A stretch of 36,004 bases of DNA, taken from the NCBI GenBank assembly GCA_013538855.1, contig JABXJS010000021.1, forward strand, positions 1-36,004. The letters are read 5' to 3'. The DNA comes from Herpetosiphonaceae bacterium (GTDB taxonomy: Bacteria; Chloroflexota; Chloroflexia; Chloroflexales; Herpetosiphonaceae). Under the pieces are notes generated by a model. That model ran no database searches. It saw only the letters and a program-made list of their open reading frames with translations, and was not told where the DNA came from. This document shows positions 1-36,004 of the stretch, piece by piece (position 1 is the first letter of the stretch; every line of letters starts with the position of its first letter). The position numbers and the translations under genes are program-made.

Positions 1-945
1 CTGACCGACTCCACCTCGCAGCATCGCGTGATCGACAGCGAGGGCGAGAAGCACCGCAGCGGCAACGCCGCCAGCAGCAGCAACCCAACGTTTCCGGTCA
101 TCCGCGCCCCACGCTTCGACCCGGAGAGCGACGAGCCGCTACAGCTCAACACCGACCTCGCGCTCACCTGGCTGATCGAGTTCCTGCGCGACGAGGTCAC
201 CTTCCGGCGCGGCTTCAAGCAGGTTGTCGTCGGCCTCTCCGGCGGTGTCGACTCGGCCCTGACGACCTATCTGTGCGCGCGCGCCTTTGGGCCAGAGAAC
301 GTGCTAGCGGTGCGCATGCCCTACCGCACCTCATCGCAGGAGAGCCTGGACCATGCGCAGCTGGTGATCGACGATCTCGGCATCGAGCACCGCACCGTCG
401 AGATTACGCAGGCGGTCGATGGCTATCTAGCGCTGGAGCCGGACGCCGACGGACGCCGCCGCGGCAACGTGATGGCGCGCATGCGCATGATCGTGCTCTT
501 CGACCAGTCGCAAAAAATGGGCTGCATTCCCATCGGCACCGGCAACAAGACCGAGCGCCTCTTTGGCTACTACACCTGGCACGCCGATGACTCACCGCCG
601 GTCAACCCGCTCGGCGATCTGTTCAAAACACAGGTCTGGGAGCTAGCCAGCGCCATCGGGGTGCCCGAGGTGATCGTGCACAAGCCCGCCTCCGCCGACC
701 TCGTGGTGGGCCAGACCGACGAGGCCGACTTCGGCATCTCCTACCGCAAGGCCGACCGCATCTTAGCCTTCTTGCTCAACGGCTACCGCCCCGAGCAGCT
801 GACCGAGCGCGGCTTCGACCCGGCCGAGGTGGCGATTGTACAGCGCCGCGTCAACTCAACACACTGGAAGCGCCATCTGCCCAGCACGGCGATGCTCTCC
901 AGCACGGCCATCGGCGAGTACTATCTACGCCCTGTCGACTACTAA
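1..945 (+). CDS. nadE: NAD+ synthase, C-terminal synthetase part (5' end beyond the window)
   Basis: ATP-dependent conversion of deamido-NAD+ to NAD+, the last step of NAD synthesis. The P-loop SGGVDS lies about 70 residues after a GTG at base 28. The ATP/NaAD-binding motif GTGNKTE and the paired segments NPLGDLFKTQV and KPASADLVVGQTDE are all present, as expected for the NadE synthetase domain. The reading frame is open back to base 1 and the GTG at 28 has no ribosome binding site, so the gene probably begins upstream. About 50 residues precede the synthetase core; whether they are the end of an N-terminal glutaminase (nitrilase) domain or a short extension cannot be seen here. A nicotinamidase-like gene follows 163 bases downstream in the same direction, which fits an NAD salvage pair. 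The family is clear; the start and the nitrogen donor are not. Confidence 0.9.
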   Translation: MTDSTSQHRVIDSEGEKHRSGNAASSSNPTFPVIRAPRFDPESDEPLQLNTDLALTWLIEFLRDEVTFRRGFKQVVVGLSGGVDSALTTYLCARAFGPENVLAVRMPYRTSSQESLDHAQLVIDDLGIEHRTVEITQAVDGYLALEPDADGRRRGNVMARMRMIVLFDQSQKMGCIPIGTGNKTERLFGYYTWHADDSPPVNPLGDLFKTQVWELASAIGVPEVIVHKPASADLVVGQTDEADFGISYRKADRILAFLLNGYRPEQLTERGFDPAEVAIVQRRVNSTHWKRHLPSTAMLSSTAIGEYYLRPVDY

Positions 946-966
946 TCATCGAACATTCGTACAGCA

Positions 967-1066
967 TACCAATTACGTTGGATACGCTACATGGACAGGC
1001 GGTTTGGGGCGCAGCCCCAAGCCCCCGGCAGGGTTCCACCCTGCACCCGCTCCACGGGAATTGGTA
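967..1066 (+). repeat. MITE-like palindromic element, copy 1
   Basis: A 100-bp intergenic element bounded by the perfect inverted termini TACCAATT (967-974) and AATTGGTA (1059-1066). Inside it are two tandem hairpins: TTGGGGC/GCCCCAA around GCA, then GCAGGG/CCCTGC. A related 114-bp copy in the opposite orientation lies at 4972-5085. The two share TGGGGCGC, CGGCAGGGT, the 12-mer CCCTGCACCCGC, GGAAT and the TACCAA/TTGGTA ends. It has no coding capacity. The non-coding, palindromic, duplicated form suggests a miniature inverted-repeat or REP-like element; mobility is inferred only. Confidence 0.7.
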
Positions 1067-1108
1067 CTACAACATGTCAGCCGCACAGGCTGGCAAGGAG
1101 CAAGCATC

Positions 1109-1825
1109 ATGGCTGTTGAATCACTCGCTGCGACCAGTCAAGCGTTTCTGGAGCACCTGGACGCCTGGTACGCCAACCTGCCCACCCTGGCCCTCGACGA
1201 TCTGGTGTTCGATAGCCCCGAGAGCGTCGCCGTCACCTGCGTTGATGTGATCGTCGGCTTCTGCACCGAGGGGCCGCTGGCCAGCGAGCGCGTGCAGAAC
1301 ATCGTCGCCCCAACCGTCGCGCTGTTCCAGCGCGCCCATGCCGCTGGCGTGCGCCACTTCCTGCTGCCCCAGGACGCCCATCCGCAGGACGCGGTGGAGT
1401 TTGGCGCGTTTCCGTCCCACTGCGTGCGCGGCACCCACGAGGCCGAAACCGCGCCCGAGCTGCTCCAGCTCCCGTTCAGCGACACGTTCACCATCTTTCC
1501 CAAAAACTCGCTGAGCGCGGCGCTGAGCACCGAGTTCGCCGCCTGGGTCGCAGCGCATCCCGAGGTTGACACCTACATTGTCACCGGCGACTGCTCGGAC
1601 CTGTGCACCTACCAGCTGGCCATGTTCCTGCGCCTCGACGGCAACGCGCGCAACATTGTTAACCGCCGCGTCGTGCTGGCCGCCGACTGCGTTGACACCT
1701 ACGACACCCCGCTGAGCGTGGCCCGCGAGCTAGGCATCCCGGCGCATCCTGGCGATTTCCACCACGTGGTTTTTCTGCACCACATGGCCGCGAACGGCGT
1801 CGAGGTGGTGCGCAGCATCACGTAG
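1109..1825 (+). CDS. Nicotinamidase-like cysteine hydrolase (isochorismatase fold)
   Basis: A 238-residue hydrolase that probably deamidates nicotinamide to nicotinate for NAD salvage. The family's catalytic triad is visible as D46 (CVDVIVGF), K132 (FPKNSLS) and C176 (GDCSDLC). The metal-site pattern of nicotinamidases is also present: D89-A-H91 followed by H104 in the motif SHCVRGT. This argues for nicotinamidase rather than a generic isochorismatase. The ATG at 1109 is chosen because AAGGAG lies 8 bases upstream; the frame is open further back only across the MITE-like repeat. The preceding gene is NAD+ synthase, which supports a role in the same pathway. Ureidoacrylate or other amide hydrolase activity remains possible. 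Confidence 0.82.
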   Translation: MAVESLAATSQAFLEHLDAWYANLPTLALDDLVFDSPESVAVTCVDVIVGFCTEGPLASERVQNIVAPTVALFQRAHAAGVRHFLLPQDAHPQDAVEFGAFPSHCVRGTHEAETAPELLQLPFSDTFTIFPKNSLSAALSTEFAAWVAAHPEVDTYIVTGDCSDLCTYQLAMFLRLDGNARNIVNRRVVLAADCVDTYDTPLSVARELGIPAHPGDFHHVVFLHHMAANGVEVVRSIT

Positions 1826-1853
1826 CAGCGCCACAGCCCCTGGAACAACGCAA

Positions 1854-1889
1854 CCGCTCCAACGGCCATGCGGCTGCTGGAGCGGCTGC
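1854..1889 (+). terminator. Hairpin after the nicotinamidase gene
   Basis: An 8-bp perfect stem CCGCTCCA (1854-1861) / TGGAGCGG (1878-1885) encloses a 16-base, partly self-paired loop. It lies 28 bases after the stop codon and before the next promoter. There is no real U-tract, so termination is only plausible. Confidence 0.4.
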
Positions 1890-1915
1890 GCGTTTAGATC
1901 AGCCCAGCATAATGG

Positions 1916-1944
1916 TTGCACAGAATTCCAACTCGCAGTATATT
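1916..1944 (+). promoter_or_regulatory. Promoter giving a leaderless sugar-gene transcript
   Basis: The -35 TTGCAC (1916-1921) and -10 TATATT (1939-1944) are separated by exactly 17 bases. Only 7 bases lie between the -10 box and the ATG at 1952, so transcription should begin at or next to the start codon. No Shine-Dalgarno sequence is present, which agrees with a leaderless mRNA. Confidence 0.65.
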
Positions 1945-1951
1945 TGCCGCT

Positions 1952-2899
1952 ATGACACGTGTACTCATCACTGGAGCCAGCGGCTTCGTTGGCCAACATT
2001 TGGTCGCCCACCTACAGCACATCACATCGTGGGAGCTGTGGGCGCTTGGGCGCGCCGCCCACCCGCAGCTGCCAAGCGTCACCGCCGATCTGCTTGATCG
2101 TGACGCGGTGAACGCCGCTGTGGCCCAGGCCCGACCGGATATGATCGTTCATATGGCGGCACAGTCGTTTGTGCCCGCCTCGTTTGCCGACCCCGAGGGC
2201 ACGCTCAACACCAACGTGCTCGGCCAGCTGCATCTGTTCCAGGCCATCGCCGCCGCCGAGCTTGACCCGCTGGTGCTGGTCGTTAGCTCCAACGAGGTCT
2301 ACGGCATGGTGCAGCCCGCAGATATTCCTGTCGACGAGGCCACGCCGCTGCGGCCAGCCAACCCCTACGCCGTATCGAAGGCGGCGCAAGATCTGCTGGC
2401 CGGCCAGTGGTACTACAGCCACGGGCTGCGTGTGATTCGCGTGCGCCCGTTCAATCATATTGGCCCTGGTCAGCGCGCCGACTTTGTGGCCCCCGCCTTT
2501 GCGCGCCAGATCGCCCGCATCGAGGCGGGCCTCCAGCCGCCAATTGTCCGCGTCGGCAACCTCGCCGCCGAGCGCGACTGGACCGACGTGCGCGATATGG
2601 TGCACGCCTACTACCTGGCGCTGGTGCACGGCGATCCAGGCAGCGTGTACAACATTGGCTCTGGCGAGGCCGTCGCCGTGCAGCGGCTGCTCGATATGCT
2701 GATCGAGCATAGCTCGCGTCCGATTGAGGTGCAGCTCGACCCCGAGCGTATGCGCCCCTCAGACGTGCCCACGATCGCCTGCGATCCCACGGCGTTTCGG
2801 GCACGCACCGGCTGGCAGCGCAACTACACCCTTGAGGCCACTATGCGCGATATTCTCGACGACTGGCGCACACGTGTGGCCACCAACCACGCTAACTAA
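1952..2899 (+). CDS. NAD(P)-dependent nucleotide-sugar epimerase/dehydratase (GDP-deoxyhexose reductase type)
   Basis: A 315-residue extended short-chain dehydrogenase acting on a nucleotide sugar. The Rossmann motif TGASGFVG is at residues 7-14. The SSNEVYG segment (112-118) and the catalytic Y139-x3-K143 (PYAVSK) follow. The run GPGQRADFVAPAFARQI and the segment RDWTDVRDM resemble GDP-mannose 4,6-dehydratases and GDP-6-deoxy-4-keto-mannose reductases (Gmd/Rmd). The reductase branch is my preference, but the substrate is inferred. The ATG at 1952 puts the Rossmann strand at the N-terminus and has no ribosome binding site; the promoter position suggests leaderless translation. A GDP-mannose synthesis gene follows after 17 bases, so this is probably the first gene of a GDP-deoxysugar operon. 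Confidence 0.82.
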   Translation: MTRVLITGASGFVGQHLVAHLQHITSWELWALGRAAHPQLPSVTADLLDRDAVNAAVAQARPDMIVHMAAQSFVPASFADPEGTLNTNVLGQLHLFQAIAAAELDPLVLVVSSNEVYGMVQPADIPVDEATPLRPANPYAVSKAAQDLLAGQWYYSHGLRVIRVRPFNHIGPGQRADFVAPAFARQIARIEAGLQPPIVRVGNLAAERDWTDVRDMVHAYYLALVHGDPGSVYNIGSGEAVAVQRLLDMLIEHSSRPIEVQLDPERMRPSDVPTIACDPTAFRARTGWQRNYTLEATMRDILDDWRTRVATNHAN

Positions 2900-2916
2900 A
2901 CAATGGAGATAGATAC

Positions 2917-3987
2917 ATGGATGTTCTAGTGCTTGCCGGTGGAACCGGCTCTCGTCTATGGCCGCGCTCGCGGCGCACAAAGCCTAAGCAGTTTCTACCA
3001 CTGCTCTCGAAGCGCACCATGCTGCAGGAGACGGTCGAGCGCGTGCACCCGCTGGTCGAGAACGATCGTATTTTTGTTGTCACCGGCGATGACTACGCCT
3101 CACTCGTCGAGAGCCAGCTCAGCGCTGTTCCCCGCGCTAACATCATCCGCGAGCCAAGCGGTCGCGGCACGGCTCCAGCCATCGGCTTGGCCGCCGTGCA
3201 CATGCGCCGCTCCAATCCCGATGGCGTGATGGCCGTCCTCAGCGCCGACCACCTGATCCTCAAGGCCGAGGCGTTTCGCAATGCGCTGCAGGCCGCCGAG
3301 GAGATCGCCCGCGAGGGCTACCTGGTCACGCTCGGCATTAAACCATCCTTCGCCAATACCGGCTATGGCTACATCAAGTGCGGCGATGTTATCGGCGAGT
3401 CCCACGGCCTCAAGGTCCACCGCGTCGGGCGCTTCGCCGAAAAGCCCGACCAGCTCACCGCCGAGCGCTATGTCGCCCGCGGCAACTACTTCTGGAACGC
3501 GGGCATCTTCATCTGGCGCACCGATATATTCCTTGAGGCGATCGAGCGCTATCTGCCGCGCCTCAGCAGCCAGCTCAATCAGATTCGCGCCGCCTTCGGC
3601 AAAACCCGCTACCCCATGACGCTCAGCCGCGTCTGGGATGAGGTCGAGAACATCACCGTCGACTATGGCATCATGGAGCGTGCGCCGAATGTGGCGGTCA
3701 TCCCAGTCGATATCGGCTGGAGCGATGTCGGCGACTGGCACACGCTGACCACGCTGCTCTCCGATGATGAGTCGGCCAATGTGGTCATCGGCCCGCACGT
3801 TGAGGTCGATACGCAGTCGTCGCTGATCTACAGCGACTCTGGCCGCATCATCGCGACCATCGGCCTCAACGGTTTTTTGGTCGTCGACACTGGCGATGCG
3901 CTGCTAATCGCGCCACGCGACCGCGCCCAGGATGTCAAGAAGATCGTCGATCAGCTGCGTGAAGAAGGCCGCAATGACGTGCTCTAA
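2917..3987 (+). CDS. manC: Mannose-1-phosphate guanylyltransferase
   Basis: Makes GDP-mannose from mannose-1-phosphate and GTP. The N-terminal signature GGTGSRLWPRSR, continuing to KPKQF (residues 8-26), is the diagnostic nucleotide-binding loop of GDP-mannose pyrophosphorylases. FAEKP and WNAGIF, both conserved in the family, occur mid-protein. At 356 residues it is the monofunctional form, without the cupin isomerase domain of longer ManC/AlgA proteins. GGAG lies 8 bases before the ATG. It follows the dehydratase/reductase gene by 17 bases and overlaps the next nucleotidyltransferase by 14, so the three are probably cotranscribed. The GDP-mannose product would feed the upstream dehydratase/reductase. 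Confidence 0.9.
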   Translation: MDVLVLAGGTGSRLWPRSRRTKPKQFLPLLSKRTMLQETVERVHPLVENDRIFVVTGDDYASLVESQLSAVPRANIIREPSGRGTAPAIGLAAVHMRRSNPDGVMAVLSADHLILKAEAFRNALQAAEEIAREGYLVTLGIKPSFANTGYGYIKCGDVIGESHGLKVHRVGRFAEKPDQLTAERYVARGNYFWNAGIFIWRTDIFLEAIERYLPRLSSQLNQIRAAFGKTRYPMTLSRVWDEVENITVDYGIMERAPNVAVIPVDIGWSDVGDWHTLTTLLSDDESANVVIGPHVEVDTQSSLIYSDSGRIIATIGLNGFLVVDTGDALLIAPRDRAQDVKKIVDQLREEGRNDVL

Positions 3988-4969
3988 GGCGATTGTGCTC
4001 GTCGGCGGCTTGGGCACGCGCCTGCGCCCGCTCACCAATGTTGTGCCGAAGCCGCTGGTGCCCATCGCCGGCGAGCCGCTGATGACGCGCATTCTGCGCC
4101 GCCTGCGCGCCCACGGCTTCTCAACCGTCGTGCTCGCGGTGCAGTACCTTGGCGCGCAGTTCCGCGCCGCCTACGGCGATGGCAGCGCCCTCGGCCTCGA
4201 TCTGCGCATCGTCGAGGAGCCGCTGCCGCTTGGCACCGCCGGCGCTGTGCGCTTCGCTGCCGAGCAGGCGGCCATCAACGAGCCGGTGCTCATCCTCAAT
4301 GGCGATGAGCTGTCGGCGCTCGACTGGACAGCCCTCTGCCAGCACCACGCGCTGCATCAGCCGCTCGCCACCATCGCGGTGCGCACCGTCGCCGATCCGA
4401 GCGCCTACGGCGTGGTGGTCTGCGATGCACACGGCCGCGTCACAGCCTGGCAGGAGAAGCCCGCGCCAGGCACTGCGCTGGCCAACACGATCAACAGCGG
4501 CGCGTATGTGCTGGAGCCAGCCGCCATCGCGCACATCGCTGCTGATCAGTTTGCTATGCTCGAGCGCGATCTGTTCCCGCGCTTGCTCAGCACCAACGCC
4601 CACCTCCAGGCGCTGCCACACACGGCCTACAGCCAGGATATTGGTACGCTCGCTGGCTACCTGGCCGCCAACGCGGCGGTGCTCAGCGGCGCGCTGCCTG
4701 AGTATCAGCCCCTTGGTCGGCAACTTGCTGCAGGCGTGTGGGTGGCAGACAATGTTACAATCGATCCAAGCGCGCAGCTTCAGCCGCCGATCATGCTGGG
4801 CAGCGGCACGAGTGTTGGCCCGCGCGCCCAACTGCAACAGGTAATCGCGTGGGAGCATGTTACAATTGAAGCTGACACGCTCGTGCGCGCCGCCGCCCTG
4901 GCAACTGGTAGCTGTGTCGAGCACGGCCAAACAGTGACTAACGCTGCTCTTGCCCCGGCGTTACTCTGA
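3974..4969 (+). CDS. Sugar-phosphate nucleotidyltransferase with left-handed beta-helix tail
   Basis: A 331-residue NDP-sugar pyrophosphorylase. The loop GGLGTRLRPLT, continuing to PKPLVPI (residues 11-31), is the NTP-transferase signature. LILNGDE and WQEKP supply the metal- and sugar-binding segments. The last ~90 residues contain short hexapeptide-like repeats (VWVADNVTIDPSAQL, IMLGSGTSVGP) typical of a beta-helix tail. The ATG at 3974 overlaps the end of manC by 14 bases and has GAAGG 5 bases upstream, so translation is probably coupled. This subgroup includes GDP-mannose, glucose-1-phosphate and related transferases; the nucleotide and sugar cannot be decided from sequence alone. Having two transferases back to back suggests two different activated sugars. 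Confidence 0.85.
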   Translation: MTCSKAIVLVGGLGTRLRPLTNVVPKPLVPIAGEPLMTRILRRLRAHGFSTVVLAVQYLGAQFRAAYGDGSALGLDLRIVEEPLPLGTAGAVRFAAEQAAINEPVLILNGDELSALDWTALCQHHALHQPLATIAVRTVADPSAYGVVVCDAHGRVTAWQEKPAPGTALANTINSGAYVLEPAAIAHIAADQFAMLERDLFPRLLSTNAHLQALPHTAYSQDIGTLAGYLAANAAVLSGALPEYQPLGRQLAAGVWVADNVTIDPSAQLQPPIMLGSGTSVGPRAQLQQVIAWEHVTIEADTLVRAAALATGSCVEHGQTVTNAALAPALL

Positions 4970-4971
4970 TG

Positions 4972-5085
4972 TACCAATGCATACTGAACATTCCGCACGC
5001 GGGTGCAGGGCTAGACCCTGCCGAGGCCGAGGGCAGCGCCCCAGCCGGCGTTACCGCCACGGACATTGTGCTAGGTGCGTTGGTA
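4972..5085 (-). repeat. MITE-like palindromic element, copy 2 (inverted)
   Basis: A 114-bp intergenic element with ends TACCAATGC (4972) and GCGTTGGTA (ending 5085), inverted apart from one mismatch. Read on the minus strand it matches the copy at 967-1066: TGGGGCGC, then CGGCAGGGT, then CCCTGCACCCGC, then GGAAT and TTGGTA. The GCAGGG/CCCTGC hairpin is kept while its loop bases differ, which points to selection on structure or to independent decay of old copies. It begins 3 bases after the stop of the preceding gene. Confidence 0.68.
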
Positions 5086-5131
5086 TTACCAGTGAAAATA
5101 AAGTAAAAAGCATCATCTTGTGAGGAACGCT

Positions 5132-6547
5132 ATGACAACTCCGATTAAATTCGGCACCGACGGTTGGCGGGCGGTGATTGCCGAAGACTATACCTTCGCC
5201 AATGTTCGCATTGTCACCCAGGCTGTCGCCGACTATCTCCATGACGCCGGGCTGGCCGGGCGCGGCCTCGTCGTGGGCTACGATACACGCTTTGGCTCCG
5301 AGCGCTTCGCCGCCGCAACCGCCGAGGTCCTCGCAGCAAACGATATCCACGTCTACCTGACCGAAAAGGCCACGCCGACGCCGGTGGTCTGCTGGAGCAT
5401 CTTGGCCCGCAGCGCTGGCGGCGCATCCATCATCACCGCCTCGCACAACCCGCCCTCCGACAATGGCTATAAGTACAAGCCCGAGTACGCCGGCTCCGCC
5501 TCGCCCGAGGTTGTCGCCAAGATCGAGGAGCGCCTAGAGCGCACGCCCGTCAAGCGCATGGCCCTCCGCGAGGCCGAGAAGCAGGGCCTCGTCGAGCGCA
5601 TCGACCCCGTGCCCGAGTACGTCGCCCAGATCAAGCAGATGGTCGATCTCGAGGCGATCAAACGCACCGGCTGGACGATCATCAACGATGCGATGTACGG
5701 CGCTGGCGCTGGCTATCTGCCCATGCTCCTCGACGGCGGCGCAACCAAGGTCGTCCCGCTCAACGATACGCGCAATCCGCTCTTCCCCGGCATGCGCTCG
5801 CCTGAGCCGATCGACGATAATCTCACCAAGCTCAAGAAGGTCGTCCGCGATAGCGGCGCGTTCGCCGGCCTCGCCTTCGATGGCGACGCCGATCGCGTCG
5901 GCCTCGTCGATGAGAAGGGCCGCTTCGTCGATCAGCTGCGCGTCTTCGGCCTGCTCGCCTACTATCTGCTCGAGGTCAAGGGCTGGCGCGGCCCCATCGT
6001 CAAGTCGCTGTCGACCACCTCCATGGTCAATCGCCTCGGCGAGCTGTACAATGTGCCCGTCTATGAGACGCCCGTCGGCTTCAAGCACATCGGCCCCAAG
6101 ATGATCGAGGTCAATGGCATCATCGGCGGCGAGGAGTCCGGCGGCTTCGCCATCGCCCGCCACCTGCCCGAGCGCGACGGCATCCTGGCCGCGCTGCTGC
6201 TGCTTGACCTGTGCCTCAAGCGCTCCAAGACGCCCTCCGAGGTGCTCGATGAGCTGTTCGATAAGGTCGGCCCACACTTCTACGACCGCCTCGATATCAC
6301 CTATCCCGCCGATCAGCGCGATACCATCCTCAAGCGCGTCGATACCGCCCGCCCCGACACGCTGGCCGGCGAGACGGTCCAGCGCATCACCACCCAGGGC
6401 GGCTACAAGTACTACCTCGAAAACGGTAGCTGGCTGCTCATCCGCTTCTCCGGCACCGAGCCGCTCCTGCGCATCTACACCGAGACACGCTCACAGGAGA
6501 TGGTCGAGAAGCTGCTCGCCGAGGGCCGCGTTATCGCCGGCGTCTAG
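5132..6547 (+). CDS. Phosphoglucomutase/phosphomannomutase family protein
   Basis: A 471-residue alpha-D-phosphohexomutase interconverting hexose 1- and 6-phosphates, so it could supply mannose-1-phosphate or glucose-1-phosphate to the transferases upstream. All four family signatures are visible: the phosphoserine loop TASHNPP with S104, the metal loop FDGDADR (D250, D252, D254), the sugar-recognition loop GGEESGG, and the C-terminal phosphate-binding loop RFSGTEPLLRI. The ATG at 5132 follows GAGGA at 6 bases. Substrate preference (glucose, mannose or both) cannot be read from the motifs. It is separated from the transferase gene by the second MITE-like element, so it may have its own promoter, but no good consensus was found. 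A strong terminator follows. Confidence 0.9.
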   Translation: MTTPIKFGTDGWRAVIAEDYTFANVRIVTQAVADYLHDAGLAGRGLVVGYDTRFGSERFAAATAEVLAANDIHVYLTEKATPTPVVCWSILARSAGGASIITASHNPPSDNGYKYKPEYAGSASPEVVAKIEERLERTPVKRMALREAEKQGLVERIDPVPEYVAQIKQMVDLEAIKRTGWTIINDAMYGAGAGYLPMLLDGGATKVVPLNDTRNPLFPGMRSPEPIDDNLTKLKKVVRDSGAFAGLAFDGDADRVGLVDEKGRFVDQLRVFGLLAYYLLEVKGWRGPIVKSLSTTSMVNRLGELYNVPVYETPVGFKHIGPKMIEVNGIIGGEESGGFAIARHLPERDGILAALLLLDLCLKRSKTPSEVLDELFDKVGPHFYDRLDITYPADQRDTILKRVDTARPDTLAGETVQRITTQGGYKYYLENGSWLLIRFSGTEPLLRIYTETRSQEMVEKLLAEGRVIAGV

Positions 6548-6572
6548 CCCCTGTCAGCCACAAACACACCCA

Positions 6573-6598
6573 GGGCGGGCCGCTTGGCCCGCCCTTTT
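6573..6598 (+). terminator. Rho-independent terminator after the phosphohexomutase gene
   Basis: The perfect 9-bp GC stem GGGCGGGCC / GGCCCGCCC with a 4-base loop is followed by TTTT. It lies 25 bases after the stop codon and closes the sugar-nucleotide block. Confidence 0.9.
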
Positions 6599-6673
6599 GC
6601 TAGCTTCAAACCCAGATTGATCCCCGCTCACTGTGAGTAGCTGGTTTTTGCGGCTCAGCCCACACCACGCAGC

Positions 6674-7009
6674 GCGGGGTTGCTGCGGGCCTGGGTTGGC
6701 GGCACCCTGGCTCTGTTGCTGTTGAAAAAACAGCAGCGCGGGATTGCCTCCAGCCTGAGTTGGTGGCAGCGTGTCTGTGTTGCTGTTGAAAAAATAGCGC
6801 CGTGGGTTGTTGCTGCTCGGCTTGCGCCATGCGCCTGCGGCTCAGCATGCGCCGCGTCGTGCGGGATTGCCTCCAGCCTGGGTTGGCGGCAGCGTGTCTG
6901 TGTTGCTGTTGAAAAAATAGCGCTGTCGGTTGTTGCTGCTCGGCCTGCGCCATGCGCCTGCAGCTCAGCACGCGCCGCGTCGTGCGGGATTGCCTCCAGC
7001 CTGGGTTGG
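6674..7009. repeat. 123-bp tandem repeat array, about 2.7 units
   Basis: Units start with GCGGGATTGCCTCC at 6738, 6861 and 6984, an exact 123-bp period. The internal marker TTGCTGTTGAAAAAA recurs at 6780 and 6903. A diverged 64-bp truncated unit at 6674-6737 keeps the two ends but lacks the middle ~59 bp. The last unit stops after about 26 bp. The full units differ by only a few substitutions, so the duplication is recent. The lengths and lack of short unique spacers exclude a CRISPR array. Confidence 0.85.
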
Positions 7010-7160
7010 GCAGCACACGCTAGGCGGCGGCTGAAGCGCTTGGGCACTGCTAGCAGGCTAGCCCACTGCTTAATCCATCGCACCGAGGTGGCCGGGCTGC
7101 GCCACATAGCGTCAAGCAAAATCACGTGCGGGCCGCCGAATAAGCAAGCGCTGTACAGCA

Positions 7161-7290
7161 CAACCAGCGCTCAACCACAGCGCTGGTTTGCATCTAATAA
7201 AACCGCTACGCAGCACCGCCTGCGCTCAACCACCAGCGCTGGTTTTCATCCAATAAAAGCGCCGGTCGCCCTGTACCACCACCAGCGCTA
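7161..7290. repeat. 55-bp imperfect repeat with palindromic core
   Basis: The segment GCGCTCAACCAC, then AGCGCTGGTTT and a CATC-AATAAAA tail, occurs at 7167 and 7222 (55-bp period). A decayed third core (ACCACCAGCGCTAGTT) lies near 7277. The core AACCAGCGCT / AGCGCTGGTT is self-complementary, so each unit can form a hairpin followed by an A-rich tail. The function is unknown. Confidence 0.65.
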
Positions 7291-7377
7291 GTTCAACCCT
7301 GCCCGCCGCAGCGTCGCGCGGCTTACCAGCAACATCGCGCGCAACGCCTAGATCAACGCGGTGCAGCACCATCTGCG

Positions 7378-9450
7378 CTACGAGGGCAGCGCCTCGGGCT
7401 GGCGCGACGGTAGCTGCACCTGCTCGCAGGCCAGCGCCAGCGGAAAGGTGACGTAAAATGTGGTGCCGACGCCGACCGCGCTCTCAAAGAAAATAATGCC
7501 GTGGTTCAGCTCGACCAGCGACTTGGTGATCGCCAGGCCCAAGCCGGTGCCGCCAACCTCCGCTGAAAGCGGATTCTCGGCGCGGAAGAAGCGCCCGAAG
7601 ATGCGCGGCTGATCCTCGGGCGGAATGCCAACGCCGCTGTCCTGCACTTGGATCAGCACGTCGCCGCTGCGGCGATAGCAGGCGACGTGCACCTGGCCGC
7701 CAGCCGGCGTGTACTTGATCGCGTTGCTCAGCAGGTTCTGCACAATGCGGCGCATATGGGTTGGGTCGAGGTTGAGGTAGGGCAGGTTGGCCGCCAGATC
7801 ACTGCTGAGGGCGAGCTGCTTAGCGGCCGCTGTGGCCCCAACAACGCGCAGCACCTCGCTGATGCAGCCGTGCAGATCGAGCGGCTGTGGCGCAACCTCG
7901 GCCTTGGCATGATCGAGCCGTGAGATATCGAGCAGGTCGCGGATCAGCTCGTTGAGGATATCGGCGTTGCGCTCGATCACCTCCAGAAACACCCGCTGCT
8001 CTGGCGTCAGCCCAGCCGTATCGGTGAACTTGAAGAGGTCGATGAAGCCCGCGATGCTGGTCAGCGGCGTGCGCAGCTCATGCGCGGCCACCGCGATGAA
8101 ATCTTGGCGCAGCCGTTCGCTCTCGACCTCGGCGCTGATGTCTTGCAGGCTGGCGACTGCGCCAAGCAGCTCGTGATCGAGCCAGATGGGGCTGGCGTGC
8201 AGCCGAAACGTGCGCCCAGCCAGTGTGATCCGATCTGCTGGCGCAGCCTCGGTAAGGCCCAGCGCCTTGTTGAGGGCGGGCTGCACCGCCTCCAGGGCCG
8301 CATAGAACTGGTGCGTGGACTCGCCGCGCTCCGCCGCCGCGCGCAGCCGCTCGGCCTCGGCCACGCCAATAATTTGGTAGGCAGCGCTGTTGATCACGGT
8401 GATGCGCCCGAGCGCATCGCACACCAGCACGCCATCGGCGATCGAGGCCAGGATGGCGCGCTCGCGCTCTAGCTCCTGGCGCTGCTGGCGCAGCGCCAGG
8501 CTCAGCCGGTCGGTGGCCGTGTTGATCCAGATGGCCAGGGCATCGAGCTCCGCAGTGCCAGAGAGCGCTGTGCGCACGCTCAGGTCGCCATTGGCCAGCG
8601 CCTTGGTTGTGTGCGCCAGCGCCTGCACAGGCCGACTAATCGAGCGTGCGATCCACAGGCCACAGCCCAGCAGCAGCAGCGCCGTCACCAGCAGGCTTGC
8701 GATCATCACCTGGAGACCAGCGCCCAGCACCTCCGTAATCAGCCGCGTCGAGCGCTCAATCGTAATGGTGAGCGGCGTTCCAGCGACGCTCATGGTGGCC
8801 TGATGGCGGTAGCGCGCCTGAGCGTTTGTATCCGCGCTCGCTGTATTCAAGGTCAGCGTGGCACCATTGGGGATCTGCAGCAGCACATTGATCGGCAGCC
8901 GCTGCTCCAGCACAATCCGCTGCATCTCGGTCTGCAGATCGACAGCAGCAATCACGCTGCTGCCGTCGGCGAGCGGCTGCTGGCTAACAAGCAGCGCATG
9001 CTCGCCGCTTGTCAGCACCAGCGGATTCGGGCTGCGTGTGGGGTGGAATCGCCCTGGCGCATGCCCGCTGCTCGCGCGCACGGTGCCGTCGGCCTGCACC
9101 AGCTGCAGCAAATCCAGGCCATACTCAGTCCGAATCTGCTCGGTGCGTGCGCGCAGGCTTGCGAGCCAAGTGGTGATATTCGCCGAGGCGGCGTCGCTGC
9201 TGAGCGGATCGGCGGCCAGCAGCTGTGCCGCCTGCACCACCGTATCTGCACGGGCAGCGAGGCCGCTATCGATCAGCTCAACATCGGCCTGCGCCTGGCG
9301 CAGCAGCAGCTGCTGCTGGGCGTAGCGTGTACCAGCGATAAAGGCCAGCGTGCTGCCAGCCAGCGCCAGCAGCAGCAGCCCGGCCAGGGGCAGCAGCAGC
9401 CGCGTGCGAATCGACCAGCGACGTTTGAGCCACGGCGGCATCCGGTTCAT
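7378..9450 (-). CDS. Membrane sensor histidine kinase (periplasmic-type sensor, HAMP, PAS, HisKA, HATPase)
   Basis: A 690-residue two-component sensor. Order from the N-terminus: membrane helix ~17-40, an extracytoplasmic sensing region of ~200 residues resembling a CACHE domain, a second helix ~247-268, a HAMP linker (RSISRPVQALAH onward), a PAS segment (ILASIADGVLVCDALG), the HisKA box AHELRTPLTS with phosphoacceptor H457, and an ATPase domain with NLLSNAIKY, DSGVGIPPEDQ and GGTGLGLAI. All key catalytic motifs are intact. The ATG at 9450 has GGGAAG 7 bases upstream; an ATG at 9465 would add five residues but lacks such a site. No response regulator gene lies nearby, so the partner and signal are unknown. 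Confidence 0.9.
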   Translation of the reverse strand: MNRMPPWLKRRWSIRTRLLLPLAGLLLLALAGSTLAFIAGTRYAQQQLLLRQAQADVELIDSGLAARADTVVQAAQLLAADPLSSDAASANITTWLASLRARTEQIRTEYGLDLLQLVQADGTVRASSGHAPGRFHPTRSPNPLVLTSGEHALLVSQQPLADGSSVIAAVDLQTEMQRIVLEQRLPINVLLQIPNGATLTLNTASADTNAQARYRHQATMSVAGTPLTITIERSTRLITEVLGAGLQVMIASLLVTALLLLGCGLWIARSISRPVQALAHTTKALANGDLSVRTALSGTAELDALAIWINTATDRLSLALRQQRQELERERAILASIADGVLVCDALGRITVINSAAYQIIGVAEAERLRAAAERGESTHQFYAALEAVQPALNKALGLTEAAPADRITLAGRTFRLHASPIWLDHELLGAVASLQDISAEVESERLRQDFIAVAAHELRTPLTSIAGFIDLFKFTDTAGLTPEQRVFLEVIERNADILNELIRDLLDISRLDHAKAEVAPQPLDLHGCISEVLRVVGATAAAKQLALSSDLAANLPYLNLDPTHMRRIVQNLLSNAIKYTPAGGQVHVACYRRSGDVLIQVQDSGVGIPPEDQPRIFGRFFRAENPLSAEVGGTGLGLAITKSLVELNHGIIFFESAVGVGTTFYVTFPLALACEQVQLPSRQPEALPS

Positions 9451-9596
9451 GCGCAGTCTTCCCATTCAATACAGCGAGAGCAGCAGCCGCCTAGCGGGGA
9501 AGTCGAGCAGCAGGACGAGGCAGCCAAGTAGCCACAGGCTAGCACTGGCAGATTAAGCACAATTTATTCAGTGGTTATGCTTAGCGCACAGATATT

Positions 9597-9625
9597 TTGC
9601 ACGTGCCAGGAGCAGCGGCTATACT
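9597..9625 (+). promoter_or_regulatory. Promoter of the coiled-coil protein gene
   Basis: TTGCAC (9597-9602) and TATACT (9620-9625) are spaced by 17 bases, a near-consensus housekeeping promoter. It leaves a leader of about 33 bases containing AAGGAG before the ATG at 9665. Confidence 0.75.
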
Positions 9626-9664
9626 GTAGGCAGAGGAACGACCTTTTGCGCAAGGAGTCGCGCT

Positions 9665-10297
9665 ATGTTTGAAGCTAATCCCAACGATCCCGACAGCACA
9701 CCGCCAGCCAAGCCAGTGGTGATCAAGCAGCGCCGCGGCTGCCTGGCAACGCTGCTGGGATCGCTATTCACCATCATCATCAGCGCTGCGCTTGGAGCGG
9801 CGCTGGCGCTGGCCGCCATTTGGTATGGCCCGCAGTATCTGGGGCTAAAGTTCTCCGACAGCAGCGGGCGCGTCGAGCAGCTGGAGCTAGCCGAGCGCAC
9901 CGCCGTGATCGAGCGCACCGAGCTAAAAAGCACACTGCGCTCGTATGACGACCTGACCGGCAGCGTCGCCACGCTGAAGGATGAAGTCCAGGCGCTTGAG
10001 TCGGCCCAGAACACGCGCGAGGTCGATCTAGACGCACTTCAGCAGCAGATCGACTCAAATCTCGCCTCGCTGCTCGCGCTGCAGAAGCGCCTCGACGAGC
10101 TTGAGTCGATCCCCGCCAACGCCGCGCTCGCTCAGCGCATCGCCGATGCCGAGAACGATCTGGCCACAGTCAAGGCCACGCTAGATCGGCTGCGGCAGGC
10201 GTTTGGTGTGCCAAGCGCAGCAACGAGCACACCAACGGTTGAGCCAACCAGCACACTGGAGCCAACCAGCACTCCCGTGCCGACCGCTACGCCCTAG
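9665..10297 (+). CDS. Membrane-anchored coiled-coil protein with Thr/Pro-rich tail
   Basis: Not a recognised family. This 210-residue protein has a short charged N-terminus, one membrane helix at about 27-53, a segment of ~110 residues rich in heptad-like Leu/Ala/Glu spacing (RVEQLELAERTAVIERTELK; LQQQIDSNLASLLALQKRL) that predicts a coiled coil, and a ~30-residue tail of TPTVEPTSTLEPTSTPVPTATP type. The layout suggests a coiled-coil stalk outside the membrane ending in a linker that may contact the wall; the topology is inferred. AAGGAG lies 7 bases before the ATG and a strong promoter precedes it. The gene converges with the methyltransferase gene and overlaps its end by 4 bases. Confidence 0.75.
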   Translation: MFEANPNDPDSTPPAKPVVIKQRRGCLATLLGSLFTIIISAALGAALALAAIWYGPQYLGLKFSDSSGRVEQLELAERTAVIERTELKSTLRSYDDLTGSVATLKDEVQALESAQNTREVDLDALQQQIDSNLASLLALQKRLDELESIPANAALAQRIADAENDLATVKATLDRLRQAFGVPSAATSTPTVEPTSTLEPTSTPVPTATP

Positions 10298-10929
10298 CGC
10301 TTCACGAAGCCCGCCAGGTAGGCGGGATGCCACGGGAGCATGCGCCACAGCCGCGCCGGAACAAACGGCGAGTAGGTCTCAAACACTGTGCGAAAGCCCT
10401 GGGCCTCGACAAGCTGACGGAACTCGCGGCCTGCTGGGCGATAGATGTGGGTTGGGTCTTGATCATAGGAGCCTTTGTACAGCTGCGCCTGCCAGCGATT
10501 GCCGATTGTTGGCAGGTGCGCCACAAACAGCCCGCCTGGCACAAGCTGGCGCTGGATCGCCGCGACAGCCTGCTCGGGAGCCTCCAAGTGCTCCATCACG
10601 TTGATCGCGGTAATAACATTAAAGTTAACTTGCAGCGGCAAGCCCTCTAGAATACTGCCCACGAACAGCCGCGCCTGTGGCAGCCGCTGCTGTGCAATCG
10701 CCACCCCATACGGTGAGATATCGGTGCCGTAGCCCTCAAATGGCGGCATCATGGACTCAAGAAACAGCCCCAGCCCACACCCGATATCGAGCAGTCGCCC
10801 GCTGTGCTGAAAGCGCAGGATCTGGCGACGAATAATGCGATCACGTAGGCTGTCAACCAGGCCCTTGCGGCCAACCCCCGAGCGCGACATGGCATAGTAG
10901 TTGGCGTCATACGCCTCACCGTGTGGCAT
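10294..10929 (-). CDS. Class I SAM-dependent methyltransferase
   Basis: A 211-residue methyltransferase of the Methyltransf_11/23 type. Motif I is LLDIGCGLGLFLE (residues 46-58), followed by an acidic position after strand 2 (YGTDISPYG), motif post-II FNVITAINVMEHLEAPEQA, and LVPGGLFVAHLP. These are the SAM-binding elements of small-molecule methyltransferases. The region after motif III (DPTHIYRPAGREFRQLVEAQGF) resembles enzymes acting on quinone, lipid or glycan substrates, but the substrate cannot be named. AGGAGGAGCT precedes the ATG. The lipoprotein gene lies 60 bases upstream on the same strand, so they may be cotranscribed. Confidence 0.85.
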   Translation of the reverse strand: MPHGEAYDANYYAMSRSGVGRKGLVDSLRDRIIRRQILRFQHSGRLLDIGCGLGLFLESMMPPFEGYGTDISPYGVAIAQQRLPQARLFVGSILEGLPLQVNFNVITAINVMEHLEAPEQAVAAIQRQLVPGGLFVAHLPTIGNRWQAQLYKGSYDQDPTHIYRPAGREFRQLVEAQGFRTVFETYSPFVPARLWRMLPWHPAYLAGFVKR

Positions 10930-10989
10930 AGCTCCTCCTGGCCGCAGCGCGGCCTGCTAAATTGACGGTATCGCAGCACCAGCCGCGCG

Positions 10990-11496
10990 CTACTGCTGCT
11001 CATCAATATACTGCTGACGCTGCGCGCTGAGCTGCTGCCAAATCGCGGCAGGCACAAGCTGCTCGATGGCCGTGTAAACCGGCTCGATACGTTTGCTTTG
11101 CGCTGGAATCAGCTCAGCGGGCACACGATACGTCTTGCCGCTAGCCGTGGTCTCCAGCCAGGCATTGCTGCCACCGACAGGCGGCGGATTCTCCTGCTCC
11201 CAGCTCGCGCTAAACACGGCCTGCTGCAGCATCAGAGAGTAGATATTTTGCACAAGATCGCTGCCAACCGTGAACGGCTCCGTCCACTCGGGCGTGGCGG
11301 CATAGTCAGGGCGGTAGACAATCTGGCCCTGTCCGGTGGCATCAAGGGTAATGGTGTACTCGTAGTGGTAGGGCGGGGCGACAGTGCCCTCGCGCCAGTC
11401 GTAGCGCAGCGTAAAGTCCGTTGGATACTCCTGCGGCATGCTCTCGCCGCAGCCAAACAGAGTCAGCAACAGCCCAAACAGGAACAACCAGCGCAT
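10990..11496 (-). CDS. Predicted lipoprotein of unknown function
   Basis: Not recognised beyond its export signal. The 168-residue product starts with a short positively charged stretch, a hydrophobic segment and the lipobox LFGC with C16 as the lipidation site. The mature part is soluble and mostly beta-like (LRYDWREGTVAPPYHYEYTITL), with a Gln-rich end (QLSAQRQQYIDEQQ). The pattern of comparing a gradient term to a stated value is reminiscent of small uncharacterised lipoproteins, without a named family. GAGGAGGATGT before the ATG at 11496 sets the start; an in-frame start eight codons earlier lacks a comparable site. Confidence 0.72.
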   Translation of the reverse strand: MRWLFLFGLLLTLFGCGESMPQEYPTDFTLRYDWREGTVAPPYHYEYTITLDATGQGQIVYRPDYAATPEWTEPFTVGSDLVQNIYSLMLQQAVFSASWEQENPPPVGGSNAWLETTASGKTYRVPAELIPAQSKRIEPVYTAIEQLVPAAIWQQLSAQRQQYIDEQQ

Positions 11497-11545
11497 ACAT
11501 CCTCCTCTGTACAGGCGCACAGCGCGATCATGGCCTGAACACAGC

Positions 11546-11570
11546 GCGAGCGGGCTGTGAACCCGCTCGC
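11546..11570 (-). terminator. Hairpin after pnp
   Basis: The perfect 9-bp stem GCGAGCGGG / CCCGCTCGC with a 7-base loop lies about 50 bases beyond the pnp stop codon, with a smaller GGGC/GCCC hairpin just before it. There is no U-tract on the minus strand, so it may mainly protect the mRNA 3' end. Confidence 0.45.
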
Positions 11571-11617
11571 TGCTGCTATCCGACTATGGTCGGGCTGTGT
11601 GCCCGGAGCCAGCGTGT

Positions 11618-13948
11618 TTAGTGATTAAAGCCACCACCGCGCCGACGGTCGCCGCCGCGATCACCGCCACGGTCGCCGCCGCGATCACCGCCGCGATCGC
11701 CGCCACGGTCGCCGCCACGGTCGCCGCCGCGATCGCCGCGATCGCCACCGCGACCGCGATCACCACCGCCACGACCGCCACGACCGCCGCCGCCAGAGCG
11801 CGGAGCCGCACCAGCAGCCTTGCGCTCCTCCGGCGACTCGCCGGTAAGGATGGCGCGCCGCGACAGGCTGATCTTGCCGGTCGCCTCATCAACATCAATG
11901 ACCATGACATTGACCTCATCGCCGATCTTGACCACGTCCTCAACATTGTTGACCCGCTGCTCATCAAGCTCGGAGACGTGGACCATGCCATCTTTGCCTG
12001 GCAGCAAGTTGACAAACGCGCCATACGGCATGATGCGCACAACCTTGCCCAAGAACACATCGCCAATCTTGGCCTCGCGTGTTAGGCCCTCGATCATGGC
12101 CTGCGCCTGCTTCGCGCCCTCGCTGTCGGGCGTCGACACAAACACGCGGCCGTCGTCCTCAACGTCGATCTGCGCGCCAGTCTGCTCGATAATTGAGCGG
12201 ATGGTCTTGCCGCCAGGGCCGATCAGTGCGCCGATCTTCGATGGATCGATCTGCAGCGTAATGATGCGTGGCGCATACTGTGACAGCTCAGCGCGCGGCT
12301 CGCTGATCACCGCGTTCATCTTATCCAGAATATGCAGGCGGCCTTTGCGTGCTTGCTCGAAGGCCTGGCCCATAATCTCAAAGGTGATGCCGGTGGTCTT
12401 GATGTCCATCTGGAGCGCGGTCACGCCTTCGGACGTGCCGGCGACCTTGAAGTCCATATCGCCCAGCGCATCCTCAAGGCCCTGGATGTCGGTGAGCACG
12501 CGGAACGTGCCCTCGCTGCCAGTGACAAGGCCCATGGCCACGCCAGCAACAGCGGCCTTGATCGGCACGCCTGCATCCATCAGCGCCAGCGATGAGCCAC
12601 AGACCGAGGCCATCGACGAAGAGCCGTTCGATGCCAGCACCTCGGAGACAAGGCGCATCGTATAGGGAAACTCGTCTTTCTCGGGCAGCACAGCGACCAG
12701 CGCGCGCTCAGCCAGCTTACCGTGGCCGATGTCGCGGCGCTTGGGGCCGCGCAGCGGGCGCGCCTCGCCGGTTGAGAACGGTGGGAAATTATAGTGGTGC
12801 ATATAGCCGCGGGTCGTCTCGATGCCCAGGTCGTCGAGCCGCTGCTCTTCGCCTGGCGAGCCAAGCGTTGCCACCGTCAGCACCTGTGTCTGACCGCGGG
12901 TGAACAGGCCCGAGCCGTGGACGCGCGGCAGGATGCCGACCTCAACGCTGATCGGGCGGATCTCTTCAAGCGTGCGGCCATCGACACGCACACCACGCTC
13001 CATGATCGACGAGCGCACTTCCTCTTTGAGCAGCGCCTCGAAGGCCTTGGAGATATCCTTCTGGCGGCCAGACAGTGCATCTTCGGCCACATCGGCGCTG
13101 AAGTGCTCTTTGACCGCTTGGCGCAGCGCCTCGGTCTCGCTCTCGCGGGTCTGCTTGTCGCTGTTGTTGATCGCATCGCGGAGGCGCGATCCCATCCACT
13201 CGGTGATCGAGTCCTGCAGCGAGGTGTCGGGTGCCGGTGGCTCAAACGGGCGCTTGGGCTTGCCGCAGAGCTTAACCAACTCCTCTTGGATTTTGATCAA
13301 GTCTTGCAGAGCCTCGTGGCCGCGCTGGACAGCTTCGAGCATCTCGGTCTCGGTCAACTCCTTCGCGCCGGCCTCGACCATCATCACGGCCTCGCTGGTG
13401 CCCGCCACAATCAGATCAAGCCGACTGTTCTCCATCAGGCCCATAACGGGGTTGACCACCAGCAGGCCATCGATATGGCCCATCTGCACTGCACCGACCG
13501 GCCCCATAAATGGGATATCCGAGATCGCGAGCGCCGCCGAGGCGGCGACGATGGCCAGCGGGCCGGGATCGTTGATCTGGTCGGTTGATAGGGTGGTGAT
13601 AATCACCTGAACATCGTTGAAAAAGCCTTTGGGAAACAGCGGGCGCAGCGGCCGGTCAGTGAGCCGTGCGGTCAAGATCGCATTTTCCGTCGGGCGACCT
13701 TCGCGCTTGAAGAACGAGCCGGGGATTTTACCCGCAGCGTACATCTTCTCCTCATAGTCGACGGTCAGTGGAAAAAAGTCGACGCCTTCGCGCGGCTCAT
13801 CGCTGGCTGTCGCAGCCGCCAGCAGCACCGTATCGCCATAGGTGACAAGCACAGCGCCGCTGGCTAGTCCGGCCACACGGCCCGCTTCGATTGTCAACGT
13901 TCGTCCAGCTAGCTCCGTCGATACGCGATACACTTGTTGTTCGTCCAA
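11618..13948 (-). CDS. pnp: Polyribonucleotide nucleotidyltransferase (PNPase)
   Basis: A 776-residue phosphorolytic 3'-5' exoribonuclease of RNA turnover. Order: first RNase PH domain (~14-220), helical linker (~240-310), second RNase PH domain (~320-545) with the catalytic segment DMDFKVAGTSEG and LQMDIK, KH domain (IGALIGPGGKTIRSI), S1 domain (GKVVRIMPYGAFVNLLPG), then a ~60-residue Gly/Arg/Asp tail not usual in the family. The start is TTG at 13948, with GGAGG 7 bases upstream; it gives the expected N-terminus and no ATG fits. rpsO lies immediately upstream, the conserved bacterial order. A structured leader precedes the start codon. The seven GGDR repeats in the tail resemble RGG-type RNA-binding tails. 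Confidence 0.96.
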   Translation of the reverse strand: MDEQQVYRVSTELAGRTLTIEAGRVAGLASGAVLVTYGDTVLLAAATASDEPREGVDFFPLTVDYEEKMYAAGKIPGSFFKREGRPTENAILTARLTDRPLRPLFPKGFFNDVQVIITTLSTDQINDPGPLAIVAASAALAISDIPFMGPVGAVQMGHIDGLLVVNPVMGLMENSRLDLIVAGTSEAVMMVEAGAKELTETEMLEAVQRGHEALQDLIKIQEELVKLCGKPKRPFEPPAPDTSLQDSITEWMGSRLRDAINNSDKQTRESETEALRQAVKEHFSADVAEDALSGRQKDISKAFEALLKEEVRSSIMERGVRVDGRTLEEIRPISVEVGILPRVHGSGLFTRGQTQVLTVATLGSPGEEQRLDDLGIETTRGYMHHYNFPPFSTGEARPLRGPKRRDIGHGKLAERALVAVLPEKDEFPYTMRLVSEVLASNGSSSMASVCGSSLALMDAGVPIKAAVAGVAMGLVTGSEGTFRVLTDIQGLEDALGDMDFKVAGTSEGVTALQMDIKTTGITFEIMGQAFEQARKGRLHILDKMNAVISEPRAELSQYAPRIITLQIDPSKIGALIGPGGKTIRSIIEQTGAQIDVEDDGRVFVSTPDSEGAKQAQAMIEGLTREAKIGDVFLGKVVRIMPYGAFVNLLPGKDGMVHVSELDEQRVNNVEDVVKIGDEVNVMVIDVDEATGKISLSRRAILTGESPEERKAAGAAPRSGGGGRGGRGGGDRGRGGDRGDRGGDRGGDRGGDRGGDRGGDRGGDRGGDRRRGGGFNH
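11645..11728 (-). repeat. Seven 12-bp repeats in the pnp tail
   Basis: Seven consecutive 12-bp units each encode Gly-Gly-Asp-Arg. Arg and Asp codons alternate between CGC/CGT and GAC/GAT, so the DNA is not perfectly identical from unit to unit. Irregular RGG and GDR relatives extend to about 11790. Copy number could vary by slippage without breaking the frame. Confidence 0.85.
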
Positions 13949-13960
13949 AATATATCCTCC

Positions 13961-13978
13961 AACGCTCCCGTGAGCGTT
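13961..13978 (-). promoter_or_regulatory. Hairpin next to the pnp ribosome binding site
   Basis: The 7-bp stem AACGCTC / GAGCGTT with a 4-base loop abuts the GGAGG of pnp (13956-13960). It is well placed to influence ribosome access. Control of pnp through its leader is known in enterobacteria; here it is inferred. Confidence 0.55.
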
Positions 13979-13988
13979 TGTTGTGGAT

Positions 13989-14045
13989 CGTTAGGCACTG
14001 GAGCCTGACCAGCGCTACGTGCCGAGCACGCTCCAATTCCTAACG
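13989..14045 (-). promoter_or_regulatory. Structured leader of the pnp mRNA
   Basis: A long-range stem pairs CGTTAGG (13989-13995) with CCTAACG (14039-14045) and TGGAGC (13999-14004) with GCTCCA (14030-14035), separated by a 3x3 internal loop. An inner CGTGC/GCACG hairpin (14018-14030) competes for one base. A weak -10 (TACAAG on the minus strand, 14052-14057, no good -35) would start transcription at about 14045, the first base of the stem. Confidence 0.6.
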
Positions 14046-14083
14046 ACCCTGCTTGTACAGGCTGGACTCATGGCCCAACACAA

Positions 14084-14117
14084 AAACGTCTGAGAGGTTC
14101 AGGCCTCCCAGACGTTT
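14084..14117 (-). terminator. Terminator between rpsO and pnp
   Basis: Stem AAACGTCTG / CAGACGTTT, continued by GAGG/CCTC after one mismatch, followed on the minus strand by TTTTTGTG. It lies 47 bases after the rpsO stop. The plus-strand side has TTTATTTTAG, so it could act in both directions. It should split most rpsO and pnp transcription. Confidence 0.85.
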
Positions 14118-14164
14118 ATTTTAGCATAGTCTTGAGCTCTTGAACAATCCGCGACCAAAAATCG

Positions 14165-14431
14165 CTACGATTTAATGCGCAGACCCAGTCGCTCGCTCAA
14201 GGCGCGGAAGCGCTCATTATCGGTGCGGCTCATATAGGCCAAGAGCCGACGACGGCGACCAACCAGCTTGAGCAGCCCACGTCGCGAGTGGTGATCGTGC
14301 TTGTGCACCTTCAGGTGCTCGATCAGTTGGTTGATCCGTTCCGTTAGTAGCGCGATCTGAACATCGGCAGATCCGGTATCGGAAGAATGCCGTTTGTATT
14401 CATCAATGATTGGTGACTTTTCCAGCGACAC
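14165..14431 (-). CDS. rpsO: 30S ribosomal protein S15
   Basis: An 88-residue protein of the normal S15 length that binds the central domain of 16S rRNA. The highly conserved block [20 protein letters not shown] (residues 45-64) and the run [17 protein letters not shown] (19-35) identify it. The start is GTG at 14431, with AAGGAGG upstream at 7 bases; the residues after it ([14 protein letters not shown]) match the S15 N-terminus. It has its own near-consensus promoter and is followed by a terminator and pnp, the usual bacterial order. Confidence 0.97.
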
Positions 14432-14512
14432 GAAGATGCCTCCTTAAATTGGGTATGGGAATGCCGGATTTCCCACCCTTCTCTGCGCTTCGGTATGCTG
14501 CGCATCGGAGCA

Positions 14513-14541
14513 AGTATACCACCCGCCCCAGTTTTCTGCAA
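14513..14541 (-). promoter_or_regulatory. rpsO promoter
   Basis: On the minus strand TTGCAG (14541-14536) and TATACT (14518-14513) are spaced by 17 bases. The same pair of hexamers and spacing serves the tRNA pair near 29870. Transcription should begin about 75 bases before the GTG start. Confidence 0.82.
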
Positions 14542-14557
14542 AAGCCCACCGCCTGCG

Positions 14558-15604
14558 CTAGTCGAGGCTAGCGTGGATGCGCCATGTCACATCACCAGCA
14601 CACCAGCTCTGATTGCCTAGCACAAGCAGATCAAGCTGCCGCTGCGGGTAGTGATACACGCGACAGCTCACGCCATCTTCTTCGCCAGTGTGCCCGTAGC
14701 GCACGATGGATCCGTCCGCAGCAAGCAGAAACTGCATCCCATAGCCATACATCCAGGTGTAGCCACGAAAGTGACCGTCCATGGACACAGGGCGAAGCAG
14801 CGCCTGCGTCAGCTCGTCGCCCAGCAGCCGCCGCTGATGCAGCGCATCCCAAAACGCCAGCAGGTCGTCGGCGCTGGCAAAAGCGCCGCCGTCGCCAACC
14901 GGCGTCGGCGTCACTGTGTAGATGTTGCTGCGCCACTGATCTGGCGTAGCGGGGTGCGGTGGCAGGTAGCCCTCGGCGAGGTTGGACTGCGGCCCATCCA
15001 GCGCAGCCATGCTGGCTGTGTTCATGCCCGCTGGTGTCAACACTTCGCGCTCGATCACGGTGGCAAATGGTGCTGCGGTGCAGGCTTCGATGATCATCCC
15101 CAGCAAGATATAGCTGGCATTGTTGTACTGGTAGGTGCTGCCTGGCGCTGCCAGCGCTGGTTTATGCGCAAACAGCGGCAAGTAGTCGGCGTTGCGCTGC
15201 AGCAGATAGAGTGGCTGGCTGCGCCGTAGCGCCGCCCAGGCTGCCTCCCAGTCCGCGCTCTCCTCAAACCAGTCGGCAATGCCAGCGGTCATTGAGAGCA
15301 GCTGCGCCAGCGTGATCTGCTGGTCGATCTGCGTTCCAGCGAGGTCAAGCCAGCGGCTTATTGGCGCTGCAAGCTGCAGATGGCCTTGCTCGACCAGCCG
15401 CAGCACCGCGACTGCCGTCCACAGCTTCGAGACCGATGCGAGCCGAAAGCGCGTTGTGCGCTGGATGGGAATATTCCAGTTGCGCTGCGCCTGCCCACTT
15501 GTCCAGACCAGCTCTTTACCGGTGCCATCACGCAGCAAAACCAGCCCCGAAAATTGATCTGCCGACAGAGCTTCTAGCTCTGCTAAAATTTTTTGTATGT
15601 TCAT
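14558..15604 (-). CDS. Serine hydrolase of the beta-lactamase/class C family
   Basis: A 348-residue penicillin-binding-protein-like hydrolase. The three active-site motifs are S57-V-S-K60 (SxxK, nucleophile), Y160-N-N162 (YxN) and H305-T-G (the HTG variant of KTG found in esterases and peptidases of this family). No signal peptide or membrane helix is seen, so the protein is probably cytoplasmic, which argues against cell-wall substrates or a secreted antibiotic resistance role; ester or D-amino-acid peptide hydrolysis is more likely. The ATG at 15604 has GAGGAG 7 bases upstream. A longer frame 14 codons upstream has no such site. No neighbour suggests a pathway. Confidence 0.85.
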   Translation of the reverse strand: MNIQKILAELEALSADQFSGLVLLRDGTGKELVWTSGQAQRNWNIPIQRTTRFRLASVSKLWTAVAVLRLVEQGHLQLAAPISRWLDLAGTQIDQQITLAQLLSMTAGIADWFEESADWEAAWAALRRSQPLYLLQRNADYLPLFAHKPALAAPGSTYQYNNASYILLGMIIEACTAAPFATVIEREVLTPAGMNTASMAALDGPQSNLAEGYLPPHPATPDQWRSNIYTVTPTPVGDGGAFASADDLLAFWDALHQRRLLGDELTQALLRPVSMDGHFRGYTWMYGYGMQFLLAADGSIVRYGHTGEEDGVSCRVYHYPQRQLDLLVLGNQSWCAGDVTWRIHASLD

Positions 15605-15688
15605 CAGCGCTCCTCGCAGTGTTGGTGTGTTCAATCGCTGTAGCATTGCACACGTTTGCGCGGAGCGCCTCAGTCCAGCGGTTGAGCG

Positions 15689-16825
15689 CTAGGCCACGGC
15701 GGCGCTCGTGAAAAGTGCGCGCGTCTGGAGGTTCGCCTGCGCCTGCTCACGCCCAACAGCAGTCAGGCGCAGCAGCTCAGCGTCCTGCTCGATCAGTCCC
15801 GCTCGGAGCGCCGTCTCAACCACGCGGCGTGCCAGCTCGGGCGTCCAGCGCAGCTCACCGCTCAGGTGCTGCACGCTGTTTTCGGCAGCGGCGTTGCTGG
15901 CAGCCTCGTGGTGCAGCAGGTGCACCAGCAGCGTCTGCCGCGCAAAGTGCAACCGCTGGCGCGCCCGTCGGCGCTGCTTGGCGATCAGCCCATGCGTCGG
16001 ACTCCACAGCAGCGCCAGCCCAAACAGCACGCCGGTCATTACGGCAATCGAGCCAGCCACCGAGGCGTCCAGCGCAAGCGCCACCCAGAAGCCTAACACT
16101 GCCGCCAGGCTGCCGCACAGCACCGCGATACCGAGCATCAGTGGCAGCCGATCAGTCAGCAGATAGGCCGTTGCCGCTGGCACAATCATCAGCGCAACAA
16201 CCAAGATCGCACCAACCGCCGTAAATGCGCCCACCGTCGTCACCGACACCACGCCCATCAACGCATAGTGGATCAGCACCGGCGAAAAGCCCAGCGCCGC
16301 CGCCAAGCCTGCATCGAAGGTCGCTAGCTTCAGCTCCTTGTAGAACAAGGCCACAAACAGGCCGTTCAGCACACACAGGCCACCCATCACCCACAGCGCC
16401 TGCGGCCCCATGTCGGTGGAGCCAATGAACCAGCGATCAAAGTTTACAAACTCTATATTGCCATACAGCACCGCATCGGCATCAAGGTGCACGTTCGTGA
16501 AGTAGCGCGAGACAAGAAAGGTGCCCAGAGCAAACATCGCCGGAAACACAATCCCAATCGCCGACTCGCCGCCAATCCGCCGCGTGTTCTTGAGCAGCTC
16601 AACCAGCAGCACGGTGATTAATCCTGCCGCCGCTGCGCCCAAAAACCCAGCCAGAATATTTGGCCCATTGGCGATGAAGTAGCCTGCCACCAGCCCTGGC
16701 AGCACCGCGTGGCTGATCGCATCGGCCAACATCGCCATCCGCCGCAGCACCAGAAAACAGCCTAGCAGCGCACATGCGCTCGATACCAACACTCCCGTCA
16801 GAATAATCGCCAGCATAGTGCTCAT
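15689..16825 (-). CDS. Metal ABC transporter permease (TroD-like) with C-terminal winged-helix region
   Basis: A 378-residue ABC-3 family permease for Mn, Zn or Fe uptake. The first ~290 residues contain 8-9 membrane helices and the family segments RRMAMLADAISHAVLPGL and FYKELKLATFDAGLAAALG. The last ~80 residues are soluble (LLVHLLHHEAAS, then LRWTPELARRVVETALRAGL and LRLTAVGREQAQ), with the helix-helix-wing look of an iron-dependent-repressor-type winged helix. Such fusions are known in this permease group, but their role is unclear. The ATG at 16825 overlaps the upstream permease stop as ATGA and has GGGAGG, so translation is coupled. It is the last gene of the metal operon. Confidence 0.85.
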   Translation of the reverse strand: MSTMLAIILTGVLVSSACALLGCFLVLRRMAMLADAISHAVLPGLVAGYFIANGPNILAGFLGAAAAGLITVLLVELLKNTRRIGGESAIGIVFPAMFALGTFLVSRYFTNVHLDADAVLYGNIEFVNFDRWFIGSTDMGPQALWVMGGLCVLNGLFVALFYKELKLATFDAGLAAALGFSPVLIHYALMGVVSVTTVGAFTAVGAILVVALMIVPAATAYLLTDRLPLMLGIAVLCGSLAAVLGFWVALALDASVAGSIAVMTGVLFGLALLWSPTHGLIAKQRRRARQRLHFARQTLLVHLLHHEAASNAAAENSVQHLSGELRWTPELARRVVETALRAGLIEQDAELLRLTAVGREQAQANLQTRALFTSAAVA

Positions 16826-17754
16826 GATTGGCCTCCCTGCTTCAGCTTCGACTGCCATCTACCAGCGCGCATAGCCCGGCGCTGGCGGCGCTGGCGTAGC
16901 CAAGCCCAGGCTAGCCCACGCGCCGGAGCGAAAAAGAGCGACACGAGCACGAGTACCGTCAGGCTTAAAATGATCATTGGCCCTGTTGGCAGATGATGGT
17001 CGCTCACGCTGATTAGCGCACCGCTGACTCCCGCCAGCGCGCCGATGAGTCCTGCCAGCGCAATCATCATGCTCAGCCGATTGGTCCACTGCCGCGCCGC
17101 CACCGCTGGCCCGATCAGCATCGCCGCCATCAGCACCACGCCCACGGTCTGGAGGCCGATGACGACCGCAACCACGATCAAGGTTGTCAGACCTATGCTC
17201 AGCCGATTGGTGTTGAAGCCCAGACTGGCGGCGAAGGCCGGATCGAAGGTGAGCAGCTTGAACTCTTTGTAGAGCAGCAGCACCACCAGCAGCGCCACGC
17301 CACCGAGCACGGCCATTGTCACGACATTCGAGGCGACCAGCGTCGCAGCCTGCCCAAACAGGTAGCGATCAAGCCCCGCCTGATTGGCGTTGTTGTGCTT
17401 GCTGATCCACGTCAGCAGGACAATGCCCAGACCAAAAAACGTGCTGAGCACAATCCCTAGCGCCGAATCTTCGCTAATGCGCGTATCGCGCACGATCCGG
17501 TTAATCAACAGCGTACCAACCCAGCCAGCCAAACCTGCGCCAGCCAGCAGCACCAGCGGAGCCTTGGAGCCAGTCAGCACAAAGGCCACGCAGATGCCCG
17601 GCAGCGCTGCATGCGAGAGCGCATCGCCCAGCAAACCCTGGCGGCGCAGCACCGCAAAGCAGCCCAGCACCCCGCTGACAATGCCGAGCAGCGCCGCACC
17701 GAGCGCGACGTTGCGCAGCGTGTAGTCCGTAAATAGTTCAAGCAGCAGCTTCAT
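16822..17754 (-). CDS. Metal ABC transporter permease (TroC-like)
   Basis: A 310-residue ABC-3 family permease, partner of the downstream TroD-like protein; the two would form the membrane channel. Segments [22 protein letters not shown] and [19 protein letters not shown] align with the other permease and with the family. It has about eight membrane helices and a short basic C-terminus. The ATG at 17754 overlaps the ATPase stop codon (ATGA) and follows GGAGG by 7 bases. The metal is not determined by the permeases. Confidence 0.88.
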
Positions 17755-18506
17755 CCAACCACCTCCGCCGCTGGCGAGCGCTGCAGCGTGTGAAAACGCC
17801 CGCCATACGTTCGCGCCAGATTCTCCGGCGTCCACACCGCTGCCATTGGACCAGCCTCGATGGTGCGCACATTCAGCAGCACCACCCAGTCAAAGTACTC
17901 TGGAGCCGACTCCAGGTCGTGGTGCACACACACGACGGTCTTGCCCTGCGCCCGCAGATTATGCAGCAGATCGATAATCGCACGCTCGGTGGTCGCATCA
18001 ACGCCGACAAACGGCTCATCCATCAAGTACAGCTGTGCATTCTGAGCCAGTGCCCGCGCGAGAAATACGCGCTGCTGCTGACCGCCGCTGAGCTGGCTAA
18101 TCTGGCGCTGCGCGAAATCAGCCATGCTCACTTGCTCAAGGCAGTGCAGGGCTAGCTCGCGCTGCGCCCGGCCAGGGCGACGCACCCAGCCTAGCTGGCC
18201 GTAGGTGCCCATCATCACCACATCAAGCGCACTGGTGGGAAAGTCCCAGTCGACGCTTGAGCGCTGTGGTACATAGCCAACCAGCTTGCGCTGCTGGGCA
18301 TAGGGCTGCCCAAAAATCTCTACCGAGCCAGCCGCCGCCGGCACAAGCCCCAGCGTCGCCTTAATCAGGGTCGATTTGCCAGCTCCGTTGGGGCCGACAA
18401 TCGCCGCTAGCACACCTGCCGGAATACTGAGATCGACATCCCATAGCACCGGCTGCTCGTGGTAGGCCACCGTTAAATCATTGATCTTTAAAGGAAGAGT
18501 GCTCAT
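17751..18506 (-). CDS. Metal ABC transporter ATP-binding protein (TroB-like)
   Basis: A 251-residue ATPase that powers the uptake. Walker A GPNGAGKS is at residues 38-45; the signature LSGGQQQRV, Walker B LYLMDEPF and the switch histidine in CVHHDL all follow. The Q-loop [12 protein letters not shown] is typical of Mn/Zn ABC systems. AGGAG lies 6 bases before the ATG at 18506, and the gap to the upstream binding-protein gene is 13 bases, so it is cotranscribed. The frame is open for 76 more codons upstream within the binding-protein gene, but nothing supports those starts. Confidence 0.93.
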
Positions 18507-18519
18507 AGTTGCTCCTGCG

Positions 18520-19461
18520 TTAGCGCAAAGCCGAAATAATCGTATCGACGTTATGCCGAACCATCCCGATGTAGGTGCCCTCAGCTGTGCCAGGCGCACC
18601 CATCGCATCCGAAAACAGCTCGCCACCAATTGCCACATCCCAGCCCTGCGCACGTGCGCCAGCCTGCACAGCGGCGATGGTAGACTGCGGAATGCTCGAT
18701 TCAATAAAGACAGCCTTGATCTTACGCTGTACAATAAAGTCGACTAGCCCACGGACATCAGCGGCTCCCGCCTCAGAGGCAGTGCTCGTGCCCTGCAGGC
18801 CGCGCACCTCGAACCCGTATTGGTCACCAAAGTAGCCAAATGCATCATGCGCTGTGATCAGGACACGCGACTGTGGCGGCACCGTCGCAACCTGGGCGCG
18901 AATGTACTGATCAAGCGCATCAAGCTGTTGCAGATAGGCAGCAAGATTCTGCTCGTACAGCGCCTGTGACGCCGGATCAAGCGCGCTCAGCTGAGCGGCA
19001 ATGAGCCGCGCCGCATAGCGCCAAAGGGTGACATCAAACCAGATATGTGGATCATACTTGCCCTCGAACTCTGGCGGCGTGCGCAGCAGCTCGCGTGGAA
19101 TGTCTTGGCTGACAGCAAACGTAGGATGACCAAGCCGGGCCAGCTTCTCGAACATATCCGTCATCCGCCCTTCAAGCTCTAAACCGCCATAAAAAATGAT
19201 GTCGGCCTGCTCAAGCTTGATGATGTCGCCAGCGCTCGGCTTATACAGGTGCGGATCAACACCTGGCCCCATGAGTCCGGTCACGTTGACCCGCTCGCCG
19301 CCTATGTTGGCCGCAATATCGGTGATCATGCCTACGGTGGTGGTTACGCGGATTGGTCGCTGGTCTAGGGCGACAGCGTCGGCTTGGCTGCTGGTACTAC
19401 AGCCTGTTAGGCTCATCCAGATCAGCCCAAGCATCCCGTACAGTGCTAGTCGGCGTAGCAT
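18520..19461 (-). CDS. Metal-binding lipoprotein of an ABC transporter (TroA/ZnuA family)
   Basis: A 313-residue solute-binding protein. The signal peptide ends in the lipobox LTGC with C21 as lipid anchor. By alignment with TroA the metal ligands are H71 (DPHLYKPS), H139 (DPHIWFD), H205 (ITAHDAFGY) and D285 (ELFSDAMG), the His3-Asp set. There is no His-rich loop as in ZnuA. The His3-Asp set is seen in zinc-binding and dual Zn/Mn proteins, so zinc or manganese is likely. GGA lies 8 bases before the ATG. It heads the four-gene operon (binding protein, ATPase, two permeases), and its promoter overlaps a metal-repressor-type palindrome. Confidence 0.93.
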
Positions 19462-19495
19462 AATTATGTCCTTTTCATTGCCGCATAATACTTTA

Positions 19496-19512
19496 TTTAG
19501 GTACTACCTAAA
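19496..19512. promoter_or_regulatory. DtxR/MntR-type operator palindrome
   Basis: TTTAGGTA (19496-19503), one base, then TACCTAAA (19505-19512): a perfect 17-base palindrome with 8-bp arms. The half-site TTAGG/CCTAA is the core of DtxR/IdeR/MntR operators. It overlaps the -10 box of the metal transporter promoter, the position of a repressor site. Confidence 0.78.
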
Positions 19513-19537
19513 ATACCATATTCATCGCGACTGTCAA
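19510..19537 (-). promoter_or_regulatory. Promoter of the metal transporter operon
   Basis: Consensus -35 TTGACA (19537-19532) and -10 TATTTT (19515-19510) with a 16-base spacer on the minus strand. The operator palindrome covers the -10 and the start region, so metal-loaded repressor would block it. Confidence 0.75.
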
Positions 19538-19632
19538 GCAGAACATCTGTCTGTTACCGCCGTGCTTTTAAGCAGACTGTAACGCTATCGCGCTAGAGGC
19601 GTAGAAGATTAGAGCTGTTTAGGAACAACACT

Positions 19633-21465
19633 ATGAGCACACAAATGACAACCTGTCCACGCTGCAACACACCAGCGAGCAACCCCAATGCGCGCAACTG
19701 CTCCCAATGCGGCTACGCCTTCGAGAGCTATGCGCCACTACACGCTGGCGCACTTGTTGGCGGGCAGTACAAGATTATCAAACCGATTGGACGTGGGGGA
19801 GCTGGATCGATCTATCTAGCCGAAGACACGCGCACCTTCAACCGTCGCTGTGTGCTCAAACGCCTGCTCACGATGCACAGCCCGGCCGATCGCGCGCGCT
19901 TTGCTGCTGAAGTACAGACAGTTACCCGCCTACGCCATCCGAATATTGCGCAGGTCTACGCCTACTTTGAGGAAGGCACCAACGCCTTTATCGTCATGGA
20001 GTATATCGCCGGAGCCGATCTGGAGCAGAAGCTGAGCCGCACGCTTGATAGCGGCATGTTTGTGCCTGGACGCGCGTACAGCCTGGATCAAGTTCTACGC
20101 GATGGCATCGCTGTTTGCTCGATTCTTGAACACCTGCACAGTCGTAATCCGCCAGTTGTGCACTGCGATATCAAGCCAGCTAATCTCATCCGCGACAGCG
20201 AGAGCCATGCGCTCTTCCTCGTCGATTTCGGGGCGGCGGCTCCATCTGGTAGTGGCGAGAACTATGGCACGCCAGGCTATGCAGCGCCAGAGATGTACCG
20301 TGGCGTGCGTGGGCCAGCGAGCGATATCTATGCGCTCGCAGCAACGCTGTACCACATGCTCACCGATGATGATCCATGTGAACACCCGCATCAGTTCCCC
20401 AAGCTCCAAGCCCAGCCACCGCTGATCCGCGAGTTGCTCATGCGCGCGCTGGCCGACAAGCCAGAACAGCGCCCAAGCAGCACCGATATGCGCCTGCTCC
20501 TAGAGCGCTGTCTTACGCTGCCAACAACAGATGTGACACTGCGCACCAATGACGGACAGACGATTACGACCATCAATGAGTTTGTACAGGTTACGCTCAA
20601 TAGCTGGAGCTGGGCATTAAACGCGTTGACCGATGGCAAGATTCAGCGCTGGCTTGCCGAAAACGGCCTGTTCCAAGAGCTCCAGTGGCTCAATCAGAGC
20701 CGCCTAACGCTCCAGCCAGAGCAAGTGCTGCACTTGCTGCTGCGCAAGCTCGACCCCAATCTCCAGGCGACAGAGGTGCGGGTTGGCACACAAAAGGTCG
20801 AGCTACCTGCATCAGCCAGTGCCGAGGCTGTGCCGCTGTGGTGTGTAGCCCGCAATGGCGTGGCCACTATCCGCGTTGCATCTGCGCCAACGTGGGTCCG
20901 CCATGGCCCGCATCAGATCACGCTGCGACCTGGCGAGCCACAGGCTTTCTATCTGTCTGTTGATCCTGTCTCACCAGTGGCAGTTAAGCAGAGTGCGTCG
21001 CTCACCCTAGAGGCCAACATTGGCACACGCAGTCCGCAGCGATTAACCGTGAGCGTGGTGACTGTCGCTGCCACGAGCAGCCAGCAGGCAGCACCAGCGA
21101 GCATTGGCTCAGCAGGTCGCATGCAGTCCAATCCCGTCATCAAGTATTTCAACAGTTTTTGGGCGCTCTGGTCGCTGCTGTTTTGTATCCCGGTCTTGCT
21201 GCTATCAACCCAGCTCACCAATGGGGCAGGCATCGGCGCGTTTGCCGTTGGCGGAACGGTAGGCTGTGTGCTCGCAGTGCTCTACAGCACCGATATGTTA
21301 GATATGTGGTTGATGATTGGGCTGTGTATGTTTGGAGCTATGATCGTTGGTACGCTTGTGACCCTGCTTGCGCAAGGTGGCTTTGCGCTAACACCGGTCA
21401 CGCTGCTAACGGGGGCTGTGAGCGGGATCGCCACTGGTGGTCTGTACATCTGGATTCGCTCATAG
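19633..21465 (+). CDS. Zinc-ribbon Ser/Thr protein kinase with membrane tail
   Basis: A 610-residue eukaryotic-type kinase. A zinc ribbon opens it (C8, C11, C23, C26; CPRCN and CSQCG). The kinase domain runs from ~46 to 300: glycine loop GRGGAGSIYLAE, K76, catalytic loop HCDIKPANL (D179, N184), DFG at 198-200 and YAAPE. The arginine before the catalytic aspartate is cysteine, so it is a non-RD kinase. Next come ~60 residues of a helical segment (NSWSWALNALTDGKIQRWLAENG), a beta-rich region (~385-480, possible Ig-like fold) and 3-4 membrane helices (~505-608). The catalytic set appears complete. Nothing nearby indicates a substrate. AGGA lies 9 bases before the ATG. Confidence 0.88.
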   Translation: MSTQMTTCPRCNTPASNPNARNCSQCGYAFESYAPLHAGALVGGQYKIIKPIGRGGAGSIYLAEDTRTFNRRCVLKRLLTMHSPADRARFAAEVQTVTRLRHPNIAQVYAYFEEGTNAFIVMEYIAGADLEQKLSRTLDSGMFVPGRAYSLDQVLRDGIAVCSILEHLHSRNPPVVHCDIKPANLIRDSESHALFLVDFGAAAPSGSGENYGTPGYAAPEMYRGVRGPASDIYALAATLYHMLTDDDPCEHPHQFPKLQAQPPLIRELLMRALADKPEQRPSSTDMRLLLERCLTLPTTDVTLRTNDGQTITTINEFVQVTLNSWSWALNALTDGKIQRWLAENGLFQELQWLNQSRLTLQPEQVLHLLLRKLDPNLQATEVRVGTQKVELPASASAEAVPLWCVARNGVATIRVASAPTWVRHGPHQITLRPGEPQAFYLSVDPVSPVAVKQSASLTLEANIGTRSPQRLTVSVVTVAATSSQQAAPASIGSAGRMQSNPVIKYFNSFWALWSLLFCIPVLLLSTQLTNGAGIGAFAVGGTVGCVLAVLYSTDMLDMWLMIGLCMFGAMIVGTLVTLLAQGGFALTPVTLLTGAVSGIATGGLYIWIRS

Positions 21466-21507
21466 GGCTGGCCCTAGCGCACAGAGCAAGCACTGCTAAA
21501 ACAGCAA

Positions 21508-21534
21508 CGACCCGCGGCTGCGGGTCGCTGGTGT
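21508..21534. terminator. Bidirectional terminator between the kinase gene and mqnC
   Basis: The 8-bp stem CGACCCGC / GCGGGTCG with a 4-base loop sits between two converging genes. It is followed by GTGTTT on the plus strand and TTGCTGTTTT on the minus strand, so it can serve both. Confidence 0.75.
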
Positions 21535-21544
21535 TTCTCGGTGC

Positions 21545-22738
21545 CTAATTGGCCATCAGCGGAATAACAGTGGGCTGCGTCTCGGGCAGCGTCGGCACTG
21601 TGTCGCTTTCCGTGGGGTCGTCAAACACTTTGAGCAGGTTATAGCGGGTGTCACGCTTGGCCGGTACGTAGCCAGCATCGCGAATATAGTGATGGATCTC
21701 ACGCTCGCCCATGCGCTGATAGGTGTCGTAGGCGGCCTGCGACACAACATTTTCTTCGAGCATCGTCGAGCCAAAATCATCGATGCCAAATTTCAGCGAG
21801 ACTTGGCCAATCTTTGGCCCTTGCGTTACCCACGAGGCCTGCAAGTGCGGGAAGTTATCCAGCATGAGCCGGGCAATCGCCGTATGCCGCAGATACTCCG
21901 CCGAGGTTGCGCCGTAGTTCGTGCTAAACTTCGAGCGACCTAGCGACGTCATATCCGAGTGCTGCACCGTCCATGAGATGAACGCGGTGAAGCCATTGCC
22001 ATGTTCGGCCAGCGAGTAGTCTTGCAGGTCGCGCAGCCGCATCAGGTGGTTCAGCCGTTGCGCTAGCGTTTCGCCGAATCCAATCACCATCGTGGCGCTG
22101 GTGGCGAGGCCCAAGCGCTGCGCCTCGCGCATCACGGTCAGCCAGCCGTCGGTCTTTTGCTTCAATGGGCTGACTTGTGAGCGAATAGCGTCGTCAAGAA
22201 TCTCCGCGCCGCCGCCTGGCAGGCCAGCCAAGCCCGCAGCCTTCAGCTCAGTCAATACCTCAGGGATCGACAGACTGAACACATCAGCCATGTTGGCTAT
22301 TTCCGAGGGCGAGAAGCAGTCGAGTTCGATAGATGGGTGGTTTTCACGCAGGTAGCGCAGCAGCCCGGTGTACCACGACAGCGGCAGCTCCGGATGGTGG
22401 CCGCCCTGCATCAGCACCCGTGTGCCGCCAACACTCGCCAGCTCGGCCAAGCGCTGACCAATGCTCTCATACGATTGCACATATGCTTCAGCGTGGCCCA
22501 AAGGCCGATAAAAACCACAGAACTGGCAGTTGGTCGTGCAGACATTGGTGTAGTTCACGTTGCGATCGACCAAGTACGTCACAATATTGCCTGGCACCCG
22601 CAGCTGACGAACCGCATCAGCGGCCATCCCCAGGTCCAGCAAATCGGCCTCTGCATATAAGTGCAGACCTTCCTCTGGCGTCAGGCGCTCGCCAGCGGCG
22701 GCTTTATCGAGAAGATATCGAACATTGTTTTCAGCCAT
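21545..22738 (-). CDS. mqnC: Cyclic dehypoxanthinyl futalosine synthase
   Basis: A radical SAM enzyme of the futalosine route to menaquinone. The 397-residue protein has the CX3CX2C cluster motif C67-TTN-C71-QF-C74, preceded by the family sequence DRNVNYTNVC. VLMQGGHHPELPL, SPSEI, LPGGGAEIL and ATMVIGFGET are typical of MqnC rather than of MqnE or CofH. The ATG at 22738 follows AGGGGG; a longer frame starting 29 codons earlier runs into the divergent promoter region. No other menaquinone gene lies in the window. It shares an upstream region with the ParA gene. Confidence 0.92.
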   Translation of the reverse strand: MAENNVRYLLDKAAAGERLTPEEGLHLYAEADLLDLGMAADAVRQLRVPGNIVTYLVDRNVNYTNVCTTNCQFCGFYRPLGHAEAYVQSYESIGQRLAELASVGGTRVLMQGGHHPELPLSWYTGLLRYLRENHPSIELDCFSPSEIANMADVFSLSIPEVLTELKAAGLAGLPGGGAEILDDAIRSQVSPLKQKTDGWLTVMREAQRLGLATSATMVIGFGETLAQRLNHLMRLRDLQDYSLAEHGNGFTAFISWTVQHSDMTSLGRSKFSTNYGATSAEYLRHTAIARLMLDNFPHLQASWVTQGPKIGQVSLKFGIDDFGSTMLEENVVSQAAYDTYQRMGEREIHHYIRDAGYVPAKRDTRYNLLKVFDDPTESDTVPTLPETQPTVIPLMAN

Positions 22739-22790
22739 AATGCCCCCTTGCGTTGTTGCGGGCTGTACTCTGTGCAGTCCATCACGATCC

Positions 22791-22820
22791 ATTGTATCAC
22801 ATTCCCTTGCGCTTTGTCTT
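22791..22820 (-). promoter_or_regulatory. mqnC promoter
   Basis: On the minus strand AAGACA (22820-22815) and TACAAT (22796-22791) are spaced by 18 bases. The -35 box overlaps the -35 of the divergent parA-type promoter by two bases. Confidence 0.6.
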
Positions 22821-22847
22821 GACATGCACGCCTACGGGCCGTACACT
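22819..22847 (+). promoter_or_regulatory. Promoter of the ParA-type ATPase gene
   Basis: Consensus TTGACA (22819-22824), 17 bases, TACACT (22842-22847). The start should fall near 22854, leaving a leader of only about 17 bases in which AGGAG (22856-22860) is almost at the 5' end. Confidence 0.78.
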
Positions 22848-22870
22848 ACCAGTGCAGGAGACCTCAACCT

Positions 22871-23860
22871 ATGCCACGAGTTATCGCCATCACTAACTTT
22901 AAGGGCGGCATCGGAAAGACCACCACAACAGTCAACGTTGCGGCGGGCTTTGCGCTGAAGGGCGCACGAATCCTCATCGTCGATGCCGATGTTCAAAGCA
23001 ATGTCCGGATTTCATTTGGCGTCGAAGAGCCACGCCGCAATCTCTACGATGTGCTGATCAGCAACAAGCCTGTTGCCGACTGCCTGACACCTGCGCGCCC
23101 CAACATCGACCTACTTGCCTCGAGCGATGATCTTGTAGCTGCACAATCCGAAATTTCACGGCGGCCAGATTGGGGCCGTGTGCTTGAAACAGCGCTGCGC
23201 CCAGTGGTGCGCCACTACGATTTTGTCTTCATCGACTGTAGCGCCTCCATGAATGTGCTCAACCTCAACGCGCTGATGGCCGCATCGGATATTCTGGTGC
23301 CAACGGCGCTTGAGCACCTAGCGATCGAAGGTCTGAAGCAGCTAGGGCGCAATATCTCGCGCATCAAGGGCACCATGGGATCATTGCGCATGATTGTGCC
23401 CACGATGTTTGATGCACGCAACCGCCAATCGCATGTGCTGCTCACCACCTTGCGCGAGACATACGGCGCGCTGGTCACCGAGCCAATTCGGATCAATGTG
23501 CGGCTCTCGGAAGCACCAGCCCATGGCAAAACCATCTACGAGTATGATCCACGCTCCAATGGTGCCACCGACTACGCAGCACTCGTCGAGAAGCTCAGTG
23601 TGATGTTTGGGTTTAAGCCTGTTGCGCGTCCAGCCGAAGCACCAGCGGTAGCGGCCAAGCCAGCGGCTAGCCCAGCAGCGCCTGCGCCCAGCCCGCAGCC
23701 TCAGCCAACCGAGCGCCCGCTCTTCAGTGGGCCAGCGCGCCAAGACTGCCCGCACTGTGGCCAGCCACTCGAGCAGATTATGCTTGCCGGGTATCGTGTG
23801 TATTTCTGCGATAACTGCAAGTTTAAGCGGCAGGAGCTGGCGAGCGGTCTACGCCGCTAG
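22871..23860 (+). CDS. ParA/MinD-type ATPase with C-terminal zinc ribbon
   Basis: A 329-residue deviant-Walker ATPase of the ParA/Soj family. The P-loop FKGGIGKTTTTVN begins at residue 10 and has the signature lysine K11. The switch aspartate lies in IVDADVQSN and Walker B in FVFIDCSASMN. After ~250 residues comes a Pro/Ala-rich linker, then a zinc ribbon with C293, C296, C313 and C316 (CPHCG and FCDNC). No ParB or parS site is seen nearby, so this is an orphan ATPase, more likely positioning a protein or complex than segregating DNA. AGGAG lies 10 bases before the ATG. It may be cotranscribed with ctaA, whose start is 147 bases downstream. Confidence 0.88.
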   Translation: MPRVIAITNFKGGIGKTTTTVNVAAGFALKGARILIVDADVQSNVRISFGVEEPRRNLYDVLISNKPVADCLTPARPNIDLLASSDDLVAAQSEISRRPDWGRVLETALRPVVRHYDFVFIDCSASMNVLNLNALMAASDILVPTALEHLAIEGLKQLGRNISRIKGTMGSLRMIVPTMFDARNRQSHVLLTTLRETYGALVTEPIRINVRLSEAPAHGKTIYEYDPRSNGATDYAALVEKLSVMFGFKPVARPAEAPAVAAKPAASPAAPAPSPQPQPTERPLFSGPARQDCPHCGQPLEQIMLAGYRVYFCDNCKFKRQELASGLRR

Positions 23861-24007
23861 CATCAGGTTTGCTGTACTGCGCACGAAACACCACAACAGG
23901 GTTGTTAAATCTTTGATATCATGCACGCGCACAGCCAATTCCAAGGCCGTGCGCGTGTTGTGCTTAATCTTCACCGCCATTGCGGTGGGTTTCCTGTGAG
24001 GCATGTT

Positions 24008-25036
24008 ATGAGTACGGTTGCCGCTACACGCCCAGCATCCAAGCGCGGCCGCTGGCAACGGCTGGATGGGTTTCAAAAGCTTGCGCTGATAACCACTGCC
24101 GCGACCTATCTGCTGATTATGGTTGGTGGCTTTGTTCGCGCCGCTGGTGCTGGTCTTGGCTGTCCCGACTGGCCTAAGTGCTTCGGCTACTGGTGGCCGC
24201 CAAGCACTGCCGATAAGATTGCCGCCAAAGGCTTCGATGCTGCACTGTTCAACCCCACACTGATGTGGATCGAGTACGTCAATCGCTTAGTTGGTGTCGC
24301 TGTCGGCTTTTTGATTATCGCTACGATGGTCGCTGCGATTCGACGCTACCGCCATGTGCCTCGCGTGCTCTACCCAACCATTGCCGCCTTTATCCTCGTG
24401 CTATTCGAGGGCTGGCTAGGCAAAGTGGTTGTTGAGTATGAGCTGCAAGGCTGGCTCGTAAGCGTGCATTTGATTATGGCCCTGGTGATTGTAAGCCTGC
24501 TGCTGTATGCCAGCGTGTGCGCTTTCTTCCCTGCCGGAGCGCCACTAAACTTCATCCCAAGCGAGCGCCGCAAGATCGCCCGCTATACCCAGCTCGTGAT
24601 CGGCCTGGGCCTGGTTCAGCTCACCTTGGGCGCGCTTGTGCGTGGTCACATTGATGATGAAGTATCACGCATCCCCGATCTACCGCGTAGCGAGTGGGTC
24701 GCCAACGTTGGCCTTGTCGATCAACTCCATCGTATCGGTGCCCTGCTGCTGACTGCGGCGGTGCTAGGGCTTGCAGTATATGTGCTGCGTCAGCCGACGG
24801 TGAGCCGCTGGCTACGGCGGAGCGCGTGGTCCATGAGCACAGTTGTCCTGCTGCAGGTCGCCGCTGGCTTAGGCCTCGCCTATGGAGCGCTGCCACCACC
24901 GCTACAGACCATCCACATTATTCTGGGTACGCTGCTGATAGGGGTGCTCACTGCACAGGTCCTGCTCGCTTTCCGCTTGCCAGTTGATACCGGCGTGTCA
25001 GAGCACAGCCCGCTGCAGTCGCTGCCGGTACGCTAA
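24008..25036 (+). CDS. ctaA: Heme A synthase (COX15/CtaA family)
   Basis: Oxidises heme O to heme A for aa3-type cytochrome oxidases. The 342-residue protein has about eight membrane helices in two four-helix halves. The N-terminal extracellular loop has the cysteine pair C52 and C58 (GCPDWPKC). Three of the four usual heme-ligand histidines are visible: H154 (VSVHLIM), H241 (DQLHRIG) and H303 (TIHIILG). The position of the first is asparagine, N92 in EYVNRLVG. The ATG at 24008 has GAGG 7-8 bases upstream. A small hairpin CACCGC/GCGGTG (23972-23987) precedes it. A terminator follows closely. Confidence 0.9.
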   Translation: MSTVAATRPASKRGRWQRLDGFQKLALITTAATYLLIMVGGFVRAAGAGLGCPDWPKCFGYWWPPSTADKIAAKGFDAALFNPTLMWIEYVNRLVGVAVGFLIIATMVAAIRRYRHVPRVLYPTIAAFILVLFEGWLGKVVVEYELQGWLVSVHLIMALVIVSLLLYASVCAFFPAGAPLNFIPSERRKIARYTQLVIGLGLVQLTLGALVRGHIDDEVSRIPDLPRSEWVANVGLVDQLHRIGALLLTAAVLGLAVYVLRQPTVSRWLRRSAWSMSTVVLLQVAAGLGLAYGALPPPLQTIHIILGTLLIGVLTAQVLLAFRLPVDTGVSEHSPLQSLPVR

Positions 25037-25053
25037 AGCACAGGTTCGTTCGC

Positions 25054-25091
25054 AGCCCGTTGTTGGCCACAGCTGGCAACGGGCTTGTTTT
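25054..25091 (+). terminator. Terminator after ctaA
   Basis: A 9-bp perfect stem AGCCCGTTG / CAACGGGCT with a 14-base loop, followed by TGTTTTGG. It begins 17 bases after the ctaA stop. Confidence 0.85.
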
Positions 25092-25148
25092 GGTCTAAAT
25101 CTTGCACCTGCGTCTGTGGAAGGAATATCGGCCTGGAAAGGGTGCTCC

Positions 25149-25826
25149 ATGGAGTTGATCGAGAAAACGACCCTCGTGTATGCGCGCATGCTCGAGCGCT
25201 ACGGAAACCATCCGCTGACGCCGCGCCGCGAGCCAATGCATGAGCTTATCTCAACCATGCTCTCACACCGCACCACCGAGGCCAACGAGGCGCGCGCCTA
25301 TCAGCGCATGTGGCAGCGCTTTGGCTCGTGGGCAGCCATTCGCACAGCAGCAGATAGCGATCTCGCTGCGGCGATTCAGCCTGCCAATTTTGCCGAGGCC
25401 AAGGCCCCCAAGATCAAGGCTGTGCTTGAGCGGATCTATCAGGCTCACGGCTCCTATTCGATCGACTTTTTACAGGAGCTACCGGTAGAGGAAGGTATGG
25501 CGTGGCTGACCGATCTGCCCGGCATCGGGCCGAAGACAGCCTCTCTGGTTTTGCTGTTTTGTTTTAAAAAACCTGTGCTGCCTGTTGATACACATGTGCA
25601 TCGCGTGAGCCAGCGTGTCGGCCTGATCGCGCCGAAAGTTAATCCAACGCAGGCCCATCCGCTGCTGCTGGCCCTGCTCCCTGCCGATGCGCAGGTGCTC
25701 TTTAACTTTCATATCAATCTGCTACGCCATGGCCAGCGCGTGTGCGTTTGGCGCAGCCCGCGCTGCGAGCGCTGTCCACTGACTGATATCTGCAACTACT
25801 ATCAAGAAGCTGTTAGGCAGGCCTGA
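25149..25826 (+). CDS. nth: Endonuclease III-family DNA glycosylase
   Basis: A 225-residue base-excision repair glycosylase/AP lyase of the HhH-GPD superfamily. The helix-hairpin-helix LPGIGPKTAS supplies the catalytic lysine K129, and the catalytic aspartate is D147 (PVDTHVHRV). The C-terminus carries a 4Fe-4S loop, CX6CX2CX5C (C199, C206, C209, C215). The region corresponding to the E. coli LSAQATD segment reads LSHRTTEAN, nearer to the LSQRT variant of other Nth-like enzymes. AAAGGG lies 7-8 bases before the ATG at 25149. The gene converges with the STAS gene and overlaps its end by 14 bases. Confidence 0.9.
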   Translation: MELIEKTTLVYARMLERYGNHPLTPRREPMHELISTMLSHRTTEANEARAYQRMWQRFGSWAAIRTAADSDLAAAIQPANFAEAKAPKIKAVLERIYQAHGSYSIDFLQELPVEEGMAWLTDLPGIGPKTASLVLLFCFKKPVLPVDTHVHRVSQRVGLIAPKVNPTQAHPLLLALLPADAQVLFNFHINLLRHGQRVCVWRSPRCERCPLTDICNYYQEAVRQA

Positions 25827-26628
25827 TCGCCAAGTCGTACAGCGAGAGGGCATACTCAATGCCACCCTGCAAGTTAGCCCGCGTCGCAATGCCGCCCATA
25901 TCGATGCCTAGCTGCACCACTGTTTGCGCAATTTCAGCACCGATGCCCACAAGTACAATCTGCGAGCCAAGCAGCCGCGCCGCCCGGGCGGATTGCAGCA
26001 AGTAGTTCGCCACACCAGTGTCGATAACCGGCACACCGGTGATATCCATAATCACAACATCTGCAGAGTAGCTACTGATACCCTCCAGTAGCCCTTCCAT
26101 AATCAGCGCTGCCCGACGTGAGTCAATGCTGCCGACGAGCGGCAGCACAAGAATGCCCGTATAGATCGGAATAATCGGCGTCGATAGCTCCTGTAGCTCC
26201 GAGCGCTGCGCGTCGATCACATCCATGCGATACTGCTCATAGCCCTCGTAGACTGCGGCGACACCCGTATGGGTCACAGTGTGGGCACGATTGATGATCT
26301 CAAGCTGCCGCTCAAGGTCATTGGCGTACAGATTACGAAAGCCGTCGATCATGATTTGAGTGCCGATAAGCAGCACCTGCAAGATATCGCGCAGTGGCAC
26401 GCCTTGCTGCGCACGATCATAGCTGATTGTGCGCCAGAACTGCTGAAATAAGTGCGGTATTGCCTGATCCAGATCGCGGGCGTACTGCTCAAGCGCCGTA
26501 GCAACCCGTTGGGTGATCTCGTCGGCGCTCAGCGGCTTATACGATGGCACCTCGGCGCGTGCGCGCTCAATCAGCCGGGCCTGAAAAGAGGCTTTGTGTT
26601 CTTGATAGGTGTCAAAGAGGGAGGTCAA
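25813..26628 (-). CDS. RsbR-like STAS-domain protein
   Basis: A 271-residue protein built like the stressosome protein RsbR: an N-terminal helical sensor half (~1-145) and a C-terminal STAS domain (~152-271). The STAS half has PIYTGILVLPLVGSID, then MDITGVPVIDTGVANYL and VLVGIGAEIAQTVVQLGID. By alignment S170 and T204 occupy the two phosphorylation positions of RsbR (T171, T205). The start is TTG at 26628 with GGAG at 6 bases. It is last in a five-gene operon. The usual partners (RsbS, RsbT) are not seen, so the partner kinase is unknown. The N-terminal half may be globin-like or another sensor. Confidence 0.85.
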   Translation of the reverse strand: MTSLFDTYQEHKASFQARLIERARAEVPSYKPLSADEITQRVATALEQYARDLDQAIPHLFQQFWRTISYDRAQQGVPLRDILQVLLIGTQIMIDGFRNLYANDLERQLEIINRAHTVTHTGVAAVYEGYEQYRMDVIDAQRSELQELSTPIIPIYTGILVLPLVGSIDSRRAALIMEGLLEGISSYSADVVIMDITGVPVIDTGVANYLLQSARAARLLGSQIVLVGIGAEIAQTVVQLGIDMGGIATRANLQGGIEYALSLYDLAIRPA

Positions 26629-26679
26629 TAGATACTCCTTTCACGCGCTACAGCTACTCAGCGCTGCGCGTGTTGGCCG

Positions 26680-27345
26680 CTAGAACGAAAATGCGAGCAG
26701 TGCACACCACAGCATGAGACCAAGAAATAACCCAACGTAGGCAACAAACAAGCTGATGCCGATAATTTGGCGCAGCAGCCGGTGGCCTAGGCGAATACGA
26801 TCATCGGCCAATGCTACCGCTGAATAGCGGCGTATCATCTGCTTGCGCGTCTGCGCCTGCCGCAACAGCTCTGTAACGGCAGCATCGATCTGCTCAGCGC
26901 TGCTCCAGCTTACGCTGGCTAGCTCATGGGTTTGCGTATAATCGCCAGGGGGCAGCCAAACGCCCTGTTTGACACTGCCAAGGTAGCGACTGCGCACCCG
27001 ATAGTGGTGTGTAATCAGCACCATCTGCATCGCCGCTGGCTCAACCGTGATCACAAAAGCACCGGCAATATGGGCAATACGAAACGCTTTTGTGGTGAGA
27101 TAATCGCGGATCGGCTGATCGAAAATAACACTTTCACGATCACAGACAGTTTTATGGCTGGGGATTGCGCTCAAGTGGCTGATTGTAGCATCGCCAACGA
27201 TAGACTCGGCCCAGGCGGGAAGTTGCGCTGCGAGCAGCGGACGGACAATACGCGCAGTGGCGTGGCTCGCCTGTTCAAACTCTTGCTGATAGAGCCGGGC
27301 GAGCTGTTGATCTCTACGCCATCTAAGAACTTGTACCCGTCCCAT
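26680..27345 (-). CDS. Tail-anchored membrane protein of unknown function
   Basis: Not recognised. The 221-residue protein starts with a basic, Gln-rich, helical N-terminus (RVQVLRWRRDQQLARLYQQ), has a middle region of beta type (FRIAHIAGAFVITVEPAAMQMV) ending near a Trp/Pro stretch (KQGVWLPPGDYTQTHEL), then a charged helical segment, and closes with one or two hydrophobic helices (~188-220). The bulk is therefore predicted to be cytoplasmic and C-tail anchored. GGAG lies 7 bases before the ATG. It lies between the DUF4013-like gene and the STAS gene, so the three may act together at the membrane. Confidence 0.7.
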   Translation of the reverse strand: MGRVQVLRWRRDQQLARLYQQEFEQASHATARIVRPLLAAQLPAWAESIVGDATISHLSAIPSHKTVCDRESVIFDQPIRDYLTTKAFRIAHIAGAFVITVEPAAMQMVLITHHYRVRSRYLGSVKQGVWLPPGDYTQTHELASVSWSSAEQIDAAVTELLRQAQTRKQMIRRYSAVALADDRIRLGHRLLRQIIGISLFVAYVGLFLGLMLWCALLAFSF

Positions 27346-27389
27346 CGGTTGCTCCGGATTGGAACAGTTAAAAAACCAGGCGACGATCC

Positions 27390-28157
27390 TCAGCGTTCCT
27401 CGTTAAGTGCTGCACGTCGCGCCGCCAGCCGAGCATCGATCTCGCGATCTTCAGCTACTTGAGCGACACGCAGGTATACTTGGCTTACGACGAGCCAAGC
27501 CCAAAATAAACTACAGGCTAGGCCCCATGCCCATACTAGCAACCACAATGCCGAGACAGGTGTAGCACGCAACTGGACGTTGAGTCCTAGCCCAAAGCTT
27601 AGCGCAGGCAGATACAGCGGCAGTGTCACGATGCGCGCCTGAAGATAGATGCGTCGGTTGAGCGCCCCCCACACATGACGAATACCGCGCAGGCTCAGAA
27701 AGGCTTGCATATCACCATCTTTGGCAAAGTGCACTTTGGCCAGCGGTGATAGGCTGAGACTAAATGCCGCACCCCAGATGCAGACCATAAGGCTGGTGAC
27801 GAGCCACACGCCCAGCGACGATGTTGCACTACTATTGAGCACTAATGGAAAGACCGCACAGAATAACAGCATCGTTGCAGCCAGCAAGGGCAGCACAAAG
27901 TAGGCAAAGTCAAACACCAACGCCAACAAGCCCATGATCGACTTATCGCCAAACTGACGCCAAATCGGCATGGGGGTGCGAAAACCACGCCGACTGTTAT
28001 CTAGGTGCTCGATCATAAAGCCCTGTGGCAAAATAATCCCTAGGCCAGTCAGCATAAACAAGCCACCAAGGGCAACTTTCAACGGCCAGCGACGATCAGC
28101 AAGCACTGTTTGCAAACTTTCACGCAGCGTTGCCCAAGCCGCGAAACCATCTTCCAT
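27390..28157 (-). CDS. DUF4013-like integral membrane protein
   Basis: A 255-residue protein with about six membrane helices. The N-terminal third has a helix followed by GFMIEHLDNSRRGFRTPMPIW and an adjacent FGDKSIMGLLALVF, the Gly/Pro-rich pattern between helix 1 and 2 that marks DUF4013-family proteins. Family function is unknown. The C-terminal tail is charged (EDREIDARLAARRAALNEER) and likely cytoplasmic. The start follows the cinA stop by 5 bases and there is no clear Shine-Dalgarno site, so translation is probably coupled to cinA. Confidence 0.75.
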   Translation of the reverse strand: MEDGFAAWATLRESLQTVLADRRWPLKVALGGLFMLTGLGIILPQGFMIEHLDNSRRGFRTPMPIWRQFGDKSIMGLLALVFDFAYFVLPLLAATMLLFCAVFPLVLNSSATSSLGVWLVTSLMVCIWGAAFSLSLSPLAKVHFAKDGDMQAFLSLRGIRHVWGALNRRIYLQARIVTLPLYLPALSFGLGLNVQLRATPVSALWLLVWAWGLACSLFWAWLVVSQVYLRVAQVAEDREIDARLAARRAALNEER

Positions 28158-28162
28158 TCACG

Positions 28163-29350
28163 CTACCCTTGCTGATCGAGCATGGCGCGCCGCAGCAGAT
28201 CGAACGCCGCTGTCGCTACAAACCCATGCGCCTCTCGTACCCGTAAATCAACCCGTCGCTCGCCTGTCTTCAGACCCTTTGGACCAATCACCGCAATCGA
28301 CACTGGTGTCCAGCCATCGTCAGTAGGTGTTGCAGGCTGAATGGCAAGACCATAGGTAGTTTGCCATGTATCGCGTACGTCTGCAGCAGCAGAGCGCGCC
28401 AAGGAGAGTGCGGCATCGGCATCAACGGCCTCGTCGAGCGGATGCATTGTCACACCGCGCACGTGTGTCAATCCGTCATTGGCGCGCCGCAGCGCACTAA
28501 ACACCGGTGCTGAGCGCAAACCCTCATAGATCGCAAGCGTCTGTTGGCGCTCCTGAAGCAGACTGGTCACTTCAATCTCAAGTGGACCACGCTCGAGGAT
28601 ATAGCGCGCCAGCCGCTGCCGCACTGTTGCCGCCACAGCATCGACATCGGCCTGTACCTGTGTGGGATCGCTGCCTTGGGCCGAGATCCGCACCTCGTAC
28701 TGAGCGGCCTTCGCTGAAATACCAACTGTTGGATACTCGGCCTGCATCAGATCGGCGATAGCCTCGCCAGCCTCAGCCTCGCTCGTGCCGCTCAGGTAGA
28801 GCGACTGCACCAGCAGAATCGTGCTAATTCCGCGCTCATCGCGCAGGTAGGGGATGATCACCGTCTCGGCCAGATAGCGCATTTCGGCGGGCACGCCAGG
28901 CAGTACAAACAGCGCCCGCCCATGCTCTTCAACGAGAAAGATTGGCGCAGTGCCCCGTGGATTCGCGATTGGTCGGGCACCAGCCGGAACATAGGCCTGC
29001 TGCCGATTGCTCGCGCTCATTGTTCGACCGAAGGAGCGAAAGCGGGCGGCGATTTGGTCAAGCAAGTCCTGATGAAACTCCAGTGGGCGATTGAGTGCTG
29101 CGGCCACGGCCTCGCGGGTCAGATCATCGGCAGTTGGGCCAAGGCCACCAGTGCAGATGACCAGATCGGCATTGTTCCAAGCGGACTGGACTGCGGCACG
29201 AATGGCGGTCAGATCATCGGCGACCAATGTGATGCGCCGCACAGGCACGCCAAGCGTTGCCAGCTGCTGCGCCAGCCAAGCACTATTCGTATCAACTGTG
29301 GTGCCAAGCGTTAGCTCTGTACCGATTGCAATGAGTTCTGCCTGTAGCAT
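28163..29350 (-). CDS. cinA: CinA-family protein with degenerate deamidase domain
   Basis: A 395-residue protein with the two-domain CinA layout. The N-terminal molybdopterin-binding-like domain (~1-170) has GTELTLGTTVDTNSAWL and TGGLGPTADDLT, the pyrophosphatase-type motif of CinA. The C-terminal domain (~250-395) is of the PncC nicotinamide-mononucleotide deamidase type, but where active enzymes have ESCTGG this protein reads EGLRSAP, so the catalytic serine is missing. The domain is therefore probably inactive as a deamidase. The start is the ATG at 29350, 6 bases after the stop of the preceding gene. There is no clear ribosome binding site, so coupling is likely. Confidence 0.85.
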   Translation of the reverse strand: MLQAELIAIGTELTLGTTVDTNSAWLAQQLATLGVPVRRITLVADDLTAIRAAVQSAWNNADLVICTGGLGPTADDLTREAVAAALNRPLEFHQDLLDQIAARFRSFGRTMSASNRQQAYVPAGARPIANPRGTAPIFLVEEHGRALFVLPGVPAEMRYLAETVIIPYLRDERGISTILLVQSLYLSGTSEAEAGEAIADLMQAEYPTVGISAKAAQYEVRISAQGSDPTQVQADVDAVAATVRQRLARYILERGPLEIEVTSLLQERQQTLAIYEGLRSAPVFSALRRANDGLTHVRGVTMHPLDEAVDADAALSLARSAAADVRDTWQTTYGLAIQPATPTDDGWTPVSIAVIGPKGLKTGERRVDLRVREAHGFVATAAFDLLRRAMLDQQG

Positions 29351-29356
29351 AGACAG

Positions 29357-29578
29357 CTAGCCCAAAACCGGCTGATCGGGGTTAGGAACGCGCTCGTGGT
29401 ACTCGCGCCATAGCTCGCGCTCGCGCTGAGACGAGGCGGCTTTGGCGGCGCTGAGTGCGCGCTGCGCATTGTGCTGCAAACTAGCCACCAAGCTCTCATC
29501 ATCGCTACGGTTAGACAGCAGCAGCGTGGCTGCCACACCAGTGCCAACACCAACAAGAACACCGAGCACAAACTTCAT
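29357..29578 (-). CDS. Small membrane-anchored protein (YtxH-like)
   Basis: A 73-residue protein with an N-terminal glycine-rich membrane helix (MKFVLGVLVGVGTGVAATLLL) and a charged helical tail rich in Ala, Arg and Glu (NAQRALSAAKAASSQRERELW). This is the layout of the YtxH/gas-vesicle-like small protein family, of unknown molecular function. GGGAG lies 8 bases before the ATG at 29578; the longer open frame upstream runs into the tRNA genes and is not real. It is first in the operon with cinA. Confidence 0.8.
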   Translation of the reverse strand: MKFVLGVLVGVGTGVAATLLLSNRSDDESLVASLQHNAQRALSAAKAASSQRERELWREYHERVPNPDQPVLG

Positions 29579-29614
29579 GAAAGGCTCCCTTAATTGCAAC
29601 AGGCTATAGCAATT

Positions 29615-29643
29615 ATTATACGGCGGAGACTTGTTAAAAACAA
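29615..29643 (-). promoter_or_regulatory. Promoter of the ytxH-like/cinA operon
   Basis: Minus strand TTGTTT (29643-29638), 17 bases, consensus TATAAT (29620-29615). The -35 box lies within the poly-U side of the tRNA terminator, so the two elements share DNA. Confidence 0.8.
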
Positions 29644-29674
29644 ACGTCAGCGCTGCGAAGAGCACTGACGTTTG
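29633..29674 (-). terminator. Terminator of the tRNA pair
   Basis: A 10-bp perfect stem CAAACGTCAG / CTGACGTTTG, extended by an inner GCT/AGC pairing, followed on the minus strand by TTTTTAAC. It begins 5 bases after the CCA end of tRNA-Gly. Confidence 0.92.
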
Positions 29675-29679
29675 CAGTT

Positions 29680-29755
29680 TGGAGCGGGAGACGAGGCTCG
29701 AACTCGCGACCTTCTCCTTGGCAAGGAGATGCTCTACCAACTGAGCTACTCCCGC
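29680..29755 (-). tRNA. tRNA-Gly(GCC)
   Basis: The cloverleaf folds completely: acceptor GCGGGAG/CTCCCGC, anticodon stem TCTCC/GGAGA with loop TTGCCAA (anticodon GCC), T-loop TTCGAGC, and an encoded CCA end at 29682-29680. It is transcribed with the Leu tRNA 10 bases upstream. Confidence 0.96.
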
Positions 29756-29765
29756 TTAATTGCCA

Positions 29766-29850
29766 TGGTGGGGACGGAGAGACTCGAACTCTCACGTCGT
29801 AAGACACTTGCTCCTAAGGCAAGCGCGTCTGCCAATTCCGCCACGTCCCC
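29766..29850 (-). tRNA. tRNA-Leu(UAG)
   Basis: An 85-base class II tRNA with acceptor GGGGACG/CGTCCCC, anticodon stem CTTGC/GCAAG with loop CTTAGGA (anticodon TAG), a long variable arm, T-loop TTCGAGT and an encoded CCA. The long variable arm and anticodon confirm leucine. Confidence 0.96.
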
Positions 29851-29861
29851 GAGCGCAGTGT

Positions 29862-29890
29862 AGTATACCACGGAGGTTCAACCTCTGCAA
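29862..29890 (-). promoter_or_regulatory. Promoter of the tRNA pair
   Basis: Minus strand TTGCAG (29890-29885), 17 bases, TATACT (29867-29862), the same as the rpsO promoter. The expected start is about 5 bases before the tRNA-Leu 5' end. Confidence 0.88.
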
Positions 29891-29926
29891 CTAGCTGCGG
29901 AGCGCTTCCACACGCTCCGCAGCTAG
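29891..29926 (-). terminator. Hairpin after the Kelch protein gene
   Basis: A 14-bp perfect stem CTAGCTGCGGAGCG / CGCTCCGCAGCTAG with an 8-base loop, 14 bases after the gene's stop codon and directly before the tRNA promoter. No U-tract follows, but its position and stability suggest a termination or mRNA end signal. Confidence 0.6.
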
Positions 29927-29940
29927 CTCAAGCACCGTGC

Positions 29941-32310
29941 TTATGGTTCGAGCGTCAGTCCTGAATTAAGATTCAGCTGCAAGGTGGGCGTAAAGTTCTT
30001 ACCTACAATTGGGAAGTAGGTAAAGCCCCCTTGGAACTGCGACTCGACCGTAAACTGGAAGGTGTTATCGTTCTCCCACTCGTCGTTGATCGTGTCGGCC
30101 TCGGTAACATTGTTGCCAGAGTCAACAATGGCAACCACATTCCATGTGCCGGTTTGATTGAAGATCAACAGCCAGTTTGCAGCCGGACATGCATTGGAAG
30201 GACCGCAGTTGGTGCGCCACGAGCTTGGCGGGATTGAGTACTGCGAGTCGGCAGGCAGCAAACGCTTGTCCACTTCAGCATAGGCGGCACTGGTCAGCGG
30301 GTAGGCACCAGAGACAGGATCTTTGTCTGGTATAACCACCGGTGCGCCTGGTGGGAACACATACAGATCGACAAAGAAGGAGCCTATTCCCTCAATATCA
30401 GTATCAAGAATCGGTTTATTTACCGTTGAACCAGCGGGCTTGGAGTTGCCGATAATCACCTGCGGCTCAATCGTGACACCCTGCTGAATGGTGGGGAACT
30501 GGGCATCATCAACATGCAGCTCAGGATAGCCATCGACCTCATAGCGCACCTGGACTGGGCCGCTCAAAATTGGTGTTGCGTTGCGGTCTTGTGGCTGATC
30601 TGTGGTTAACAGCGCGCGGTACTGTACATAGCTCCCAATAGTTGATGTGATCACATTGCCTGTGTTAGCGCCACTGACGGAGTAGAAAGCACTGCCGGTA
30701 TCGCCATCAACAGGAACCCACTCGGCAGTATTCAGGGCCGTCGGCGAGGAGGCAACGCGCACCTCCATTTGAATATCGGTGTTAATGCTGCCAGTTCTGC
30801 TAACCGCTGCAGTCCAGTTCAGGCCCGTCACCTTGGCTGGCGCACGCATCTGGAACGGAGCGGACAAGTACAGGCCAGTATCGGCATAGGCCACGTTGTT
30901 CTCGGTATCGACATCATCATCAAGACCGATAAAGCCAAACACGACATCTTGAATAAAAGCATTACTTTGCTTTTGGATGCCGCCAAGGAGATAGGCAATC
31001 GGACGGTTGTTAATTGTCACAGTCACTAGGCCATGGTCGGAGCGTGCCCATATATCGAGCAGCGCCGTATCGCTACGCAAGAAGTTCCCCTGAGCAAAGG
31101 TTGGCAGCTGAAGATCCTCGTTAACATAGGAAGTCATCACAGCCTTGGTGCTTGTATCTTGGGCTGCACCAATCAAGCCACCAGCAGTGTAGATCTTCTG
31201 ATTGAGACCGACTGCGCCGAGGTGTGAAAGTGGCTCCGGCAGCGTATACTCATTTGCCGCACCAGTTTGCCATGTAAGATCACCGGTAAGCGGGTTGATC
31301 TCTGCCAAGAAAACACGCTGTGAGGCCTGTGAATCTGCCGGGCAGGACCCCGTCTGTTGACCAAGAGCAATCTGAAACTCACCGCCAATGAGCGCCAGCA
31401 TACGCTTATCGCCATTAGCGACGGTCACGACATCGAAGTTTGTGGCCGCTGAGTCGGTGAGGCCAATTAATGACTGACACTGCGCTGGCAAACTAAACAG
31501 CAAGGGCACCGGAATCGGGTCGATGGTCACCCAGTCCGTCAGGTCACCTGCTGCTGTAACTTCAGCGCGAACAACGCTTTGGAAGGTTTGTGGCGAGAAG
31601 CCTTGATCGCGACCGCCAAAGGCATACACCCATGTCTTGCCAGCCAGATCGCTGTGGTACGCAGTCATTGGGAAGCGCGAGCGGAACGACTCAAAGCCCG
31701 GAAACTTTGGCTGGGTGCGCCATGTGCCAAGCGAACCATCGGGATTGATCGTGGCTGCCCAGACTGTATCGACAGAGTCTTGGTTCGCATCTTGGCCGCC
31801 TGCCACCACGATAATGCCGCTGTTAGGATTATTGGGCAGTGGTGCTGCAGCCACACCCATTGAGAAGCGTACATCTGGCAAGTCCTCGCTAGCCGTTGTT
31901 GACCAGCCGCTGATTCTGCCATCCGTAGCAAGCACTTCGGTGCGACAAACTTCTTTAAGCGGGTTGGGACTATTGGGCGCGCCAGTCAAGCCGCCAATAA
32001 CATACATATAGTGACCGAACGATACAGCGCCGTGGCTGCCCACTTTACGACAAAGCGTACCATTCGGCAGCGTTTGCCAAAGCTTGAGCACGCCAAGCGG
32101 CACGAGCTGCACACCACCGCTTTGCGCCAAGCCGGTCAAGCCGAACTTACCAGTGGCAAAGTCGTTTTGCGTTTGGGTTACCGTCTCATTGACGATGATC
32201 ACAGCGGCTGTTGGCCGGGCAGGCAGACCTAACAAAGCCACCAAACATGTAAGCACAAGAATCGGAGACAGGCGTTGAACAAAAGGTTTGCGGAAATTTC
32301 TCCTCGACAT
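29941..32310 (-). CDS. Secreted Kelch-repeat protein with C-terminal CARDB-like domain
   Basis: A 789-residue exported protein. The N-terminus is basic then hydrophobic, with likely cleavage near ARPTAA (residues ~31-36). Six double-glycine motifs (IGGL, AGGQ, FGGR, IGGE, AGGL, LGGI; the first near residue 106) spread over ~90-460 mark a six-bladed Kelch beta-propeller. Further on are beta-sandwich-like regions, and the last ~200 residues (VDGYPELHVDDAQFP to TWNVVAIVDSGNNVTEADTINDEWENDN) look like a CARDB-type adhesion/Ig-like module. Ligand unknown. The ATG at 32310 has AGGTGA upstream; an earlier GTG would add eight residues without a site. It is the last gene of the TadE/vWA operon. Confidence 0.82.
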   Translation of the reverse strand: MSRRNFRKPFVQRLSPILVLTCLVALLGLPARPTAAVIIVNETVTQTQNDFATGKFGLTGLAQSGGVQLVPLGVLKLWQTLPNGTLCRKVGSHGAVSFGHYMYVIGGLTGAPNSPNPLKEVCRTEVLATDGRISGWSTTASEDLPDVRFSMGVAAAPLPNNPNSGIIVVAGGQDANQDSVDTVWAATINPDGSLGTWRTQPKFPGFESFRSRFPMTAYHSDLAGKTWVYAFGGRDQGFSPQTFQSVVRAEVTAAGDLTDWVTIDPIPVPLLFSLPAQCQSLIGLTDSAATNFDVVTVANGDKRMLALIGGEFQIALGQQTGSCPADSQASQRVFLAEINPLTGDLTWQTGAANEYTLPEPLSHLGAVGLNQKIYTAGGLIGAAQDTSTKAVMTSYVNEDLQLPTFAQGNFLRSDTALLDIWARSDHGLVTVTINNRPIAYLLGGIQKQSNAFIQDVVFGFIGLDDDVDTENNVAYADTGLYLSAPFQMRAPAKVTGLNWTAAVSRTGSINTDIQMEVRVASSPTALNTAEWVPVDGDTGSAFYSVSGANTGNVITSTIGSYVQYRALLTTDQPQDRNATPILSGPVQVRYEVDGYPELHVDDAQFPTIQQGVTIEPQVIIGNSKPAGSTVNKPILDTDIEGIGSFFVDLYVFPPGAPVVIPDKDPVSGAYPLTSAAYAEVDKRLLPADSQYSIPPSSWRTNCGPSNACPAANWLLIFNQTGTWNVVAIVDSGNNVTEADTINDEWENDNTFQFTVESQFQGGFTYFPIVGKNFTPTLQLNLNSGLTLEP

Positions 32311-32329
32311 GGGTATCACCTCGAACATA

Positions 32330-32359
32330 AGCACGCGGCTGCTGTAACAACCGCGTGCT
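32330..32359 (-). promoter_or_regulatory. Hairpin between the vWA and Kelch genes
   Basis: Stem AGCACGCGG / CCGCGTGCT (9 bp, 12-base loop) in the 91-base gap between the vWA stop and the Kelch start. No U-tract follows, so it is probably a stabilising or attenuating hairpin that sets relative expression rather than a full terminator. Confidence 0.45.
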
Positions 32360-32401
32360 CATACTCAACCAACAAACGCTGTACTCCTTGCCATAACGAT
32401 G

Positions 32402-34732
32402 TTATGGACAGGCGGCGTTTGACTCGTCGTCAATTTCTAGTGTTGCATCTGGGCCGACATAGTTTTGACCAGACGGCATCACGATCGTAATTTGACTTGC
32501 CGGAGCGCCCAGCTCGGCTGTGCGAATACGGTTATACGTGCGCGGAATATCCTGGGTATCCTCAGGAGCAACGGCGGTTACTGTTGCGCGCACATAGTAT
32601 GTGCCAGCAGGGAGCGATACACTGACATTGCCGTTGGCATCAGCATTCACCGTTTGACCACCAGAGCCACTGCCGGATTGGGTGAACGTCACTTGAACAT
32701 TCGGCACGGTTGTTAGCAGCGAGTGCGGCTGGCACGGCGAGCCAAGCCGCTGCTTGATGTTATCGATCATCGCCTGAATGTCTGCTGTGCTGTTGGCTTT
32801 ATAGACAGCACCGGGAGCGATCAAGTCCAGACCGGTGTCGCTGATGTTGTTGACACCAACCAAGCCAATGGCGTAGATACCAATGTTGTCCCCATAGCGC
32901 GCACGCAGACTATCTGCTTGGCGAATCGCGGCGATGATCGGCGCATTGAGATTCGTTGGGTTATCAACGCCCTGCGTGAGCGAGCAGTTGCGCTGCGCAT
33001 AGGCTGAGTTCAGCGACTGGGCTGGCGAAATGTTGCTGCCACTGCCACTCAAACAGCTAACTCGATTGATCTTACCATTATCACTGCCGCCATGATAGAC
33101 GTTGGTCAAACCGTCGGAGATGATCAGCACGACCAGCTTGACCGGATTGCCATTCACATCCACAGAGCGCGCATTGTTGAGCTCGAGTGCAGCCGTCTCC
33201 AGGCCATGTGTGGTGGCCGTGTAGCCGTCCATTGCGTTGGTTGGCAGCGGCGAGCTGGTGGCATTGCGCGCACCTAAAGCGCTTGAAGTAAAGAACGCAT
33301 TCACGTCAGTGGTCAACCCAACCGTGACATCAGCTCCGTACCTTGCTCTGGAACCAGGCAGACCAGAGACGTTAAGACCGTAGCGGATCAGCGCAAGGCG
33401 ATTGTTTGCACCTTGGGTTGCAACACGTGTTTCGAGCATTTCGATCACAAAGTCGCGTAGGGCGCTTTCAGCCAAGTCGATGCGGCGGCTGCCGACTGGA
33501 CATACTGTATCGCTATCCCAGCAGAACCGCATCGAGCCTGAGATGTCTTCGACCATGACGAAATCGTAGTTGCCAACCGCCGAGGCTGGATCGATCCAGC
33601 GCAAGTTCGTATCGAAGTGCATCGTATAGACGTAGTTCGGCGGCGTGGCAGGTGGTGACACACGGCAGGAACAGTTAGCGTCGGTCGAGAGCAGCGCAAA
33701 ATCCATGCTCTTAGGGTTGCCCGTATAGTCGATGTTCAGCAGCCGCACCTTCGCCAAGCGGCTGATGTGGAAGGCCAAATTGCTGCCCCCAAGATCGTTG
33801 GTCGTGTCGTGCAGCGGGATGATCATGATCGTCTTGTTATCGACGTGCCACTGGCTCTCGCTCTCGATAGTGCGCGCATTACCTGGCTTGGTCTGAATCC
33901 AGTCGCCAACCTCGAGCTGGTGGTTCAACTGGCTTTGCGCCACAGTATCGCCGCTGGGCGGCGTAGCCTCGGTAAAGCCGTCGGCCAAGTTGCCTGCGCC
34001 GCGCATAGAGTTGCCTAGGCCGTTTGCGCTGCTGTTGCTCGGGTCCCAGTTCAGCCACAGGAAGTCGCCGCGCTGCGGGTTCTGGGTGCGTGAGACGTGG
34101 ATAATCGACTGCGGCGCATTGGCATAGATATCGGCAGCCGAGGCATCCCAGTAGCGCTGATTGAGCGGCACCACATTTTGCTCTTCAATGAGGTCCTCAT
34201 CGAACGTCACTGGGTAAATGCCCTGCACACAGGCGCACAAGCCTGCGATGCCCTGCGCGCCAACGGTGTACTTATCGGTGCCGAAGACGCTGGCAAACGT
34301 CGTTGCAACGTTTTCGCGCGTCCAAACCTGCACATAGTTGGCCCCAAAGTTGTAGGGGTTGGCGGTGCCACCAGAGCCAACATCGCGCAGGTAGGTGCCG
34401 GTGTTGTCAAGGTAAACCGCTTTATAGTAGACCAAATCTTTATCATTGTAGCTGGTCCAGTTGGCAGATGAAGGAATCTGCTGAACCGCTGTACCAGTGC
34501 CGTTGGCGATCATTTGATTGCGAACTGTTTCGGCGACCCGGATATCCTGCTGCTGCAAGAGCACGTCGTTCATCCCAGAAACCGCCGCTGCACTAGAGGC
34601 TGCCTGTAGTGTGCGCTGGCGTTGGAACGCATTGCCAGTGTCTACAGTTAACCCAGTGAAGGCGATCAGGATCAACAACAGGATCGCCATAAAGACGATG
34701 GATTGACCTGCTGTAATGCGAAATTTGCGCAT
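32402..34732 (-). CDS. TadG-like von Willebrand factor A protein
   Basis: A 776-residue protein. The N-terminus (GQSIVFMAILLLILIAFTG, residues 9-27) is the TadE/TadG-type pseudopilin or anchor helix, followed by ~30 helical residues (RTLQAASSAAAVSGM). A long Cys-poor region follows to ~385, then a vWA domain with MIDAS residues D396-x-S398-x-S400 (DISGSM), T507 or T508 and D540 (ISDG), which bind a divalent metal. The C-terminal ~90 residues (VQVTFTQSGSGSGGQTV; LPAGTYYVRATVTA) resemble a carboxypeptidase-regulatory or SdrD-like beta domain. GGAGG lies 7 bases before the ATG. It probably displays a metal-dependent adhesion module on the surface via the Tad-type anchor. Confidence 0.85.
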   Translation of the reverse strand: MRKFRITAGQSIVFMAILLLILIAFTGLTVDTGNAFQRQRTLQAASSAAAVSGMNDVLLQQQDIRVAETVRNQMIANGTGTAVQQIPSSANWTSYNDKDLVYYKAVYLDNTGTYLRDVGSGGTANPYNFGANYVQVWTRENVATTFASVFGTDKYTVGAQGIAGLCACVQGIYPVTFDEDLIEEQNVVPLNQRYWDASAADIYANAPQSIIHVSRTQNPQRGDFLWLNWDPSNSSANGLGNSMRGAGNLADGFTEATPPSGDTVAQSQLNHQLEVGDWIQTKPGNARTIESESQWHVDNKTIMIIPLHDTTNDLGGSNLAFHISRLAKVRLLNIDYTGNPKSMDFALLSTDANCSCRVSPPATPPNYVYTMHFDTNLRWIDPASAVGNYDFVMVEDISGSMRFCWDSDTVCPVGSRRIDLAESALRDFVIEMLETRVATQGANNRLALIRYGLNVSGLPGSRARYGADVTVGLTTDVNAFFTSSALGARNATSSPLPTNAMDGYTATTHGLETAALELNNARSVDVNGNPVKLVVLIISDGLTNVYHGGSDNGKINRVSCLSGSGSNISPAQSLNSAYAQRNCSLTQGVDNPTNLNAPIIAAIRQADSLRARYGDNIGIYAIGLVGVNNISDTGLDLIAPGAVYKANSTADIQAMIDNIKQRLGSPCQPHSLLTTVPNVQVTFTQSGSGSGGQTVNADANGNVSVSLPAGTYYVRATVTAVAPEDTQDIPRTYNRIRTAELGAPASQITIVMPSGQNYVGPDATLEIDDESNAACP

Positions 34733-34773
34733 TCGATGCCTCCTCGAATGAAAATATCAACTAGACCGTTGAA

Positions 34774-35286
34774 TTACCGACTAATCGTCATTTGACGGGT
34801 GGCGCTAAGCCGAATGCTATCGGCACCAATCAGCGTTGCACCGGAAAAGAACGGTTTGTAATCGTACAGAACTGTGACCACCATGTCGCAGAACTGTGAA
34901 CGTCGATTGGTGCAATCTGCGCCACTCGATGCCGCATTGGCGACGGAGCTAATTTGAATATAGCTGTTATCACTGTCCACAGCTCCATCGGTGTTTAGAT
35001 CAAACAGATTAACAAAGCGCGCCCGATGGGGAATATTTGTGTTCGGGCCGGCCTCGTTGCGCACATGGGCGATGATCTCAGCGTCGTTGACAGTATCGCC
35101 CTCCATTGGCATCAAAGCGGCATAGGCGGCACCCTCTTGTGCTGCTCCTGAAATACCTTGATATGCAAAAAAAGCTAAGCCGAAGTCAATCGCGGCTGAT
35201 GTTATTAAGAAGATGAGGGTAATCACCAGCGCAAACTCAACCAGTGATTGTCCTCGGCGTTTGGGTTTTGGTTGATGAAGTTGCAC
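34774..35286 (-). CDS. TadE-like pseudopilin, second copy
   Basis: A 170-residue protein with the TadE N-terminus: basic, then GQSLVEFALVITLIFLITSA (13-32) and DFGLAFFAYQG, in which the glutamate after the glycine lies in the expected position for prepilin-like processing. A small soluble domain follows. The start is GTG at 35286, with GGAG 8-9 bases upstream. It sits 12 bases after the other TadE gene and 41 bases before the vWA gene, so the genes are cotranscribed. Confidence 0.88.
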   Translation of the reverse strand: MQLHQPKPKRRGQSLVEFALVITLIFLITSAAIDFGLAFFAYQGISGAAQEGAAYAALMPMEGDTVNDAEIIAHVRNEAGPNTNIPHRARFVNLFDLNTDGAVDSDNSYIQISSVANAASSGADCTNRRSQFCDMVVTVLYDYKPFFSGATLIGADSIRLSATRQMTISR

Positions 35287-35298
35287 AGCTATTACTCC

Positions 35299-35850
35299 TT
35301 ATGGCACTATGATACAGTGCTCGTAGTCGCGATTGTCAACCACTGCGTTGATCAGCGGCCCGTTCGATACAATGGTACGCCGCGAGATCGCCACAAAATG
35401 AAAATCATCACCGCCATTGAATGTTTCGGCAACTGGGGTGAGCGGAGCGATCGCTTTATCAAGGCGCACTTCAACAACATTGCCTATTTTCTTTGGATTG
35501 GCACTCGCCGCACTCAGTGGAGTTACTGCCGCTGCCGAGTCGTAGTAGTGCAACGTAAGCTGCGTTAGATCCGGCTTGGTCTTGGCGTTGATCCAGCCAC
35601 TCTTCTGCATTTCGGCGACAATCTCTTGCAAGCATGGATCGCCAGCGTAGTCCAATGCGCTGTAGCTCGACTGCACTTCGCGAGGCTGATTTAGCGACGC
35701 TTGCTCTGCGCCGCGCCGCGCCGCAAATTGGATCTCCGACCAGGCATAGATGTAGTAGCCATAGTCGATCGTCGCAAACAAAAAGAACATAATGAGCGGG
35801 AATACTAGTGCAAACTCAACAAGTGTTTGCCCTCGAGACTTTCGTTTCAT
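35299..35850 (-). CDS. TadE-like pseudopilin, first copy
   Basis: A 183-residue protein whose N-terminus KSRGQTLVEFALVFPLIMFF is the TadE signature, followed by DYGYYIYAW. The C-terminal domain has two cysteines (DPCLQEIV and EHCIIV) that could form a disulfide. GGAGGAATCT precedes the ATG at 35850. It heads the operon; no ATPase (TadA), prepilin peptidase or Flp pilin gene lies within the window, so the machinery would be elsewhere. Confidence 0.88.
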   Translation of the reverse strand: MKRKSRGQTLVEFALVFPLIMFFLFATIDYGYYIYAWSEIQFAARRGAEQASLNQPREVQSSYSALDYAGDPCLQEIVAEMQKSGWINAKTKPDLTQLTLHYYDSAAAVTPLSAASANPKKIGNVVEVRLDKAIAPLTPVAETFNGGDDFHFVAISRRTIVSNGPLINAVVDNRDYEHCIIVP

Positions 35851-35885
35851 AGATTCCTCCGCGCGCGAGTTAGTGGAAATTAAAA

Positions 35886-35918
35886 TATCAGTAGTAGGCC
35901 TAGTTCTAGTATCAGTAG
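35886..35918. repeat. Paired 9-base direct repeat upstream of the TadE operon
   Basis: TATCAGTAG occurs at 35886-35894 and again at 35910-35918, 24 bp apart, 36 bases upstream of the first TadE gene. Spacing is close to two helical turns, as for paired regulator sites. A chance repeat cannot be excluded. Confidence 0.4.
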
Positions 35919-35981
35919 ATCACAGGATTGGCTCGGGTGGCGTGTAGGGTCGGTACGGTGCGAGCGGGATAGCCCGAACCA

Positions 35982-36004
35982 TGCCGTAGATGGCCGTTAC
36001 GGCA
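35982..36004. repeat. Inverted repeat at the window edge
   Basis: TGCCGTA (35982-35988) and TACGGCA (35998-36004) form 7-bp arms around nine bases. It is cut by the window end, so its role (terminator or repeat) cannot be judged. Confidence 0.4.

Follow-up and report, generated by a model that had tools for sequence, protein, structure and literature searches.

Tad pili have been proposed as the surface-motility motor of the Chloroflexales in a cryo-tomography study, which also reported tadEEG, rcpC-tadZABC and flp genes in three species of the order (PMC7332563), and a Tad operon has been reported in Litorilinea (PMC13319060). According to the earlier genome paper of Herpetosiphon aurantiacus, the gliding genes of Herpetosiphon and of other Chloroflexi had yet to be identified (PMC3368417). 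Published work supports a role for minor pilins of the TadE/F/G type as a complex at the pilus tip, where they prime the pilus and bear domains that can be adapted (PMC12075869), and, in Caulobacter crescentus, for the TadG-type minor pilin CpaL, which includes a vWA/MIDAS domain, as a tip component involved in sensing surfaces (PMC12607857). In PilY1, a vWA domain and a seven-bladed propeller are found in one chain (PMC13190605). Here, we describe a locus from a member of the Herpetosiphonaceae, of a genus other than Herpetosiphon, in which two TadE proteins, a TadG-like protein with a vWA domain and a secreted Kelch protein are encoded side by side.

A four-gene unit

The window, i.e. the whole stretch of 36 004 nt that was analysed, is an entire contig (C131). 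A check of its ORFs confirmed that the four of interest are open on the minus strand, namely tadE1 (35299..35850), tadE2 (34774..35286), tadG (32402..34732) and the Kelch gene (29941..32334), here called the tetrad. The gaps from each stop to the next start are 12, 41 and 67 bases, and the four genes are therefore read as one unit. The last gap becomes 91 bases when the Kelch protein is started at Met9 (about position 32310), which is the conserved start; the GTG upstream of it is not conserved as a start. A promoter and terminator scan yielded sites no more numerous than in shuffled sequence.

The product of the first gene, TadE1 (183 aa; Pfam TadE, E 2.4e-15), is conserved as the first of the tetrad in relatives and has the prepilin site RG/QTLVE followed by a hydrophobic helix, and that of the second, TadE2 (170 aa; Pfam TadE, 1.7e-10), which is also the second in relatives, has the site RG/QSLVE, so that both conform to G/Q-x-L-V-E. 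Hence, the two TadE-like pseudopilins recognised in an earlier reading of the sequence alone (the sequence-only reading) are confirmed by Pfam matches above the cut-off as well as by their prepilin sites. The TadG-like protein (776 aa) matches both Pfam Tad (1.5e-06) and Pfam TadE (5.9e-05) above the cut-off at its N-terminus, and has an A-G/Q-S site. A single hydrophobic helix follows the site in each of the three proteins, all of which combine an N-terminal TadE or Tad domain, a prepilin site and this helix, as Tad minor pilins do.

TadE2 is enlarged in some relatives, to 320–1260 aa; in L074:7756-9498, L075:11143-14925 and L073:2717-4498 it has grown from approximately 200 aa to 580–1260 aa, suggesting that the second TadE bears a tip domain that varies.

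Upstream of tadE1, 154 bases remain before the contig ends (position 36004). In Herpetosiphon and in G001, a genome from the same family as the window, a conserved membrane protein of about 938–947 aa with several hydrophobic segments is encoded upstream of tadE1 (L050:11558-14374 on the minus strand, L052, L053, L063 and equivalents), and its gene is probably the one immediately past the edge of the window. This protein has no Pfam match, and its positional counterpart in L057 shows a weak likeness to mannosyltransferases (PMT_2, 0.0039). It might be a candidate for glycosylation of pilus proteins.

The vWA domain of TadG

A Pfam search did not find a vWA domain in TadG, and its presence is supported by an AlphaFold model, by Foldseek matches and by the MIDAS residues. 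The model consists of a long N-terminal pilin helix (residues 10–58), a beta region, the vWA domain (about 388–665) and a C-terminal beta domain (about 667–767), though with a mean pLDDT of 71 and a pTM of 0.40 the placement of the domains relative to one another is unreliable. Its best Foldseek matches are the pilus-tip vWA adhesins PitA, Mfa5 and RrgA and the minor pilin PilB of Streptococcus sanguinis (PDB 7b7p; E 5.7e-09). The metal-binding residues D396, S398, S400 and D540 had been noted before and are present, with T505 as one further residue, and each of the 28 complete relatives retains all five positions, with S or T at 398. The DxSxS...T...D pattern of vWA adhesins is thus found on a Rossmann-like vWA fold.

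In one genus (L058, L059 and L061), two vWA-TadG genes flank both of the tadE genes and the Kelch gene is single.

Tad machinery elsewhere in the genome

The sequence-only reading had reported no pilus ATPase, prepilin peptidase or Flp pilin, which is correct for the window; for the genome it is not, as all three are found on other contigs. Contig C114 carries, in order, rcpC/cpaB, a fusion of a response regulator with tadZ, tadA, tadB, tadC and a DUF192 gene. An A24 prepilin peptidase (24.9–26.8 bits against a cut-off of 26.5) is encoded on C264, while C37 and C31 encode Flp-type pilins (69 and 73 aa) that have the site G/Q-G-L-V-E-Y-A, and the genome hence includes both an Flp major pilin and a prepilin peptidase. 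According to a genome-wide search for TadE matches, the only TadE/TadG genes are the three in the window, and the only two T2SSF matches are the tadB and tadC pair on C114. With one tad core and one tadEEG set in the genome, the simplest inference is that they belong together.

A second TadA-type ATPase (505 aa; T2SSE, 2.9e-68) is encoded on contig C179 (L191:10971-12488, plus strand) and has counterparts in every genome of the family that was checked. It has no adjoining tadB or tadC, and the genome has a single tadB/tadC pair.

Gene order in the Chloroflexales

Of 41 Chloroflexales genomes, the one under study among them, 34 have TadG. The order TadE-TadE-TadG is conserved across the 31 loci of relatives that were examined around TadG, and the Kelch gene lies directly after tadG in 29 of the 30 that could be tested, L073 having been excluded where its contig ends. 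The exception is L081, in which TadEEG and the core are present and no Kelch gene adjoins them, and the Kelch protein is therefore not strictly required. Chloroflexus aurantiacus J-10-fl and Roseiflexus sp. RS-1 are probably among the genomes of the order.

The tetrad runs on into rcpC-tadZABC in 17 relatives, the Kelch gene lying between tadG and rcpC. One of these is G001 (L063), in which several genes of the locus appear fragmented. In the window, the place taken by the core in these 17 relatives, downstream of the tetrad, is occupied by genes for tRNA-Gly and tRNA-Leu (29680..29850, minus strand; ARAGORN). The tetrad is likewise apart from the core in six Herpetosiphon and four Chloroflexus-type genomes; in the three Herpetosiphon for which the core loci were examined in full, a complete rcpC-tadZABC-DUF192 set is found elsewhere, and in H. 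aurantiacus it is about 0.96 Mb from the tetrad. A linked tad locus, which had been proposed as something to look for in related genomes, was hence found in 17 relatives and not in Herpetosiphon or Chloroflexus, while the four-gene order, sought in the same way, held. The further proposal that the four genes form one unit also stands, as they are not scattered in the relatives and it is the core that moves in some genera.

TadE and TadB/TadC (T2SSF) are likewise missing from the seven genomes without TadG. Association with a tad core is thus seen in three ways, as a core on C114 of the same genome, as contiguity in 17 relatives and as joint loss in seven genomes, and the tetrad is very probably the minor-pilin (tip) module of a Tad (Flp, type IVc) pilus.

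Six genomes of a single genus with genome sizes of about 3 Mb (G010, G029, G033, G035, G037 and G039) have no detectable TadE, TadG or TadB/TadC.

The Kelch protein

The Kelch protein (797 aa as listed; Pfam Kelch_1, 1.4e-08, above the cut-off) has a hydrophobic, signal-like segment near residue 30 and no pilin helix. In its AlphaFold model (mean pLDDT 84), a six-bladed propeller (about 83–476) is followed by beta domains (about 486–766). When residues 80–476 of the model were compared with six-bladed Kelch domains using VIA-align, Z was about 33 over 278–317 residues, and six conserved glycine-pair sites in an alignment of 28 family members also support six blades. The repeated blades that close a Kelch propeller are hence seen both in the Kelch_1 match and in the fold, and the blade number given in the sequence-only reading is supported. 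The CARDB-like end that it described finds no counterpart in Pfam at E up to 1, though the tail is modelled as beta-rich.

Across 301 genomes of the phylum, full-length relatives (E below 1e-95) are confined to the Chloroflexales; matches elsewhere are short and limited to generic Kelch repeats, the best at 1.8e-22. No relative was found in the plasmids searched.

A C-terminal tag of exported proteins

In the family alignment, 15 relatives of the Kelch protein have as their very last residues a motif resembling [YF][LV]P[LV][VI]xR, and many exported proteins of the Chloroflexales end exactly in [YF]-hydrophobic-P-hydrophobic-[VI]-x-R-stop (for example, L147, a 527-aa ORF, L148, L158, L168 and L176). 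A DNA pattern for the tag and stop occurs 19 times in the genome under study compared with twice in a reversed control, and 13–35 times in most genomes of the f4 family, which includes Chloroflexus, compared with 0–2 in controls; counts are near the control level in Herpetosiphon and most other families. A signal-like N-terminus is present in 18 of 20 tagged ORFs with complete starts compared with 37 % of ordinary genes (p = 2e-6). No matches to the tag were found in G010, the one member checked of the genus of about 3 Mb genomes without a tad set, and a literature search on spelled-out forms of the tag found no paper. The tag may be an undescribed sorting or anchoring signal. The Kelch protein encoded in the window ends differently.

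Proposed function

In the mechanism we propose, the A24 peptidase from another contig would process the prepilins TadE1, TadE2 and TadG, whose helices would form a minor-pilin cap. This cap would prime the TadA/TadB/TadC motor, encoded at the separate core locus, to assemble Flp subunits. TadG would hold its metal-binding vWA domain outward, as an adhesin that binds surfaces or as a force sensor. The Kelch protein would be exported by Sec and, if docked on the tip beside TadG, would add a second binding face, the two proteins together dividing between them an action like that of PilY1. Extension and retraction of a pilus with such a tip could lead to attachment to surfaces and possibly to gliding.

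That the Kelch protein docks at the pilus tip is the most economical guess for a protein that has a signal-like segment and no pilin helix and is a constant neighbour of TadG, and we consider the chances of this to be close to even, if slightly below. A serious rival, to which we give nearly as much weight, is that it has a role in the envelope or in assembly and is not a tip component, acting, for example, as a secreted chaperone, as an assembly factor or as a part lining a pore, and so helping the pilus across the Chloroflexota envelope. The same signal-like segment and missing pilin helix are compatible with such a role, as is the position of the gene between tadG and rcpC in the 17 contiguous loci, and the tag that ends 15 members of the family suggests anchoring or sorting rather than incorporation in a pilus. 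However, the exact tag is absent from members of the Herpetosiphonaceae other than G001, large Kelch propellers are typical interaction modules, and the pairing of a vWA domain with a propeller matches a known tip protein, PilY1.

The tetrad is conserved also in genomes attributed to the phototrophs Chloroflexus and Roseiflexus, so that its general role is not predation, and we consider it improbable that it serves a predation-specific Tad pilus resembling the Kil pili of Myxococcus, with a tip that detects prey. Such a role would accord with the predatory habit of Herpetosiphon (PMC3368417) and with the TadEFG-like tips with modular domains found in Kil pili (PMC12075869). Less probable still is the pilus-free, stand-alone surface adhesion or sensing complex envisaged in the sequence-only reading, as the separation of the tetrad from the core in its own genome, in Herpetosiphon and in Chloroflexus has to be set against the core found in TadG-positive Herpetosiphonaceae and adjoining the tetrad in 17 loci, the joint absence of TadE and TadB/TadC from the seven relatives without TadG, and a genome with no other TadE/TadG genes to serve the machinery on C114. 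With the core, the peptidase and Flp in the genome and contiguous loci in relatives, a stand-alone new surface system was rejected. Nor is the system undescribed, as had been suggested, since tadEEG of the Chloroflexales has been published (PMC7332563) and the tetrad adjoins a standard tad core in 17 relatives, a finding of the kind that the sequence-only reading had itself named as refuting it.

What survives for a tip module of a Tad pilus is the earlier proposal of a conserved pilin-like unit displaying two large modules of the ligand-binding type on a filament; the alternative of a wall-anchored complex is unsupported. In its fullest form, the mechanism proposed here would make the Kelch protein an order-wide and so far unrecognised component of the Chloroflexales Tad pilus, docked at the tip on TadG with its vWA domain, the two forming a counterpart of PilY1 of independent origin, with the tip gripping the surface during gliding. 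We regard this extended version as rather unlikely and offer it tentatively.

Comparison with known systems

The closest described genes are the tad genes of other Chloroflexales, and hence of the same taxonomic order, with the same TadE-TadE-TadG set and the same core; the text of that paper does not mention Kelch (PMC7332563). A literature search outside the subscription journals found no paper on a Kelch protein beside Tad pilus genes. What is new here is the conserved Kelch partner, together with a TadG whose MIDAS is complete throughout the order. A conserved tip module of this kind, in which a metal-binding vWA domain is paired with a Kelch protein, provides specific genes to delete in culturable organisms.

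PilB of S. sanguinis resembles TadG in being a minor pilin with a vWA adhesin domain, though its pilus is of another type IV class, and it is not known to have a Kelch partner. TadG fits the description of CpaL as a TadG-type minor pilin with vWA/MIDAS; however, the vWA domain of CpaL is split by a beta-rich insert, whereas TadG has an additional beta domain at its C-terminus and is accompanied by a separate Kelch protein (PMC12607857). The TadEFG tips of Kil pili likewise consist of three minor pilins, of which the largest carries a modular domain facing outward, but here the set is TadE-TadE-TadG with a vWA domain, and the Kelch protein beside it is no pilin (PMC12075869). Docking of the Kelch protein would be comparable to that of TcpF on TcpB, mentioned in the same paper (PMC12075869), and, in function only, to that of PilY1 on type IVa minor pilins. 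By analogy only, PilY1/PilC of type IVa pili and the proteins described here would share the pairing of a vWA domain with a beta-propeller at the pilus tip. Pfam searches at E up to 1 found no PilY1 (PF05567) match in TadG or in the Kelch protein, and membership was rejected on sequence, leaving only the analogy. In PilY1, a single protein includes a propeller of seven blades that binds calcium, whereas here there are two proteins, six Kelch blades and another class of pilus. The conserved module also suggests that pilus tips have arrived on more than one occasion at the combination of a vWA domain with a beta-propeller.
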